64,000 nt of DNA, taken from NCBI GenBank assembly GCA_024642665.1, contig JAHEAR010000003.1, forward strand, positions 147,051 to 211,050, written 5' to 3'. The stretch is from Bacteroidota bacterium (GTDB lineage: Bacteria; Bacteroidota; Bacteroidia; Chitinophagales; Saprospiraceae). The position numbers and the translations under genes are program-made. The notes under the pieces are model-generated. The model saw nothing but the letters and a program-made list of their open reading frames with translations. It did not search any database and was not told where the DNA came from. Positions within the stretch are counted from its first letter, which is position 1. Each line of letters opens with the position of its first letter. Shown here piece by piece: positions 1-64,000 of this stretch.

Positions 1-2
1 CC

Positions 3-191
3 TCAAATCTAAAGCAGAGATTCCTGTCACATAACGAACAAGCAAAAAAAGGGTGGACTCTTAGGTACAGACCTTGGGTGTTAATCCACACAGAAGAGTT
101 TGAAGACAAACATGAAGCCATGCATCGCGATAAACAATTAAAAGGCGGGCAGGGTAGGGAGTGGATTAGAAAAACATTATTGAATTATTAA
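3..191 (+). CDS. GIY-YIG nuclease family protein, C-terminal fragment (5' end outside window)
   Basis: An open frame enters from the left edge and stops with TAA at 189-191, giving the last 62 residues. The pattern LKQRFLSHNE, a Trp-Thr pair, RPW, then EAMHRDKQLKGG and GREWIR is the usual C-terminal half of short GIY-YIG (UvrC/YhbQ-like) proteins, which are about 80-100 residues long. The catalytic GIY-YIG motif itself would lie off the window, so nuclease activity cannot be judged. In Bacteroidota these small genes are common and scattered, usually as single genes without a fixed operon. A degenerate tRNA-like stretch and two palindromes follow it. Confidence 0.8.
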   Translation, partial: SNLKQRFLSHNEQAKKGWTLRYRPWVLIHTEEFEDKHEAMHRDKQLKGGQGREWIRKTLLNY

Positions 192-207
192 GCTCGTTGT
201 TCTCATA

Positions 208-222
208 TCCGCCTTCGGCGGA
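208..222. repeat. Small palindrome, TCCGCC-TTC-GGCGGA
   Basis: A perfect 6-bp stem with a 3-nt loop. A related palindrome, TATATCCG/CGGATATA, sits at 312-334, and similar CCGCC/GGCGG stems occur in the terminator at 17231. There is no T-tract, so it is not a clear terminator for the GIY-YIG gene. Confidence 0.6.
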
Positions 223-311
223 CGTAGGATCAAGAGTAAGTTCCGCTATTCGCTACACAGATAACATCAGATCAATCCAGTGCCTCTTTTTTTGTTTAAA
301 CTCGCCTTGTT

Positions 312-334
312 TATATCCGCCTTCGACGGATATA
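312..334. repeat. Small palindrome, TATATCCG...CGGATATA
   Basis: A perfect 8-bp stem around a 7-nt loop. It shares the core ATCCGCCTTCG with the palindrome at 208-222, so the two look like diverged copies of one short interspersed palindrome. No T-tract follows. Confidence 0.6.
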
Positions 335-604
335 GGTTAAGTGAATGTTTCGCAGCTCACTGAATACATTGGTTTTCGAGTCCCATTTTAAATGACTAGG
401 TTTTCAACCTACTCATACCCGTGATGGTACTCTTATCATAAACCAAAAGAAAGTGTAGAGGGTAAAATTCCATAATGGGCTTCCCGGGTATGTTCAGGCA
501 AAAAAAATATATTGTAATTTCACTTCTTATTCAAAACAAGGTTGTATTTGAATAGTGAATCGCCACCTCATTATTTTCGTTTTCAAAGATTTAAGTCGCA
601 CATT

Positions 605-1531
605 ATGAAGCAATTATATTTGTCTATACCATTGTTATGTGGCATGATCATGCTACCGTGGTTAGTTCAGGGTCAGACACCTTCTGATGGCATTATGATG
701 CAAAAAAATCAGTATTGTGTCGTCATGTTGTATGAGAAAAGTTCATTTGATCAATATTGGGAAGGGACACTCCTTCGAGAAAATGCAACGATAGAAACCG
801 TTCACAGACATATGGTGAATGGTGGACTTGCCATTGGCTTTGCGGATTGGTTCAATCTGTTGGTTAATCTGCCATATGTAAGTACATATTCTATTCAACC
901 CAATGGAGGTCATTTTGCCGGAGCAAGTGGGATTCAGGATTTATCTATTTATCTGAAAGCGGCGATCAAAGATTTTGAAATGGAATCCGGCACAATTTCC
1001 ATTTTGGGTACAGTTGGATTTTCGACACCGGCCTCAGATTACCTCTCCGATTACCGCCCCTACAGTCTTGGATTCGGCGCCAATGAGTTGAGTCTCCGAA
1101 CCATTCTGGAATATAACAACAATAAGAATTGGTATCTCCGTGGAAGCCTGGCTTATTTGTTCAGAGGAGAAACCAAAGCAGAACGTGATTATTATTATAA
1201 CAATGGCAGCTACTATTCTTTCTGGATGGATGTACCCAATGCCTGGAATTATCAGGCAGTAGCAGGCGCATGGTTGTTTGATGGGTCATTACAATTAGAA
1301 GCCCAGTACACCGGTATCAAGTCTGTATCAGGAGATGATATCCGGCCTTATAATGCTGCACAACCAACTAATCGTGTAAACAATAATACGATCGGACTTT
1401 TTGCCCATTACCACTTCCCAAAACCTGTGGGTCTTGGTGTAGTGGCCTATACTTCTCAAACAATCGCCGGTCGCAATTCCGGTAAATCATTCCAGATCGG
1501 TGGAGGACTTACCTACTACTTCAACTTATAA
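605..1531 (+). CDS. Outer-membrane beta-barrel protein (transporter-like)
   Basis: A 308-residue protein starting at the ATG at 605. An upstream TTG in frame (542) is rejected because the ATG is followed directly by a signal peptide, MKQLYLSIPLLCGMIMLPWLVQG. The mature part is rich in alternating aromatic and glycine patches (for example GFADWFNLLVNLPY, GGGLTYYFNL) and ends in a strand with hydrophobic residues, as outer-membrane barrels do. It resembles the broad 'transporter / phenol MetA-pathway' barrel group, but I cannot assign a substrate. The haloperoxidase-like lipoprotein gene begins 63 bp downstream on the same strand, so the two are probably co-transcribed. The barrel may act as a channel or surface partner for that enzyme, which is inference. 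Confidence 0.7.
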   Translation: MKQLYLSIPLLCGMIMLPWLVQGQTPSDGIMMQKNQYCVVMLYEKSSFDQYWEGTLLRENATIETVHRHMVNGGLAIGFADWFNLLVNLPYVSTYSIQPNGGHFAGASGIQDLSIYLKAAIKDFEMESGTISILGTVGFSTPASDYLSDYRPYSLGFGANELSLRTILEYNNNKNWYLRGSLAYLFRGETKAERDYYYNNGSYYSFWMDVPNAWNYQAVAGAWLFDGSLQLEAQYTGIKSVSGDDIRPYNAAQPTNRVNNNTIGLFAHYHFPKPVGLGVVAYTSQTIAGRNSGKSFQIGGGLTYYFNL

Positions 1532-1594
1532 TAAAATTGATCGTCATACAAGGGACATTTCTTTGATTCATCTTTTTCTATGCAAATCCACATC

Positions 1595-3145
1595 ATGAAA
1601 AATAACCATTGGGTAATCTATTTTCCAGCGTTCGCCCTCCTCACCATTTTACTTTTTTCAGCTTGCGATAGGGAGATTCCTATTCAGGCCGATTATACTG
1701 ATTACCTCTATTCCTCTATGGATGAAAATGGGGGTAATTGGGTTCCGGTACTGCTGACTTCTGCAGATGAAATTACAATTCCTGTACCGGAAGGTGTGCA
1801 ATCTGCCGGTTATCAGAATGAATTAGCTGAGATTCGTCAACTGACGCAAAATTTAAATGGCGCTCAACGCGAAGCGATTGGCTATTGGTCCAATAATCCA
1901 TTATTGCGATGGAGTGAAATTGCTCTTGAACTTGTGGCTAAATACAACCTTATCCCCGGACCAAATGCCGATGGCACCTATCCATTACCAAATCCTGCTG
2001 ATCCCTCAGCCATTCCTAATTATCCTTTTGCTCACCCCCCATATGCCGTTCGAGCATTAGCCTATCTGAGTGTAGCTGAATTTGATGGTTTAATATCTGC
2101 ATGGCATTACAAATATCTTTATAACCGACCTGCACCAGGTATATCGGATCCGCAAATCATTCAGGCATATATTGATAATGGACTTCCTTCTTATCCTGCA
2201 GATGGTGCAGTGATAGCGGCTGCAGCAAGGGATATTCTGACCGTTATGTTTCCTTTGGAAAAAGATTACCTCGCTGAAAAAGCAGAAGAACAAATGTCCA
2301 GTCTTAAATGGGCAGGTGTGAATGTGGAGAGTGATATTACTGCAGGAGCACAAATCGGTGAAGCCATCGCAACTATTGCATTAGCTCGAGCTAAGACTGA
2401 TGGAATGAGTAAAGCGCAATGCCCAAAAACTGTATCAGATTCTATTAAGGCTGCTGCGGTGGCCCGCTTTGGCTGGCATTGGGACAATCTTGAAGTCCCT
2501 GTAAGACCTGTGGGGTTATGCCCTTTATTTGGGCAGGTAAAACTCTGGAATGTTCCGACAGTGGAGGAGGTTCGTCCTCCACTTCCTCCATCACCAGGTT
2601 CATTGGAAGTAGAAGAAGATATGGACCTATTAAATTATTATGCAGATAATATGACCACGGAATGGCGTGCTACAGCCAATTTCTGGCAAGACGGATTAGG
2701 GACGTATACACCACCCGGACATTGGAACAGATTCGCAAAAGAGTATACCATTAAATATAAATTAAATCCAATTCGTACGGCCCGCTTGTTTGCTTATTTG
2801 AATATGGCAATGATGGACGCCGGCATCAGTTGCTGGGATACCAAATATTATTATCACTATCCTCGCCCTATCAATCTGATGCCCGACTATCAGACAATCG
2901 CCGGAACACCCAATTTTCCAAGTTATACTTCAGGGCACAGTGTATTTTCTGCGGCAGGTGCCGAAATATTGACCTATGTCTTTCCTGAAGAAGGAAACTT
3001 GTTTCGGAACTGGGCGCTTGAAGCTGCTGTTTCCCGTGTGTATGGTGGTATACACTGGAGTTTCGATGCAATATTGGGAACTGAGGAGGGCATTGCTTGT
3101 GCCAATTATTCTTTGGAAGTTGCAAGAGTGGATGGGGCGGACTAA
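1595..3145 (+). CDS. Vanadium-dependent haloperoxidase / PAP2-superfamily lipoprotein
   Basis: A 516-residue protein. The ATG at 1595 is preferred over 1580 because MKN plus a hydrophobic stretch and the lipobox FSAC follow it directly, predicting a lipoprotein. The three metal/phosphate-binding signatures of the vanadium haloperoxidase/PAP2 superfamily are intact: K417-x6-R424-P425, SGH with H448, and S480-R481-x5-H487. The length and an N-terminal all-alpha half (a second PAP2-like repeat) match bacterial vanadium haloperoxidase-like proteins rather than short PAP2 phosphatases. Likely activity is halide oxidation by peroxide or a related acid phosphatase reaction, outside the inner membrane; the two cannot be told apart from sequence alone. 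The gene follows an outer-membrane barrel gene. Confidence 0.82.
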   Translation: MKNNHWVIYFPAFALLTILLFSACDREIPIQADYTDYLYSSMDENGGNWVPVLLTSADEITIPVPEGVQSAGYQNELAEIRQLTQNLNGAQREAIGYWSNNPLLRWSEIALELVAKYNLIPGPNADGTYPLPNPADPSAIPNYPFAHPPYAVRALAYLSVAEFDGLISAWHYKYLYNRPAPGISDPQIIQAYIDNGLPSYPADGAVIAAAARDILTVMFPLEKDYLAEKAEEQMSSLKWAGVNVESDITAGAQIGEAIATIALARAKTDGMSKAQCPKTVSDSIKAAAVARFGWHWDNLEVPVRPVGLCPLFGQVKLWNVPTVEEVRPPLPPSPGSLEVEEDMDLLNYYADNMTTEWRATANFWQDGLGTYTPPGHWNRFAKEYTIKYKLNPIRTARLFAYLNMAMMDAGISCWDTKYYYHYPRPINLMPDYQTIAGTPNFPSYTSGHSVFSAAGAEILTYVFPEEGNLFRNWALEAAVSRVYGGIHWSFDAILGTEEGIACANYSLEVARVDGAD

Positions 3146-3423
3146 TAGCCGGCCAGGCATTCATTTCGATTAGGTATATTTTTAAAATGGTAAACAGCCT
3201 GATGAAACTGTTGTGCCATGATACCCATTTGTTGTTTACTGCGTTGTCCGAAAAGGACATTTAAAAGGTAGCGACAGCTAAGGATATTTTAATTTCTATA
3301 TCTAATCATGCATTGCAAATTCAAGCTTTATGTATTTTGAAAATATAAGTTGAAGGAAGAAAAAAGTTTTTCTGATCCCAGCGCTTATTCCATTTATGTA
3401 AATAATGGAATTCAATTTATATA
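3146..3423. other. Convergent intergenic region, haloperoxidase / priA
   Basis: AT-rich spacer between convergent genes. It holds one weak hairpin, ATTCCATT...AATGGAAT (3387-3394 with 3404-3411, 9-nt loop), without a clear T-tract. No gene or promoter box was seen. Confidence 0.5.
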
Positions 3424-5880
3424 TCATTGATTCGGATCCACGTCCACACTAATCCGTATCGTCGACAATGATTTCTTTTTGACAATACCTGCCTGAAATT
3501 CTTTGATCGCCCGTTTGATGTCATAGATGATATTGCCACTACGCTCCATCTTGATGAAGACCTGATGAATATAATAGTTGCGCACACGTGCTACAGAAGG
3601 CACAGAGGGACCCATGATGCGCTGACCGAATAAATTCTTCAGTTCGATAGCGAGTATTTGCGCTGCATCTCGACTCATATCCGCCTGCTTATGACGCACC
3701 GTGATCGCAATCTGCCGGACGAATGGCGGATACCTGAATAATTCTCTTTCCTTAATCTCCCGTTCATAAAAACGTGTATAATCACCCGTCATGACATCTT
3801 TAAATACCGGATGGTCCGGTTGGAATGTCTGAATCAAAACTTTCCCTTGTTCATTTTTTCTGCCGGCTCTGCCACTCACTTGCACCAGCGTTTGAAATGT
3901 TCTTTCTGTTGCCCTGAAGTCCGGATAGTGCAACGCCTGGTCCGCATAAATGACTCCCACCAAACCAACATGATCAAAGTCAAGTCCTTTCGTCACCATT
4001 TGCGTGCCAACCAGGATATCAATATTTCTTTGTTCAAAATTATGGATTAAGTTTTCAAGATTTCGCTTCCCTCGTGTCGAGTCAAGATCCATGCGCTTAA
4101 TATGCGCAGAAGGAAAAATTTCTGACAATTCATCTTCAATTTTTTCAGTGCCGTAGCCTTCAAATTTTAAGTGTGGAGATCCGCAGGCCGGACAGGTAGG
4201 AATGATTGCCTTCGTCGTACCACACAAATGACAGATCAGCACATTGCGACCCTTATGATAGGTCATTGCCACATCACACTGATTGCATTCAGCAAACCAA
4301 TTGCAAACACTGCATTTCAAAATAGGTGCATAGCCACGCCGATTTTTATAGATGATGACTTGTTTGTTGTTCGCAAGTGTCGTTTTTATTTCTTCAATCA
4401 GCGAGTGGCTGTACATCGCACCGGAGGACGATTTGTCTTTGTTTCTGTCGATCAGATTGACCTGCGGAAGTTCAAGTCCTAAATATCTTTCATTTAATTC
4501 CACCAATCCATATTTGCCTTTTGTCGCATGGTAGTAGGATTCGACAGATGGCGTAGCTGAGCCAAGTATGACCTTCGCCTCAAACATTTGAGCCAGCACT
4601 AAAGCCATATCCCTCGCGTGATAGCGGGGATTTGGTTCCTGTTGTTTGTAACTGACATCATGCTCCTCATCCACCACAATCAATTTCAGGCTTTGAAATG
4701 GAAGGAAGATACTGGAGCGCACCCCCGCCACAATCGGGATGCCGGCTGACACCTGATTCCATACATCAACACGTTCATTTTCACTGAGACGAGAGTGTGA
4801 AATGGTAATAGATGAACCAAACTTAACTTTTAGTCTTTGCAGCAGCTGAACACTCATACCGATTTCGGGCACCAGATATAAAATCTGACCTCCTGCCTCG
4901 ATCACTTGTTGCATCAATTTTGTATAGATCACCGTCTTGCCACTTCCTGTAACGCCATGCAGGAGAGCAACATCTTTTTCCTTCCACTGATCATTTATGT
5001 CTTGCAGTGCTTTCGATTGGATTGGGGTCAATACAATCTCACTTTGATCGGCCTCTTTCTTTAGCAGCTCCATCCGGTTTACCTCTCTGACAACCTCGAC
5101 AAAGATTTGTTTTTTGATCAGCGTTTTTAAAGTGCTCATAGTCACTTCAGCTTTGGATATGACTAGCTTAGGATCTACCGGCTGCATTGATTCCCCCGAT
5201 ACAATTAAATAACTGAGGATGATTTGTGTTTGATTCTCATATGAGCTCACCAGTTCAAGCGCAGATTGCAGACCTGATTCTGATTGGTAGTCAGCTGCGA
5301 GTTGAATTAATTTTATTCTTTTGGGAATATATTTTTCCTCGAGTTCTTCCACGACCAGAATCATACCCAATTGGTACAATTTGACGACATGCGGATAAAG
5401 TGATTTGAGGCCACTTGCTTTTTCCAGATCACCAAGGGTGATTGAAGTGCGTGGTTCTATTGTCCGAAACAGGGTGTACAGTGGCTCGTCAAGCTGAAGA
5501 ACTTCATCTTCTGATACAGGCATGGCTTTGATGATCGTCTCACTGGACAGTAAAAGCGCACCGGGAAGTGCAGCCTTCATGATTTCTCCGAGTGTGCAGC
5601 AATAATATTTTGCCATCCATGTCCACAATTTGAGCTGACTTTCCAGTACCACCGGCTTTTTATCCAGCATGCTGATGATTTCCTTTGTCCTGTAACCTGG
5701 TGCAGGGATACCGGTTTTAACGATCAGTCCGGCATATCGTTTTCGGCTACCAAACTGAACCTCAACCCTTTTGCCAAAGGCAGCTTCCTCTGCAAGGTCT
5801 GCCGGAATCATATACGTATAGGTGCTTTCCAGTGCCAGTGGAAGCAGAATTTCTGCGTACATACCTTTCGTTGATGACAT
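3424..5880 (-). CDS. priA: Primosomal protein N' (replication restart helicase PriA)
   Basis: An 818-residue SF2 helicase that recognises stalled or repaired forks and reloads the replicative helicase. Seen here are the N-terminal DNA-binding domain (about 1-110), Walker A GVTGSGKT with K315, the DEEH Walker B box near residue 405, and the cysteine-rich insert (CSVCNWFAECNQC, CHLCG, CPACGS) that binds two zinc ions. Helicase motifs continue with GTQMVTKGLDF and QVSGRAGR. Length is slightly above the usual 730-820. It is transcribed divergently from lysS across 105 bp. No gene follows it within 278 bp on the same strand. Confidence 0.97.
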   Translation of the reverse strand: MSSTKGMYAEILLPLALESTYTYMIPADLAEEAAFGKRVEVQFGSRKRYAGLIVKTGIPAPGYRTKEIISMLDKKPVVLESQLKLWTWMAKYYCCTLGEIMKAALPGALLLSSETIIKAMPVSEDEVLQLDEPLYTLFRTIEPRTSITLGDLEKASGLKSLYPHVVKLYQLGMILVVEELEEKYIPKRIKLIQLAADYQSESGLQSALELVSSYENQTQIILSYLIVSGESMQPVDPKLVISKAEVTMSTLKTLIKKQIFVEVVREVNRMELLKKEADQSEIVLTPIQSKALQDINDQWKEKDVALLHGVTGSGKTVIYTKLMQQVIEAGGQILYLVPEIGMSVQLLQRLKVKFGSSITISHSRLSENERVDVWNQVSAGIPIVAGVRSSIFLPFQSLKLIVVDEEHDVSYKQQEPNPRYHARDMALVLAQMFEAKVILGSATPSVESYYHATKGKYGLVELNERYLGLELPQVNLIDRNKDKSSSGAMYSHSLIEEIKTTLANNKQVIIYKNRRGYAPILKCSVCNWFAECNQCDVAMTYHKGRNVLICHLCGTTKAIIPTCPACGSPHLKFEGYGTEKIEDELSEIFPSAHIKRMDLDSTRGKRNLENLIHNFEQRNIDILVGTQMVTKGLDFDHVGLVGVIYADQALHYPDFRATERTFQTLVQVSGRAGRKNEQGKVLIQTFQPDHPVFKDVMTGDYTRFYEREIKERELFRYPPFVRQIAITVRHKQADMSRDAAQILAIELKNLFGQRIMGPSVPSVARVRNYYIHQVFIKMERSGNIIYDIKRAIKEFQAGIVKKKSLSTIRISVDVDPNQ

Positions 5881-5952
5881 AGGGCGAAGGTCTGAAATTT
5901 AAATTCGTTGAGATATATATCAGCGAATAACCTGTAATGTCTTAACTACAAT

Positions 5953-5960
5953 TATTTTTG
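5953..5960 (+). promoter_or_regulatory. -7 box TATTTTTG, lysS promoter
   Basis: Exact match to the Bacteroidota -7 consensus TAnnTTTG, 25 nt before the lysS ATG. This would give a short leader of about 20 nt. No clear -33 TTG was seen at the usual spacing. Confidence 0.6.
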
Positions 5961-5985
5961 TGCCAGATTGTTTTAACTATATCCT

Positions 5986-7506
5986 ATGACGCATCTTTCA
6001 GAACAAGAGATCAACAGAAGGGAAAACCTTCAGAAAATTATTGATCTGGGCATAAACCCTTATCCTTCAGAACTATTCCCGGTCAATGCCTACGCGGCAG
6101 ATATCAAGAAGGATTTCAAGCCTGACGAAGAATCTGTTATGGAAGTAGTAGTTGCCGGACGGATGATGTCACATCGCGTAATGGGCAAAGCATCTTTTGC
6201 GGAATTGCAGGATGCCAGTGGCCGAATTCAGATATATGTAGCTCGGGATCTCATCTGTCCCGGTGAGGATCAGTCCTTATACAATGAAGTGTTCAAGCAC
6301 TACCTTGATCTTGGTGATTTTATTGGCATCAAAGGAACTGTGTTTGTGACGAAAGTGGGGGAGATTTCCATCAAGGCCAATGAATTGATTTTGCTGAGTA
6401 AATCACTTAAACCATTGCCGGTGGTAAAAGTTGATGCGGAGGGAGTCACCCATGATGCTTTTAAAGACCCTGAGCAAAGGTATCGCCAGCGATATGTTGA
6501 TTTGGTGGTCAACCGGGATATTCGCAAAACCTTTGAAGACCGCACAAAGATGTACAATAGCATTCGGACGTATCTGAATGATAAAGGTTATCTGGAAGTG
6601 GAGACTCCCGTGCTACAGCCTCTGTATGGGGGTGCTGCAGCCAGACCTTTTAAGACACATCACAATACGCTCGATATGACATTGTATCTGCGTATCGCCA
6701 ATGAGCTTTATTTAAAACGCTTGATTGTCGGTGGTATCGAAGGCGTTTATGAGTTCAGCAAGGATTTTCGAAATGAAGGGATGAGCAGATTTCACAATCC
6801 TGAATTTACCCAAATCGAGCTTTATGTAGCGTATAAAGATTATGAGTGGATGATGAATCTTGTCGAAGAGGTGGTCGAAAAAGTAGCATTGGATATTCAT
6901 AATGATACAAAAGTGAAAGTGGGTGATCACGTGATTGATTTCAAGCGACCCTGGAAGCGATATACGATGTTCGAAGCGATAGCGCATTTTACGGGAACAG
7001 ATATTAGTACCATGGAGGAAGCTGAGTTGCGTGAAACCGCGAAGAAAATGGGAATACATCTAGATGCTTCGCTTGGCAAGGGAAAAATTATTGATGAAAT
7101 ATTTGGTGAGAAATGTGAAGCTCAACTCATTCAGCCAACATTCATCACGGACTATCCTGTAGAAATGTCGCCGCTGGCAAAGAAGCACCGCACTAAGCCT
7201 GGGTTGGTTGAACGATTCGAAGCCATTTGTAATGGGAAAGAAATATGTAATGCATTTTCTGAGCTTAATGATCCAATCGATCAGCGCCAGCGTTTTGAAG
7301 AACAGTTAGAACTAGGAAAGCGAGGTGATGATGAGGCAATGATGTTAGACGAAGACTTCCTTCGTGCCCTTGAATATGGGATGCCCCCAACGGCAGGATT
7401 AGGGATTGGTATGGACAGACTTGCGATGATCATGACTAATTCTGATTCTATTCAGGACGTCATCTTCTTCCCCCAGATGAAACCCGAGAAAAAGCAGGAG
7501 GCATAG
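5986..7506 (+). CDS. lysS: Lysine--tRNA ligase, class II
   Basis: A 506-residue class II lysyl-tRNA synthetase that charges tRNA-Lys with lysine using ATP. The N-terminal OB-fold anticodon-binding domain (about 55-150, [17 protein letters not shown]) is followed by the catalytic domain with motif 2 ([18 protein letters not shown]) and motif 3 (GLGIGMDRL) at the C-terminus. The length is normal. The stop codon TAG is followed without a gap by a purine-rich heptamer array. A TAnnTTTG box lies 25 nt upstream. Confidence 0.98.
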
Positions 7507-7541
7507 GACGAAGAGCGAAGGGCAGAGGGCGAAGGGCAAAC
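7507..7541. repeat. Heptamer tandem array, purine-rich (5 units, RGCGAAG-like)
   Basis: Units read gacgaag, agcgaag, ggcagag, ggcgaag, ggcaaac in a strict 7-nt register beginning at the base after the lysS stop codon. Read on the other strand they give CTTCGCY, related to the first units of the array at 7722. Confidence 0.75.
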
Positions 7542-7577
7542 AAATGATAAGTTGATAGTCGAAGAGTTTAGAAAGTT

Positions 7578-7592
7578 TCCCGCTTAGCGGGA
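7578..7592. repeat. Palindrome TCCCGC-TTA-GCGGGA
   Basis: A perfect 6-bp stem with a 3-nt loop. A matching palindrome with loop TAA (TTCCGC/GCGGAA) lies at 7745-7759 on the other side of the region and interrupts the right heptamer array. Confidence 0.65.
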
Positions 7593-7721
7593 GCAGCGAA
7601 TTTCGCATTAGTTGTTTAGGAAGTTTAGAAAAAAATCTGTTGGAAAATTTTTTCTCTGCGTGATCTACTATTTCTTTGCGCGATCACCGGGAAATTTTTT
7701 ATTTTTCATAATTCGTAATTT

Positions 7722-7843
7722 CCCTTCGCTCTTCGCTCTGCGCCTTCCGCTAAGCGGAACCCTGCGCACTTCGCCCCATGCTCCATGCTCCATGCTCCAT
7801 GCCCTACGCTCTTCACCCTACGCCCTTCACCCTACGCCCTACG
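7722..7843. repeat. Heptamer tandem array, pyrimidine-rich (16 units)
   Basis: Sixteen 7-nt units keep exact register: four units (cccttcg to ccttccg, 7722-7749), a 10-nt palindrome half (7750-7759), then twelve units (7760-7843), including three identical ctccatg and four ccctacg. The consensus is roughly CYCYWYG. The last unit extends into the end of psd and supplies its TAG stop codon on the minus strand. Confidence 0.8.
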
Positions 7844-8498
7844 CCTTAAATCGTGCTACTTCTGAAACTCCCCCTTTAACCGTTTGCCCGATCTGCACAA
7901 GGATTTCGGAATCGATCGGTAGAAATAAGTCGACCCGACTGCCAAACTTGATAAAGCCAAATTCCTCACCTCGACTGAGCAATGCGCCCGGTTTGGTATA
8001 GCAAACAATTTTTCGTGCTACTTTTCCGGCGATTTGTCTCATTAGAATCTGGTATTGTTTCTTTTTGATGACGACGGTATTCCTTTCGTTGAGTTCTGAA
8101 GATTTTGGGTGCCAGGCAACAAGATATTCTCCTGCGTGATACTGAACATAGGTGACTTCTCCGGTGACTGGACTTTTGTTTGAATGGACATTCAGGGGAG
8201 ACATAAAAACGGATATCTGTATGGCATCAGATTTTAAATACTCCTGTTCAAATGTTTTTTCAATGACCACAACCTTCCCATCGGCGGGGGCCAGAATCAG
8301 GTCAGTATCCTTCGTGCCATGCACTCTTGGTGGATTTCTAAAAAAAATAATAAACAAAATCAAAAAGAACAGACTTGTGCCTAACAATAAGCCTGTAAGG
8401 ATCGACATGAAATAATAGAACAGTAATCCGGCGACGATAAAAAACAAAAATGAATACAGGAGATAGAATACCCCTTCTTTATGCAATCGATATATCAT
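7839..8498 (-). CDS. psd: Phosphatidylserine decarboxylase proenzyme
   Basis: A 219-residue small-type phosphatidylserine decarboxylase that converts phosphatidylserine to phosphatidylethanolamine, the main membrane lipid. Two N-terminal membrane segments (about 12-50) are followed by the catalytic part with NVHSNKSPVTGEV and the C-terminal FGSRVDLFLP. The Gly-Ser in FGS is the self-cleavage site that creates the pyruvoyl group. It is the last gene of the minus-strand set CPBP-cdsA-psd and overlaps cdsA by 4 bp, indicating coupled translation. Its last two residues and stop codon lie inside the heptamer array, so the repeat has reached the gene end without damaging the conserved part. Confidence 0.95.
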   Translation of the reverse strand: MIYRLHKEGVFYLLYSFLFFIVAGLLFYYFMSILTGLLLGTSLFFLILFIIFFRNPPRVHGTKDTDLILAPADGKVVVIEKTFEQEYLKSDAIQISVFMSPLNVHSNKSPVTGEVTYVQYHAGEYLVAWHPKSSELNERNTVVIKKKQYQILMRQIAGKVARKIVCYTKPGALLSRGEEFGFIKFGSRVDLFLPIDSEILVQIGQTVKGGVSEVARFKA

Positions 8499-9316
8499 AG
8501 GACAAATATAAAATAAGCAAGAGAAGCAATTGGTAAAACAAACAAGAAAGAATCATACCGATCAAGAATTCCGCCATGTCCCGGGAAGATAGTGCCACTG
8601 TCTTTTACACCCGCATTTCTTTTTAACAAGGACTCCCACAGATCGCCTGCAAGGGCAAAAAATGGAGTTGTCACACTGAGCAGGATGATATATCCCAAAG
8701 GTAGTTCGGGCCATAGCAGGGTCAGTCCATATCCGGCGATTAAGGTAATCAATCCCCCACTAACGGTTCCTTCAACACTCTTGCCGGGAGAGATCGTTGG
8801 CGCAATTTTATTTTGACCCCACTGGGACCCAACGATATAGGCTCCTACATCATTCATCCATATCAGAATGACAGGCACAAGCAGATATTTGTAGTCGTAT
8901 TCAGCCATCAAAAACACACACCCACAGAGTGCAGGTAAGCCCAGATAAGCAGTGACCGCCAATGCAGAAAGCTGAGTCTTTAATAGTTTTTCGGCATTTT
9001 TATAAACTAAAAAATCCACCAGAAAAATAGTACCTGAAAGTAACGGGATGACCAATAGAGGAAGTAATAAGTTTTTTCCAGACAGTATAAAATAACCCAC
9101 TAATCCAATAAGCATGACTAAGCAAATGGGAAAAGCCCACAAGAAGGTTTGATCTATTTTAAATCGCTCTAATCGAAAGTATTCGTGTGCTCCCAGAAAG
9201 ACAATGACACAAAGCCAGAAAAGATAGGTCCACGGCGATAGAATGATAGCCCCCAAGGTCACTATCGCGATCAACAATCCTGTTCCGGTACGTGTTAAAA
9301 ACTCAGGCTTGTTCAA
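8495..9316 (-). CDS. cdsA: Phosphatidate cytidylyltransferase
   Basis: A 273-residue polytopic membrane protein that makes CDP-diacylglycerol from phosphatidate and CTP, the precursor of phosphatidylserine. The C-terminal family signature is complete (SPGKSVEG, then KRNAGVKDSGTIFPGHGGILDRYDS), with the metal-binding acidic residues present. About eight hydrophobic segments are visible. It overlaps the upstream CPBP protease gene by 14 bp and the downstream psd by 4 bp, so the three form one operon; cdsA and psd catalyse the first and last steps of phosphatidylethanolamine synthesis. Confidence 0.96.
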   Translation of the reverse strand: MNKPEFLTRTGTGLLIAIVTLGAIILSPWTYLFWLCVIVFLGAHEYFRLERFKIDQTFLWAFPICLVMLIGLVGYFILSGKNLLLPLLVIPLLSGTIFLVDFLVYKNAEKLLKTQLSALAVTAYLGLPALCGCVFLMAEYDYKYLLVPVILIWMNDVGAYIVGSQWGQNKIAPTISPGKSVEGTVSGGLITLIAGYGLTLLWPELPLGYIILLSVTTPFFALAGDLWESLLKRNAGVKDSGTIFPGHGGILDRYDSFLFVLPIASLAYFIFVL

Positions 9317-10187
9317 TGGGCGGTCGATTCTTTTTAATGATGGTATAGATAAAAAACATGACGACGAGACTCAACGGAATCATCCACCATTTTAGTTGAT
9401 CACTGCTTTGCTGATCAATCGTAGAAATATCCATGTCTGTGATATAAATCATACATACCTGAATGGCATTGTTAAAGGCATGCGCAATGATCGGCACCCA
9501 TAAATTACCTGTCCAGTAATAAAGGTAACCAAGTACTGCGCCCAAAACAAGGCGAGGCAGAAACCCTTCAAATTGTAAATGGATGGCACTAAAAATAAAT
9601 GCCGCTATCCAGATCGCCAGCACAGGATTTTTGAACATCTCCCCAATTTGTTTTTGAAGTATTCCTCTAAAAATTAATTCCTCCCCAATCCCCGGTAATA
9701 TCCCAATGATGAAAAGGTTGATCAAAAATATCCCTGGAGTCTCCATGGCCAGAATTGCTTTTAATGTATCCTCTGCCTGATTTTCAAAAATCTTTGCCCA
9801 TTCGGGAAGGGGAATTGCTTCATTGGCTAAAAAACTCAGATTAACCAAAGGATAAGCAGCGATTAAAAACAAAATGCCCATTGCAGAAAGGACTAAGCCA
9901 GGATTTATATTTAGGGCCAACCCTGAAAATATTTTCGAACGATAAATAACCAAACCAAAAACCAAAGCAGGTGAAATGAAAAACAGCAGGTGTTGAAAAC
10001 CTAGTAGGGCTCTGGTAAGGCCTGGGGTCAAATCCATGCTTCCAGTTTGCGCCATATCCATAATTTCTGCGAGGCTGAATCCATTGAAAAGCATCAATAT
10101 GGCGGATACGACGGATGTGAGCAGTAGTCCGGCGAGGACTAATCCCAGCAATAAAAACAGTCGCATTATGTGATCGTATCTTGTCAT
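9303..10187 (-). CDS. CPBP family intramembrane glutamic endopeptidase
   Basis: A 294-residue membrane protein of the CAAX prenyl protease 2/bacteriocin-processing (ABI) family. The conserved motifs are present: GEELIFRG (the Glu-Glu and Arg), FSAIHLQFEGF with its His, and IIAHAFNN. Eight or so membrane segments are visible. The physiological substrate of bacterial members is generally unknown. It is the first gene of the minus-strand operon with cdsA and psd, and the position suggests an envelope or lipid-related role, which is inference. A CTATTTTG sequence about 14 nt before the ATG is close to, but one base shorter than, the -7 consensus. Confidence 0.88.
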   Translation of the reverse strand: MTRYDHIMRLFLLLGLVLAGLLLTSVVSAILMLFNGFSLAEIMDMAQTGSMDLTPGLTRALLGFQHLLFFISPALVFGLVIYRSKIFSGLALNINPGLVLSAMGILFLIAAYPLVNLSFLANEAIPLPEWAKIFENQAEDTLKAILAMETPGIFLINLFIIGILPGIGEELIFRGILQKQIGEMFKNPVLAIWIAAFIFSAIHLQFEGFLPRLVLGAVLGYLYYWTGNLWVPIIAHAFNNAIQVCMIYITDMDISTIDQQSSDQLKWWMIPLSLVVMFFIYTIIKKNRPPIEQA

Positions 10188-10253
10188 GTCCTACTTTAGC
10201 GCAAAATAGGGATTCCTTTAACGTTAGATTCCATCTCAATAAATTATACAGCA

Positions 10254-10985
10254 ATGAACAACAAGAATGTGCGTCTCAGTGTCAATATCAATAAGATTGC
10301 CCTGATTCGCAATAGCCGTGGAGGAAACGCACCAGATCTTGTGCAGGTGGCAAAGGATTGCGAAACTTTTGGAGCCGATGGGATAACAATTCATCCCAGA
10401 CCCGACCAGCGGCATATCCGTTATTCAGATATCCCTGCACTCAAAGAGGTGGTAAAGACAGAATTGAATATTGAAGGCAACCCGACCAAAGAGTTTATGG
10501 CTCAAGTCCTTGAGCATCAACCGCATCAATGTACGTTAGTGCCCGATCTGCCGAATGCCCTGACCTCTGATGGAGGCTGGGATACAGTAAAGTATGGTGA
10601 TTTACTAACCGATATTGTTGCGGAATTGTCAACTAATGGGATCCGGGTCTCTTTATTTATTGATGCTTCTCCGAGTATGGTAGAGGGGGCAGCAAAGGTA
10701 GGGGCAGACAGAATTGAATTCTACACAGGTCCGTTTGCTGCTCTATATCGCACGAATCCTTCAAAAGCTATTGAGAATCATGTGATTGCGGCCGAATTGG
10801 CAGAAAGACACCAAATTGGGGTAAACGCCGGACATGACCTTAATCTCAACAATCTCAGATATTATCATCAAATGGTTCCCAATCTGTTAGAAGTATCTAT
10901 TGGCCATGCATTGATCTGTGACGCATTATATTATGGTTTAGAAAATGTAATCGGGATGTATAAACACCAAATTCGTCCTTTTTGA
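10254..10985 (+). CDS. pdxJ: Pyridoxine 5'-phosphate synthase
   Basis: A 243-residue TIM-barrel enzyme that condenses 1-deoxyxylulose 5-phosphate with 3-amino-2-oxopropyl phosphate to pyridoxine 5'-phosphate, the last ring-forming step of the DXP-dependent vitamin B6 route. Family motifs: LSVNINKIALIRNSRGG, GADGITIHPRPDQRHI, NIEGNP, the catalytic-face VGADRIEFYTGP, and NAGHDLNLNNL. Length matches the family. It stands alone, divergent from the CPBP operon across 66 bp. Confidence 0.97.
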   Translation: MNNKNVRLSVNINKIALIRNSRGGNAPDLVQVAKDCETFGADGITIHPRPDQRHIRYSDIPALKEVVKTELNIEGNPTKEFMAQVLEHQPHQCTLVPDLPNALTSDGGWDTVKYGDLLTDIVAELSTNGIRVSLFIDASPSMVEGAAKVGADRIEFYTGPFAALYRTNPSKAIENHVIAAELAERHQIGVNAGHDLNLNNLRYYHQMVPNLLEVSIGHALICDALYYGLENVIGMYKHQIRPF

Positions 10986-11264
10986 GCGCATCCACCGGAA
11001 AATTGTTTTTAGGAAGGCATCAAAATATTTATTAATTCCTTAACAATTGATTTACAATTGTTTAATCTTTAAACCGGGCGTCTGTCTTGTTTTGTTTTGG
11101 ATGAAGGGGCAGCAATTATATAAATACAGGCGTTTTTCAACTGTTCCAGAATATTTCCTTAGAATTTACCCGTTTGACATTCTTTTTGTTTTGGGTTAGC
11201 TCATTTAAGAAATATTTAAGACCTTAGATTCTATTACTTTTTTCTTAACAAAACCAGAATTAGT

Positions 11265-14200
11265 ATGAAAAGATTTTCATTACTCCTCTTGATGGTTTTT
11301 TGTGCAGTCGTGACATCGTATGCGCAAAAGGACATCTCCGGTACGGTGACAGGGCCTGACGGCCTACCCTTGATTGGGGCTAGCGTATTGGTCAAAGGTA
11401 CCAGTGTTGGTACTGTAACAGATTTTGACGGGCGCTACAGGCTGAGCGTTCCGGAAGGCCAGAACATGGTTGTAATCAGTTATACTGGTTATGAAACCAA
11501 TGAAATTGAAATTGGTTCTTCAAATATTTATAATGCTGTTTTAGCCGAAGGGGTTACCCTCGAAGCAGCAGTTGTAACCAGTTTGGGTATCAAGCGAGAT
11601 GCCAAATCACTCGGTTATGGATACACGGAAGTTGGCGGTGATGTAATCACCGAAACGAGCAACAACAGAACATTTGATGCTTTGGCAGGACGTGTGCCTG
11701 GTCTTTCGGTAAGTTCCAGCGGACAACCCGGTGGTAGTTCAGATATCACCATTCGTGGTTACGGTTCTGTAACCGGTAACAACTCTGCATTAATCGTTGT
11801 GGATGGGGTGCCGATCAATAACAGAACTAATAATTCTACCACTACGCTCCTAAATGCAAATGATGACTTTAATCGATCAATGGACTTTGGAAATCAGGGA
11901 AATGATATTAATCCGAATGATATTGAAACAATTACTGTACTGAAAGGTGCTTCAGCGACTGCCCTGTATGGTAAGCGAGGAGGTTCAGGGGTTGTGCTGA
12001 TCACGACTAAATCAGGTAAAAAGAATCAGAAACTAAGAGTGGACTACAGTGGTTCATTTGCAGGTTCAACTGTAAATCGCGTCCAGCATATGCAAAATTC
12101 TTATGGTCAGGGATGGAGCGGACTTTGGGCTTCAAATGAAAATGGATCCTGGGGACCTAAATTTGATAACCAGGAACGCCTTTGGGGAAACACAGTTGAC
12201 AATTCACGTTTACTAAAGCCTTATTCATTAGTAGAAGATAACTTACGTGACTTCTATGAGAATGGATACTCTTATACAAACAGTGTGACATTGTCCGGTG
12301 GATCAGACAATCTCACGTTCAGAGTTTCATACGGAAATTCAAAAGAAAATGGTGTTGTTCCCGGTGATAAGGATACATACAATCGTAACAATCTTTCCGC
12401 CAGAACAGAATTTACAGCTAATCGTCTGACACTCGGCGCTTCCATCGATTATATCAACAAAAAAGCTTCTGCAGTGGCCACAGGTCAAGGTGATGATGCA
12501 GGAGGTGGTGCAACTTTGCCTCAGGAAATTATGCAGATCCCAAGAGATCATGTAATCGTTGATTATGCAGACTTTAATAATAAGTTTTACAATCAGGATA
12601 ACTTCTATACGCCTTATGCGTCCAACCCTTATTTAGTTTTGGATCGCGCAGGTAACAACTTTACAGAGAACAGATTTTTGCCAACCGTATGGGCTACAAT
12701 GAATTTCACTGATGAGTTTTCTGTTACAGCAAGACTTGGTACTGACTTTGGTTCAACTTCACTTCTTGACTATGGAAATCCAATCATTATTACACCCGGT
12801 TCACCAAACTCATCTGCAAATGATGTAGTAGGTAAGATTGAGCAAACGTCTACCAATAATGAGCAACTTGATGTAAACGTATTTGGTCGTTATTTCAACT
12901 ACCTCAGCACAACACTTTCGCTGGATCTTATTGCAGGTGTTAACATCAACCAGCGTACATTTAAATACCTGACTACGTATGTTACGGATTTAACGATTCC
13001 TGAATTTTATAACTTATCAAACTCTTCTAATCCTCCTACATCTAATAATGCCTTCAGAAGAGATCGCACGATGGGTGTCTATGGGGTAGCGAGTTTAGGT
13101 ATCAATGATTGGATCTACCTGACCGTGACAGCCAGAAATGACTGGTCTTCCACACTGCCTATTGACAATAACAGTTTCTTTTATCCATCTGTATCTGTTT
13201 CCGCAGTGTTAACTGAAAATCTTATTCCTGCGTCTAATTTCTTATCCTATCTCAAGATTAGAGGAGGATATGCTTTGGCAGGTAATGACGCAGCACCTTA
13301 TTTGATTAACCCAATTTATGTTGCCGGTGTTGGTCAGGGTGGTTTTGCAACTATTCGTTTCCCAATTGCTGGTCAGAATGGATTTGAAACAGGTAACCGC
13401 TTAGGAAATCCTGGTTTGAAAGCTGAGTTGACAACAGAACTTGAATTTGGAGCGGATATTCGTTTTTTCCAAAATCGTTTAGGTATAGATTTCTCCTGGT
13501 ATAACAGAGTAACTTCTGATCAAATCATAGACGTATCATTGGCTCCTTCTGCTGGTTTTACCCGTCAAGTGACAAACCTTGGAGAAGTTGAAAACACAGG
13601 TATTGAACTTGGCGTAAATGCTACCGTTCTGAAAGGACGTAACTGGTCATGGGATGTCTTTGTAAACTATACCAAGAACAATAACAATGTGAACTCTTTG
13701 GGAGAAACAGAAGCTACTCGTTTAATTTTAAATAACTCTTATAGTGTGGATCTCGTAGCTGAAGTTGGCAAGCCACTAGGTGGAATATATTCAGCAGGTC
13801 CGTTGGTCAATGCTGACGGAAATCCAGTAGTAGATGGACAAGGACTTCCTGTTGCAGACCCTGAGCAGCACTATCTCGGATCAGTCAATCACGACTTCAT
13901 CATGGGATTTGGTTCCACTTTAAATGTTGGGGCATTTTCATTGAGTGCTAATGGTGACTATCGCAAAGGTGGAGTGATGTACTCATACACCGCTCGTTTG
14001 AATTACTTTGTGGGTAATGCATGGAATTCAGCTTACAATGATCGTGAGCCATTTGTGGTGCCCGGTTCTGTTGTGGATAATGGTGACGGAACATATAGCG
14101 AAAACACAACTGCAGTGTCCAGGTCCGATGTATTTACTTACTGGGGTTCTATTCTGGCAGCAGAAGAAAATCATGTGATCGATCGTAGTTTCTTCAAGTT

Positions 14201-14435
14201 AAGAAATGTGTCTTTGACCTATCATATTCCTGCTTCTGTCAGTAATAGAGCAAATGTCAGCAATGCGAGCATTTCTTTGTTTGGTCGCAACCTTGCTTTA
14301 TGGACACCTGAGAACAATCATTTCGTCGATCCGGAAGGTTCTACCTATGGTACAAACATCAGTGGTCAACTTGGAGAATTTGCTACATTACCGACTTCAG
14401 CATCTTATGGTGTTCAGTTGAATCTTAGCTTCTAA
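11265..14435 (+). CDS. SusC/RagA family TonB-linked outer-membrane receptor
   Basis: A 1056-residue receptor that imports oligosaccharides, peptides or other polymers through the outer membrane with a SusD partner and TonB energy. There is a signal peptide ending at SYAQ (about 20), a carboxypeptidase-regulatory-like domain (about 23-105), and a plug domain (about 115-250) with the SusC-type signature GSGVVLITTKSG. The barrel of about 800 residues ends in LNLSF, with the terminal Phe typical of barrels. No upstream sigma or anti-sigma gene, and no hydrolase, accompanies it, so the substrate is unknown. It heads a four-gene operon closed by the terminator at 17231; a 279-bp AT-rich leader precedes it. 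Confidence 0.95.
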   Translation: MKRFSLLLLMVFCAVVTSYAQKDISGTVTGPDGLPLIGASVLVKGTSVGTVTDFDGRYRLSVPEGQNMVVISYTGYETNEIEIGSSNIYNAVLAEGVTLEAAVVTSLGIKRDAKSLGYGYTEVGGDVITETSNNRTFDALAGRVPGLSVSSSGQPGGSSDITIRGYGSVTGNNSALIVVDGVPINNRTNNSTTTLLNANDDFNRSMDFGNQGNDINPNDIETITVLKGASATALYGKRGGSGVVLITTKSGKKNQKLRVDYSGSFAGSTVNRVQHMQNSYGQGWSGLWASNENGSWGPKFDNQERLWGNTVDNSRLLKPYSLVEDNLRDFYENGYSYTNSVTLSGGSDNLTFRVSYGNSKENGVVPGDKDTYNRNNLSARTEFTANRLTLGASIDYINKKASAVATGQGDDAGGGATLPQEIMQIPRDHVIVDYADFNNKFYNQDNFYTPYASNPYLVLDRAGNNFTENRFLPTVWATMNFTDEFSVTARLGTDFGSTSLLDYGNPIIITPGSPNSSANDVVGKIEQTSTNNEQLDVNVFGRYFNYLSTTLSLDLIAGVNINQRTFKYLTTYVTDLTIPEFYNLSNSSNPPTSNNAFRRDRTMGVYGVASLGINDWIYLTVTARNDWSSTLPIDNNSFFYPSVSVSAVLTENLIPASNFLSYLKIRGGYALAGNDAAPYLINPIYVAGVGQGGFATIRFPIAGQNGFETGNRLGNPGLKAELTTELEFGADIRFFQNRLGIDFSWYNRVTSDQIIDVSLAPSAGFTRQVTNLGEVENTGIELGVNATVLKGRNWSWDVFVNYTKNNNNVNSLGETEATRLILNNSYSVDLVAEVGKPLGGIYSAGPLVNADGNPVVDGQGLPVADPEQHYLGSVNHDFIMGFGSTLNVGAFSLSANGDYRKGGVMYSYTARLNYFVGNAWNSAYNDREPFVVPGSVVDNGDGTYSENTTAVSRSDVFTYWGSILAAEENHVIDRSFFKLRNVSLTYHIPASVSNRANVSNASISLFGRNLALWTPENNHFVDPEGSTYGTNISGQLGEFATLPTSASYGVQLNLSF

Positions 14436-14445
14436 TTAAATTAAA

Positions 14446-15927
14446 ATGAGAATTATGAAAAATATATTTATATCGTTATTCAGCCTGCTGCTCTTAATGA
14501 GTTTGGCGAGTTGTAACGATTTCCTGGATATTAATGAGGATCCAAATAATCCAAGTAATGTTCCTGCTGAATTGGTACTCCCTGCAGCACAGTTGAATAT
14601 TGCAGTGCCCCTTAATGCAGATTATGCTGTGGTGGGTGGAATTTGGTCCCAACACTGGACACAGAGCCATGTGGCCAGTCAGTACAGAGATGAAGATCGT
14701 TATGCTTTAACTTTACTGGATTATCAAACTGCCTGGCAAGAAATGTATGCCGGTGCTTTGGTCGATTTGGCAAAGATTGAAGATGAGGCGGTGACTACAC
14801 AAAACTGGAATTTGAATCTTCAGGCAGTTTGTCTGCAAGCGTATGCTTATCAGATCATGGCTGACTGGTATGATGCAGTTCCATACAGTCAGGCTGTTCA
14901 GGGAGAAAATGGAGTTACATCTCCTGCATATGACGCCGGACAAGATATTTACAATGATCTTTTGGTTCGCCTTGATGCGGCATTAGCGCAAGACTTTTCC
15001 GGAGACGGAGTCGCTCAGGTTTCTTCTGACTTTGTATTTGGACATTTGACAAGAGATGCACAAGTGGATGCATGGAAGCAGTTTGCCCAGACCATGAAGT
15101 TGAAGTTATGGTTGCGTCAGACCAAAGTTAATGATGCTGCAGCAGGAGTTGCAATTGGCAATTTATTGGGTGAAGGTGGTTTCCTGGAGCAGGATGCTAA
15201 GTTGGACATTTTCTCCGACCTGCCTGATAAGAGTAATCCATTATACGAATCAAATGTTCGTCAGTTGAACGTTGCTACAAACATTCGTGGTAGTCGCACC
15301 TTCATCTCATGGTTGGATGAGAATGGTGACCCAAGACTTGATGCTTATTTTGCTCCTGGTGATCAGGGACATTTTGGACTATGGCAAGGTTGGTTTGAGG
15401 CCACTACAAATGACATTGGCTTAAATCAGGTGGACGTTGCCCGACTTTCAGCGACACAGCCGGTTTATTTCTTTTCAAAGGATGAAGTTTACTTTATGCT
15501 TGCTGAAGCCAATGCACGTTATGGTGGTGGTGGTGAAGCAGGTGCTTATTATGATCTTGCCGTTAATGCCGCTTGTGAAAGAGTAGGTGTTGATTGCTCC
15601 GGATTAGTAGGTGGAGGAGTTTATGCTTATCCAAATGGTAGTCTGGATCAAAATCTGGAAGCTATCATGATGCAAAAATGGGCATCCATGGTATACAGAG
15701 GTTATGAGTCATTTTGGGATCAGAATCGTACAGGAATTCCTAAAATTTCAGCATTACCTGTTTTTGATCCTAATGTTATTCCGGGTACACTGACTTACTC
15801 TCAAGCGGGAGTAACGGACAACGGACTTTTTCCTCAACGTTTAATCTGGCCACAAAGTGAAAGGAACACGAATAGTAGTATTCCTGCTGAAGTGGGTATT
15901 ACAGTTCCGGTTTGGTGGGCTAAATAA
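14446..15927 (+). CDS. SusD/RagB family nutrient-binding lipoprotein (SusD-like 2 type)
   Basis: A 493-residue surface lipoprotein that caps the SusC channel and binds its ligand. The lipobox LASC comes after a short hydrophobic signal, followed by DINEDPNNPSNVPAELVLPA, which is typical of the SusD-like 2 subgroup. The rest is helix-rich, with TPR-like repeats expected. The start could be the ATG at 14446 or the one at 14455; both precede the same signal peptide. It begins 10 bp after the SusC gene, so the two are coupled. Proteins of this subgroup are often linked to peptide or unknown substrates rather than starch. Confidence 0.93.
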   Translation: MRIMKNIFISLFSLLLLMSLASCNDFLDINEDPNNPSNVPAELVLPAAQLNIAVPLNADYAVVGGIWSQHWTQSHVASQYRDEDRYALTLLDYQTAWQEMYAGALVDLAKIEDEAVTTQNWNLNLQAVCLQAYAYQIMADWYDAVPYSQAVQGENGVTSPAYDAGQDIYNDLLVRLDAALAQDFSGDGVAQVSSDFVFGHLTRDAQVDAWKQFAQTMKLKLWLRQTKVNDAAAGVAIGNLLGEGGFLEQDAKLDIFSDLPDKSNPLYESNVRQLNVATNIRGSRTFISWLDENGDPRLDAYFAPGDQGHFGLWQGWFEATTNDIGLNQVDVARLSATQPVYFFSKDEVYFMLAEANARYGGGGEAGAYYDLAVNAACERVGVDCSGLVGGGVYAYPNGSLDQNLEAIMMQKWASMVYRGYESFWDQNRTGIPKISALPVFDPNVIPGTLTYSQAGVTDNGLFPQRLIWPQSERNTNSSIPAEVGITVPVWWAK

Positions 15928-15947
15928 TCATCTAAAAAAAATAGATT

Positions 15948-16697
15948 ATGAAAAATTATATGAATTATATTAAAACAGCATTTTTCCTCAGTTTACTGGT
16001 GACGATGGCAAGCTGTGATAAAGAGCCATCTGTCTCGGATGTTTCCAGAATCACTTATTTTCCGACATTCTCTTATGAAGGATCAGATTATAATCTGGCA
16101 CCATGCAACTCGGATTTTCAGATAACACCTGTTACGGCTAGTGAACAGGGTGTAGATCTGCCTGTTACAACTGTAGTCACGGGTCTTAATGGTCCTGTTC
16201 CTGCTGTGGATATCACAAAAGCAGATTATTATATTGAAACATCTTCTGCTTTAAATGCTGATGGCTTTCCTGGTTCTGTTCAAAGAGAATTTTGGATTGC
16301 ATGTACAGGAGACTTAGTCACCAGTATTGAAGGTCTTTACACTTGCAGTGTAAGTAGAAATAATGTAACTTCTGCGCAGTATCAAAACCTGGAATATATC
16401 TTGATTCGGAAGGTAGGTACTGATACCTATGAAATCTCGAATGCAGATTTTGGATGGTATGAATATGGAAGAGCTATTGGGCCAAATTATTCTTCACGAG
16501 GCGCAACTTTTACAGCAGTTGATATCCCTTCAAATTCATTTACGTTTGGTCCTGCTGTTGAGGTTTCAACGTTTGGTGGGCCAATCGTGCTTACCGGAGT
16601 GACAGTTGATCCGGCAACTAAAACCATTGTCATGACCAGTGATTGGAGGAATGGGGATTATATTTTTGAAGGTACTATGGTTCAGGTGCCTCTTTAA
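15948..16697 (+). CDS. SusCD-associated lipoprotein, function unknown
   Basis: A 249-residue predicted lipoprotein: signal with lipobox MASC, then a beta-rich mature protein. It lies 20 bp after the SusD-like gene and 20 bp before the lipid-binding-like gene, so it belongs to the operon. It resembles the small Bacteroidota lipoproteins, often with a DUF5011/5012-like beta-sandwich, that sit third in SusCD loci; I recognise the type by its context more than by a defined motif. A role as an accessory surface ligand-binding protein is inference. Confidence 0.7.
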   Translation: MKNYMNYIKTAFFLSLLVTMASCDKEPSVSDVSRITYFPTFSYEGSDYNLAPCNSDFQITPVTASEQGVDLPVTTVVTGLNGPVPAVDITKADYYIETSSALNADGFPGSVQREFWIACTGDLVTSIEGLYTCSVSRNNVTSAQYQNLEYILIRKVGTDTYEISNADFGWYEYGRAIGPNYSSRGATFTAVDIPSNSFTFGPAVEVSTFGGPIVLTGVTVDPATKTIVMTSDWRNGDYIFEGTMVQVPL

Positions 16698-16717
16698 TCA
16701 ATAAAAAAAATAGCAAT

Positions 16718-17206
16718 ATGAAAAATAGATTTTTAATATTATCTGCGTTCTTGATGCTCGGCCTTGTGTCTTGTGACTTAGGCAAGGATCCGGATGTTGG
16801 TGGAACAGCCACACAAGCTGTTGCAGGTGAGTGGTGGACAACGTTTACTATTGATGGTAATGATGTCTACGGCCTTGGTTACCAGCAAATCACAACTTCT
16901 AATACCGCAGCAAATATTCCGACCGAGTTTCTGGTGACGGATAATGATCATACGTGGAGTTACAAAGTGAAATGTCCGCTGAATCTTGATGCACGAACTT
17001 TTGCCGGTTCATCCACTAGCCTTGTGGAAGGGTATGAAATCCAGGTGGATATCACCAATGGTAAAATACTGCCTGGAGCAGCTATTTCAACCGGAGGTAA
17101 TGTAACAGACAGTATTTACTTTGAAGTGGAGTTCGAAGATGATCCGGGTACCATCTATCAGGTAGCTGGCTATCGTCGTACAGGATTTCTTGAAGACGAG
17201 CACTAA
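16718..17206 (+). CDS. Lipid-binding-like (Lipid_bd / PF12888-type) lipoprotein
   Basis: A 162-residue predicted lipoprotein with lipobox LVSC. The mature part has the AGEWW start, the TSNTAANIPTEF element, KVKCPLNLDARTF, a DSIYFEVEFEDDPGT stretch and the closing GYRRTGFLEDE. This series of short motifs is what I associate with the Bacteroidota 'lipid-binding putative hydrolase' family, a lipocalin-like barrel found as the last gene of SusCD operons. No enzyme activity is visible. It ends 24 bp before the strong terminator at 17231, so it closes the operon. Confidence 0.75.
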   Translation: MKNRFLILSAFLMLGLVSCDLGKDPDVGGTATQAVAGEWWTTFTIDGNDVYGLGYQQITTSNTAANIPTEFLVTDNDHTWSYKVKCPLNLDARTFAGSSTSLVEGYEIQVDITNGKILPGAAISTGGNVTDSIYFEVEFEDDPGTIYQVAGYRRTGFLEDEH

Positions 17207-17230
17207 GACTTAATTGTCTTGAATATAGAG

Positions 17231-17263
17231 AAGCCATCCGCCTCAGGCGGATGGCTTTTTTTT
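17231..17263 (+). terminator. Rho-independent terminator of the SusC/SusD operon
   Basis: A perfect 12-bp stem, AAGCCATCCGCC/GGCGGATGGCTT, with loop TCA, runs into a stretch of T. It is the strongest plus-strand terminator in the window apart from the one after rpoC. Confidence 0.93.
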
Positions 17264-17382
17264 GCTTAGGAAGTAATGACAGCAGTACGCCGGCCTGGTG
17301 GAAAAAGATTTTACTTGACAAGAGGCTCAAAAGTTGGTACATTTCTGGATAGAAATATCTTAAGCACTTACTTAATTCTAGC

Positions 17383-18297
17383 ATGAATCAGGATACTATT
17401 CGTCAACGATTTGAAGACTACCTTCAATTTGAAAGGCGGTATTCTGCCCATACGGTAAGCAATTACCTAAGTGATCTCCGACAGTTTGAAACTTTTTGTG
17501 ATGACCAGTATGATGGGGTAGCGCTTACAGCTGTTTCGCATCAGCATGTTCGTAGTTGGGTGGTGGCTTTACTGGGCAAGAAACTTGGATCAACTTCTGT
17601 CAGGCGTAAACTTTCATCTCTTTCACATCTGTTTAAATGGATGAGACGTAATGAACTGATCAGTCATAATCCGCTCCAGAAAGTGCATTTACCAAAAATT
17701 CCGGACAGACTTCCAAAATCCCTTCCTGAAGAAGCAATTCATCAATTGTGGAATTCGTTTAGTACTGAGAAGTCTGAGGATTATGGGTCTCTAAGGGATC
17801 AGGCAATTTTAGGGTTGTTATATGGATCCGGGTTGAGGCGCAGTGAATTAATAGCCTTGAAATGGTCGGATGTGGATGTTTCCCGTGGAGCGATTCGTGT
17901 GCTGGGAAAAGGATCTAAATATCGTCAGGTACCTTTGAGTAAGAAGGTTGTCAAACTCTTGACTTTGTTGAAGGAATGTTATAAATTACAAGAAGATTTG
18001 ACGATGAATGTGCATGTGATTTTGACTGATAATGGAAAACCATGTTACCCAAAGTTTGTTTATAATAGAGTGGTAGAAATGATGAGTATGGTAACCACTT
18101 CTGATAAGCGAAGTCCTCACACCTTAAGGCACAGTATGGCCACCCACCTGATGGATCATGGCGCTGAATTAAATGCGGTGAAGGAACTGCTTGGGCATTC
18201 AAGTCTGGCGGCTACCCAAATTTATACCCACAACTCTATTTCCCGCTTAAAGGATGTGTATAAGCAAGCGCATCCATCTTCGCACCACCTTAAATGA
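17383..18297 (+). CDS. xerC: Tyrosine recombinase XerC/XerD family
   Basis: A 304-residue site-specific recombinase that resolves chromosome dimers. The N-terminal SAM-like DNA-binding domain (about 1-90) is followed by a catalytic domain with all active residues: R152 (GSGLRRSE), K176 (GKGSKY), H246 and R249 (HTLRHS), H272 (LGHSS) and the nucleophile Y281 (TQIYTH). Length fits XerC/XerD. Its place just ahead of hpf, tRNAs, tuf and secE is the conserved Bacteroidota housekeeping position, so it is the chromosomal Xer rather than an integrase of a mobile element. Whether it is the XerC or XerD partner cannot be decided here. A one-mismatch -7 box (TACATTTC, 17338-17345), 20 nt after a TTG, may drive it. 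Confidence 0.92.
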   Translation: MNQDTIRQRFEDYLQFERRYSAHTVSNYLSDLRQFETFCDDQYDGVALTAVSHQHVRSWVVALLGKKLGSTSVRRKLSSLSHLFKWMRRNELISHNPLQKVHLPKIPDRLPKSLPEEAIHQLWNSFSTEKSEDYGSLRDQAILGLLYGSGLRRSELIALKWSDVDVSRGAIRVLGKGSKYRQVPLSKKVVKLLTLLKECYKLQEDLTMNVHVILTDNGKPCYPKFVYNRVVEMMSMVTTSDKRSPHTLRHSMATHLMDHGAELNAVKELLGHSSLAATQIYTHNSISRLKDVYKQAHPSSHHLK

Positions 18298-18355
18298 ATA
18301 GATGAAGATTCTAAGAAGAATTATTAACTTTTTACATATATAATAATAATATAAT

Positions 18356-18682
18356 ATGAAACTTAACTTCACAGCGGTTCATTTTGATGCGGACCAAAAA
18401 TTATTAGCGTATATTGAGCGAAAGGCTTTAAAACTGAACCAATATTTTGACCGTATCATTGATGGTCAGGTATTTCTGAAGCTGGAGAATTCCGGACAAG
18501 TAAGAGATAAAATTGTCGAATTAAAGCTTTTAGTGCCCGGGGATACCCTCGTCGCCACCGAAATGAGCAAAACCTTTGAAGCTGCAGCAGATGCGGCGGT
18601 TGAGAACATGAAAAGACAGTTGAATAAACATAAAGAGAAGGTTCAGGATAAATCTCAGGCCAAAAAGTCGGCGTCTTCTTAA
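18356..18682 (+). CDS. hpf: Ribosome hibernation-promoting factor, short form
   Basis: A 108-residue RaiA/HPF-family protein that binds the 30S decoding channel and stores ribosomes when growth slows. The fold is visible as beta-alpha-beta-beta-beta-alpha: LNFTAVHFDADQKLLAYIERKALKL, then VFLKLEN, DKIVELKLLVPG and a long C-terminal helix MKRQLNKHKEK. It lacks the C-terminal dimerisation domain of long HPF, so it is the short type. It is 58 bp after xerC, in an AT-rich spacer, and probably co-transcribed with it. A strong promoter for the tRNA-tuf unit begins right after it. Confidence 0.92.
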   Translation: MKLNFTAVHFDADQKLLAYIERKALKLNQYFDRIIDGQVFLKLENSGQVRDKIVELKLLVPGDTLVATEMSKTFEAAADAAVENMKRQLNKHKEKVQDKSQAKKSASS

Positions 18683-18725
18683 AAAAATAGTGGCAATCAA
18701 TCATATTAAAATCTTAGAATAATTC

Positions 18726-18733
18726 TATCTTTG
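18726..18733 (+). promoter_or_regulatory. -7 box TATCTTTG, promoter of the tRNA-tuf unit
   Basis: Exact TAnnTTTG match followed by C, about 230 nt before the first tRNA. It lies 43 bp after the hpf stop and is the only good box before the tRNAs. The 228-nt stretch to tRNA-Thr holds no gene and would be a processed leader. Confidence 0.65.
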
Positions 18734-18961
18734 CATTCGCTTTCGGGGAAAGCCCTGGAAAAGTATATATAATTCATTGATAAACAGCACCGTAACCTGA
18801 CAGGTTTTGGGCTGCTCCCATTTGAATAAGATATCCAGTTTGAAAAGTGAATGTGTTTTCGAGACAACTTGATTGGTTTTAGGTTTAATTAACCTTCGAA
18901 GCGATAAGTTCAGTAAAGCTTTTTGGGTCTTTCCCGAAGGAGCTATATGACTTTTTCATAA

Positions 18962-19034
18962 GCCAGTGTAGCTCAGTTGGTAGAGCAGCTGATTTGTAAT
19001 CAGCTGGTCGGGGGTTCGAGTCCCTCTACTGGCT
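18962..19034 (+). tRNA. tRNA-Thr (anticodon TGT)
   Basis: A full cloverleaf is readable: acceptor GCCAGTG/TACTGGC, D-arm GTAGCTCAGTTGG, anticodon stem GCTGA/TCAGC around loop TTTGTAA, T-arm with GGTTCGAGTCC, discriminator T. No CCA is encoded. Confidence 0.96.
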
Positions 19035-19071
19035 CAATCATCTTTCAAGCTATCGGGCACAAATAAAGTGA

Positions 19072-19154
19072 GGGGGTGCGCCGGAGTTGGAGAGCCGGGC
19101 CAGACTGTAAATCTGGTGTCTCTGACTGAATAGGTTCGAGTCCTATCACCCCCA
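19072..19154 (+). tRNA. tRNA-Tyr (anticodon GTA)
   Basis: Acceptor GGGGGTG/CACCCCC, anticodon stem CCAGA/TCTGG around loop CTGTAAA, and the long variable arm of tRNA-Tyr (class II) before GGTTCGAGTCC. Discriminator A; no CCA encoded. Confidence 0.96.
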
Positions 19155-19249
19155 CGATTGATCATGTTTGCATTTGCAGGCATTTGACATTGACGATTGG
19201 CATTGCCTCCGGATTGAAAGAGCTGGGGCTGTAAATTGACATATGATGT

Positions 19250-19322
19250 GCGGGTGTAGCTCAGTTGGTAGAGCATCAGCCTTCCAAGCTGAGGGTCGTG
19301 AGTTCGAGTCTCATCGCCCGCT
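19250..19322 (+). tRNA. tRNA-Gly (anticodon TCC)
   Basis: Acceptor GCGGGTG/CGCCCGC, D-arm GTAGCTCAGTTGG, anticodon stem TCAGC/GCTGA around CTTCCAA, T-arm AGTTCGAGTCT. Discriminator T; no CCA encoded. Confidence 0.96.
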
Positions 19323-19354
19323 CTCTTAAAATCACAACAAAGGTTGTGATATCA

Positions 19355-19426
<72 letters not shown>

Positions 19427-19508
19427 CAATGCTTATCGGTGCATTTATCAATTGCAATAATTAGAAATCAGTATTTCGTTCATTAATATTTTTAAAACAA
19501 CATCAATA

Positions 19509-20705
19509 ATGGCAAAAGAAACCTTTCAGCGGACCAAGCCACACGTAAACATTGGTACCATTGGACACGTAGATCACGGGAAGACAACCCTTACAGCAGC
19601 GATCACTTCTGTGCTTGCAGATATGGGTTTTGCGAAAAAAGCATCGTATGATTCAATTGACGCGGCTCCTGAAGAAAAAGAAAGAGGTATTACAATTAAT
19701 ACCGCACACGTTGAGTATGAAACAGCTGCTCGTCACTATGCACACGTGGATTGTCCCGGACACGCCGACTATGTGAAAAACATGGTTACAGGTGCTGCTC
19801 AGATGGATGGAGCAATTCTGGTAGTTGCTGCCACTGACGGACCGATGCCACAAACCCGTGAGCACATCCTTCTTGCCCGTCAGGTAGGGGTGCCTAAGAT
19901 TGTTGTATTCATGAACAAAGTAGACCTTGTAGATGATGCAGAAATGCTCGAACTTGTTGAAATGGAAGTTCGTGAGCTTCTTGAGCAATATGGTTTCGAC
20001 GGAGACAAAGCTGCTATCATTAAAGGATCAGCCCTGAAAGCACTGGATGGTGAAGCAGGAGGTGTTGCCGCTATCAAGGAATTGATGGATGCCGTGGATG
20101 TTGAAATTCCTAACCCGGTTCGTGAAGTGGACAAACCATTCCTGATGCCTGTAGAGGACGTGTTCTCTATCACCGGTAGAGGAACAGTGGCCACAGGTCG
20201 TATCGAGCGTGGTGTCATCAATACAGGAGATCCGGTTCAGATCATCGGTATGATGAAAGAAGGAGAAAAACCATTGACTTCTACAGTTACAGGAGTTGAA
20301 ATGTTCCGTAAAATCCTTGACAGAGGAGAAGCTGGTGATAACGCCGGTCTGCTGCTGAGAGGTATTGAAAAGGATGATATCCACAGAGGTATGGTAATCT
20401 GCAAGCCGGATTCCGTAACTCCACACAAGAAATTTAAGTGCGAGGTATACGTGCTTGGTAAAGATGAGGGTGGTCGTCATACACCATTCTTCAACGGTTA
20501 CCGTCCACAGTTTTACTTCCGTACCACAGACGTAACAGGAGATTGTAAACTACCTGATGGTGTTGAAATGGTGATGCCGGGTGACAACGTTACCCTGGAA
20601 GTAACCCTGATTAGTACCATCGCCATGGAAAAAGGACTTCGTTTTGCTATCCGTGAGGGTGGACGAACAGTAGGTGCCGGCCAGGTGACTGAAGTGTTAG
20701 CGTAG
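19509..20705 (+). CDS. tuf: Elongation factor Tu
   Basis: A 398-residue GTPase that delivers aminoacyl-tRNA to the ribosome. G motifs are GHVDHGKT (G1), the Thr of [12 protein letters not shown] (G2), DCPGHADY (G3), NKVD (G4) and GSALKAL (G5), followed by the two beta-barrel domains, ending [24 protein letters not shown]. The start ATG follows 82 bp of leader after tRNA-Thr. A strong stem-loop follows the stop. It is the only tuf gene in the window. Confidence 0.99.
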
Positions 20706-20735
20706 TACAATTGATAATCGAATACTGATTGATTC

Positions 20736-20773
20736 TCGGCAGGTAAACCGCCAAAGGGAAGTTTACCTGCCGA
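20736..20773 (+). terminator. Stem-loop after tuf (terminator or attenuator)
   Basis: A perfect 13-bp stem, TCGGCAGGTAAAC/GTTTACCTGCCGA, with a 12-nt loop, is followed by AATTTATTTG rather than a clean T-run. It could partly terminate tuf transcripts or be an RNA-processing site ahead of tRNA-Trp and secE. Reduced read-through would set different levels of EF-Tu and the downstream genes. Confidence 0.6.
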
Positions 20774-20844
20774 AATTTATTTGCATTAGAATTCGGCTTT
20801 GTCTCACTGTTTAAAAAGATAGTGTCGCTTTTGAAAGCAAGTAT

Positions 20845-20917
<73 letters not shown>

Positions 20918-20977
20918 CTATGGAAAAGAAGACCGCAGCAATTAGTTGAGCGGATTTATTAGAAGCAATAAATAACG

Positions 20978-21166
20978 ATGGAACAGATAAAATTATATGT
21001 CATCGAGAGCTACAATGAGCTTGTCAATAAGGTAACATGGCCTACGTGGTCTAATCTTTTAGCCAGCACAAGAGTAGTTTTGGTGGGTTCCCTGATTATT
21101 GCCTTGATGGTACTCCTGATGGATGCAGCGAGCAAGCAGTTGACAGGAATACTCTATAATTTATAA
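20978..21166 (+). CDS. secE: Preprotein translocase subunit SecE
   Basis: A 62-residue short SecE, the small subunit that clamps SecY in the SecYEG channel of the inner membrane. An amphipathic N-terminal helix with the family pattern YNELVNKVTWPTW is followed by one membrane segment (about 30-50, VVLVGSLIIALMVLLM). Length is normal for the phylum, which lacks the extra two N-terminal helices of E. coli SecE. nusG begins 11 bp downstream. Confidence 0.96.
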   Translation: MEQIKLYVIESYNELVNKVTWPTWSNLLASTRVVLVGSLIIALMVLLMDAASKQLTGILYNL

Positions 21167-21177
21167 TTCAGCAGAAA

Positions 21178-21726
21178 ATGTCTGAAGGCAATAAGTGGTA
21201 TTCATTACGTGTGATCTCCGGTAAGGAGCGCAAAATTAAAGAGCGCATCGAACTGGAAATCAAAAGATCTGGTTGGGACGATATTGTCACGCAGGTTCTG
21301 GTCCCTTCCGAGAAGGTGTATAAGATTCGAAGTGGTAAGAAAGTCATTATTGATCGTAATATTCTTCCGGGATATATCCTGTTGGAAGCTGATCCGATTC
21401 GTTTTACCTCTGAAATCGTTCAGGGGATTGCCAATATGCCTAATGTAATTCATTTTCTGGGGCGCCAGACACCTATTCCGATGCAGGAAAGTGAGGCGAA
21501 CAGAATGTTAGGAAAAGTGGATGATTCCCAAGGACTGGTAGAGTCTATGGTTGAACCATTTATTGAAGGAGAATTGGTCAAAATCATTGATGGACCATTC
21601 AACGATTTTGTGGGCGATGTGAAGGAGATCAATGAAGAAAAGAAAAAATTAAAAGTAATCGTTAAGATCTTCGGCAGGGGAACTGAAGTAGAGCTTAACT
21701 TTATGCAGGTTGAAAAGACCTCTTAA
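21178..21726 (+). CDS. nusG: Transcription termination/antitermination factor NusG
   Basis: A 182-residue NusG with N-terminal NGN domain (KWYSLRVISGKERKIKERI) and a C-terminal KOW domain (EGELVKIIDGPFNDFVGDV). It binds RNA polymerase and couples it to Rho or the leading ribosome. Length is standard. It is 37 bp upstream of rplK in the usual order secE-nusG-rplK. Confidence 0.98.
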   Translation: MSEGNKWYSLRVISGKERKIKERIELEIKRSGWDDIVTQVLVPSEKVYKIRSGKKVIIDRNILPGYILLEADPIRFTSEIVQGIANMPNVIHFLGRQTPIPMQESEANRMLGKVDDSQGLVESMVEPFIEGELVKIIDGPFNDFVGDVKEINEEKKKLKVIVKIFGRGTEVELNFMQVEKTS

Positions 21727-21763
21727 AAATCAGTTAATTAGATAATAATATCTGTAGTCAATT

Positions 21764-22219
21764 ATGGCAAAGGAAGTAGAAACATTCATCAAATTGCAGG
21801 TTAAAGGCGGAGCTGCTAATCCGGCACCTCCTGTAGGTCCTGCCCTGGGTTCCAAGGGGGTTAACATCATGGAATTTTGCAAGCGTTTCAACGCACGTAC
21901 ACAGGATACCCCCGGTAAATTGATTCCGGTACTGATCACCGTATTCAAGGACAAATCATTTGATTTTGAACTTAAAACCGTTCCGGCAGCAGTTCAGCTT
22001 CTGGAAGCATCAAAGGTAAAATCCGGTTCTCCTGAGCCTAACCGTCAGAAAGTGGGTTCTGTAACCTGGGATCAAATCGCTGTCATTGCTAAAGATAAGA
22101 TGTCGGATCTCAATGCTTTTTCTGTAGAAGCAGCGTCTTCTATGGTCGCAGGTACTGCAAGAAGCATGGGCTTAAATGTGAAAGGAACTCCTCCGGCAGG
22201 CGTTAAAGTGAAAGACTAA
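21764..22219 (+). CDS. rplK: 50S ribosomal protein L11
   Basis: A 151-residue L11 with the N-terminal domain ([21 protein letters not shown]) that contacts factors and binds thiostrepton-type drugs with 23S rRNA. The RNA-binding C-terminal half ends in [10 protein letters not shown]. It is a few residues longer than E. coli L11 (142) because of a C-terminal tail. The 126-bp gap to rplA is wide for this cluster and carries two hairpins. Confidence 0.98.
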
Positions 22220-22220
22220 G

Positions 22221-22324
22221 ACCGTACGAAAAGTACAAGGAGGTACTCAGAAAGTTGAGTATCTGATCGAAATAAATAAATTAATTCAAAAGGGAGTAAT
22301 CTTGCTGCTACAGCAAGTTACGCC
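22221..22324 (+). promoter_or_regulatory. Structured rplK-rplA intergenic leader with two hairpins
   Basis: Two stem-loops lie in the 126-bp gap. The first, GTACTCA/TGAGTAT with loop GAAAGT (22244-22262), is moderate. The second, CTTGCTG-CTA-CAGCAAG (22301-22317), is extended on both sides by GTAA/TTAC (around a bulged T) and by GG/CC beyond an A-G mismatch (22293-22324), making a strong hairpin that ends 21 nt before the rplA ATG. No T-tract follows. A site for L1 feedback control is possible, but in E. coli that site is upstream of rplK, and I do not see the 23S-like L1 loop sequence with certainty. Confidence 0.5.
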
Positions 22325-22345
22325 ATAACCTTTAAATAGTATTGA

Positions 22346-23035
22346 ATGGCTAAGCTGACCAAAAAAATGGCTATCGCTTATCAAAAAGTAGATAGCGAAA
22401 AACTTTATGACCTTGAAGAGGCCATGAAGTTGGTTAAAGAGGTTAATGTAACGAAGTTTGATTCTTCTATTGACCTGCATATCCGGTTGGGCGTGGACCC
22501 AAGAAAAGCTGATCAGGCAATCCGTGGAACGGTAACACTTCCTCACGGTACCGGAAAAAACAAAACAGTATTGGTGATCTGTACACCTGATAAAGTCGAT
22601 GAGGCTTTGGAGGCAGGTGCTGACTATGCTGGTTTGGACGAATACATCAAAAAGATTGGAGAAGGATGGACCGGCATTGATGTGATCATTGCGATGCCTT
22701 CTACGATGGCTCAGGTTGGAAAAGTAGGTAGAATACTTGGACCTAGAGGATTGATGCCTAATCCGAAGTCAGGAACAGTAACGATGGATATCAAAGGTGC
22801 TGTGAGTGATGTAAAAGGAGGTAAAATTGCTTTCCGTGTAGACAAGTTTGGTATTATTCACTCCTCTGTAGGGCGTGTATCTTTTACAGCTGATAAACTT
22901 CGGGAGAATGCACTGGAACTTTTGACAACGATTCAAAAGATGAAACCCAGTAGTGCAAAAGGGACTTACATGAAGTCGGTTTCCGTGGCCTCTACGATGA
23001 GTCCCGGAATCAATATCGACACGAAAGTCGTCTAA
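22346..23035 (+). CDS. rplA: 50S ribosomal protein L1
   Basis: A 229-residue L1, the protein of the mobile stalk at the ribosomal E site and a translational repressor of its own operon in other bacteria. Signatures: [20 protein letters not shown], the domain II stretch [18 protein letters not shown] and [22 protein letters not shown]. Length is typical. The strong hairpin upstream could be its autoregulatory target. Confidence 0.98.
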
Positions 23036-23079
23036 TCTCTTTTATCCTTAACGAGTAGATCATCAAAATCATACATACG

Positions 23080-23607
23080 ATGAACAAGCAAGAAAAAAAT
23101 CAGGTTATCCAGGAATTGCGCGAGAAATTCGACAACAATTCCTTTATATATTTTACGGATGCATCTTCCATGACGGTAGCACAGGTCAACAGACTTAGAC
23201 GCATGTGCTTTCAGCAAGGTGTAGAGATGTCCGTTGTAAAAAACACATTGGCCCGTAAAGCAATGGAAGGATTAGGCGAAGAGCGAGGATTCGCTAAAGT
23301 CTATGATTCCCTTGTCGGACCAACAGCGATTATGCTCAGCGATACCGCTAATTTGCCAGCCAGACTCATCAAGGAGTTTCGAAAGGATGGTGTAAAGCCG
23401 GTATTGAAGGTAGCATATATTGACGCTGATATTTTCACCGGGGACAGTGCCATCGAAGTTCTGGTAGCACTTAAATCCAAGAATGAACTTATCGGTGACG
23501 TGCTTATGCTTCTTCAGTCTCCAGCCAAGAATGTTATTTCTGCCCTTAAATCAGGTGGTAATACAATCGCCGGACTGGTTAAGACGCTGGAGCAGCGTGC
23601 ATCCTAA
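23080..23607 (+). CDS. rplJ: 50S ribosomal protein L10
   Basis: A 175-residue L10, which anchors L7/L12 dimers at the base of the factor-binding stalk. The N-terminal RNA-binding part (SSMTVAQVNRLRRMCFQQGVEMSVVKNTLARKAME) and C-terminal helix region that binds L7/L12 are present. It lies 44 bp after rplA and 63 bp before rplL, the usual order. Confidence 0.97.
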   Translation: MNKQEKNQVIQELREKFDNNSFIYFTDASSMTVAQVNRLRRMCFQQGVEMSVVKNTLARKAMEGLGEERGFAKVYDSLVGPTAIMLSDTANLPARLIKEFRKDGVKPVLKVAYIDADIFTGDSAIEVLVALKSKNELIGDVLMLLQSPAKNVISALKSGGNTIAGLVKTLEQRAS

Positions 23608-23670
23608 GGCTTCCAAGTTTTCATATATATTATTCCAATTTTGACAATTACTTTTTAAAAAAACAAAAAC

Positions 23671-24051
23671 ATGGCAGACGTTAAAGCATTAGCCGAACAG
23701 TTAGTAAACCTTACAGTGAAAGAAGTTTCTGAATTAGCAGAAGTTCTGAAAGCTGATTATGGTATTGAGCCAGCCGCAGCAGCCGTAGCTGTAGCAGCAG
23801 GACCAGCAGCTGGTGGCGATACAGCCGCTGCAGCTGAAAAAACAGATTTTGATATTATCCTGAAGAGCGCAGGTGGCAATAAGCTACAGGTAGTGAAAGA
23901 GGTGAAGACTTTACTTGGACTTGGCCTGAAAGAGGCTAAAGATCTCGTAGATGGTGCGCCTGCTACATTGAAGCAAGGAGCTCCTAAAGACGAAGCTGAA
24001 TCTGTAAAATCAGCGCTTGAAGCTGCTGGTGCAGAAGTTGAGCTGAAGTAA
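23671..24051 (+). CDS. rplL: 50S ribosomal protein L7/L12
   Basis: A 126-residue stalk protein present in several copies per ribosome that recruits translation factors. It has an N-terminal dimerisation helix pair (about 1-35), an Ala/Gly-rich hinge (about 38-55) and the C-terminal domain ([20 protein letters not shown]...[11 protein letters not shown]). Length matches the family. The 186-bp gap to rpoB carries a stem-loop. Confidence 0.98.
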
Positions 24052-24146
24052 GCTCGTCAGAGGATTTTAATTACATCATCTTAAACTGATATCACCATAA
24101 ATAAAGGTGCTTCTTTGAGATATTCCATTGTATTCATACACGGCTT

Positions 24147-24175
24147 AGCCGGAAGGTGTTCTGCTCCTTCCGGCT
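24147..24175 (+). promoter_or_regulatory. rplL-rpoB intergenic stem-loop (attenuator or processing site)
   Basis: A perfect 10-bp stem, AGCCGGAAGG/CCTTCCGGCT, with a 9-nt loop, is followed by CGGCTATTTAT and no clean T-run. An attenuator with RNase III site in this position sets the ribosomal-protein to polymerase ratio in E. coli; the same role here is inference. Confidence 0.6.
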
Positions 24176-24237
24176 CGGCTATTTATGTCAGCGTGAATTT
24201 GGCTCACCAGAGTCTTCAACCTAAATCCTAACCATCC

Positions 24238-27200
24238 ATGGCCGGTACCACAGCTGTAAAAGCACACACAAAACAAAGAGTCAATTTTGCAAAAATTGAT
24301 CTCAATTCCGAATATCCTGACTTTCTTGAGATCCAGTTGAAGTCTTTTCAAGAGTTCTTCCAATTGGAAACAACACCAGAAAACAGGAACAGCGAGGGGC
24401 TATATAAAGTATTTCAGGAGAATTTTCCGATCTCAGATGCACGAAGCATTTTTGTTCTGGAGTTTTTGGATTACTTTATTGATCCACCGCGATACAAAAT
24501 AGAGGAATGTATGCACCGTGGTTTGACCTATAGCGTTCCGCTGAAGGCCAAACTCAGACTCTCCTGTAATGATGAGGAGCATATTGATTTCGAAACCATT
24601 GTGCAGGATGTATTCCTGGGCAACATTCCTTACATGACCCCAAAGGGTACGTTTGTGATCAATGGTGCAGAGCGAGTGATTGTTTCTCAGCTGCACAGAT
24701 CACCAGGTGTGTTTTTCAGCCAGTCTTATCACCCGAATGGTACTAAGATTTATTCCGCCAGAGTTATTCCGTTTAAGGGTGCCTGGATGGAATTCGCTAC
24801 AGACATTAACAATGTCATGTATGCGTACATTGATAGAAAGAAAAAATTTCCGGTAACTACTTTATTACGCGCCATCGGCTATGATTCAGATCACCAGATC
24901 CTGAGCCTGTTCGAATTGGCAGAAGAAGTGAAAGTCAGCAAAGCCGGTTTGAAGAAAGCAATCGGTAGAAAACTTGCCGCAAGGATTTTGCGTAAGTGGA
25001 CGGAAGATTTCGTAGATGAAGATACAGCTGAAGTAGTGACTATCGAACGAAACGAAATTATCCTTGAGCGCGATGTTATTATTGACGAGGATCACATTGA
25101 TATGATCCTTGAAGCCAATGAGTCAAGTATTATTCTTCAGCGCGAAGATATCGGTGAGGATTACTCAATCATATACAACACTCTTCAAAAAGATCCAACG
25201 AGTTCTGAAATGGAGGCTGTTCAATATATCTATCGTCAGCTCAGAGGATCTGATCCACCGGATGAAGAAACAGCTCGCGGTATTATTGACAAGTTGTTTT
25301 TCTCAGACAAGCGTTACAACTTAGGCGATGTAGGTCGTTATAAGATCAACAGAAAACTTGAGTTGACGATTGACAAGGAGACTTTGGTACTGACAAAAGA
25401 AGATATTATATCTATAGTAAAATATCTCGTCAGTCTGACCAATCAGAAGGCAGAACTTGATGATATTGATCACCTTTCTAATAGAAGGGTAAGAACAGTA
25501 GGGGAACAGCTTTATGCGCAATTTGGTGTTGGTCTGGCCAGAATGGCAAGAACGATCCGAGAGCGTATGAATGTTCGGGACAATGAGGTATTTACGCCAA
25601 TTGATCTGATCAATGCCCGTACATTATCCTCTGTGATCAATTCCTTTTTTGGTACCAGTCAACTTTCACAGTTTCTTGATCAAACAAATCCGCTATCAGA
25701 AATTACGCACAAGCGTAGAATTTCTGCACTCGGACCAGGTGGTTTGTCAAGAGAGCGTGCAGGATTTGAGGTAAGGGATGTTCACTATTCCCACTATGGA
25801 AGACTTTGTACCATTGAGACGCCGGAAGGACCAAACATTGGATTGATTTCCACGCTTTGCGTTCATGCGAAGATTAATAAAATGGGATTCCTTGAAACAC
25901 CCTACAGACGTGTGGATAAGGGTAAAGTCGTGCTCAAAGGACATGCAGAATATCTGACAGCAGAAGGAGAGGATTACCTGAAAATAGCTCAGGCCAATAC
26001 GCCAATTGATAAGTCAGGTGTATTCATGACGGATAGAATCAAGTCAAGAGAGCATGGTGATTTCCCGATGCTGACAGCAGAAGAAGTGGAATACATGGAC
26101 GTAGCCCCAAATCAAATTGTGGGCGTTTCAGCGTCACTGATTCCATTCCTTGAGAATGATGATGCGAACCGTGCGCTGATGGGATCAAACATGCAACGTC
26201 AGGCAGTGCCTTTGATCAAGCCGGCTTCTCCAATCGTGGGAACAGGCCTTGAAGCAAAGGTGGCATTGGATAGTCGTATGTTGATCAATGCGGAAGGACC
26301 GGGTGTTGTACAATACGTAGATGCAACCAGAATCACCATCAGATATGACCGATCAGAAGAAGATCAACTGGTCAGCTTTGAAGATGATTTAAAAACATAT
26401 GAACTCACAAAATTCCAACGCACCAATCAAGGTACTTGTATCAACCTGAAACCTATCGTTAAGAAAGGGGACAGAGTAATGGAGGGTACTATATTGTGCG
26501 ATGGATATGCTACAGAGAAAGGTGAATTGGCCCTTGGTCAGAACCTGAAAGTTGCTTTCATGCCATGGAAAGGATACAACTTTGAGGATGCTGTGGTGGT
26601 CTCTGAGCGTATTGTGAAGGATGATATTTTCACCTCTGTGCATATTGAAAGCTTTGAGCTTGAAGTACGTGATACAAAATTGGGTGAAGAGGAATTGACT
26701 AATGATATTCCAAACGTTAGTGAAGAAGCAACCAAGGATCTTGATGAGAATGGTATCATCCGTGTGGGTGCCGGTATCAAGGAAGGAGATATTCTGATTG
26801 GTAAGATTACGCCAAAGGGAGAAACCGATCCTACGCCGGAAGAGAAACTTCTTCGTGCGATATTCGGTGACAAAGCCGGTGACGTAAAGGATGCTTCTTT
26901 CACAGCGCCACCATCTACAGATGGCGTTGTCATCGACAAACAACTTTTTGCGAGAGCGAAGAAGGATAAATTCCAGAAAGCCCAGGAGAAGAAGTTGATC
27001 GATCAGTTAGATGATAAGCACGCCGTTGCTCTCAACGAATTGAAGACACTCTTGATTGATAAATTATCTGTACTGATCAAAGGTCAGACTTCTAATGGTG
27101 TAAAATCCATTTACGGTGAGGTCATGATCAATAAGGGAAATAAGTTCACACCAAAGGTGTTGAAGACGATTGACTTTAATCAGATAGATTATACAGGATG

Positions 27201-28059
27201 GACCGGAGACAGCCACACCGATGGACTGATTTCAAGATTGCTTCACAACTTTAGTATTAAAGTGAATGAAGAAATTGGAAGATATAAGCGGGAGAGTTTC
27301 AATATCAGCATAGGGGATGAACTACCACCGGGTGTATTGAAATTGGCGAAAGTTTATCTGGCGCGTAAGCGTAAACTTAAGGTGGGTGATAAGATCGCCG
27401 GACGTCACGGAAACAAAGGTATTGTATCTAAGATCGTACGTCAGGAAGATATGCCATTCCTTGAAGACGGAACGCCGGTTGACATTGTATTGAATCCACT
27501 GGGTGTGCCTTCAAGGATGAACCTTGGACAGATTTTCGAAACGGTACTTGGATGGGCCGGAGAAAAATTGGGTGTTAAATATGCTACACCAATTTTTGAC
27601 GGGGCGTCACTGGATGAGATTCAGGGTCAGATTGTCGAAGCCGGATTGCCTGAACTTGGTCAAACGTATTTATACGATGGCAATACAGGTGATCGATTCC
27701 ATCAGCAAGCAACAGTTGGAATCATCTACATGTTGAAGTTGTCACACATGGTGGATGACAAGATGCACGCCAGATCTATCGGACCATACTCGCTGATTAC
27801 ACAGCAGCCGTTGGGTGGTAAAGCCCAATTTGGAGGTCAGCGTTTTGGAGAGATGGAGGTTTGGGCGCTTGAGGCTTATGGTGCATCTCATATCCTACAG
27901 GAATTATTGACGGTGAAATCAGATGATATTATCGGAAGAGCAAAAGCTTATGAAGCTATTGTGAAAGGTGATAATATGCCGGAACCGCATATTCCAGAGA
28001 GTTTCAATGTACTGGTGCACGAACTTCGTGGCCTTGCGTTGGATGTAAAATTTGATTGA
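24238..28059 (+). CDS. rpoB: DNA-directed RNA polymerase subunit beta
   Basis: A 1273-residue beta subunit forming one side of the polymerase cleft. The rifampicin pocket is wild-type in appearance: [17 protein letters not shown], then [15 protein letters not shown], keeping the Asp, His, Arg and Ser where resistance changes arise in other bacteria. Further motifs are [11 protein letters not shown], the flap region, and the C-terminal [19 protein letters not shown] that interlocks with beta'. Length is typical for Bacteroidota. rpoC starts 30 bp downstream. Confidence 0.99.
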
Positions 28060-28089
28060 TTTAACTCTATTCTAAAACAGCCATAGACT

Positions 28090-31000
28090 ATGTCTCTTAA
28101 AAAGAAGCACGTCAAACAGAAGCAGTTTTTTCGCAGTATCTCACTGAGCTTGACATCTCCGGATGATATTCTGGAACGTTCATACGGTGAGGTCTTAAAA
28201 CCTGAAACGATCAACTATCGTTCATATAAACCTGAGCGTGATGGATTGTTTTGTGAGCGAATCTTCGGCCCTGTCAAAGACTTCGAATGCTATTGTGGTA
28301 AATACAAGCGTATTCGTTATAAAGGTATCGTATGTGATCGCTGCGGTGTAGAGGTAACCGAAAAGAAAGTGCGACGCGAGCGAATGGGTCACATCAAGTT
28401 GGTGGTGCCTGTCGTGCACATATGGTTTTTTAAATCGCTGCCAAACAAGATTGGTTACATTCTGGGATTATCATCCAAGAATCTTGAGTCCATCATATAC
28501 TACGAGCGGTATGTTGTGATTAAGCAGGGTATTAAAGAGCAGGATGGTATCAACCAGATGGATCTGCTGACGGAAGAAGAATATTTTGACGTTCTGGACA
28601 CACTTCCGGAAGGCAATCAAATGTTGGATGATGAAGATCCAAATAAGTTTGTTGCCAAGATGGGAGCGGAAGCTGTATATGATCTTCTGGCCAATATTGA
28701 TCTTAAGAAGCTTTCTGACAATTTGCGTCATCAATCTGCGACTGAAACATCTCAACAGAGAAAATCAGAAGCCTTAAAAAGATTGCGCGTTGTAGAAGCG
28801 ATTCGCGAAGGAAATACCCATACGGAGAATCGTCCGGAATGGATGATCATCCAGTATCTGCCGGTTATTCCACCAGAGCTGCGTCCACTTGTTCCATTGG
28901 ATGGTGGTCGTTTTGCGAGTTCTGATTTGAATGACTTGTACCGACGAGTGATTATTCGAAACAATCGATTGAAGCGATTACTTGAGATCAAAGCACCGGA
29001 GGTGATTCTTAGAAATGAGAAGCGGATGCTACAGGAAGCTGTGGATTCTCTTTTTGACAACTCAAGAAAATCAAATGCAGTAAAAGCTGAAGGTGGTCGT
29101 GCATTGAAATCCTTGAGTGACATTCTCAAAGGAAAGCAAGGTCGTTTCCGTCAAAACCTTTTAGGTAAGCGTGTTGACTACAGTGGTCGTTCTGTCATTG
29201 TTGTAGGACCGACTTTGAAATTGCATGAATGTGGTATTCCAAAAGGAATGGCAGCAGAACTTTTCAAGCCTTTTATCATTCGCAAGTTGATTGAAAGAGG
29301 AATTGTAAAGACTGTGAAATCGGCTAAGAAATTAGTCGATCGCAAGGAGCCTGTGATTTGGGATATTCTGGAAAACATATTAAAAGGGCATCCTGTCTTA
29401 TTGAATAGAGCCCCAACGCTACACCGTTTGTCTATCCAGGCTTTTCAGCCTCAGTTAGTTGAAGGTAAAGCGATACAATTGCATCCATTAGTTTGTACTG
29501 CGTTCAACGCCGACTTTGACGGTGACCAGATGGCGGTCCATGTTCCGCTGGGACAGGCTGCGATTCTGGAAGCCCAACTATTGATGCTTGCATCACACAA
29601 CATGCTTAACCCACAGGATGGATCACCGGTCACTTTGCCTTCACAGGACATGGTATTGGGATTGTACTACCTGACGAAAGAGCGTTTCTCCGCTGATGGA
29701 GAAAAAGTGAAAGGTGAGGGTAAGACATTTTACAGTGCAGAAGAGGTAGTCATTGCACACAACGAAGGACAATTGGATCTGCATGCCTCCATTAAAATCA
29801 GAGCAAGAGTAGAAGATGAAGAAGGAAATCTGGTGATCAAATTAATTGAAACTACTACCGGTAAGGTTCTTTTCAATCAGTTTGCTCCGGAGTCAGTACC
29901 GTTTATTAATATCCTGCTGACTAAGAAAAACCTTAGAAAAGTTATTGCAGATATTCTGACACGAACTGATTTCCCAACAACCGCTGCGTTCCTTGATGAT
30001 ATCAAGAATCTTGGTTTTGGTTGGGCTTTCCGAGCAGGACTTTCCTTTAAGCTTGGTGATTTGATCACGCCTTCCATCAAAGAAGAGACGCTTAATACAG
30101 CGCAGCAGGATGTGGATGAAGTTTTCGCTAACTACAATATGGGTCTGATTACTGAAAACGAGCGTTATAATCAGACGATTGATAAGTGGACGTATGCAGA
30201 TAATAAAATCACAGAGAGTCTGATGAAAGAATTGTCTGTGCACAATCAGGGTTTCAACTCAGTATTTATGATGTTGGATTCCGGAGCGAGAGGTTCTAAG
30301 AATCAGATTAAGCAGCTTTGCGGATTGAGAGGATTGATGGCTAAGCCAAGAAAATCCGGTGATACAGGAAGAGCGGTAATTGAAAACCCAATTCTTTCTA
30401 ACTTCCTTGATGGATTGAGTGTACAGGAATACTTTATCTCAACACACGGTGCGCGTAAAGGTCTTGCGGATACGGCTCTTAAAACAGCCGATGCAGGTTA
30501 CCTGACACGTCGTCTGGTGGATGTTGCGCAGGATGTTGTGGTGATGGAAGTGGATTGCGAAACATTGCGAGGTATTGATACATCTGCATTGAAAGATAAT
30601 GAGAAGATCATTGAAAGTTTGTCTTCCAGAATTCAAGGAAGATATTCTCTGTATGATATCCATGATCCACAGACTGATAAGCTGATCATAGCTTCCGGTG
30701 AATATTTCACTGATGCAGTTGCTGCGAAAGTTGAAAATTCAGGTATCGAGACAGTAACGATTCGTTCGGTCCTTACCTGTGAAGCGAAAAGAGGTACATG
30801 TGCCAAGTGTTACGGTAAGAACCTTGCCACTGGTCGTATCGCGGAAATGGGTGATGCTGTTGGTATTATTTCTGCGCAGAGTATTGGTGAGCCGGGTACA
30901 CAGCTGACACTTCGTACGTTCCACGTAGGGGGTATTGCATCACTTTCCAAGAAGGAGTCAGAATTGATAGCAAAGTTTGATGGTGTGCTTGAGTTTGAAG

Positions 31001-32379
31001 ATATGCGCACGGTCAAGTATGAAGATGAGGATGGAAAGCAGGAAGTTGTTATTTCCAGATCAGGCGAGATCAAGATCACTGATGCGGAAGGTAATCGGGT
31101 GCATGTATCGCATCACATTCCTTATGGCGCCAAGATCATGGTGAAGGATAAGCAGAAGATCAAGCGTGGTGAGATGATTTGTCATTGGGATATCTTCAAT
31201 GCGGTGATCATATCCGAGTTCTCCGGTATTGTGAAATATGATTCTGTAGAGGAAGGGGTTACTTTCCGCACAGAGCGTGATGATCAGACCGGATATGAAG
31301 AGAAAGTCATCATTGAATCAAAGAATAAGAAGAAGATTCCTTCGCTTAGCATTATTTCTAAGGATGGAGAAGAATTGAGAAACTATAATTTACCGGTAGG
31401 ATCTTATATCAATGTGGCGGATGGTGATCAGATCACAGCCGGAAAAATCATTGGTAAGATTCCACGTAAAACAAGCCAGATTCAGGATATTACCGGGGGT
31501 CTTCCAAGGGTAACCGAATTGTTTGAAGCTCGTAATCCTTCAAACCCTGCAGTTGTATCAGAGATTGATGGGGTAGTGAAGTTTGGAAGTATCAAGCGTG
31601 GTAATCGTGAGCTTTATGTCGTCGATGAAAAGACAGATCAAAACAGAAAATATTTGATTGGTTTGTCAAAGCACTTGTTGGTGCAGGAAGGTGACTTCGT
31701 GCGTGCCGGTATGGCTTTATCGGATGGTGCTATTTCTCCGGGTGATATTCTTGCGATTAAAGGACCTTTTGCTGTTCAATCCTATTTGGTGAACGGAATT
31801 CAGGAAGTTTATCGTTCGCAGGGTATCGCAATTAATGATAAGCACATTGAGGTAATTGTTCGCCAGATGATGCGTAGAGTATTAATCGTTGATCCGGGAG
31901 ATACAAGCTTCCTTCAAGGAGAATCTGTAGATCGTCATGACTTCTTTGAAGAGAATGATTTGATCTATGATCGCAAAGTCATTACAGATGCCGGTGATTC
32001 TCAGAAGTTCAATGCAGGTGGAGTAGTAACTCTGCGTCAGATTCGAGAAGAGAATTCTTATCTTAAGCGTAATGATCAGAAGATTTTATCTTATCGAGAT
32101 GCGGTGGCGGCGACGTCCAGTACTATGCTTCAGGGTATTACAAGATCTTCTTTGGGTACTAAGAGTTGGATCTCTGCAGCTTCGTTCCAGGAGACCACTA
32201 AAGTCCTGAGCACAGCTGCCATTGCTGCGAAGCGTGATGATCTTCAGGGCTTGAAAGAGAATGTAATTGTAGGTAAGCGTATTCCTGCGGGAACCGGTGC
32301 TTTCAACTATGATAATATTGTTGTTCTTCCAAAAGAAGCTGAAGAGGTTGTTGAAAGTGGGTATGAAGATGAGAACTAG
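28090..32379 (+). CDS. rpoC: DNA-directed RNA polymerase subunit beta'
   Basis: A 1429-residue catalytic subunit. It has the N-terminal zinc site (CYCGKY and CDRCG, about residues 65-90), the active-site loop [14 protein letters not shown] that holds the catalytic Mg, the bridge helix and trigger loop ([16 protein letters not shown]), the second zinc site ([11 protein letters not shown]), and the C-terminal part with [15 protein letters not shown]. The operon ends here, with a strong bidirectional terminator 28 bp downstream. Confidence 0.99.
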
Positions 32380-32406
32380 ATAACTGAACTTTATTCATGT
32401 GATTAT

Positions 32407-32438
32407 AAAAAAGGGCTGATCAACATCAGCCCTTTTTT
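32407..32438. terminator. Bidirectional terminator between rpoC and ribE
   Basis: A symmetric 14-bp stem, A6-GGGCTGAT / ATCAGCCC-T6, with a 4-nt loop. It has a T-run on both strands, so it can stop rpoBC transcripts on the plus strand and ribE transcripts on the minus strand. Its right edge touches the ribE stop codon. Confidence 0.93.
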
Positions 32439-33034
32439 CATTTATCGCCATGGATCGTCGCCATTCGGAGGAGATATTTTCCAACTACATCAAACTCAAT
32501 ATTCACGGGTTGATTTTTCTGCAGGTATTTGAAATTGGTGTTTTCAAATGTATAGGGAATGATCGCTACTTCAAATGTGTTTTCAAATAAATTAGCCACC
32601 GTCAGACTAACACCATTCAGGCATACAGATCCTCTTGGTATGATCAGTGCTGCAAAGGGTTCCGGTAGGTCGAAAGTAAAAACCCAACTTCCATTTTTAT
32701 CTTCTATGTTGGTACAGACGATGCAAGTATCTACATGTCCCTGTACTATATGACCATCCAGTAGGGTAGTTGGGGTAACAGAAGTTTCAAGATTAAGTAC
32801 TTGTCCAATGGTAAGCGCGTTAAAAGTAGTCTTTGATAAAGTTTCAGCGACCACTTCAACTACGTGCGCGCCATTCAATACTTCTATGATGGTCAGGCAA
32901 ACACCATCATGCGCAACACTTTGATCGATACTGAATGTATCTGACAAAGGCGAAGCAATCGTGATGCGTGTAGTGGTTCCTGAAGGGAGCATGGATTGAA
33001 CCTTGCCCATTGATTTGATGATGCCTGAAAACAT
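32438..33034 (-). CDS. ribE: Riboflavin synthase, alpha subunit
   Basis: A 198-residue enzyme that dismutates two 6,7-dimethyl-8-ribityllumazine molecules to riboflavin. Two lumazine-binding repeats are seen: the first from MFSGIIKSMGKV with HDGVCLTI, the second from GHIVQGHVDTC with GSVCLNGVSLTV. Length is standard. The gene stands alone between the rpoC terminator and a T9SS cargo gene on the same strand; a TAnnTTTG box lies 23 nt upstream, so it has its own promoter. No FMN riboswitch is visible in the 51-bp gap. Confidence 0.97.
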   Translation of the reverse strand: MFSGIIKSMGKVQSMLPSGTTTRITIASPLSDTFSIDQSVAHDGVCLTIIEVLNGAHVVEVVAETLSKTTFNALTIGQVLNLETSVTPTTLLDGHIVQGHVDTCIVCTNIEDKNGSWVFTFDLPEPFAALIIPRGSVCLNGVSLTVANLFENTFEVAIIPYTFENTNFKYLQKNQPVNIEFDVVGKYLLRMATIHGDK

Positions 33035-33057
33035 GATCTTGATTTAATTGCAAGTCA

Positions 33058-33065
33058 CAAAGATA
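33058..33065 (-). promoter_or_regulatory. -7 box TATCTTTG, ribE promoter
   Basis: Exact TAnnTTTG match on the minus strand, 23 nt before the ribE ATG, giving an expected leader of about 20 nt. Confidence 0.6.
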
Positions 33066-33085
33066 AGGATGCAAATGGCGAAAGA

Positions 33086-35785
33086 CTATCCTCTAATTAA
33101 TTCTATATAACCTGAAAGGATGATCGGATCCTGGTTTTGTCGCTCATAGGCTTCGCAAGTGTAATAATATACACCATCCGATACCTCTTTGCCGCCCATA
33201 TTTTTTCCGTCCCAATTAATTTGAGGATCCGTTGTTGTATAAATTAACTGCCCCCATCGATTAAATACTTTAAACTGAATCGTCTCAATAAAACGAGAAC
33301 TATATGGAATGAATAAATCATTCTGTCCATCGCCGTTAGGGGTAAAAGCATTTGGAAGTTTAAATACAGGACAATTATTAACGCAGGCTTCATTGGAAGG
33401 ATTACTTGCATTGCCGATTTGATCTATGGCAATGACTGTATAGCATCCGGCGATGGTTTCTCCCGGTTTGTGTTCAAATGTTTTAAGAGGTTCGGCTACC
33501 TCTCCTACTTCTTCATAAGGACCTCCGGGCACTTCACTAAAATAAATCAGGTAATGATCTACATCGGTATCGCCACAAGGTAAGGTCCATGTGATATAAT
33601 TAATAAAAGCATCAGCAGGGACATCAGGATCAGCTTCGTCACAAATATTGGTGACAGAAATGATAGGTGCACAGGGTGGTACATTATCCTCAGGTACCGT
33701 GCAGGCTTCTTGAGAAAAGTTCAACAGTGGGGTAGGCACCATGTCCAAACCGTAATCCCCAAATCCTAATATCTTATAACAATATTCTAATCCGTTAGAA
33801 ATGTTCAGCTCGTCTTTGTAAGTATCCTGTGTTGTCGTCCCGACTAAATTGAAAGACCCTCCCTGATCGCTTCGCCATATTTCGAACGTATAATTATCCC
33901 AGGGCGTTTCATAGGTCCATGAAAGTAAACTGGCTTCATCGGAGGGTAATGCAGCCAGAAATATGGAAGATGCCGGAGAGGAGGAACCGTAGGGCGTTGA
34001 AGCATTGGCGGTATAGAAATCCATCCTGTAATTATACCCTTGATTACGGGTATCCAGCGGTAGATCTAAAAACATAGTGTCAGAAAGACTTCCAAAAAAA
34101 GGTGCTGTAAAGGAGGCGCCGGCTACGGGTTGAAAATTAGTCCCTGTAAGTCCTACTGCCCGCATCAACTGGTATCGATATGGCCCTGGAAAAACCGTTG
34201 TATCAAGGGCTGCAGGATCAGGACCGATCCATTTGACAAGCATTTGTCCATTGATATCATCCGTTACGTCAACAGATGCTTTTATCAATAATGGCCGATC
34301 CGCTTTTGCTCTCAGACAGACTTCCGTTGATGGTATGCTCTCCACGCGAAGATAGGGTTGACCCGATGGTGTCGTTAAAGCAAATTCAGCAAGTAATCTG
34401 TAGCAATAACTTCCATCATCCTCAATGTCCGCATCTTCGAAAAAATAGCGTCCATCTTTCGTGCCTTTCCAGTTGGCAATTATCTTAGTATACCCTCGTC
34501 CTTCGAGACCGGTCTCACAAGTGTCCGGTATAAACTGGTTGCTACCGGTTCGTTTCCAGACCGAGAACCCTTTGAAATAATTATTCGCTACAGCATCACA
34601 GGCATATGGGAGATCCCAGGAGAGTTGTAAGGTTTCGTCTCCATTTTCTATATCCAGCCCAAGTGGAGGAGGTCCAACGACCTTGAGGCGAATGGTAAAG
34701 AGATCCACTAATCCCGTGGTATCTAAAAAATCATCTACTGCTTTGATCACAACAGTGTATGGTTGTTCGCGAATTTGCTCACATGCCGGTGTCCAAATCA
34801 ATAAAGCTTGAAATGGCGGCACCTGAAATCCTCCCGGACTATCATCGAGAACGGCTTTATTGTCTGTCAATTCAAAGGGCCCACCGGAGGCTGATACCTT
34901 AACTAATTGCCCTAAATCCGGATCAGAAATATTAATTCCAATTTCTATGGTTTGACCTGCCACGACACAGACTTCATCCAGCGTTTCAATTTCAGGTGGA
35001 TTGTTTTCGCAAACTAAAACCAGGATCTGCATATCACGAATAAAAGAACTGATTAGCACTCCGCCGCGATACTCATTGATTCTAAAAGCAATATTATATT
35101 CCCCGGCGATTTGCGGTGCATTCCATACCAGATCACCAGTGATCGGATCCAGGGTGAGGATATTGTCCGGTCCGGGTTCGATTTGGGATGGATGGATATA
35201 ATTTGGCACATTCAGCCCGCTGTCCTGCAGTGGTACAATGAATTCAAACGCAAGGCTGTCCCCATCTACATCAAATGCATTTGGGTTGTGGATATATCGT
35301 TTGCCCACACAAGCAAAATCAATCGGAGGTTGTAATAACACAGCTGTATTGTTGTACCCTTGAAATTGTGGATTGAGAAATGTGTAGGTCGCTTCGATAT
35401 AAAAAGGAACCCCTTCGGAGTTAGGTGGATTTACATTTAGAATCCCACCATTCCGATTTGGATCCATCATGGAAATATTATATGTGGCTCTTCCCGGATA
35501 GGTATGCGTGGCTACGTAATAATTTAATTTCCGGTTGTTGGTTAATGGGGTGCCATTTCCATTGATCCGGTATATAAATTCTGCACTACCATCTCCCCAA
35601 AAAATTAAAACACTGTCTCTGTCAGCCTGTGTACTACTCGTCTTGGTATAGGTAGTGACGGTAACTTCGATCGTCAGATCACCGGTTTGGCGAATGGTAA
35701 TTTCACCGGCACGGTTATGCGTTGCCAAAAGGTCATTGGACAGCCAAAGACAAATAAACAATAAAAGAACCCTGAAATAGCCCAT
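33086..35785 (-). CDS. Large secreted protein with gliding-motility/T9SS type B C-terminal sorting domain
   Basis: An 899-residue exported protein. The ATG at 35785 is chosen because it begins a signal peptide (MGYFRVLLLFICLWLSNDLLA); an in-frame start 87 bp upstream has no signal. The long middle is beta-rich with PKD/cadherin and fibronectin-III-like stretches (several WTLPC, SWDLPYAC and YRL patterns), typical of adhesins. The last about 85 residues, from KLPNAFTPNGDGQNDLF through FNRWGQLIY to WDGKNMGGKEVSDGVYYY, are the gliding-associated C-terminal domain that sends proteins through the type IX secretion system. It is expected at the cell surface or released. A TATATTTA near-match lies just upstream. 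Confidence 0.93.
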   Translation of the reverse strand: MGYFRVLLLFICLWLSNDLLATHNRAGEITIRQTGDLTIEVTVTTYTKTSSTQADRDSVLIFWGDGSAEFIYRINGNGTPLTNNRKLNYYVATHTYPGRATYNISMMDPNRNGGILNVNPPNSEGVPFYIEATYTFLNPQFQGYNNTAVLLQPPIDFACVGKRYIHNPNAFDVDGDSLAFEFIVPLQDSGLNVPNYIHPSQIEPGPDNILTLDPITGDLVWNAPQIAGEYNIAFRINEYRGGVLISSFIRDMQILVLVCENNPPEIETLDEVCVVAGQTIEIGINISDPDLGQLVKVSASGGPFELTDNKAVLDDSPGGFQVPPFQALLIWTPACEQIREQPYTVVIKAVDDFLDTTGLVDLFTIRLKVVGPPPLGLDIENGDETLQLSWDLPYACDAVANNYFKGFSVWKRTGSNQFIPDTCETGLEGRGYTKIIANWKGTKDGRYFFEDADIEDDGSYCYRLLAEFALTTPSGQPYLRVESIPSTEVCLRAKADRPLLIKASVDVTDDINGQMLVKWIGPDPAALDTTVFPGPYRYQLMRAVGLTGTNFQPVAGASFTAPFFGSLSDTMFLDLPLDTRNQGYNYRMDFYTANASTPYGSSSPASSIFLAALPSDEASLLSWTYETPWDNYTFEIWRSDQGGSFNLVGTTTQDTYKDELNISNGLEYCYKILGFGDYGLDMVPTPLLNFSQEACTVPEDNVPPCAPIISVTNICDEADPDVPADAFINYITWTLPCGDTDVDHYLIYFSEVPGGPYEEVGEVAEPLKTFEHKPGETIAGCYTVIAIDQIGNASNPSNEACVNNCPVFKLPNAFTPNGDGQNDLFIPYSSRFIETIQFKVFNRWGQLIYTTTDPQINWDGKNMGGKEVSDGVYYYTCEAYERQNQDPIILSGYIELIRG

Positions 35786-35946
35786 AATCTCAGCTAAATA
35801 TAGGTATAAACGGTAAATACGCTTCCAAAGTTGGGGTAAAATTGTCCAATTGCCATTCAGCTTGCAAAACACATGAAATGATCGGTTGTATTATGGAGCA
35901 TCCTATGCAGAAGTACTTAGCTTCAGTATCAAAAGTTAACATAAAC

Positions 35947-36822
35947 CTATTGATCATCCAGGTCAAGGAATCGTTCAAGGGCGTTTTCCCAGGAGGGAAT
36001 TGGGGCATTCAGAAGAAGAGATATTCTATCACAGTTGAGGAGACTGTATGGTGGCCGCGGAGCAGGAGCGCCATATGCTTCCGTTGTGGTAGTAGTAATA
36101 CTGCATTCAATATCCTTCAATGCAAATATTTTTCTGGCAAAATCATCCCAGGTTACCTGACCTGCATTAGCGAAATTAAAAACACCCTGAATATGATCGC
36201 TACCTCCGTTGGTATCTTTCATGATAAGTGATTTCACTGCCCAAACAATATCATGCGTGTACGTGGGGGCGCCCAGCTGATCACCAACAATGCTGAGATG
36301 ATCTTTAACCTTTCCAAGCCGAAGCATGGTATTGACAAAATTATGACCACCCGGTCCGTATACCCAGGAAGTTCTCAGAATTGTATGACTGGCTCCTGAT
36401 GATGCAATGGCGATTTCTCCATTTCGTTTTGATTGCGCATAAATTCCTTTTGGTTCGAGGGGATCATTTTCTTTCAGGGGTCTGCGCAATGCATTATGAT
36501 AGACATAGTCTGAAGAAAAATCAATTAAATGAACACCTGCTTTTTTGCAAGCTGCAGCGATGTATCCCGGTGCCAGCACATTATAAAGATTGGCTTTCTC
36601 AGGATGTGTTTCTGCCTCATCAACTTTTGTATAAGCAGCGCAATTGATCCAATACTTCACTTGTGGCAGTGTCGTCAGTATATTGTTGATTTTTGTTTCG
36701 TCAGCAATATCCAGCTGGCCTCGATCAAAGGAATATACACTATAACCATCTTGGAAAGAAAGGAGTTTTAGGAATGCTTGCCCGAGTTGTCCGGAAGCGC
36801 CACTGATGATGATTGGAATCAA
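35947..36822 (-). CDS. rfbD: dTDP-4-dehydrorhamnose reductase
   Basis: A 291-residue SDR-superfamily enzyme performing the last step of dTDP-L-rhamnose synthesis with NAD(P)H. The N-terminal Rossmann motif GASGQLGQ, the SDYVYHNALRRPLKENDPLEPKG-type central region (with Tyr and Lys of YAQSK) and RTSWVYGPGGHNFV are as in RmlD. It overlaps rfbC by 4 bp and is the last gene of the minus-strand operon led by the unknown gene at 40159. rfbA and rfbB are not in the window. Confidence 0.95.
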   Translation of the reverse strand: MIPIIISGASGQLGQAFLKLLSFQDGYSVYSFDRGQLDIADETKINNILTTLPQVKYWINCAAYTKVDEAETHPEKANLYNVLAPGYIAAACKKAGVHLIDFSSDYVYHNALRRPLKENDPLEPKGIYAQSKRNGEIAIASSGASHTILRTSWVYGPGGHNFVNTMLRLGKVKDHLSIVGDQLGAPTYTHDIVWAVKSLIMKDTNGGSDHIQGVFNFANAGQVTWDDFARKIFALKDIECSITTTTTEAYGAPAPRPPYSLLNCDRISLLLNAPIPSWENALERFLDLDDQ

Positions 36823-37373
36823 AATTTTAGATTTGCTAATGAAGGAAGGTGCTGATCTTTTTCAGAAACAATAAATGGGACTTCCAAAGAAGGCCACGAG
36901 ATTTGCAGTGCCGGGTCATCATATTTCAAACCACCCTCTGATGCCTGATGATAAAAATTATCACATTTATAACTAAACACGGTATCATCTTCAAGCACAA
37001 GATATCCATGGGCAAATCCTCTAGGCACCCAAAATTGTTTTTTGTTTTCTCCTGAAAGTAGTATGCCAAAACTTCTACCATAGGTAGGAGAATCTTTCCG
37101 CAGATCAACAGCGACATCATACACTGCTCCGGTGACGACACGCACCAGTTTGCCCTGAGCATGTTCGCCTTGTTGAAAATGTAATCCTCTTAAAACGCCT
37201 TTTGATGATTTTGCCTCATTGTCCTGGACAAATGTATATGCTCCGGGAAGCTGGTATCTTTCACCATGATAGGTCTCCAAAAAATATCCGCGTTCATCTG
37301 TAAATACGGATGGCGCTATGATTAAAAGTCCCTCAATGTCTGTGGTGGTCATGATCATTAGTACGAAATACAA
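36819..37373 (-). CDS. rfbC: dTDP-4-dehydrorhamnose 3,5-epimerase
   Basis: A 184-residue cupin enzyme that epimerises dTDP-4-dehydro-6-deoxyglucose. Motifs are RGLHFQ (catalytic His), GAVYDVAVDLRKDSPTYG and PRGFAHGYLVLEDD with a conserved Tyr near FYH. It starts 2 bp after der, overlaps rfbD by 4 bp, and is within the normal length range. The product feeds surface polysaccharide made with L-rhamnose. Confidence 0.96.
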   Translation of the reverse strand: MYFVLMIMTTTDIEGLLIIAPSVFTDERGYFLETYHGERYQLPGAYTFVQDNEAKSSKGVLRGLHFQQGEHAQGKLVRVVTGAVYDVAVDLRKDSPTYGRSFGILLSGENKKQFWVPRGFAHGYLVLEDDTVFSYKCDNFYHQASEGGLKYDDPALQISWPSLEVPFIVSEKDQHLPSLANLKF

Positions 37374-37375
37374 TT

Positions 37376-38677
37376 TTATTTTTGACGGAAATATATTCGA
37401 ATCGGTGAGCCTGTAAAGTTATGTGCTTCACGAATCTGATTTTCAATATAGTTTCTGTAATTCGGCTTTACTTCTTTTGGGTAATTACAGAATAGCGCAA
37501 AGGCAGGGAAGGGTACCGGCAACTGCGTGCTATATTTTATTTTAATCGGATGTCCCCGGAAACTTGGATGGGGTTGTTTTTGAACGATTGTTTCAATGAG
37601 TTCATTCAGTTGGGGTGTTGGTATTTTTCTTGCTCTGTTGTCAGCGACCTCCAGTGCTATTTCAATAGCTTTGAAGATTCGTTGCTTATCATGAACGGAA
37701 ATAAACAAAATAGGAACATCCGTAAACGGCGCCATCTTCTTTCGAATGACGCTTTCAATATCTCTGGCGGTATTGGTTTCCTTTTCAATAAGATCCCATT
37801 TATTGACGACAATCACCACACCTTTACTTCGGCGTAAAGCGAGTTGGAGAATACTTAAATCCTGACTTTCAAGTCCGGTCGTGGCATCGAGCATGAGCAT
37901 GCATACATCAGAATCTTCAATGGCATGAACAGTTCGAATGGTGCTGTAGAACTCAAGATTTTCCTCTACCTGCTGTTTTTTTCGCAGCCCTGCTGTATCA
38001 ATGATCAGAAAATCTTTTCCAAATTTATTGTAGCGGGTGTGAATTGAATCTCTGGTCGTACCGGCGATTTCCGTGACGATATGTCGCTGCTCACCCATCA
38101 GGGCATTGATAAAAGATGACTTCCCAACATTAGGTCTGCCGATGACGGCTATTTTAGGAATGTCTATCGCATCTTCTTCTTCATCCGAAAGGCTATCCGC
38201 TACGGCATCTAACACTTCTCCGGTGCCACTCCCTGAGATCGCAGATAAAAAGAAGGTTTCTTTGCATCCAAGACCCCAGAATTCATTGGCGGCCAGGTGA
38301 CGTTCAGGGTTATCAACCTTGTTGACGGCAAGCACAACTTTTTTATTTGACTTTCGAAGTTTATCGGCAATTTCTGCATCCAGATCCGTGATGCCCGTGG
38401 TGACATCTGTCATGAAGATGATGACTGTTGCTTCTTCAATGGCGATGTCCACTTGTTCCCGGATCGCTGCTTCAAAAATATCATCGGAGTGCTCTACAAA
38501 GCCACCGGTATCGATGATGGAAAAGGTTTTGCCATTCCAGTATCCCGACCCATACTGACGATCACGGGTGACCCCACTGAGATTATCGGTGATCGCCTGG
38601 CGCTGACCTACCATTCTGTTAAACAAGGTGGACTTACCTACATTAGGTCTTCCTACAATCGCTATAATATTGGGCAT
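37376..38677 (-). CDS. der: Ribosome biogenesis GTPase Der
   Basis: A 433-residue protein with two tandem GTPase domains, needed for 50S assembly. Each half has G1 GRPNVGKS, a G3 (DTGGF and DTAGL) and an NKxD box (NKVD, NKWD). A C-terminal KH-like domain (about 350-433) follows. It lies 2 bp after era and 2 bp before rfbC. Two GTPases that act on the two ribosomal subunits are thus made from one transcript. Confidence 0.98.
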   Translation of the reverse strand: MPNIIAIVGRPNVGKSTLFNRMVGQRQAITDNLSGVTRDRQYGSGYWNGKTFSIIDTGGFVEHSDDIFEAAIREQVDIAIEEATVIIFMTDVTTGITDLDAEIADKLRKSNKKVVLAVNKVDNPERHLAANEFWGLGCKETFFLSAISGSGTGEVLDAVADSLSDEEEDAIDIPKIAVIGRPNVGKSSFINALMGEQRHIVTEIAGTTRDSIHTRYNKFGKDFLIIDTAGLRKKQQVEENLEFYSTIRTVHAIEDSDVCMLMLDATTGLESQDLSILQLALRRSKGVVIVVNKWDLIEKETNTARDIESVIRKKMAPFTDVPILFISVHDKQRIFKAIEIALEVADNRARKIPTPQLNELIETIVQKQPHPSFRGHPIKIKYSTQLPVPFPAFALFCNYPKEVKPNYRNYIENQIREAHNFTGSPIRIYFRQK

Positions 38678-38679
38678 AA

Positions 38680-39588
38680 TTAATTTTGGTATCCGAAATT
38701 TTTTAATGCTGACTCATCATTTCGCCAGTTGTCTTTAATCTTTACGGTCAGCTCCAGGAATACGCGTTTATCAAGAAAAAATTCAATTTCCTTTCTGGCT
38801 TCAATCCCCAGGTTTTTAATGGCTGATCCGCCTTTTCCTAAAAGGATGGTTTTTTTGCGCTCATCCAAGGTGTATATCGTTGCAGAGATGCGCGTGATTG
38901 GACCTGTTCGACTTTCACCTTCACTAAATTGATCAATGTTTATTTCACAAGAATAGGGAATCTCCTCATGGTACTGTTCCATGATTTGTCCCCGGATGAT
39001 TTCACTCACAAAAAATCTTTCCGGACGATCGGTGAGCTGATCTTTTGGATAGAACGCAGGCCCTTCCGGCAAACTGGAAATTATATCAGCCATCAGTACC
39101 TCCACACCATTTCCTTTTAAGGCAGAAACAGGGTAAATTTTTTGACCCGGTAATAGTAAAGACAATTGCTGTGTTCTTGCTTGCAATTCTTCTTCACCAA
39201 CGAGATCAATCTTATTGATGATGGCAAAAACCGGTGCCGCATGTGCTACAATTCGATGAAATAGATTATCCTGATCATCCAGCGGCTCATACGGATCCGT
39301 GACGAAAAGAATGATGTCGGCATCATCAAAGGAGGAACTGATGAAAGCATTCATCATCTGTTGCATGCGATAAGCCGGCTCATCAATAAACCCCGGAGTA
39401 TCTGAAAATACAATTTGAACATCCTCACTATTGACTATACCAATAATACGGTGTCTTGTCGTCTGCGGCTTTGAGGTGATGATAGACATTTTTTCCCCGA
39501 CCAGCGCATTCAGCAGTGTCGACTTGCCCATATTAGGTTTGCCCAGAATATTTACAAATCCGGACTTATGTTTTTTGTCTTCAGCCAA
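38680..39588 (-). CDS. era: GTPase Era
   Basis: A 302-residue GTPase that binds the 3' end of 16S rRNA and assists 30S maturation. G1 reads GKPNMGKS, with Met where most Era proteins have Val; G3 is DTPGF and G4 NKID. The C-terminal KH domain is seen in ISATIYTLDERKKTILLGKGGSAIKNLG. Length is normal. It overlaps the upstream unknown gene by 8 bp. Confidence 0.97.
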   Translation of the reverse strand: MAEDKKHKSGFVNILGKPNMGKSTLLNALVGEKMSIITSKPQTTRHRIIGIVNSEDVQIVFSDTPGFIDEPAYRMQQMMNAFISSSFDDADIILFVTDPYEPLDDQDNLFHRIVAHAAPVFAIINKIDLVGEEELQARTQQLSLLLPGQKIYPVSALKGNGVEVLMADIISSLPEGPAFYPKDQLTDRPERFFVSEIIRGQIMEQYHEEIPYSCEINIDQFSEGESRTGPITRISATIYTLDERKKTILLGKGGSAIKNLGIEARKEIEFFLDKRVFLELTVKIKDNWRNDESALKNFGYQN

Positions 39589-40159
39589 CGGGAAGGAATT
39601 TAGGTGAGAATATTTGATTTTTTGTCCATTTCAGCAGGGCACCTGGTTTGTAATCTCTCCACGGCGCATCACGCAGGATATGCACGTATTGGGTGACACC
39701 ATAATTTGACATTTCCATGGCAACGTGTTCCAATGGGTTGATGATGGCCACCCAGCCTTCCTGATCCCTTATTTCATCAAGCCATTCTTCATAATAATCA
39801 TTGTCATCTCCTGCATGGTAATTGAGTACATTTTCACAAATGAGAATGAACTGAAAGAGACCTTCCTTTTGCATCAAATCCGTGATCTCACGCCGCAGGA
39901 TCATGATATCATTATGAATACAATCATTCCACTCCCCAATCAGCTCAATAATCGCGTAATGCTTGTCATAATCTGCAAATAATATTTTGAGATAAAGGGT
40001 GGAACTGCCAAATCCATCCCATTGCGGGTGGATGTAGTAGTTGTATATCGCGTTGGTATAATAGAACTCATCGTGCTGCGTGCCATATACCGGGGATTTT
40101 GAATCCTCAGCCGCTATATAGTTGTCTCGCCATCGGAAGAATGGTTCAATATCGTGCAT
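39581..40159 (-). CDS. Uncharacterised protein, first gene of the era-der operon
   Basis: A 192-residue protein with no signal peptide, no membrane segment and no motif I recognise. It is acidic and very rich in Tyr, Trp and Asp (for example FYYTNAIYNYYIHPQW, DNDYYEEW), suggesting a compact cytoplasmic fold of mixed alpha/beta type. It overlaps era by 8 bp, so its translation is coupled to a ribosome-assembly GTPase. An exact -7 box lies 4 nt before the ATG, so the mRNA is probably leaderless and this gene carries the operon promoter. A role linked to ribosome assembly or to rRNA is inference from position only. Confidence 0.75.
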   Translation of the reverse strand: MHDIEPFFRWRDNYIAAEDSKSPVYGTQHDEFYYTNAIYNYYIHPQWDGFGSSTLYLKILFADYDKHYAIIELIGEWNDCIHNDIMILRREITDLMQKEGLFQFILICENVLNYHAGDDNDYYEEWLDEIRDQEGWVAIINPLEHVAMEMSNYGVTQYVHILRDAPWRDYKPGALLKWTKNQIFSPKFLPVG

Positions 40160-40163
40160 GCCG

Positions 40164-40171
40164 CAAAAATA
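40164..40171 (-). promoter_or_regulatory. -7 box TATTTTTG, operon promoter of unknown gene-era-der-rfbC-rfbD
   Basis: Exact TAnnTTTG match on the minus strand, followed by C. Only 4 nt separate it from the ATG at 40159, so transcription would start at or next to the start codon. Confidence 0.65.
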
Positions 40172-40212
40172 CGAGTTTCGGGCGTAGGGATAGGTAGAAA
40201 CCGGAGCTACTT

Positions 40213-40220
40213 TATCTTTG
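40213..40220 (+). promoter_or_regulatory. -7 box TATCTTTG, promoter of the NadR-like kinase gene
   Basis: Exact TAnnTTTG match 8 nt before the ATG at 40229, back-to-back with the opposite-strand box at 40164. It also argues against the in-frame upstream start at 40154. Confidence 0.65.
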
Positions 40221-40228
40221 GTGATAAG

Positions 40229-40834
40229 ATGTCTGAATTGCCAAAACCATATATTATCACGATTGTGGGACCGGAAAGTAGTGGTAAAACTACTCTGGCC
40301 AGCCAGTTATCTCAAATTCTGGGGTGTCCGTGGGTCCCGGAATATGCCAGAACATATCTGTCCGGACTTGGCAGGCCCTATGAAGAAGGCGATCTTGTCA
40401 TGATGGCAAGGGGACAAGCAGCCTTAATTTCAGATGGTCTTTCAGAAGAGATACCTGCCTTTTCGAGGGATAGCTTAGGGAAAATAAAAGATCAGATTTT
40501 CTATAATTCCTCGGTTCCTTCTGAGCGTAAGTCCTTTCTGATATTTCCGAGATATGATTTTGGTCCTGCACCCCGTCCAATACTTCTGGTGGACAGTGGA
40601 ATATTGAGTATAAAATTATGGGCAGCTATTAAATATGGGAGAGTGGATTCGGATATTCTGAAGGCTTTGGAAAATGATACCACTGATTTGTATATGTTAT
40701 GCCGACCTGTTTTTACCTGGGAAGCGGATGTGCTCAGAGAGGCACCAAGGGTATTGGACAGAGTATGGATATACAATCAATATCTGAAAGATCTGGCTAT
40801 AATGACGCAGCAATCCAATGCAGGGTTGCCTTGA
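40229..40834 (+). CDS. AAA family ATPase, NadR-like kinase domain
   Basis: A 201-residue P-loop protein. The ATG at 40229 is preferred to the in-frame start at 40154, because the P-loop protein begins there and a promoter box sits in between. Walker A GPESSGKTT (about 12-20) and the EYAR motif (PEYARTYL) match the ribosylnicotinamide kinase part of NadR and the related AAA_28 family. The HTH and adenylyltransferase parts of NadR are absent. It may phosphorylate nicotinamide riboside, or be a related nucleotide kinase. Its end overlaps the convergent nucleoside phosphorylase gene by 38 bp. Confidence 0.8.
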   Translation: MSELPKPYIITIVGPESSGKTTLASQLSQILGCPWVPEYARTYLSGLGRPYEEGDLVMMARGQAALISDGLSEEIPAFSRDSLGKIKDQIFYNSSVPSERKSFLIFPRYDFGPAPRPILLVDSGILSIKLWAAIKYGRVDSDILKALENDTTDLYMLCRPVFTWEADVLREAPRVLDRVWIYNQYLKDLAIMTQQSNAGLP

Positions 40835-41624
40835 TTAGTTTCTCCACAGAAGCTGCAGATTGATTGCTGAAAGTACCGGATAACCGTTGAGCCAGTATGG
40901 TATTGAATGAAATTGCTTTGTGACCTAGTAGCGCTGCCAGCAGATAGATACCGGCTGATTCCATCTCCACGTTAGAAAATGGTAAACCATTCTTTTTTAT
41001 TTTATACAGTTCCTCTATCTCAATTTTCAAGGTGGGATGAGCACGTAAAACTCTGCCCTGAGGGCCATAAAATCCGGGACAGGTTAAGGTAATCCCTTCT
41101 TTGAATGATTCAGGGAACGTACTCAGATCAAATGGAAATCTTTTGGTGATATAAGTCCACGATGGCAATTCAGCAATATTGATTTTTTTATGTGGGTAAT
41201 ACATGCCAAGGATATCGGTCCCAGCAGCCATGGTCGAAACAACAATATCATCTGTCAAAATATCGGGATGAATTGCACCGGAAGTTCCGATCCGAATGAT
41301 GTTTAGCGATTGCAGATTTACCTTTGGTTGCCTCTTTTCAAAATCGATATTGACCAAGGCATCTAATTCATTGAGGACAATATCAATATTGTCGGTCCCT
41401 ATCCCGGTGGACAATACGGTTATTCGTTTCTCTTGATACCATCCGGTATGCGTAACAAATTCACGCTTTTGTTTTTTTACTTCTATGGTTTTAAAGAACT
41501 TAGAAACAAGGCCTACTCTGTCAGGATCACCAACGAGAATGACGGTGGGTGCTACATCTTCCGGAAGTAAATGAAGGTGATAGATGGATCCATCGGTATT
41601 CGTAATGAGCTCAGCGGCATTCAT
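40797..41624 (-). CDS. Nucleoside phosphorylase (uridine phosphorylase-like)
   Basis: A 275-residue member of the PNP/UDP phosphorylase family, which splits nucleosides with phosphate to base and ribose 1-phosphate. Motifs are VILVGDPDRV, STGIGTDNIDIVLNEL, IRIGTSGAIHPDI and the substrate site NVEMESAGIYLLAALLG. The ATG at 41624 is chosen over 41690: an exact -7 box lies 4 nt before it, while the longer start would have no promoter sense and a poor N-terminus. Purine versus pyrimidine preference is not certain; the gene looks closest to the uridine phosphorylase subgroup. Confidence 0.88.
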   Translation of the reverse strand: MNAAELITNTDGSIYHLHLLPEDVAPTVILVGDPDRVGLVSKFFKTIEVKKQKREFVTHTGWYQEKRITVLSTGIGTDNIDIVLNELDALVNIDFEKRQPKVNLQSLNIIRIGTSGAIHPDILTDDIVVSTMAAGTDILGMYYPHKKINIAELPSWTYITKRFPFDLSTFPESFKEGITLTCPGFYGPQGRVLRAHPTLKIEIEELYKIKKNGLPFSNVEMESAGIYLLAALLGHKAISFNTILAQRLSGTFSNQSAASVEKLIKATLHWIAASL

Positions 41625-41628
41625 CTGG

Positions 41629-41636
41629 CAAAGGTA
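41629..41636 (-). promoter_or_regulatory. -7 box TACCTTTG, promoter of the nucleoside phosphorylase
   Basis: Exact TAnnTTTG match followed by C, 4 nt before the ATG at 41624. Leaderless transcription is implied, and the box excludes the upstream start at 41690. Confidence 0.65.
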
Positions 41637-41715
41637 TGAATTGAAAGAGCAATAGCGGGTGTAGAATTTTTCATGATATTTGCCTCTCAAAAGAACTTTA
41701 CCTTTCGATTTAATG

Positions 41716-42069
41716 ATGAAAAAAATTTACCATTTATCTTCTTGTGATACCAATCGCCGAATCATCAGTCGGTTAGATGGTTTAAAAGGGTTTGACAAGC
41801 AGGAAATTAAAACAGTGCCTATCACCAATGCGCAAATTGAAGAAATGAAAAATCTTGCCGGTTCCTATGAGGCATTGTTCAGTCGGCGGGCGTTGAAGTA
41901 TAAAACGATGAACCTGAAAGATAAAATACTCAAAGAGAAAGATTACAAATCATTCATCTTAAGTGAGTATACTTTTCTTAAGCGTCCGGTCATCATCTGC
42001 AATCAAAAGATTTTCATAGGAAATGCGGAATCGGTCATCTCCGCTCTCGAAAAGGAACTGAAAGTGTAA
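41716..42069 (+). CDS. ArsC/Spx-family glutaredoxin-like protein
   Basis: A 117-residue thioredoxin-fold protein. The ATG at 41716 (or 41713) is used because MKKIYHLSSC begins the fold; the longer in-frame start is unlikely. A Cys in the pattern C-x3-R (CDTNR) matches the active site of ArsC-type arsenate reductases; the single Cys lacks the CxxC of Spx. FSRRALKYKTMNL and YTFLKRPVII match the arsenate reductase C-terminal half. Arsenate reduction is possible, but small stand-alone members often have other redox or regulatory roles. No arsenic transport gene is near. A one-mismatch -7 box (TACCTTTC) sits at 41699. Confidence 0.75.
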   Translation: MKKIYHLSSCDTNRRIISRLDGLKGFDKQEIKTVPITNAQIEEMKNLAGSYEALFSRRALKYKTMNLKDKILKEKDYKSFILSEYTFLKRPVIICNQKIFIGNAESVISALEKELKV

Positions 42070-42081
42070 TCCTATCAGATA

Positions 42082-42588
42082 TTAATTACAAAGAAGAATG
42101 ATAGGTGTAGTCACTATTTCATTGCTGACATGCCCAGCTCTGTCGATAATGTGAATCTTGTATTGTACCGTATCCAGTGGCGCATTCACATTAGGGATGC
42201 ATGGATCACTTCCATCATAATAAATGCAGCAGGTTGAAAAAAGTAATATACGGATCGTGCCTTCCACGCCATTACCGGCACCGTCAGGAGGCAGTGCGGG
42301 AATCGCAAATGTATTATCTACAGTGCCGGTGCGTAAATCGGTAAAGAATATATTGTTTTGAGGTTCCTGATCTGTCCTTCCAAGATCTCCGTCCCCATCC
42401 TGAAAGCTAAAACTCACAATGACAGAATCCTGTTGAAAGACGCCTTGACGCATGGTATCTTTGGAAAGTCCAATAAATTCAATTTCCGGTTCAATAGGAT
42501 AATTGGGAGAATCAAGGCATTGCCAGCTCACGATCGCAAGCAACGCTAAAAGACTTATTTTTGAGCCAAATGAAAATACTTGATCCAC
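42082..42588 (-). CDS. Putative lipoprotein, GTG start
   Basis: A 168-residue protein with an N-terminal hydrophobic stretch (ISLLALLAIVSWQC) ending in a Cys, giving a possible though atypical lipobox (Gln at -1). No ATG lies early in the frame, so the GTG at 42588 is the likely start. The mature part is beta-rich, with an Asp-rich turn (DGDGDLG) that may bind calcium. I do not recognise a family. The first 19 bp overlap the divergent LuxE-like gene and contain that gene's promoter box. Confidence 0.65.
   Translation of the reverse strand: MDQVFSFGSKISLLALLAIVSWQCLDSPNYPIEPEIEFIGLSKDTMRQGVFQQDSVIVSFSFQDGDGDLGRTDQEPQNNIFFTDLRTGTVDNTFAIPALPPDGAGNGVEGTIRILLFSTCCIYYDGSDPCIPNVNAPLDTVQYKIHIIDRAGHVSNEIVTTPIILLCN
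42556..42563 (+). promoter_or_regulatory. -7 box TATTTTTG, promoter of the LuxE-like gene
   Basis: Exact TAnnTTTG match 6 nt before the ATG at 42570 and lying inside the opposite-strand lipoprotein gene. It overlaps the alternative TTG start at 42561, excluding it. Confidence 0.65.
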
Positions 42589-43571
42589 TCTATAATGCTT
42601 TAGTTCATCGAATATACGATATTAACGAAAAGGATTTTGAAGGTGTTGCGATGGAGGTATGGAAATTCCAGTACGAAAACAACCTTGTCTACCATACCTA
42701 TTGTAACTTATTAGGCACTGGAATAGCAGATGTTAAATCACTACTTGATATCCCGTATTTACCCATATCTGCATTTAAAAGCCATATCATTAAGACGGGT
42801 AAATGGGATTCCTCAGCCATTTTTCAAAGTAGTGGAACGACCGATAGCATTCAGAGTCAGCACCATGTGCGTGATTTGAGCTGGTATCACCGGAATGCGT
42901 CAAATGGGTTTCAACGTCAATTTGCCTCTTCCGGGGAGTTTGTATGGCTGGGATTATTGCCGGCCTATTTAGATCGACCTGATTCGTCATTGGTGGATAT
43001 GGTTAATTCGTTTATGTCGGCTTCCGGACATCAGGAAAATGGTTTTTTCCCAATAATAAATAAAGCCTTAATTGATCGCCTTCAGCATCTGTGTCATCAA
43101 AATATTAAGGTAGTATTGATTGGTGTCACGTTTGCCTTGTTAGATTTATTCGAACAGTTTGAAGTGCCGGTTTGGGAAAATCTGTTGATTATCGAAACGG
43201 GCGGCATGAAAGGAAGAGGGAAAGAACTGACCAGAGAAGAGGTCCATGCACGTCTCAGAAATAAGCATGCACAACTTAGGATTGCCAGTGAATACGGAAT
43301 GACTGAATTATTGTCACAAGCATACAGCACAAATGATTATTTCATTCCGGCTCCACAAATGTTCGTTAGTATTCGGGATATCAGTGATCCGTTATCCTCA
43401 GCAGGATTTAATCAGCGCGGAGCGATCAATATCATTGATTTAGCCAATGTGGACAGTTGCGCCTTTATTGCTACGGAAGATGTAGGGATCGTATATTCTG
43501 ACGGAAGTTTTAATGTCCTTGGTCGATTGGATAACAGTGATTTGAGAGGATGTAATTTGTTATATACCTAG
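42570..43571 (+). CDS. LuxE-like acyl-protein synthetase / acyl transferase
   Basis: A 333-residue member of the LuxE (acyl-protein synthetase) family, which activates a fatty acid as acyl-AMP and passes it to a protein thiol. The adenylation signature appears as FQSSGTTDS with a downstream SEYGMTELLSQAY, and GRLDNSDLRGCN is the C-terminal hinge. Luciferase-linked LuxC and LuxD are absent, so bioluminescence is not suggested. In Bacteroidota such genes stand alone, and their acceptor is unknown. The ATG at 42570 is chosen because a -7 box precedes it by 6 nt. Confidence 0.85.
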   Translation: MKILDPLYNALVHRIYDINEKDFEGVAMEVWKFQYENNLVYHTYCNLLGTGIADVKSLLDIPYLPISAFKSHIIKTGKWDSSAIFQSSGTTDSIQSQHHVRDLSWYHRNASNGFQRQFASSGEFVWLGLLPAYLDRPDSSLVDMVNSFMSASGHQENGFFPIINKALIDRLQHLCHQNIKVVLIGVTFALLDLFEQFEVPVWENLLIIETGGMKGRGKELTREEVHARLRNKHAQLRIASEYGMTELLSQAYSTNDYFIPAPQMFVSIRDISDPLSSAGFNQRGAINIIDLANVDSCAFIATEDVGIVYSDGSFNVLGRLDNSDLRGCNLLYT

Positions 43572-43602
43572 ACCGGAGCGGATAATTTATTTCGTGCTTT
43601 TA

Positions 43603-44799
43603 TTATTTTACTAAGCCTTCATACAGCCAATTAGCCAAAGCTTGTCTGTTGGTTGCAGGCAGAATTCGTTTGCGATCTGCTTCATTTTTAATATTCGCCA
43701 GTTCAACATACAAGGTTGTTGGATAGGGCACCCGCAGCATATAGAGGTTTCTGGTGGAGACGCTGCCAAAATATTCACCGTTACTCCGATAGCGGGCATA
43801 TTTTTCTGAAAAAACACTTTGCATATTTTGTGCAAGTTTTTTACCGGATTTTGAATGTTCAAAATGGTAGAAAAAGACATCTTGTCGAGTGCTTTCGGAT
43901 CGCGAGTCTACATGAATGCAGACGAGGTATTGTTCTTTGACCCCTGCCCTGGCATATTGGCCATAGAGTTTATTTATGGCTTCAGTTCTTTGCTTAAGTC
44001 GGGCAAGTTGATTGATAGGTATGATTTGGTCTCCCATAGTTTTCTCATCCTTATCGCATATCAGGATGTCATCATTTCTGATGCCATCGTTTGCATCCTG
44101 AATGACAATGTGTACGGTGGCCCCATTTTCCATCAGATTTCTGGCGAGTCGAAGGGAAACATCATACGCATATTCATCTTCACAGATATTTCGGTTTCCT
44201 ACTTTTGCTAATGCGCCGGGATCAGGACCACCATGGCCGGCGGTGATATAATAGACTTTTCCTTTTAATCGATTGCTTTTCTTTTCTACAGTGGCGTATT
44301 CCTTGCCAAAAAGAGGTTCCGTTTCAACATCATACTTTTCTTTAGGAGCGTCCCTCTTATCTTCTATGGCAACTACCGTCTTTTCCGGTTCTCCGCAATT
44401 CAGTTCGTGATAAGGCACCCACAGTATTTTGCTGGCCTCATACGTGCTTCGGCGTAAATTTCGGTTCATGATCAACCGGTTGTAATTGGCTATTCGCTGG
44501 GCTTTTTCAAGGTCGTTGATGCCAAGGGTTGTTCTGATGCTTGTTCCATTATAGGTATAGATCAGCACAGGAATCTTGTATTTCATTCCTTCCAGTAAAA
44601 AGTCATTTCGTTTCAGCCCATTCAGCTCAAGGAATTTATCCAGATTACATGGAAACTCATCCAGATCATAGCGATTCAGGAGGGTCGTGATGCCATCTCC
44701 GGCTTTGGCCGTCACGCTAAAGAAATAGGGGGTATTTTCATCTTTGGCCTGAAGGGACCAAAGGCATACACATAATAGGGCGGTGAGATAGCCTTTCAT
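43603..44799 (-). CDS. N-acetylmuramoyl-L-alanine amidase with LysM-like N-terminus
   Basis: A 398-residue cell-wall amidase that cuts the bond between MurNAc and L-Ala. A signal peptide (MKGYLTALLCVCLWSLQA) is followed by a LysM-like region (about 30-75, KAGDGITTLL...KYKIPVL) for peptidoglycan binding. The amidase_3 domain starts near residue 180. Zinc ligands and catalytic residues are readable: His in ITAGHGG, Glu in ICEDEYAYDVSL, His in CIHVDS and Glu in LYVELAN. It stands alone, convergent with the LuxE-like gene, and an exact -7 box lies 22 nt before its ATG. Confidence 0.88.
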   Translation of the reverse strand: MKGYLTALLCVCLWSLQAKDENTPYFFSVTAKAGDGITTLLNRYDLDEFPCNLDKFLELNGLKRNDFLLEGMKYKIPVLIYTYNGTSIRTTLGINDLEKAQRIANYNRLIMNRNLRRSTYEASKILWVPYHELNCGEPEKTVVAIEDKRDAPKEKYDVETEPLFGKEYATVEKKSNRLKGKVYYITAGHGGPDPGALAKVGNRNICEDEYAYDVSLRLARNLMENGATVHIVIQDANDGIRNDDILICDKDEKTMGDQIIPINQLARLKQRTEAINKLYGQYARAGVKEQYLVCIHVDSRSESTRQDVFFYHFEHSKSGKKLAQNMQSVFSEKYARYRSNGEYFGSVSTRNLYMLRVPYPTTLYVELANIKNEADRKRILPATNRQALANWLYEGLVK

Positions 44800-44821
44800 T
44801 TAGTTAATCGATTGATTATGA

Positions 44822-44829
44822 CAAATGTA
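44822..44829 (-). promoter_or_regulatory. -7 box TACATTTG, promoter of the amidase
   Basis: Exact TAnnTTTG match on the minus strand, 22 nt before the amidase ATG, giving an expected leader of about 18 nt. Confidence 0.6.
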
Positions 44830-44961
44830 ATACATTATTATAATTTTTAATATAAAATAGATTTTGTTCTGCATAAATATCCTTAACCAAAGGATCACCT
44901 GCTGAATCACTCGCCATTTAATCTAATTGGTCTTGGGATTGCAGTGACCCCTAAGACCTGT

Positions 44962-44969
44962 TATCTTTG
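44962..44969 (+). promoter_or_regulatory. -7 box TATCTTTG (with TTG at -33), ccmB promoter
   Basis: Exact TAnnTTTG box with a TTG 20 nt upstream (44939-44941), the best full match to the Bacteroidota consensus in this window. The ATG is only 7 nt downstream. Confidence 0.7.
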
Positions 44970-44976
44970 GCTTCTG

Positions 44977-45627
44977 ATGAATCGAATCTGGACATTGGTC
45001 TCTACGGAGGCTAGAATAGAACTTCGTGAGCGGTATGCCCTGTCCGGTATATTATTATATGTTCTTTCTGCCTCTTTTATTGTGTTTTCTATCTGGCGTC
45101 AATTGCCGCCCAAAGAATGGGGACTCACTTTTTGGGTCATTTTCCTTTTTTGTAGCCTGATGGCTGTGCTTAAAACCTTCGGAAAGGAAAGCGAAGGGCG
45201 TTATTTTTATTACTACACCTTATACCATCCGCTGGAGCTTTTTATAGCCAAAGCATTGTATAACATGGTATTACTACTGTTTATATTTCTGATGCTTTGG
45301 TTTGTGCTGTCCATTATGGCGGGTAATCAAATCATTCGCGTCGATTGGTTTATGATCACAGGGCTGATGGCCTGTACCGGACTTTCTTTTCTATTGACCC
45401 TGATCACCTCCATTGCTATCAAAACTCAGCAAAATGCTTCCCTGACCTCTGTGATGGCGCTGCCTTTGATGATTCCATTATTAATCAACTTACTCAGACT
45501 TACCGCCTATTCCCTGGGGACGACCCCTGATGACAATCCGTGGAATGAGTTCATGATGCTTTCAGGAATAATTTCCCTGGTGGTTGGGCTGTCCATGTGG
45601 TTGTTTCCCTATCTTTGGCGCTCTTAA
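44977..45627 (+). CDS. ccmB: Heme exporter protein CcmB
   Basis: A 216-residue inner-membrane protein of the cytochrome c maturation System I, part of the CcmABC(D) complex that releases heme-bound CcmE. The ATG at 44977 is preferred to the upstream GTG at 44944, which lies upstream of the promoter box. Six hydrophobic segments are visible, with the family pattern LRERYALSGILLYVLSA. Here it is followed at once by ccmC and a ccmD-like gene; ccmA is not in the window. Confidence 0.92.
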   Translation: MNRIWTLVSTEARIELRERYALSGILLYVLSASFIVFSIWRQLPPKEWGLTFWVIFLFCSLMAVLKTFGKESEGRYFYYYTLYHPLELFIAKALYNMVLLLFIFLMLWFVLSIMAGNQIIRVDWFMITGLMACTGLSFLLTLITSIAIKTQQNASLTSVMALPLMIPLLINLLRLTAYSLGTTPDDNPWNEFMMLSGIISLVVGLSMWLFPYLWRS

Positions 45628-45628
45628 T

Positions 45629-46690
45629 ATGAAGGACAACACGTCGATCAAATTTTTTGGATTAGCTCTTTGGAAGTGGTTTTCAATGCTCATTTTGATC
45701 TATGTGTTTATAGCCGGCTGGCTGATTCCTTTAAATCCCGGTATCATAAAGGTGGCGCCCGAGAGTATAAAAGCCGGCGAATCTGTTGTCCTTGAGGTAA
45801 CCGGTTACAACTCTTCCTTCGTTTCAGATACTGCCCAGGTGAGGGCCTGGCTCAGATTGACCGGTGATACCGTGATAAAAGCCCAGCATGTCCAGGTATG
45901 GGATAACAGGCGGTTGACAGCCAGTTTTTATATCCCCTCCGTATTTCCTATGCGGCAGGAAGCCTATCCTTTAACACTTATTCTTGATCACGACACCGAT
46001 GGCACCAGCGTGCTCCCGAATGCTGTCTTTGCTACCCCTGCGGAGAACCAGAATCCTGCTGAGATGGCCTTATGGTTTAGTGATAAAGTCGAGCATGTGC
46101 ATGTAAAGTCAGGGATTCAGTTTCCATTCAGGAATATATTATCAGAGACTATTCGAAATACATATTTCCATGTACCGATGTGGTTTACGATGATTTTACT
46201 TTTCGCGGTAAGTGCATGGTTCAGTTTACAGTACTATCGCAATGGTCAAATAGTGTATGATCAAAAAAGTGTTGCTTTGATCAGAGTCGGCATATTATTC
46301 GGTATCCTGGGACTTGTGACCGGTATGCTTTGGGCTAAAAACACCTGGAATGCCTATTGGAGTTGGGATGTTAAGCAAAACATGTCAGCGATTGCCCTTT
46401 TGATTTATGCGGCCTTGATGGTCATGCGGTCATCCGTGGAGGATCAAATGCAAAAAGCAAGATTAACAGCCGGGTATAATATTTTTGCTTTTGCGCTTCT
46501 GATTCCATTGCTTTTTATTATTCCGAGGATGACAGACAGCCTTCATCCGGGCAATGGGGGCAACCCTGCCTTAGGCGGTGAAGACCTTGATAATACCATG
46601 CGAATGGTCTTTTATCCTGCGGTTATTGGATTTATATTATTAGGGCTTTGGATAAGCCAATTGGTCTACCGAACAGAAAAGCTAAAATGA
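45629..46690 (+). CDS. ccmC: Heme lyase-type CcmC with an extra N-terminal periplasmic domain
   Basis: A 353-residue protein, while CcmC is usually about 220-250. The C-terminal 190 residues are standard: the His in YFHVPMWF, the tryptophan-rich WNAYWSWDVKQN (WWD-type) and the second His in SLHPG, in six membrane segments. The extra part is a first membrane anchor (about 10-30) plus about 120 residues outside the membrane (IIKVAPESIKAGESVVLEV, RLTASFYIPS), which look like a beta-sandwich. It begins 1 bp after ccmB. The extra domain may help pass heme to a partner; this is inference. Confidence 0.88.
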   Translation: MKDNTSIKFFGLALWKWFSMLILIYVFIAGWLIPLNPGIIKVAPESIKAGESVVLEVTGYNSSFVSDTAQVRAWLRLTGDTVIKAQHVQVWDNRRLTASFYIPSVFPMRQEAYPLTLILDHDTDGTSVLPNAVFATPAENQNPAEMALWFSDKVEHVHVKSGIQFPFRNILSETIRNTYFHVPMWFTMILLFAVSAWFSLQYYRNGQIVYDQKSVALIRVGILFGILGLVTGMLWAKNTWNAYWSWDVKQNMSAIALLIYAALMVMRSSVEDQMQKARLTAGYNIFAFALLIPLLFIIPRMTDSLHPGNGGNPALGGEDLDNTMRMVFYPAVIGFILLGLWISQLVYRTEKLK

Positions 46691-46740
46691 AAATTAGGAA
46701 GTTGGATAAATCTTATCATATTTATGGACGATTTGTACAG

Positions 46741-46956
46741 ATGAAGAATCTTAAAGCCGTATTAGTTGCAGTCCTGTTGATAGTTGTTCAATTGGCGCAT
46801 GCAGAAGGAGCTGTAAGTTCCGATTTTATAAGTAGTATAGGGAAAATCTATGTCGTGGCCGGCGTATGTCTGGTCATTCTGATAACCCTCTTTTTTTATA
46901 TGTATCAACTTGATCGAAAAATTTCCAGAATAGAAAAAAGGTATAAAAATGACTAG
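46741..46956 (+). CDS. CcmD-like small membrane protein
   Basis: A 71-residue protein with a signal-like N-terminus (MKNLKAVLVAVLLIVVQLAHA), a short exposed part and one membrane segment (about 38-58) ending in basic LDRKISRIEKRY. This is the layout of the CcmD family in Bacteroidota, which stabilises the CcmABC complex. The ATG at 46741 fits the signal; a second ATG at 46687 overlaps the ccmC stop (ATGA) and would add 18 residues. It overlaps the next gene by 8 bp, tying the ccm set to gdhA. Confidence 0.82.
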   Translation: MKNLKAVLVAVLLIVVQLAHAEGAVSSDFISSIGKIYVVAGVCLVILITLFFYMYQLDRKISRIEKRYKND

Positions 46957-48379
46957 TCCTACAAAGCATCTCAGTTTCTTTGAAAGTGTCAATCGAAATT
47001 TTGACAAGGCTGCTGCCCATACCAGTATCCCCAAAGGATTATTGGAGCAGATCAAAGTTTGCAATGCCGTATATGAAGTAACATTTCCTGTTAAGATCGG
47101 TAACCAATACCAGGTGATCGAAGCTTTCAGAGTACAGCATAGTCATCACCGGCTTCCAACGAAAGGAGGAATCCGTTTTAGTCACCTCGTCAATCGGGAT
47201 GAAGTCATGGCACTGGCTGCCTTGATGAGTTACAAATGTGCTTTGGTGGATGTTCCCTTCGGGGGTGCCAAAGGGGGTGTAAAAATCAGTCCCAGAAAGT
47301 ACAATGAACGGCAGTTGGAAAAAATAACAAGACGTTATACGACGGAGCTTCTTCGCAAGAATTTTATTGGACCCGGCCTAGACGTGCCTGCGCCGGATTA
47401 TGGTACCAGTAGCAGGGAGATGGCCTGGATACAAGATACCTATTCAACCTTTAAGCATGGCGAAATAGATGCCAGTGCCTGTGTGACCGGTAAGCCGGTT
47501 GCACAAAGCGGGATCAGGGGAAGAACGGAAGCTACCGGTCGTGGGGTTTACTATGGTATCCGGCAGTTTTTATCCTATAAAGAAGATGCAGCGGCGATAG
47601 GCCTGGAACCCGGTATTGGAGGTAAGACGATGGTGATTCAGGGGTTAGGAAATGTGGGGTCATATTCCGGAAGTATTTCACAGGATGAAGGAGGAGCGAT
47701 TGTCATAGGTGTTTCCGAAATGGAAGGAACGATCGTCAGTACATCCGCGAAAGGAATCAATATTGATAAGCTGATCAAGTACAGAAATGAAAAAGGAAGC
47801 ATCCTTGGATTCCCGGGTACTAAGACGCTGGGTGTACGTGAAGATTGGGTGGCGATTGAATGCGATATCCTGGTGCCGGCAGCACTGGAAAATCAGATCA
47901 CCATTTCAAATGCTAAAAGAGTCAGAGCTAAGATTATCGCTGAGGCTGCCAATGGACCGGTTACGTCTAAAGCTGCCGAAATTCTGACGAAGAAAGGAAT
48001 TGTCATATTGCCGGATATGTATTTAAATGCGGGCGGGGTGACGGTTTCTTACTTCGAGTGGTTGAAAAACTTATCGCATATGCGTTTTGGAAGGATGGAA
48101 AAACGATTCCAGGAGCAATCCTTAAGAAATATGTTGTCTACGGTAGAGCGACTGACAGGTCATATTGTGGGCGATAAGGAAAAGGATTTGCTGACGCACG
48201 GAGCGGATGAAATTGATTTAGTGCGTTCCGGTCTGGAGGATACCATGGTCAATGCCTATGATGAGATTCGCGAAATCTTTAAACGTAAAAAGTCTATTGA
48301 AGATTTGCGTTCTGCGGCTTTTGTATGCGCCTTAAATAAAATATCCGGAGACTATATTCGCTTGGGTATTTTCCCATAA
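46949..48379 (+). CDS. gdhA: Glutamate dehydrogenase (Glu/Leu/Phe/Val family)
   Basis: A 476-residue dehydrogenase that interconverts glutamate with 2-oxoglutarate and ammonia. The substrate site is present (KGGIRFS, YKCALVDVPFGGAKGGV, with its Lys residues), as are PAPDYGTS, the dinucleotide motif GLGNVGS and NAGGVTVSYFEW near the end of the second domain. It is about 50 residues longer than most, mainly at the C-terminus. It overlaps the ccmD-like gene by 8 bp and precedes an Lrp-type regulator by 44 bp. Cofactor preference (NAD or NADP) cannot be read safely. Confidence 0.93.
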   Translation: MTSPTKHLSFFESVNRNFDKAAAHTSIPKGLLEQIKVCNAVYEVTFPVKIGNQYQVIEAFRVQHSHHRLPTKGGIRFSHLVNRDEVMALAALMSYKCALVDVPFGGAKGGVKISPRKYNERQLEKITRRYTTELLRKNFIGPGLDVPAPDYGTSSREMAWIQDTYSTFKHGEIDASACVTGKPVAQSGIRGRTEATGRGVYYGIRQFLSYKEDAAAIGLEPGIGGKTMVIQGLGNVGSYSGSISQDEGGAIVIGVSEMEGTIVSTSAKGINIDKLIKYRNEKGSILGFPGTKTLGVREDWVAIECDILVPAALENQITISNAKRVRAKIIAEAANGPVTSKAAEILTKKGIVILPDMYLNAGGVTVSYFEWLKNLSHMRFGRMEKRFQEQSLRNMLSTVERLTGHIVGDKEKDLLTHGADEIDLVRSGLEDTMVNAYDEIREIFKRKKSIEDLRSAAFVCALNKISGDYIRLGIFP

Positions 48380-48423
48380 TGCAATTATTTCATCATTTTT
48401 TAGACAAGTAAATTGGTTGACAC

Positions 48424-48900
48424 ATGACAGAGGATCTCGATAAAATTGACTATCAGATATTAAAAATTTTGCAAGAGAATAGCAATATTACTAATCTGAG
48501 TCTTTCTAAACGAATCGGTTTGTCTCCTGCGCCAACACTGGAGCGTGTAAAAAAGCTGGAGAAGAATGGTATCATCAAAAGCTATCACGCCGTAGTAGAT
48601 CCTTTGGCTTTAGGCTTGAATGTGATGACCTATATTCTGGTGACGATCGGCTGGCATAAAGAAAAAGCTTCTGAAAATTTTCTTCGACAGGTCGATGAGA
48701 TAGACGAAATCGTCGAATGCACGATCATCACCGGAGATGGTGATTTTCTTCTTAAAGTGCTTTGTCAGGATTTGCGCGCATACCAGGAGTTACTCTTTAA
48801 TGTGTTGTCACAAATCCCTGAAGTGGAACGCCTGAAGACGTTGATGACACTTTCTACCGTGAAGAACAAAAAAGTGTTGCCGTTAAGTTATAAGCTTTAA
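48424..48900 (+). CDS. Lrp/AsnC family transcriptional regulator
   Basis: A 158-residue regulator with an N-terminal helix-turn-helix (LSKRIGLSPAPTLERVKKLEKNGIIKSYHAVV) and a C-terminal RAM ligand-binding domain (about 70-150). These proteins sense amino acids. It begins 44 bp after gdhA on the same strand, so control of gdhA or of amino-acid metabolism is a natural expectation, although not shown. Length is standard. Confidence 0.94.
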   Translation: MTEDLDKIDYQILKILQENSNITNLSLSKRIGLSPAPTLERVKKLEKNGIIKSYHAVVDPLALGLNVMTYILVTIGWHKEKASENFLRQVDEIDEIVECTIITGDGDFLLKVLCQDLRAYQELLFNVLSQIPEVERLKTLMTLSTVKNKKVLPLSYKL

Positions 48901-48928
48901 ATACGGGCACTCAAAAATCCTTTTTTTA

Positions 48929-49699
48929 TTGAGTCATTCAACCCTGCTATGGTCTGTTAATTCTCCTGAAGGTGTCCCATCTTTTTTGTTTGGGACGATG
49001 CATATCAGAGATCAAAGAGCACATCAATTTTGTAGTCGATTATATCCTTTTATTGAACAGGCAGATGTTTATGTCGGCGAGATGGATATCAGTTCGATCG
49101 ATAACCGGTCAGATGAGCCCGTCTATGATATGAAGCGCCATTTTAAGCCTGGGGCTTATAGCAAACTTAAAAAGCAAATTCTTAAATCTTTTGGTCTTCC
49201 GCTTGATCGTTTTGCTCATTTGCATCCGTTGATGATTATGAGCGCTCTGACGCAACAAGTGTTGCAAAATGATCATGTCATTTCCATTGACGAACATTTG
49301 TGGAAATATGCCAATGATCAAGGCAAATCAGCGATCGGTCTTGAATCTGTCGAAGAGCAAGTGACGTTATTGCATTCCATCAGGCCCGATAAGCTTTATA
49401 GCCAGATCAGACAAATTGGTTCATGTCCCCGAGTCATCAGAAAATTCACCAACAAGACACTGGATTATTACACGCGAGGCGAAATACATAAATTATATAA
49501 GCTGACCAAAGCATCCATGCAGCACTTGCGCAAACGCGTCATTTATGAGCGTAATCATCGAATGGCGATTCGAATAGCTGGTTTTGATTCGAAACATAGT
49601 TATTTTATTGCTGTAGGCGCAGGGCATCTCAGTGGCAATACCGGACTAATATCTTCACTTCGCAAACTGGGCTGGACGGTCAGGCCGCTTGTTTATTAG
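48929..49699 (+). CDS. TraB/GumN family protein, TTG start
   Basis: A 256-residue protein of the TraB/GumN (Tiki-like) fold. The N-terminal LLWSVNSPEGVPSFLFGTMH and the C-terminal AVGAGHLSGNTGLISSLRKLGWTVRPL are the two conserved ends of the family. The family N-terminus starts before the first ATG in frame, so translation probably begins at TTG 48929. Unlike many members there is no signal peptide, so it would be cytoplasmic. Family members are thought to be metalloproteases. It follows the Lrp regulator by 28 bp. Confidence 0.85.
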   Translation: MSHSTLLWSVNSPEGVPSFLFGTMHIRDQRAHQFCSRLYPFIEQADVYVGEMDISSIDNRSDEPVYDMKRHFKPGAYSKLKKQILKSFGLPLDRFAHLHPLMIMSALTQQVLQNDHVISIDEHLWKYANDQGKSAIGLESVEEQVTLLHSIRPDKLYSQIRQIGSCPRVIRKFTNKTLDYYTRGEIHKLYKLTKASMQHLRKRVIYERNHRMAIRIAGFDSKHSYFIAVGAGHLSGNTGLISSLRKLGWTVRPLVY

Positions 49700-49810
49700 T
49701 GTAAAGGGCTGTTTGGTCGTAAAAATTTCTTCCAGCAGAATTTTCGGGTAAAATTTGTAACAACTATCGTTCAAATACGTTCTGTTTACTTGAACAAGTG
49801 TTCTGGTTTT

Positions 49811-52144
49811 ATGCGTGGTATTTTATCTTTATTATTCTGTCTTTTATTCTTTTTGGGAGTTGCTCAAAAGGCTTATACGGTAAGTGGGTATGTTAAAGAT
49901 GACCGATCAGGTGAAACATTGATTGGGGCAAATGTTTTTATGGAGAGTGATCCTTCTATTGGCACAGTGACAAATACCTATGGATTTTATTCAATCACAA
50001 TTCCGGAAGGAAAACAGCGCATAGTTTATTCGTATTTAGGCTATCATTCCAAAACGGAGGAGATTGTGTTAGCAGAAAATCAATCGATCAATATCAACTT
50101 GAAACTGGGTATTGAAATGCAGGAAATTGTTATTTCCGAGAAGGCAGAAGAGGAAGACGATAATGTGGAAAGCACTTCGATGGGGCGAATCACGCTTCCG
50201 GTTGAACAGATAAAAGTGTTGCCGGCCTTGTTAGGTGAAATTGATATTCTCAAAACGCTACAGTTATTACCAGGCGTGTCATCTGCTGGAGAAGGCAGCG
50301 CCGGATTTTACGTTCGTGGTGGAGGAGCTGATCAAAACCTGATCCTGCTGGATGAAGCGGTGGTATACAACAGTGGACACTTCCTTGGTTTTTTTAGTGT
50401 CTTTAATGCTGATGCCATAAAGAATACTACATTAATCAAAGGGGGGATTCCCGCTGTCTATGGCGGTCGACTCTCTTCGGTCATTGATATTCAAATGAAA
50501 GAAGGAAATAATCAGCAATTCCAGGGGGAAGGAGGAATTGGTACGATTTCAGCGAGGATGACTGTTGAAGGTCCAATCGTAAAGAATAAAGGAAGTTTTT
50601 TGGTAAGTGGTCGACGAACGTATGGATTTGATCTTGCACAGCCGGCGATACGGAAAACTGATTTTGCCGGAACCAATTATTTCTTTTATGATCTTAATGC
50701 CAAGATGAATTATCAGTTCTCTCAAAAGGACAGAGTGTATTTAAGCGGATATGTTGGTCGGGATGTGCTTACGTTTGTTCAGCCGGGAAGGGATTTTCAA
50801 TTTAAATTACCTTATGGTAATGGTACGGCGACTTTGCGATGGAATCACCTGTTTAATGATAAGTTGTTCTTTAATTTATCTGCTATTTATAATGACTATA
50901 AGTTTAAGGTCAATTTTGAGCAGGAGCAATTTCGATTTGAAGTGGCTTCCGGGGTAAGAGATTATTCTGCAAAATTTGACTTCGATTATTTTCCATCGAA
51001 CGAGCATCAATTGAAATGGGGTCTTCAGGCTACTAATCACAAACTTTCACCCAATGTAGTGACCGGTTCTTCCGGCGATGTTGAATTTGCCTCCACCGTA
51101 ACACCAAAATATGGAAACGAGTATGCTCTTTATCTTCAGGATGACTGGAAGATCAGTCCATGGTTTCGCATCAATCTTGGTCTGCGGGCAACGATGTTTC
51201 AACAAGTGGGACCTTATGTTTCCGGGATAGACGGTAAAGTGTATAAATCAGGAGAGGTGGTAAAGACTTTTTCTTCGCTGGAGCCAAGGGCTTTTCTGAC
51301 GACCACTTTAAATCCAAATGCTTCGCTTAAGGCGGGCATCACCTCTACGACACAATATCTCCATTTGGTGAGTAATAGCTCTTCCACTTTACCGGCCGAT
51401 GTCTGGGTACCTAGTTCAGAACTCGTCAATCCACAGCGAGGTTGGCAATATGCTGCAGGGTATTTTCAAAATCTGAATAACAATATGTTTGAAACTTCTG
51501 TTGAGGTCTATTACAAATCACTGAAGGATCAAATTGATTATCGCGAAAGTTATGTCGATAATAGTGTTCAGGAAGTGGAGACGGAATTTGTATTTGGTGA
51601 GGGAGAAGCTTATGGTGCTGAATTTTTTGTCAGAAAGAATAAAGGAAAACTAAACGGGTGGGTAGGCTATACCATTAGCAAAGCGTACCGAATTTTTCCG
51701 GATATTGAAAATGGCAGAAGATATCCAACAACATATGACCGTACGCATGATCTCAGTGTAGTGGCCAATTATAATTTTAGTCGAAAGCTTACCGGAGGAT
51801 TTGTCTTTGTATATGCTACCGGAAAAACATTTACGCCTCCGCAAAGCATATATCTGATTGATGGTGAGTTTCAAACGGATTACGGACCGCGAAACAGTCA
51901 GCGTCTGGAGCCCTATCATCGAATGGATGTGTCCTTAACCTTTACCCCGCGACCGGATAGCAAAAAGGATTTCAAATCCAATTGGGTTTTTTCGATTTAC
52001 AATGCGTACAATCGGAAAAACACTTTTTTTGTGTATACAGATTATGAATCGAACCTTCAGGCCGGCACAGCCACCATCAAGGCGTACAAGGTTTCTATTT
52101 TTCCCATCATCCCTTCAATCACCTGGAATTTCAAATGGCAGTAA
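49811..52144 (+). CDS. TonB-dependent receptor with carboxypeptidase-like N-terminal domain
   Basis: A 777-residue outer-membrane receptor. The ATG at 49811 precedes a signal peptide (MRGILSLLFCLLFFLGVA); the in-frame TTG at 49790 is rejected. A carboxypeptidase-D regulatory-like domain (about 22-105, GYVKDDRSGETLIGANV) precedes the plug (about 120-240, with LLPGVSSAGEGSAGFYVRGG and GGIPAVYGGRLSSVIDIQMKEG) and the barrel. The SusC signature is lacking, so it is the general TonB type. It overlaps a DUF4249 lipoprotein gene by 10 bp, a partner seen often with this receptor type. The substrate is unknown. Confidence 0.93.
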   Translation: MRGILSLLFCLLFFLGVAQKAYTVSGYVKDDRSGETLIGANVFMESDPSIGTVTNTYGFYSITIPEGKQRIVYSYLGYHSKTEEIVLAENQSININLKLGIEMQEIVISEKAEEEDDNVESTSMGRITLPVEQIKVLPALLGEIDILKTLQLLPGVSSAGEGSAGFYVRGGGADQNLILLDEAVVYNSGHFLGFFSVFNADAIKNTTLIKGGIPAVYGGRLSSVIDIQMKEGNNQQFQGEGGIGTISARMTVEGPIVKNKGSFLVSGRRTYGFDLAQPAIRKTDFAGTNYFFYDLNAKMNYQFSQKDRVYLSGYVGRDVLTFVQPGRDFQFKLPYGNGTATLRWNHLFNDKLFFNLSAIYNDYKFKVNFEQEQFRFEVASGVRDYSAKFDFDYFPSNEHQLKWGLQATNHKLSPNVVTGSSGDVEFASTVTPKYGNEYALYLQDDWKISPWFRINLGLRATMFQQVGPYVSGIDGKVYKSGEVVKTFSSLEPRAFLTTTLNPNASLKAGITSTTQYLHLVSNSSSTLPADVWVPSSELVNPQRGWQYAAGYFQNLNNNMFETSVEVYYKSLKDQIDYRESYVDNSVQEVETEFVFGEGEAYGAEFFVRKNKGKLNGWVGYTISKAYRIFPDIENGRRYPTTYDRTHDLSVVANYNFSRKLTGGFVFVYATGKTFTPPQSIYLIDGEFQTDYGPRNSQRLEPYHRMDVSLTFTPRPDSKKDFKSNWVFSIYNAYNRKNTFFVYTDYESNLQAGTATIKAYKVSIFPIIPSITWNFKWQ

Positions 52145-53076
52145 ATAACCTATACAAATCATTCCTTGCGATAATAGGCATTATGTTATTCGCTTCCTGT
52201 GAAGAGGAGTATACTCCGCTACCGTCAGATCAGGGGCCTCAGTATGTTGTGGAAGGATATGTTGAATCCGGCCAGGACGCTATCATTCCCTATCTGATCC
52301 TGACCAAAACGCTTGAATTCTATGGGACCTTAGGTCCTGATCAATTTAATGAATCATATGTGCATGATGCGATAGTCAGAGTTTCGGATGGTACAAAGAC
52401 AGTACAGTTTGAGGAAATATGTTTTGATGATCTGGATGATGAAGCAAAGAAAGTTGTCGCAGAATTATTTGGGTTTAATGCAGATAGTCTGACAATTAAT
52501 TTTTGTATTTATCTGGATGTTTTAGATCAATTGCAACCTGCTGAAGGAAATAGGTATGATTTGAAAATTACCGTTGATGGCGATACAATTACCTCTACCA
52601 CCTATATACCAGTGCATGTGCCATTAGACAGTATGAGGTTTCTGCCTCCGCCGGGAGATCCAAACGATACGCTTGCTCAATTGGCTTGTTATCTTTCTGA
52701 CCCCCCGAATGAACAGAATTACTACAGGATATTAGGAAATACCAACGGAGGTTCTTTTGAGCCGGGGCTGGCTGGTGTGGAAGAAGACCTTTATTTTGAT
52801 GGCAAATCCTTTGAATTTCAGCTGCTCAATCCGCAGACATCGGAGAATGATGTTGATCCTGACATATTTGGTTTGTATTTTGTCGGCGATACGATTTCGG
52901 TCAAATGGGCTTCAATAGATGAGGCTACGTTTAATTTTTGGAATACTGTTGAGTTTGCAAAAGCGAATCAAGGGCCATTTTCTTCGTATACTCGTCTTCA
53001 ATCCAATATTGTCGGTGGTATAGGAATTTGGGGAGGATACAGTGTGAGTTACAATACAAAAATTGTTGACTATTAA
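52135..53076 (+). CDS. DUF4249 lipoprotein
   Basis: A 313-residue predicted lipoprotein: short signal with lipobox FASC (about 20-23), then YVVEGYVESGQDAIIPYLILTKT, the typical start of DUF4249 proteins. Its beta-rich body fits a surface-exposed ligand-binding protein. The first 10 bp overlap the receptor gene, so both are made together. DUF4249 proteins travel with receptors of this type in Bacteroidota, which suggests a SusD-like partner role; the ligand is not known. Confidence 0.88.
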   Translation: MAVNNLYKSFLAIIGIMLFASCEEEYTPLPSDQGPQYVVEGYVESGQDAIIPYLILTKTLEFYGTLGPDQFNESYVHDAIVRVSDGTKTVQFEEICFDDLDDEAKKVVAELFGFNADSLTINFCIYLDVLDQLQPAEGNRYDLKITVDGDTITSTTYIPVHVPLDSMRFLPPPGDPNDTLAQLACYLSDPPNEQNYYRILGNTNGGSFEPGLAGVEEDLYFDGKSFEFQLLNPQTSENDVDPDIFGLYFVGDTISVKWASIDEATFNFWNTVEFAKANQGPFSSYTRLQSNIVGGIGIWGGYSVSYNTKIVDY

Positions 53077-53079
53077 TTG

Positions 53080-53808
53080 ATGAAAGCAAAACAATTACTC
53101 GAATATGCGCAAGCTGGTGTTGAGCTTCAACAGCATGCCAAGGGGGCTGTGCTGTTCGGTGCCACCGGATTAATCGGTCGTAGTTGTTTAAACAGATTAA
53201 TAGACCACCAGACGTATAACAAGGTAATCTCCATCGGACGAAAACCGATCAATATCAGTCATCCTAAACTCACCCATTATGAGGTAGATATGCAGGATGT
53301 TGCATCATACCGACATTTGATGCGAGGGGATGATTTATTTATTTGTCTCGGCACAACGATGAAGAAAGCGGGTAGTAAGGACGCATTCTATGCCATAGAT
53401 CATAATCTCATGTTTGATATAGCCAAGACCGGGTCATTGCAAAATATGAATCAATTGATCATTGTTTCCTCCGTTGGTGCCGATAAAAACTCTTTTGTTT
53501 TCTATTTGAAGGTTAAAGGGGAGTTGGAAGATGATGTGCGAAGATTGCCATTCTGGAGTGTTCAGATTATGCGTCCTTCAGTGCTTCTTGGACATCGCAA
53601 AGAGCGAAGGTTAGGAGAAAAAGTCGCTGGTCGGTTAAGTAAGGGGTTACAGTACTTCTCAGGCAGCATTCTGGGAGACATCGCCCCGATCAAGGCGGAT
53701 GATGTAGCCAAAGCAATGATACAATCCGCTCAGGGCCTTGAAAAAGGTACGTACATACACCATGGAAGTGAAATTGTACAATTAGCAAAATTGTTTAATC
53801 AATCATAA
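53080..53808 (+). CDS. NAD(P)-binding oxidoreductase, atypical SDR (HTATIP2-like)
   Basis: A 242-residue Rossmann protein. The N-terminal dinucleotide site VLFGATGLIGRS (about 22-33), then FICLGTTMKKAGSK, SSVGADKNSFVFYLKVKGELE and MRPSVLLGHRKERRLGE match the atypical SDR group that includes HTATIP2/TIP30 and bacterial nucleoside-diphosphate-sugar epimerase-like proteins. The Lys in YLKVKGELE would be in the active site. The ATG at 53080 is used, with TTG just before it. It starts 3 bp after the DUF4249 stop, so it rides on the receptor operon, but a metabolic link is not evident. Confidence 0.82.
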   Translation: MKAKQLLEYAQAGVELQQHAKGAVLFGATGLIGRSCLNRLIDHQTYNKVISIGRKPINISHPKLTHYEVDMQDVASYRHLMRGDDLFICLGTTMKKAGSKDAFYAIDHNLMFDIAKTGSLQNMNQLIIVSSVGADKNSFVFYLKVKGELEDDVRRLPFWSVQIMRPSVLLGHRKERRLGEKVAGRLSKGLQYFSGSILGDIAPIKADDVAKAMIQSAQGLEKGTYIHHGSEIVQLAKLFNQS

Positions 53809-53833
53809 CCACTTCTTTTAAATGCTTTCGAAT

Positions 53834-53890
53834 CCGGGGGTACAGCAACACCGGGGGCGATACTTCATCTGTCCTTTAAGGACGCCGTAC
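53834..53890. repeat. REP-like palindrome region upstream of gldC
   Basis: Two copies of CCGGGGG (53834-53840 and 53851-53857) are followed 13 nt later by the palindrome GTCCTTTAAGGAC (53871-53883). A paired CCGG-rich part plus a GTCC..GGAC hairpin resembles REP/RAYT-mobilised palindromes of many Bacteroidota. No transposase gene is near. Confidence 0.4.
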
Positions 53891-53940
53891 TTATCTCATA
53901 ATCAAAGGTCCAAACTATCAGGATGGACGCAAACAATTCT

Positions 53941-53948
53941 TAGTTTTG
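53941..53948 (+). promoter_or_regulatory. -7 box TAGTTTTG, promoter of gldC
   Basis: Exact TAnnTTTG match followed by C, 21 nt before the gldC ATG at 53970. It would drive gldC, the PLP decarboxylase and the dehydratase. Confidence 0.6.
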
Positions 53949-53969
53949 CTGCTATAACAAATAAAGCAT

Positions 53970-54311
53970 ATGAATACATCTGACATTAATATCCACATTC
54001 AGCTGGATGCTGATCGAGTCCCGGAGAAAATAGAATGGAAAGCATCCGATGCTAATCAAACCCATCCGGCAGAAAGTAAATCAGTTTTTCTTTCTCTTTT
54101 GGATCGGGATACGCTGGATACTTCCACGTTATTTCTTTGGACCAAAGATCTTCATGTGGCAGAAATGGATCGCAAGATTTATTATGCGCTTACCGCACTC
54201 ACTGACGGGTATTACAAATCAACACAAAACACTGAGCTTGCCAACGAAATGAGAAGATTTGTTCATTATTTTGGAGAGAAAACGGGTATTATCCCCGAGG
54301 AAAAGAAATAG
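53970..54311 (+). CDS. gldC: Gliding motility protein GldC
   Basis: A 113-residue protein matching GldC, with the N-terminal stretch INIHIQLDADRVPEKIEWKASD and the central LFLWTKDLHVAEMDRKIYYALTALTDGYYKST. In Flavobacterium, GldC is a cytoplasmic or soluble factor that improves gliding but is not essential; its exact role is not known. Length is as in the family. The gene is 6 bp before a PLP decarboxylase gene, an association that is not part of the known gld set. Confidence 0.87.
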   Translation: MNTSDINIHIQLDADRVPEKIEWKASDANQTHPAESKSVFLSLLDRDTLDTSTLFLWTKDLHVAEMDRKIYYALTALTDGYYKSTQNTELANEMRRFVHYFGEKTGIIPEEKK

Positions 54312-54317
54312 TGGTAT

Positions 54318-55757
54318 ATGATGCCCTCCATTTTTCAGAATGATGAAGAAGGCCGAAAAGCTTTCGATAACCTGGCCGGAAAAGCGGTCGCATGGATTCT
54401 GAATTATTATCAAAACATTGAAACACTGCCTGTTCGGAGTCAGGTCAAACCTGGTGAAGTATATACACATTTTCCTGAGGCATTCCCTGCGCAACCCGTT
54501 AAGGATGAAGAAGTGTTTCGATTGCTTGATGAGGTGATCATTCCCGGAATGACGCATTGGCAGCATCCCGATTTTTATGCTTTTTTTCCTGCGAATACAA
54601 GCTTCCCATCCATCGCGGCAGAAATACTCACTGCAGGCATTTCTGCACAATGTATGATATGGGAAAGTTCGCCTGCGGCAGCAGAACTCGAACAACGTTG
54701 TGTGGAGTGGTGCAGGGCACTTCTTGGATTGCCTGATGGTTGGGAAGGAGCGATTCAGGATACAGCATCAAATGCAACCCTAACAGCACTTCTGACGGCA
54801 AGAGAATGGAAGTCAGGATTCCGTATTTCAAAACGAGGATTTGATGGGAGTGTCTATAGAATATATGCATCCGCTCAAGCCCATTCATCCATTGAAAAAG
54901 CTGTGCGGCTGGCAGGATTTGGAACGGATAATCTTGTACCCATCGCGGTCGATGAGCATTTGGCGCTCATCCCTCAGCAATTGGAGGACGCTATTCAAAA
55001 GGATACACAGGCGGGCTATTTGCCATTGTGTGTTGTTTCTACGATTGGCACGACAGCCACTGGGGCTATTGATCCGGTAGCAGCGATCAGTGCCATTTCA
55101 AATCGCTATGGATTGTGGCATCATGTGGATGCTGCGTATGCAGGAACTGCTCTGATGCTGGAGGAGTTTAGGGCCTTAAGAAATGGTCTTGAAGGGGCCG
55201 ATAGTTTTGTATTTAATCCACACAAATGGATGTTTGTCCAGTTTGATTGCAGCCTTTATTATGTGCGGGATGCAGAACTCCTCATCCGTACGATGAGTAT
55301 CAACCCATCCTATCTGATGTCCGCGCAGGGCGATGCCGTCAAGGACTATCGTGATTGGGGTATTCCGTTAGGCAGAAGATTCAGGGCGCTTAAATTATGG
55401 ATGACCATTCAGTTATTAGGGACAGATGCCATCAAAGAAAAACTCAGACACCATATCGCTTTAGCGCAGATTGTTGAATCGAATATTTCCTTGGACCCAC
55501 GGCTTGAGATGGCCTATCCTCGATCGTTTAATATTGTCACGTTTAGGTTGAATGAAAAGCTTGACAAGGATGGTTCATTAACCCGAACATTGGGACAACA
55601 AATTAATGACTCCGGCAAAGCGTATATGACGCATGCTGTAGTAGATGGAAAAAGTTTGATTCGATGGGTCACCGGACAAACCTATACCGAAGAAAAGCAT
55701 GTGTTAGCTACATGGCATCTTGTGACAGGCTTTATTGATAAATTGGTTATAGCATGA
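54318..55757 (+). CDS. PLP-dependent group II amino acid decarboxylase (aromatic-type)
   Basis: A 479-residue fold-type I PLP enzyme of the aromatic-L-amino-acid decarboxylase family. The PLP Lys K303 is in FNPHKWMF; the Asp that holds the pyridine nitrogen is in HVDAAYAGTA. TDNLVPI and the N-terminal HWQHPDFYAFFPA match the family. Likely product is an amine from Tyr, Phe, Trp or Dopa, but the substrate cannot be told. It overlaps the following dehydratase by 4 bp. Confidence 0.9.
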   Translation: MMPSIFQNDEEGRKAFDNLAGKAVAWILNYYQNIETLPVRSQVKPGEVYTHFPEAFPAQPVKDEEVFRLLDEVIIPGMTHWQHPDFYAFFPANTSFPSIAAEILTAGISAQCMIWESSPAAAELEQRCVEWCRALLGLPDGWEGAIQDTASNATLTALLTAREWKSGFRISKRGFDGSVYRIYASAQAHSSIEKAVRLAGFGTDNLVPIAVDEHLALIPQQLEDAIQKDTQAGYLPLCVVSTIGTTATGAIDPVAAISAISNRYGLWHHVDAAYAGTALMLEEFRALRNGLEGADSFVFNPHKWMFVQFDCSLYYVRDAELLIRTMSINPSYLMSAQGDAVKDYRDWGIPLGRRFRALKLWMTIQLLGTDAIKEKLRHHIALAQIVESNISLDPRLEMAYPRSFNIVTFRLNEKLDKDGSLTRTLGQQINDSGKAYMTHAVVDGKSLIRWVTGQTYTEEKHVLATWHLVTGFIDKLVIA

Positions 55758-56701
55758 ATTTTATCGAAAAAAATACGTTATCAGGCGCCAGGCAAAAAAT
55801 AGCGAATTACATTCATCCTACGCCGGTAATCACTTCCTCCACGTTCAATCAATTGACTGGAGCAGATGTTTTTTTTAAGTGTGAAAACTTCCAGCGAATG
55901 GGTGCCTTCAAAATGCGTGGGGCTGCTCATGCGATGGCGTCTTTAACGAATATACAGTTGGCGAAAGGGGTGGTAACACATTCATCAGGCAACTTCGCAC
56001 AGGCAGTGGCATTGTCAGCTAAACTTTTTGGAATCAAAGCCAAAATTGTGATGCCTGAAAATGCTCCTCGTGTCAAAATTGAAGCTGTCAAAGGGTACGG
56101 TGCCGAGATTGTGTTCAGTGGGCCTTTGATACAACATCGGGAAGATGAAGTACATAAGTTGATGGAGCGGGAAGGACTAACCTTTATTCATCCCTCCAAC
56201 GATATGGATGTTATTATTGGCAATAGTACATCGGCTCAGGAACTCATCGAAGAAACAGGTGGTTTAGATGTTTTGATCAGCCCTGTTGGCGGAGGAGGAT
56301 TATTAGCCGGCACAGCACTTGCGGCGCATCATTTCTCGCCTCAAACAATTGTAATAGGTGCTGAACCTGTAAATGTAGACGATGCCTTCAGATCTTTGCG
56401 TTCAGGCATGATAGAATCAAATGCAAAAGATGCATTTACCATTGCGGATGGTCTGCGGACTACACTTGGAAATGTCAATTTTCCTATCATTAAAACTTAT
56501 GTCAATTCTATTTTATGCGTTGACGAAGAAGAAATTCTTCAGGCCATGTGGTGGGTATGGGAACGCATGAAGATTATCATCGAGCCCAGCAGTGCCGTGG
56601 CTGTTGCAGCATTACTTCGGTATAAAGAGCAATTTCATGCCAAGCGGGTAGGCCTGATCATCAGTGGAGGCAATGCGGATATCAAATCACTCGCCGGCTG
56701 A
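55754..56701 (+). CDS. Threonine/serine dehydratase family (PLP fold II)
   Basis: A 315-residue fold-type II PLP enzyme. K53 in GAFKMRGA binds PLP; SSGNFAQAVAL and the glycine loop SPVGGGGLLAG (about 174-185) hold the phosphate. It lacks the C-terminal ACT domain of biosynthetic IlvA, so it is of the short catabolic/serine-racemase-like kind. It could make 2-oxobutanoate, pyruvate or D-serine. It overlaps the decarboxylase gene by 4 bp and the convergent methyltransferase gene by 15 bp. Confidence 0.88.
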   Translation: MNFIEKNTLSGARQKIANYIHPTPVITSSTFNQLTGADVFFKCENFQRMGAFKMRGAAHAMASLTNIQLAKGVVTHSSGNFAQAVALSAKLFGIKAKIVMPENAPRVKIEAVKGYGAEIVFSGPLIQHREDEVHKLMEREGLTFIHPSNDMDVIIGNSTSAQELIEETGGLDVLISPVGGGGLLAGTALAAHHFSPQTIVIGAEPVNVDDAFRSLRSGMIESNAKDAFTIADGLRTTLGNVNFPIIKTYVNSILCVDEEEILQAMWWVWERMKIIIEPSSAVAVAALLRYKEQFHAKRVGLIISGGNADIKSLAG

Positions 56702-57616
56702 TCCCTTCTTCGCTACATAGATAATGGAAGATCCTTGATCAACATTTTTGCTTGCGGAAAAATATGTCTTCATGCCGGAGAAAAATGCATTGATCGTCCC
56801 GGTGAATCCGCTTCCCTTATATTTTTCACTGAGCATACTCACATAAAAAGCATCCAGGTGCATCGGAATTTTTGTCGTCAGCTTAAACTGATATTGATCG
56901 AGCAAACATTCCATTGCGCGCGGACTGAAATGCCACAGGTGCCTTGGTACATCATATGCCGCCCAATACGTTTTATAACGTTTTGCATCCACAGAGGTAT
57001 GATTGGGGACTGCTATGATGAGCACACCTTCAGGCTTTAATATCCGGTTGAATCGCTCCAGATAGCCTTTGAGATCATGCACATGTTCGAGTACATGCCA
57101 AAGGGTAATGACATCAAACTGATCTGCAGAAAGTTCTTCCAAATGTTCGATGGGATCAATGGTGATATGCAGTTTTTCAGCGGCTATTTGTCTTGCTTTT
57201 TCGTCGGGTTCCAGAGCAGCCACCTGCCATCCGCTGAGCTTCATATAGTGCGGGAAATGCCCTGTGCCGGCGCCAACATCTAACAGGGATCCTTTACTCT
57301 TTCCAAAAGCCTCTGTCACCCATTGATGCTTCTTTTTGAGCATATAGATTCTGGCCGCATGATATAATTTGTTGATTAACCCATTTTTGGTGTCGCTGTG
57401 GGAAATATAATCCTCGGAAGCATAATATCTTCCGATTTCAGCAGGGAGTGGCTGGGGAAACGTGCGCTTAAAATGACATAAGTTGCACATTTTCAATTCA
57501 AACGACTCTCCTGAAACACTGAAATCTTTGACTTCATCGGCTGGTACCCAATTCTTCGCACCACAAGCCGGGCATACCATTGTGCTATTTTCCAGCGTGC
57601 TTTTGATTGTCTCCAT
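56687..57616 (-). CDS. Class I SAM-dependent methyltransferase with N-terminal zinc-binding motif
   Basis: A 309-residue protein. The N-terminal part has two Cys pairs (CPAC and CNLC, about 15-45), likely a zinc ribbon. The SAM motif LLDVGAGTGHF (about 115) and the WHVLEHVHDL motif are typical of the Methyltransf_23 group often found in polysaccharide or lipid modification. An alternative ATG at 57580 (MVCPAC) is possible: an exact -7 box sits only 5 nt before the first ATG. The target is unknown. Confidence 0.82.
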   Translation of the reverse strand: METIKSTLENSTMVCPACGAKNWVPADEVKDFSVSGESFELKMCNLCHFKRTFPQPLPAEIGRYYASEDYISHSDTKNGLINKLYHAARIYMLKKKHQWVTEAFGKSKGSLLDVGAGTGHFPHYMKLSGWQVAALEPDEKARQIAAEKLHITIDPIEHLEELSADQFDVITLWHVLEHVHDLKGYLERFNRILKPEGVLIIAVPNHTSVDAKRYKTYWAAYDVPRHLWHFSPRAMECLLDQYQFKLTTKIPMHLDAFYVSMLSEKYKGSGFTGTINAFFSGMKTYFSASKNVDQGSSIIYVAKKGSAGE

Positions 57617-57621
57617 GCATG

Positions 57622-57629
57622 CAAATGTA
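57622..57629 (-). promoter_or_regulatory. -7 box TACATTTG, promoter of the methyltransferase
   Basis: Exact TAnnTTTG match followed by C, on the minus strand, 5 nt before the ATG at 57616. Either the mRNA is leaderless or translation begins at 57580. Confidence 0.6.
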
Positions 57630-57682
57630 GGATTCCGAAACTTAATATGGGGGGCGAAGTCTTTACATACCGCTAAGATTAC

Positions 57683-57690
57683 TATTTTTG
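57683..57690 (+). promoter_or_regulatory. -7 box TATTTTTG, promoter of the second TonB receptor
   Basis: Exact TAnnTTTG match 7 nt before the ATG at 57698, facing away from the methyltransferase box at 57622. Confidence 0.65.
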
Positions 57691-57697
57691 TCGCCCT

Positions 57698-59998
57698 ATG
57701 ATCAATAGCCCGATGATCCGTACCCTGCAGCGTCTGACTTTTCTGTCGATTTTATGCTTCACCTTTATTTCTGTTGTCAGTGGCCAGACCGCTACCCTCA
57801 GAGGTAATGTTTACGATGAAAATACCGGAGAGGCGATAGCCTTTGGCCAGGTTTATCTGGTCGGAACAGAAAAAAGAGCCATCACTGATCTTGATGGGTT
57901 TTTTGTGTTCACCGATATACCTGTTGGGAGTTATGAAATTGAAGCCTTCTTTATAAGCTATGATACGGTCCGGTCTTCAATTACGTTGGAAGCAGGTCAG
58001 GTCAAGTATTTAAAGCTGTTGCTGAAAGAAGGTTCTATTCAGTTGAATACCATCAATGTCAGCGCCAGTAAAGAGCAACGACGCAATGAAGTCAACGTTT
58101 CCCGGATTACGATCACCCCAAAGCAAATCAAATCGCTGCCATCTACCGGTGGGGAAGCGGATATTGCACAATACCTGATGGTATTGCCCGGTATTATTTC
58201 CACAGGAGATCAGGGAGGACAGATTTATATCCGCGGTGGGTCGCCGGTGCAAAATAAAATCCTGCTGGATGGTATGACGATTTATAATCCGTTTCACAGT
58301 ATCGGATTCTTTAGTGTTTTTGAAACGGAGGCCATTAAATCTGCCGAAGTATTAAGTGGTGCTTTTGGAGCAGAATATGGGGGCAGAATTTCTGCTGTAG
58401 TAGATCTAAAGACAAGAGAAGGGGATAAGAAAAGATTTGGTGGTTTGGTATCTGCCAGCCCGTTTCAGGTCAAAGCTTTGCTGGAAGGTCCCATCAGGCC
58501 GTTTAATCCGCAAACCGGCGCTAGTTCTTCGTACCTGATCACCGGAAAGCATTCCTATCTGGACAAGACCTCTCCAAAGTTATATGATTATGCTACACCG
58601 GATTCTTTGGGTCTTCCATATTCGTATACAGATATTTATGGTAAGATGTCCTTTCTTTCCGGAGAGGGTAGTAAGATAGATTTATTTGGGTTTAGCTTTT
58701 CTGATGGTGTAAATCTTGATAACGTTGCCAATATTGACTGGAAATCCGGTGGCGGAGGAGTGAATTTTAAATTGATTCCAAGATCATCCAATCTGATTTT
58801 TTCAGGAACGCTGGCGTACTCAAAATATGATATTGCCTTAACAGCGCCCAATCAGCAACCCAGAACAAATTCCATTGGCGGATTTAATGCACTTTTTGAT
58901 TTTGCTTCCTTTGGTAAAAGCAGTACGCTGAATTATGGATTTGAGTTAAATGGTATCTCCACGAAGCTTGCCTTTAGAAATTTTGTGGGTGTCACTTTCG
59001 AACAAAGTGAAAACACAACAGAACTTGCAGGTTATATTTCTTTACGGCAGAAGACACAAGCGATCATCATTGAACCCGGATTACGGGCTCAGTTTTATGC
59101 ATCACTCGGAGACTTCTCCCTCGAGCCCCGCCTGGCGCTGAAAAGCAATTTCTCGGACAAGTTCAGGATGAAGTTTGCCGTCGGTAAGTATTCTCAAAAT
59201 CTCATCAGTACCGTCAATGAGCAGGATATTGTAAACTATTTTGTTGGTTTCTTATCAGGACCTGAAGAAACCATTTATGAACCCGGTACCACGGTCAAGA
59301 CAAAAGATAAATTGCAAAAGGCATGGCACTTTCTGGCCGGTGTGGAAGTGGATTTGAAAGCTGGCTGGGAGGTCAATATTGAGGGGTATTATAAAGATTT
59401 TAGTCAGTTGATCGGCGTTAACAGAATGAAGTTGAGTCAGGAAGATCCAGATTTTTCAACGGAGACGGGGGATGCTTATGGGATTGATTTTACGCTGACC
59501 CGACAGACCCAGAAGGTAGCTTTTTGGGCGACCTACTCCCTGGGTTTTGTCAATCGGGATGATGGATTTGAAAAGTATCCAACGCATTTTGACAGAAGGC
59601 ATAATGTTAATATCCTTGTCAATTATTCCATCGGACGCACATGGGAACTTGGGGTACGATGGAATTACGGATCAGGCTTTCCTTTTACACTGACACAAGG
59701 TTTTTACGGGCAGTATGATTTATTGGATGGTATTGATACCGATGTGCTCACCGATAATCCGGACCTCGGAATTATCTATAGCGATCAAAGAAACAGCGGT
59801 AAGCTGCCTGATTATCATCGATTGGACTTGTCGCTCAAAAAGACCATCGAGTTTAAGGAGCACCTGCGTATGGAGTTACTCTTAAGTGTCACCAATGCTT
59901 ACAATCGCGATAATATATTCTACTTTGATCGTGTAACCTATTCCAGAGTGGATCAGCTTCCGATTATCCCAAGTTTGACAGCGAAAATTGAGTTTTAA
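57698..59998 (+). CDS. TonB-dependent receptor with carboxypeptidase-like N-terminal domain
   Basis: A 766-residue outer-membrane receptor with signal peptide (ending near SVVSGQ), regulatory-like domain (about 32-115, GNVYDENTGEAIAFGQVYLVG), plug (about 125-240, with VLPGIISTGDQGGQIYIRGG and GAFGAEYGGRISAVVDLKTREG), and barrel. It is of the same general type as the receptor at 49811 but clearly diverged. No DUF4249 or SusD partner follows; the LptF/G permease gene is 200 bp downstream with its own promoter, so this receptor is a single-gene unit. The substrate is unknown. Confidence 0.93.
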   Translation: MINSPMIRTLQRLTFLSILCFTFISVVSGQTATLRGNVYDENTGEAIAFGQVYLVGTEKRAITDLDGFFVFTDIPVGSYEIEAFFISYDTVRSSITLEAGQVKYLKLLLKEGSIQLNTINVSASKEQRRNEVNVSRITITPKQIKSLPSTGGEADIAQYLMVLPGIISTGDQGGQIYIRGGSPVQNKILLDGMTIYNPFHSIGFFSVFETEAIKSAEVLSGAFGAEYGGRISAVVDLKTREGDKKRFGGLVSASPFQVKALLEGPIRPFNPQTGASSSYLITGKHSYLDKTSPKLYDYATPDSLGLPYSYTDIYGKMSFLSGEGSKIDLFGFSFSDGVNLDNVANIDWKSGGGGVNFKLIPRSSNLIFSGTLAYSKYDIALTAPNQQPRTNSIGGFNALFDFASFGKSSTLNYGFELNGISTKLAFRNFVGVTFEQSENTTELAGYISLRQKTQAIIIEPGLRAQFYASLGDFSLEPRLALKSNFSDKFRMKFAVGKYSQNLISTVNEQDIVNYFVGFLSGPEETIYEPGTTVKTKDKLQKAWHFLAGVEVDLKAGWEVNIEGYYKDFSQLIGVNRMKLSQEDPDFSTETGDAYGIDFTLTRQTQKVAFWATYSLGFVNRDDGFEKYPTHFDRRHNVNILVNYSIGRTWELGVRWNYGSGFPFTLTQGFYGQYDLLDGIDTDVLTDNPDLGIIYSDQRNSGKLPDYHRLDLSLKKTIEFKEHLRMELLLSVTNAYNRDNIFYFDRVTYSRVDQLPIIPSLTAKIEF

Positions 59999-60146
59999 TC
60001 AACTCGATTTTCAAGGGAAGGACTAAAATAATACGACGCGCAGGTAATGCCTGAAATGCATTCATCCAAATCCAGATTTCAGTCTGCAATATTCTTCCTA
60101 GCGGCAGCCTCGCAATGATTCGTTCATGGCATACGGTAGGATTAAG

Positions 60147-60154
60147 TAATTTTG
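60147..60154 (+). promoter_or_regulatory. -7 box TAATTTTG, promoter of the LptF/G gene
   Basis: Exact TAnnTTTG match followed by C, 44 nt before the GTG start at 60199. Confidence 0.55.
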
Positions 60155-60198
60155 CCTTCTTTCATACCAAATAAGGCGTTGAATTAGTTAAACAATAC

Positions 60199-61770
60199 GT
60201 GAAAAAGCCCTGGTTCGACATTGGATATCAAATTGACAGGTTGCTCATCGGCAGCTTTATCCCGCCATTCCTGATGTCATTTTTTCTGGCGCTTTTTGTC
60301 CTTATTATGCAATTCCTCTGGAAATTTATTGAGGACATCATTGGTAAAGGCGTGGGTGTCCTGATGATCATGGAAATGTTTTTTTACAAATCAGTGTCCT
60401 TGTTTCCGCTGGCGTTACCTATTGCCGTTCTTTTAGCTTCCGTCATGGTGATGGGAAATCTCGCCGAACAATATGAGCTTTCTAGTTTTAAATCTGCCGG
60501 CGTTTCGTTATTCCGGCTGCTGACTCCATTATTAGCGGTAGGATTCCTGATCGGGTTGTTTTCATTTTTTTGCTCGAATACGATTATTCCAATTGCTAAC
60601 CTGAAATACCAGTCAAGATTATACGATATCCGCAATCAAAAACCAACGCTCAGTATTGAGCCCGGTGTTTTCAATGAAGACTTTCATGGATATTCGATTC
60701 GGGTTGGAAAAAAAGACAAGGACAAAGTCAGCATTGAAGATATCATGGTGTACGATGATGCTAACCGCAACCGTGGTAAGCTGAATGTCGTTACCGCGCA
60801 GCGTGGTAAAATGTATGTATCGGAAGAAGATGGTGCGTTTGTAATGACCTTGTATGATGGCTATCAGTATGCAGAGGCGGATGCTCAGGGTAGGGCTGAT
60901 TCCAAACCATTTATGATCTCTCATTTTGATGAGTGGACCAGAAGATTTGATCTCGGCGAGTTTGATCTGGACCGAACGGAAGAGGAGCAGTTTAAGACAC
61001 ATCAAACGATGAAGAGTGCGAGACAAATTGCTTCAGAGATTGATACCATGACTGAGCAGATTAATATGGCCAAAATTGGAAAGCATTCTGATTATTTAAT
61101 GTTCAGTGATTCAAGTGCTGTTGCATCCCCGGTTGAACCACACTTTAAAGTGGACACCGGCACCGGTAAGATGATTGTCAGAGATATAAACTTTCAAACA
61201 GGCGTGGTGCGCACAGATGGCTCGGTGCCGAGGCCTAAGCAGTTGCAAAACTTCCTGGATACCGTCAGCATGGCCGGCGTGACTTCCCTTTATTATATGC
61301 TTCCTGCCCAATTGAGAAAAGAACTCAGAGGAAAAGTAAATAGTAAAATATCCGTTGTGAGATCATCGATCGATCGAAATGACAGAACCATTCAGCGATT
61401 GGAGGATTCCAAACGAAGACATTTGTATGAATTACATTGGAAATTTTCATTAGCAGTTTCCTGCATTGTTATGCTGTTGATTGGTGGACCGATGGGGGCG
61501 ATCGTTCGTAAAGGTGGTTTTGGATATCCTTTTCTGGTTTCCATATTCTTCTTCACTTTTTTTCTGATGAGTAACATCAGTTGTAAAAAGCTAAGTGATA
61601 GTCAGCAGCTTCCTCCGGTGCTTGCTGCCTGGATGCCGGTGATATTGCTTTTTCTCGTTTCTGCTTTTCTGACCTATAAAGCCTTGCAGGATTCAAAGAT
61701 TATGAATACGGATCGATTAAAAACCTTTTTTGCGAATCTCGCTGACAAGTTAAACCCAAAAGTGACATGA
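60199..61770 (+). CDS. LptF/LptG family LPS export permease, GTG start
   Basis: A 523-residue YjgP/YjgQ-type permease of the Lpt machine that moves lipopolysaccharide from the inner membrane. Three N-terminal membrane segments (about 20-130), a periplasmic beta-jellyroll part (about 150-290), a long insert with a charged helix (about 270-420), and three C-terminal segments (about 415-505) are visible. It is longer than E. coli LptF (366), mostly through the periplasmic insert. The GTG at 60199 is the only reasonable start, since a stop lies upstream in frame at 60172. It overlaps the PAP2 gene by 4 bp. Confidence 0.92.
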   Translation: MKKPWFDIGYQIDRLLIGSFIPPFLMSFFLALFVLIMQFLWKFIEDIIGKGVGVLMIMEMFFYKSVSLFPLALPIAVLLASVMVMGNLAEQYELSSFKSAGVSLFRLLTPLLAVGFLIGLFSFFCSNTIIPIANLKYQSRLYDIRNQKPTLSIEPGVFNEDFHGYSIRVGKKDKDKVSIEDIMVYDDANRNRGKLNVVTAQRGKMYVSEEDGAFVMTLYDGYQYAEADAQGRADSKPFMISHFDEWTRRFDLGEFDLDRTEEEQFKTHQTMKSARQIASEIDTMTEQINMAKIGKHSDYLMFSDSSAVASPVEPHFKVDTGTGKMIVRDINFQTGVVRTDGSVPRPKQLQNFLDTVSMAGVTSLYYMLPAQLRKELRGKVNSKISVVRSSIDRNDRTIQRLEDSKRRHLYELHWKFSLAVSCIVMLLIGGPMGAIVRKGGFGYPFLVSIFFFTFFLMSNISCKKLSDSQQLPPVLAAWMPVILLFLVSAFLTYKALQDSKIMNTDRLKTFFANLADKLNPKVT

Positions 61771-62372
61771 GTGCCTGGAGAATATTTGTGACCGGCACCA
61801 TTGCTTTTGTAGTCCTTTCTTTAAGTATATCATTGATTGGTGGTCATGGACAATTTTTGATATGGCTGGCCGATCATCGCACGATAGCGGCTGATTATTA
61901 CTTCTACTATGCGACCAGACTGGGGGAGGAATATGGTTTTGTAGCGATAGGAATTTTCTTTTTGTTTCGGCAATGGCGCAAAAGTCTGATGATCGCCGTG
62001 CTTGGTCTGACGGTTACGGTGGTGACCTATATTTTGAAAACCATTTTTCAATTTCAAAGGCCAAGTTTATTTCTTGCGGAAATGGGTTGGGAAGGCCCAT
62101 TGGCGGTGCTGGATTACCCCGTTTTGGCGGGTTATGCGAGCTTTCCTTCCGGTCATTCTATGGCTGCATGGGCATTATTTACCTTTATGGCTGCGCTCTA
62201 TCGCAAGCCGGTAGTCGCTATTGGTTGTTTGTTTTTGGCGATATCTGTCTCTATGTCAAGAGTTTATCTAATGGCGCATTTTCTTCGCGATGTCGCTGTT
62301 GGCGCGGCCATCGGATTTGCCATAGGGTATCTGATCTATTATGTCTATGATACAAGGCTTAAAACCAGGTAG
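61767..62372 (+). CDS. PAP2 family phosphatase (lipid phosphatase-like)
   Basis: A 201-residue membrane phosphatase. The three family motifs are complete: K91-x6-R98-P99, PSGH with H130, and S164-R165-x5-H171. Five or six membrane segments surround them. The likely substrate is a lipid phosphate such as undecaprenyl pyrophosphate or phosphatidylglycerophosphate, or lipid A. Overlap of 4 bp with the LptF/G gene suggests a job in LPS or lipid A handling, which is inference. It is a short PAP2 protein, unlike the haloperoxidase-like lipoprotein at 1595. Confidence 0.92.
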   Translation: MSAWRIFVTGTIAFVVLSLSISLIGGHGQFLIWLADHRTIAADYYFYYATRLGEEYGFVAIGIFFLFRQWRKSLMIAVLGLTVTVVTYILKTIFQFQRPSLFLAEMGWEGPLAVLDYPVLAGYASFPSGHSMAAWALFTFMAALYRKPVVAIGCLFLAISVSMSRVYLMAHFLRDVAVGAAIGFAIGYLIYYVYDTRLKTR

Positions 62373-62473
62373 TTAGTGCTGTTGTTGTGCTAAAATTCAT
62401 GATTTTTGGGACATTTATTTTCCCGAAATTGGAATTGATTCCTTCGAAAAATATTTAGCTGCCTGCAGGGTAG

Positions 62474-62481
62474 TATATTTG
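62474..62481 (+). promoter_or_regulatory. -7 box TATATTTG, promoter of the OmpH-like gene
   Basis: Exact TAnnTTTG match followed by C, 20 nt before the ATG at 62502. Confidence 0.6.
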
Positions 62482-62501
62482 CCGCTTATAAAAAATAAAA
62501 T

Positions 62502-63071
62502 ATGAAATCGTTCGCTTATTGTATTGCCCTTTGTAGTCTTCTGGTATTCATCAGTGCATGTGATTCCGGAAAAAGTCCGGATACTGCCACTGCTTCCAAT
62601 AGCACTGGTTTGAAAATAGCCTTCGTATATGGTGATTCCATTTTGATGAATTATAATGAATTCAGAAAGGAGTCTGATGCCATGGAATTAAAGCAGCGAA
62701 GAGCAGAAGAGGATTTGCAAAAGAAAGGTGCTGCGCTGGAGAAAGAAATCATGGACTACCAGCAAAAAGCGCAAAGTGGATTGTTGACACCAAAAGAAAT
62801 GCAGGCAAGAGAAAAATACCTGACCACACGTCAGGAATCAGTGCTGGCAGAGCGAGATCAGATGGCCCAGGAGATTATGACGGAGACTGCAGCGATCAAC
62901 AAGAGGCTTCACGGCGTGCTACAAGAGAAATTGGCAGAGATCAAAAAGAAGGAAGGGTATGATTTTATTCTCAGTTATATGGATGGCGGAGCGCTTCTGA
63001 TCGCTGATGATAAGTATGATATTACTGATATGGTGCTGAAAGAGTTGAATGCAGACGCCTCGGCGGATTAA
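62502..63071 (+). CDS. OmpH/Skp family chaperone-like lipoprotein
   Basis: A 189-residue protein. The signal ends in lipobox ISAC, so unlike classic soluble Skp it would be lipid-anchored. The mature part has IAFVYGDSILMNYNEFRK, the N-terminal strand of the OmpH fold, then a long coiled coil (about 60-150, rich in Lys, Glu and Gln) and a closing strand DFILSYMDGGALLIADDKYDIT. Skp-like proteins hold unfolded outer-membrane proteins in the periplasm. A heptamer array starts right after its stop. Confidence 0.9.
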   Translation: MKSFAYCIALCSLLVFISACDSGKSPDTATASNSTGLKIAFVYGDSILMNYNEFRKESDAMELKQRRAEEDLQKKGAALEKEIMDYQQKAQSGLLTPKEMQAREKYLTTRQESVLAERDQMAQEIMTETAAINKRLHGVLQEKLAEIKKKEGYDFILSYMDGGALLIADDKYDITDMVLKELNADASAD

Positions 63072-63072
63072 G

Positions 63073-63128
63073 GATGTAGGTGATGGGTGATGGGTGATGA
63101 GTGATGGCTGATGAGGTGATTGAGTGAT
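63073..63128. repeat. Heptamer tandem array (GTGATGG-like, about 8 units)
   Basis: Units gatgtag, gtgatgg, gtgatgg, gtgatga, gtgatgg, ctgatga, ggtgatt, gagtgat keep a 7-nt register and begin 1 nt after the OmpH-like stop codon. On the other strand the unit is CCATCAC, related in form to the CTCCATG units near psd. Confidence 0.75.
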
Positions 63129-63287
63129 TTGGAGTCTCAGAAATAAATAGTCGATGCAAGGAGTTTGCTCCAGCATCCGTGTCTAAATTGATTTCTCATT
63201 ATCAAAGTAGTTGTTGGCGCAAACTCCAACACCGGCTAACCGTTCCTCTTTTACCGTCCACCGTTAACCCTTTTCTGGTCAACTTGC

Positions 63288-64000
63288 CTATACTTTCAAA
63301 ACCACACTTTTAAACTGAGAAGTGATTTGTTCGCGGAACTGCAGCAAATCATTGTGCATGCGCATGTGGATGAGCATTTCTTCCTCATTGCCTTCATCCT
63401 GAAATTGCGCGATCAGATTCGAATTGGCGGTGATGTGCGCCATCACTATTTTTAACTTCAATCGGAGAATCGCATTATGCGCATCCATTTTGAAATTTTT
63501 ATCCGGGTGCAACTGAATCTGGAGAGGGATATCATGTTCCTCCCAACTTGCATACTCATACGGCGTAGTGAGTAGCTCGACGGTTAAGTGTTGAATTTCC
63601 GGTTCTGCATGATTTGTAAAGTGACCGGCGCCAACTGTTTGCTGGTCGTCAAGAAGTGATTTATATTCCAGGATTATTTTCCGATAAATATCATGTTGAA
63701 AATCATCCAGGATATCCGTGAGGCTATTGATCACGTAATGAGCGACCGTTTGAACATCAGGTTCCGTCATTTCCTGATCACCATAATTCAGCAGGATACG
63801 AACGATATCTCGCTCCTGAAATTCGTCTGCCAGGTCCAGTCGATCGACAACAGAAGCGCTGGCTGTTTTTGATTCCTGTTGAAATACTTTATCCTGCGTT
63901 TCTTTTTCTGCCAGGCCGATATCCCTGGGTACACCACGCTGCTTCTGCCGGATAAATTCATTAAGGGCTTTATTAGTTTCGCGCACCAGGATATGCTCCT
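63288..64000 (-). CDS. dnaG: Probable DNA primase DnaG, C-terminal part (5' end outside window)
   Basis: At least 237 residues in an open frame that runs off the right edge; the GTG at 63986 is probably internal, as the frame stays open beyond it. NKALNEFIRQKQR, RDIVRILLNYGD, TVAHYVINSL, EIQHLTVELLTTPYEYASW and the ending in VVLKV match the C-terminal region of Bacteroidota DnaG that follows the TOPRIM domain and contacts the DnaB helicase. The zinc-binding and TOPRIM domains would lie outside the window, so this rests on a weakly conserved domain. It is convergent with the OmpH-like gene. Confidence 0.65.
   Translation of the reverse strand, partial: EHILVRETNKALNEFIRQKQRGVPRDIGLAEKETQDKVFQQESKTASASVVDRLDLADEFQERDIVRILLNYGDQEMTEPDVQTVAHYVINSLTDILDDFQHDIYRKIILEYKSLLDDQQTVGAGHFTNHAEPEIQHLTVELLTTPYEYASWEEHDIPLQIQLHPDKNFKMDAHNAILRLKLKIVMAHITANSNLIAQFQDEGNEEEMLIHMRMHNDLLQFREQITSQFKSVVLKV

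Follow-up and report, generated by a model that had tools for sequence, protein, structure and literature searches.

Heptamer arrays at the ends of lysS and psd

The window, i.e. the whole stretch of 64 kb that was analysed, contains the convergent gene pair lysS and psd, with a gap of 332 nt between the two genes. The open reading frame of lysS (lysyl-tRNA synthetase; Pfam tRNA-synt_2, E = 3.5e-92) extends from 5986 to 7506 on the plus strand and ends with a TAG stop at 7504-7506. The open reading frame of psd (phosphatidylserine decarboxylase; Pfam PS_Dcarbxylase, E = 2.3e-40) occupies positions 7839-8498 on the minus strand. After rechecking the letters, we found that the repeat arrays at both genes are real, and that each of them reads outward from the stop of its gene.

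The first array (7502-7536, plus strand) is purine-rich in the lysS sense and lies right behind the lysS stop. Four clear units, CGAAGAG, CGAAGGG, CAGAGGG and CGAAGGG, fill positions 7509-7536. The original prediction of five purine-rich units past the stop holds for these four, while the fifth is the degenerate unit CATAGGA (7502-7508), which spans the stop codon and thus contains it. The second array (7722-7843) is purine-rich on the minus strand, i.e. in the psd sense. It consists, as predicted, of 16 units that are pyrimidine-rich on the plus strand, arranged as 4 units, 10 nt (7750-7759), and 12 units. Compared with the pattern CYCYWYR, 12 of the 16 units match at 7/7 positions and the other four at 5-6/7. 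The strict register that had been claimed is broken in this array, because 10 is not a multiple of 7 and the insert shifts the register. The 10 nt are part of the palindrome TTCCGCTAAGCGGAA (7745-7759), and the palindrome TCCCGCTTAGCGGGA is found at 7578-7592. Both are window copies of a small family, TYCCGCTWAGCGGRA, with 24 sites (at most one mismatch) in the genome of the window and one in the reversed control.

The gene-proximal unit of the second array, CCCTACG (7837-7843), supplies the psd TAG stop (7839-7841, minus strand), as had been proposed. The protein ends with VARFKA, and the final codons AAG GCG TAG can be read as array sequence. Sequence comparison also confirmed a perfect inverted repeat of 14 bp between the arrays, with one arm at 7509-7522 (plus strand) and the other at 7722-7735 (minus strand); it exists because the two converging genes share one unit family, each on its own strand. 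The lysS-psd region folds more stably than its own shuffles (z = -3.1).

Behind the psd array in the psd sense, an A/T-rich stretch contains the heptamer TTACGAA (7712-7718, minus strand). A weak terminator-like site is located behind lysS at 7587-7606, and two such sites were found within 7400-8000, where 0.8 were expected. The covariance models of Rfam 15 gave no match to positions 7400-8000 up to E = 1, and blastn of the same positions against a plasmid collection gave no match, i.e. no sign of plasmid carriage. A scan of the window for runs of at least four such units retrieved only the lysS and psd arrays. At 63079-63128 a tandem repeat with a period of 7 (GGTGATG) is present, which is described better by a period of 21; the latter would fit a coding repeat.

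Genomic distribution and position relative to stop codons

The psd relatives identified among named genomes come from MAGs of Bacteroidia (83% identity), Saprospiraceae (49%) and Chlorobiota (48%), and from one further genome (40%), on the basis of which the genome of the window is assigned to Bacteroidota. The closest of them, JAUHXV01, represents the sister species, here G012 (stretch L071 is contained letter for letter in L167). We searched the genome of the window (G000, 3.7 Mb) for strings of degenerate heptamers, i.e. three exact consecutive CYCYWYR units, and obtained 425 matches (278 + 147, overlapping positions counted) versus 7 in the reversed control. The corresponding values are 191 versus 1 for the sister species and 272 versus 31 for genome G061. 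At least one match is present in 16 of 100 genomes of the family, G000 among them, and in 52 of 395 genomes of a phylum sample. Only a few genomes have many matches, and the distribution across the phylum is therefore patchy. An array-start pattern, which overlooks arrays preceded by a heptamer starting with C, occurs at 52 places in G000 and at 2 in the control. The listed G000 arrays, counted from three units upward, have 3 to 26 units.

Genes on the stretches around the G000 arrays were called with our own scripts and a hexamer model, not with a standard caller. These stretches contain 76 arrays, seven of which lacked one neighbour and were dropped, leaving 69. The distance limits were chosen after a first view of the distances and are -20 to +10 nt for G000, -20 to +15 nt for the loci of genomes G061, G400 and G262, and -20 to +20 nt for a contiguous part of G262; within the limits for G000, the purine-rich strand of 38 of the 69 arrays starts at the stop of a co-oriented gene. 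When the arrays were shuffled to random places and strands within the same gaps, the value was 4.4 ± 2.0, with a maximum of 12 in 2000 trials. None of the 69 arrays reads outward from a gene start within -20 to +10 nt, compared with 5.7 expected, and only two lie upstream of a gene start in that orientation when the limit is widened to 50 nt. The targeting of gene ends that had been suggested is thus supported in a stricter form, in which the ending gene also has the purine-rich strand as its sense strand, yet 31 of the 69 arrays adjoin no co-oriented stop. By type of gap, 42 of the arrays lie between tandem genes, 18 between convergent genes, and 9 between divergent genes.

For comparison, the stretches L132-L151 were picked away from known arrays and served as background only. 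In this array-poor background plus the window, a sense two-unit tandem is present within 300 nt at four genes (in L142, in L144, and the two of the window), with stop distances between -3 and +2 in every case; the same set has one antisense two-unit tandem, 215 nt from the stop. TAG is used at 19 of the 38 array stops versus 79 of 350 background stops (p = 6e-4), and it is often supplied by a unit. Many other arrays exist and stops are strongly enriched, and therefore local slippage alone, the outcome by which the original prediction would have been refuted, is rejected (425 versus 7 matches, 52 versus 2 array starts, 38 of 69 arrays at stops).

Pfam searches with 20 of the 40 stop-abutting G000 genes gave matches for 17, which are of mixed kinds and have no common functional theme. 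One array-bearing gene (L116:2711-4183, minus strand) encodes a protein with a thiol-activated cytolysin domain (Pfam, E = 7.3e-48), with a heptamer array at its stop. In L118:4269-4524 (plus strand) the stop seemingly seeded its own array: CGGTTAA is followed directly by CGGTTAACGGTTAA (in full, CGGTTAA, then CGGTTAACGGTTAACGGTTAACGG, then a run of N).

Other lineages have other units at the same place. Genome G262 belongs to another family of this order and has TGAAGAG as the sense unit at 40 array starts; some of these starts are repeats within one array, and 36 of the 40 fall in the 30 loci that were used after removal of the duplicates L221, L230 and L234 (equal to L218, L228 and L232). 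At these loci, 24 of 31 arrays adjoin a stop in sense orientation, compared with 5.5 after shuffling (maximum 13 of 2000 trials). One unit dominates, with 173 copies of TGAAGAG across 24 arrays and 14 copies of the next commonest. In addition, 400 contiguous kb of G262, chosen by position only and regardless of arrays, were scanned with TRF for any unit of 5-12 nt. Fourteen intergenic arrays were found, 12 of them of the AGTGAAG type (unit TGAAGAG), and 9 of the 12 adjoin a stop in sense orientation, compared with 2.5 after shuffling (maximum 8 in 5000 trials); of the remaining two, one is of the TTGTTGT type and adjoins a gene start. In G061 (unit TGTAGGG), 4 of 7 arrays adjoin a stop and one is near a gene start; seven could be judged because 3 of the 13 loci yielded nothing and 4 arrays had no upstream gene. 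In G400 (units GTAAGGA and GTATGGA) the value is 2 of 4. The sense strand is purine-rich and C-poor in common, with 77% and 86% purine in the G000 and G262 arrays, respectively; the purine content of pattern-found arrays is partly due to selection, while the TRF scan imposed no composition.

The region behind the arrays was also inspected for terminators and further repeats. In G262, 12 of 27 loci have a terminator-like hairpin within 100 nt behind the array (0.7% in base-shuffled sequence) and none has one inside it, placing the array between the stop and the terminator in this genome. For G000 the values are 0 of 40 within 100 nt and 1 of 39 within 300 nt, and such hairpins are also rare past other G000 stops (30 of 272). 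The second heptamer, TTACGAA, is found up to 200 nt behind 12 of 39 G-rich array stops in G000 (e.g. L077, L106, L109 and L119); as a two-unit repeat it also occurs 10-159 nt behind 13 other stops, and in antisense at 10 stops. Octamer arrays of the ATCACTAA, AACCTCTT and GTGATTGG types are present in the remainder of some 3′ gaps (L075, L096, L115 and others).

Turnover of the arrays between related genomes

The fetched parts of G000 and of the sister species G012 contain 134 reciprocal gene pairs. A heptamer pair is found at the stop of 16 of these G000 genes; it is retained in G012 at four of the 16, and four G012 genes have a pair where G000 has none. The G-skew past the stop, (G-C)/60 nt, is at least 0.2 for 9 of the 16 G012 orthologs of array stops, in comparison to 10 of 118 others (p = 2e-5), and for 9 of 15 versus 8 of 77 when the test is restricted to at least 60 nt of non-coding sequence. 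Three of the nine G-skewed orthologs have a heptamer pair and six do not. By visual inspection, replacement units at these stops include GTGAGTG with GGAGTGAT, or GGGCTGA, and some have a length of 8 or 9 nt, so that heptamers make up only part of the phenomenon. Four of the 16 orthologs look plain by eye, psd among them. G012 psd has no array and its protein ends with ARFVS, versus ARFKA in G000; thus either the array overtook the last codons in G000 or G012 lost it. The reverse comparison, of G000 orthologs of G012 array stops, comprised only three cases (G-skew, p = 0.36).

G012 also contains 85 copies (at most two mismatches; reversed control 0) of a 22-nt sequence with short inverted arms, CTCCTTCGCTAAAGCTACGGCG, e.g. 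in L153, L164, L165 and L211; it is absent from G000. Several copies are inside arrays past stops, and it looks like a young, species-specific repeat.

Genome G493, a congener of G262, was searched with the joined C-termini of 24 array-bearing G262 genes. This one-way matching gave 22 matches with 38-92% identity over the C-terminus, three of them below 50% (L240, L244 and L251). None of the 22 matched stops has a heptamer pair; 19 look plain, and three (for L238, L246 and L250) have other short repeats.

Proposed origin of the arrays and comparison with known repeats

Jointly with the origin proposed here, we tentatively assign the lysS and psd arrays to families of short tandem repeats that are specific to a lineage and accumulate at gene ends. 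Our preferred explanation, held with limited confidence, is that such arrays grow and are copied in an untranslated zone of the mRNA that starts at the stop codon, and that a cellular function is not needed, though the arrays may have one. The position, the strand, the number of loci, the differences between units, the kept G-skew, the empty stops of the congener and the hairpin placement in G262 were seen directly and support it. The arrays would form the beginning of the transcribed 3′-UTR, would lengthen by slippage in steps of 7 nt, and may spread as copies between loci through recombination or gene conversion, with the result that one unit would come to dominate one genome. The start point would be the stop codon because translation ends there: growth upstream of it would be blocked by selection on the protein and by the ribosomes covering the mRNA. 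Purine RNA pairs stably with pyrimidine DNA, and on this ground the naked purine-rich transcript downstream of the stop could re-anneal to the pyrimidine-rich template as an R-loop, leaving the sense strand single-stranded and prone to misaligned repair. The shared purine-rich, C-poor sense strand begins where ribosomes leave the mRNA, and growth and copying in this zone is therefore the explanation that we prefer. Furthermore, purine-rich tracts behind the stop may cost little, as we infer from the available part of PMC8710568.

Several results count against this explanation. Growth in place leaves unexplained why one unit recurs at many unlinked stops. In addition, terminator-like hairpins are rare behind G000 arrays, 31 of the 69 arrays do not fit, nine are located in divergent gaps, the reverse comparison is not significant with its p value of 0.36, and four of the 16 sister orthologs are plain.

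A functional 3′-UTR element under selection is a rather unlikely alternative. It might block 3′-5′ exonucleases, be bound by a protein that recognises RNA or, in arrays with suitable GGG tracts, form a G-quadruplex; the exact unit would be immaterial, and the unit could therefore turn over. The strand- and position-specificity of the arrays and the G-skew kept in the sister species despite the changed unit speak for this possibility. A G3 quadruplex motif is present in 12 of the 40 stop-abutting G000 arrays, and a two-tier motif in 24 of 40. According to the accessible part of PMC4692102, such repeats of Xanthomonas fold into quadruplexes in vitro, and the ends of assembled transcripts (starts or stops) coincide with the quadruplex-forming repeats more often than with control repeats. 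However, all 24 G262 arrays lack even the two-tier motif, and a G-quadruplex is thus ruled out as the common reason. The mixed kinds of array-bearing genes and the small number of carriers (12 arrays per 334 called genes in the 400 kb of G262) also argue against a functional element, as does the lack of a heptamer pair at 22 of 22 matched congener stops, which shows that it is dispensable there.

We consider it unlikely that a dispersal system installs the repeat of a lineage at stops by targeted insertion, either RNA-templated or linked to translation, instead of growth in place. One main unit at the 40 array starts of G262 would be expected from such a system, as would matched congener stops that are plain (19 of 22) or have other short repeats (3 of 22). 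It would also agree with several unlinked loci of G000 at which, by eye, CAAAATAAAAATTACGAATTACGAA or a close variant of it comes directly behind an array. The sequences past the stops of G262 and G493 are, however, too diverged for an exact alignment of the junctions.

An action of the pyrimidine-rich antisense strand appears improbable; the arrays could load Rho and so keep antisense transcripts from running into the gene, or could pair as hairpins where genes converge. The antisense strand is C-rich and G-poor, the two arrays of the window can pair, and the stable folding of the lysS-psd region points in the same direction. Of the 69 arrays, 18 lie in convergent gaps and 9 in divergent ones; among 167 background gaps with a length of 100 nt or more, the counts are 24 (p = 0.04) and 49 (p = 0.008), respectively. 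Tandem gene pairs, however, still account for 42 of the 69 arrays. The weakest proposal, that units of 7 or 8 nt with TAG, TGA or TAA act as fail-safe stops and cover every frame downstream of the true one, is very improbable and possible for the TGAAGAG lineage only: three-frame stops exist in 24 of 24 stop-abutting G262 arrays, but in G000 they are ruled out as the common reason, with 17 of 40 arrays having them, three having no stop at all, and the commonest units, CATGGGG and CATGGAG, containing none.

Short tandem heptamers in intergenic DNA also exist in cyanobacteria, where they are called STRR, and the present arrays resemble them in this respect. The original prediction could name no counterpart in this lineage; a counterpart from other lineages is in print, namely the GGGNATC and GGGGA(C/T)T heptamers that Rehm et al. 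(2015, PMC4692102) described for Xanthomonas and Nostoc. In the available part of that paper, these repeats occur at many loci, are over-represented in non-coding DNA, and have no functional gene class and no assigned function. Those downstream of genes are mostly on the coding strand at a distance of 0-50 bp to the stop, and some overlap it; a further class occupies the non-coding strand a short way upstream of ORFs, and four units are preferred. The arrays described here likewise are G-rich tandem units of seven nucleotides at many loci per genome, over-represented in non-coding DNA and in part overlapping the stop, with no functional gene class, and 38 of 69 lie within -20 to +10 nt of a stop on the coding strand. 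In contrast, the upstream class has no equivalent here (0 of 69, 5.7 expected), and GGG tracts able to form quadruplexes are not a general feature here, judged by motif counts only (the G3 motif occurs in 12 of the 40 arrays of G000 and in 0 of the 24 of G262). Place and strand agree, but the arrays are set apart from the repeats described in that part of the paper because two features fail, namely quadruplex tracts in every lineage tested and the upstream class. The phylum and the units also differ (a GGG-type consensus there, TGAAGAG without GG here), and the gene context of 83% of the repeats is the same in two Xanthomonas species according to this source, whereas units are often replaced or absent in relatives here.

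TAACTGA heptamers have been described for Beggiatoaceae, Cyanobacteria and five Bacteroidetes (MacGregor 2015, PMC4679880). As far as the accessible text goes, they are intergenic, are located mostly just upstream of start codons in the main genome, and their long arrays are missing from close relatives of some strains. They are similar in being intergenic heptamers with a patchy spread that includes Bacteroidetes and with absence in close relatives; they differ in the unit, which is not G-rich, and in their place, mostly before starts in the main genome. Among the publications listed as matches, which cover titles and the beginnings of abstracts with subscription journals mostly outside, there was no report of stop-codon arrays in Bacteroidota. 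What differs from the Xanthomonas and Nostoc precedent, as far as that paper was available, is thus the lineage, units without quadruplex motifs, the turnover of units, and the empty sites.

The letters differ between species while the place is constant, which points to a process acting at stop codons. It is conceivable, though doubtful, that several lineages of Bacteroidota host an unrecognised process which senses where translation ends and places or rebuilds a purine-rich tandem repeat at that point; its unit would be genome-wide and replaced over evolution, and it would be addressed by stop codons and not by DNA sequence. Tandem repeats are usually ascribed to local slippage without a fixed location; the present arrays have a defined place, the stop codon, and a defined strand, that of the mRNA, in genomes whose units differ. 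This raises the testable question of whether translation termination, through bare mRNA, R-loops or an unknown element, sets the birthplace of repeats. It also serves as a warning for annotators, since in such genomes the repeats may rewrite gene ends, e.g. that of psd.
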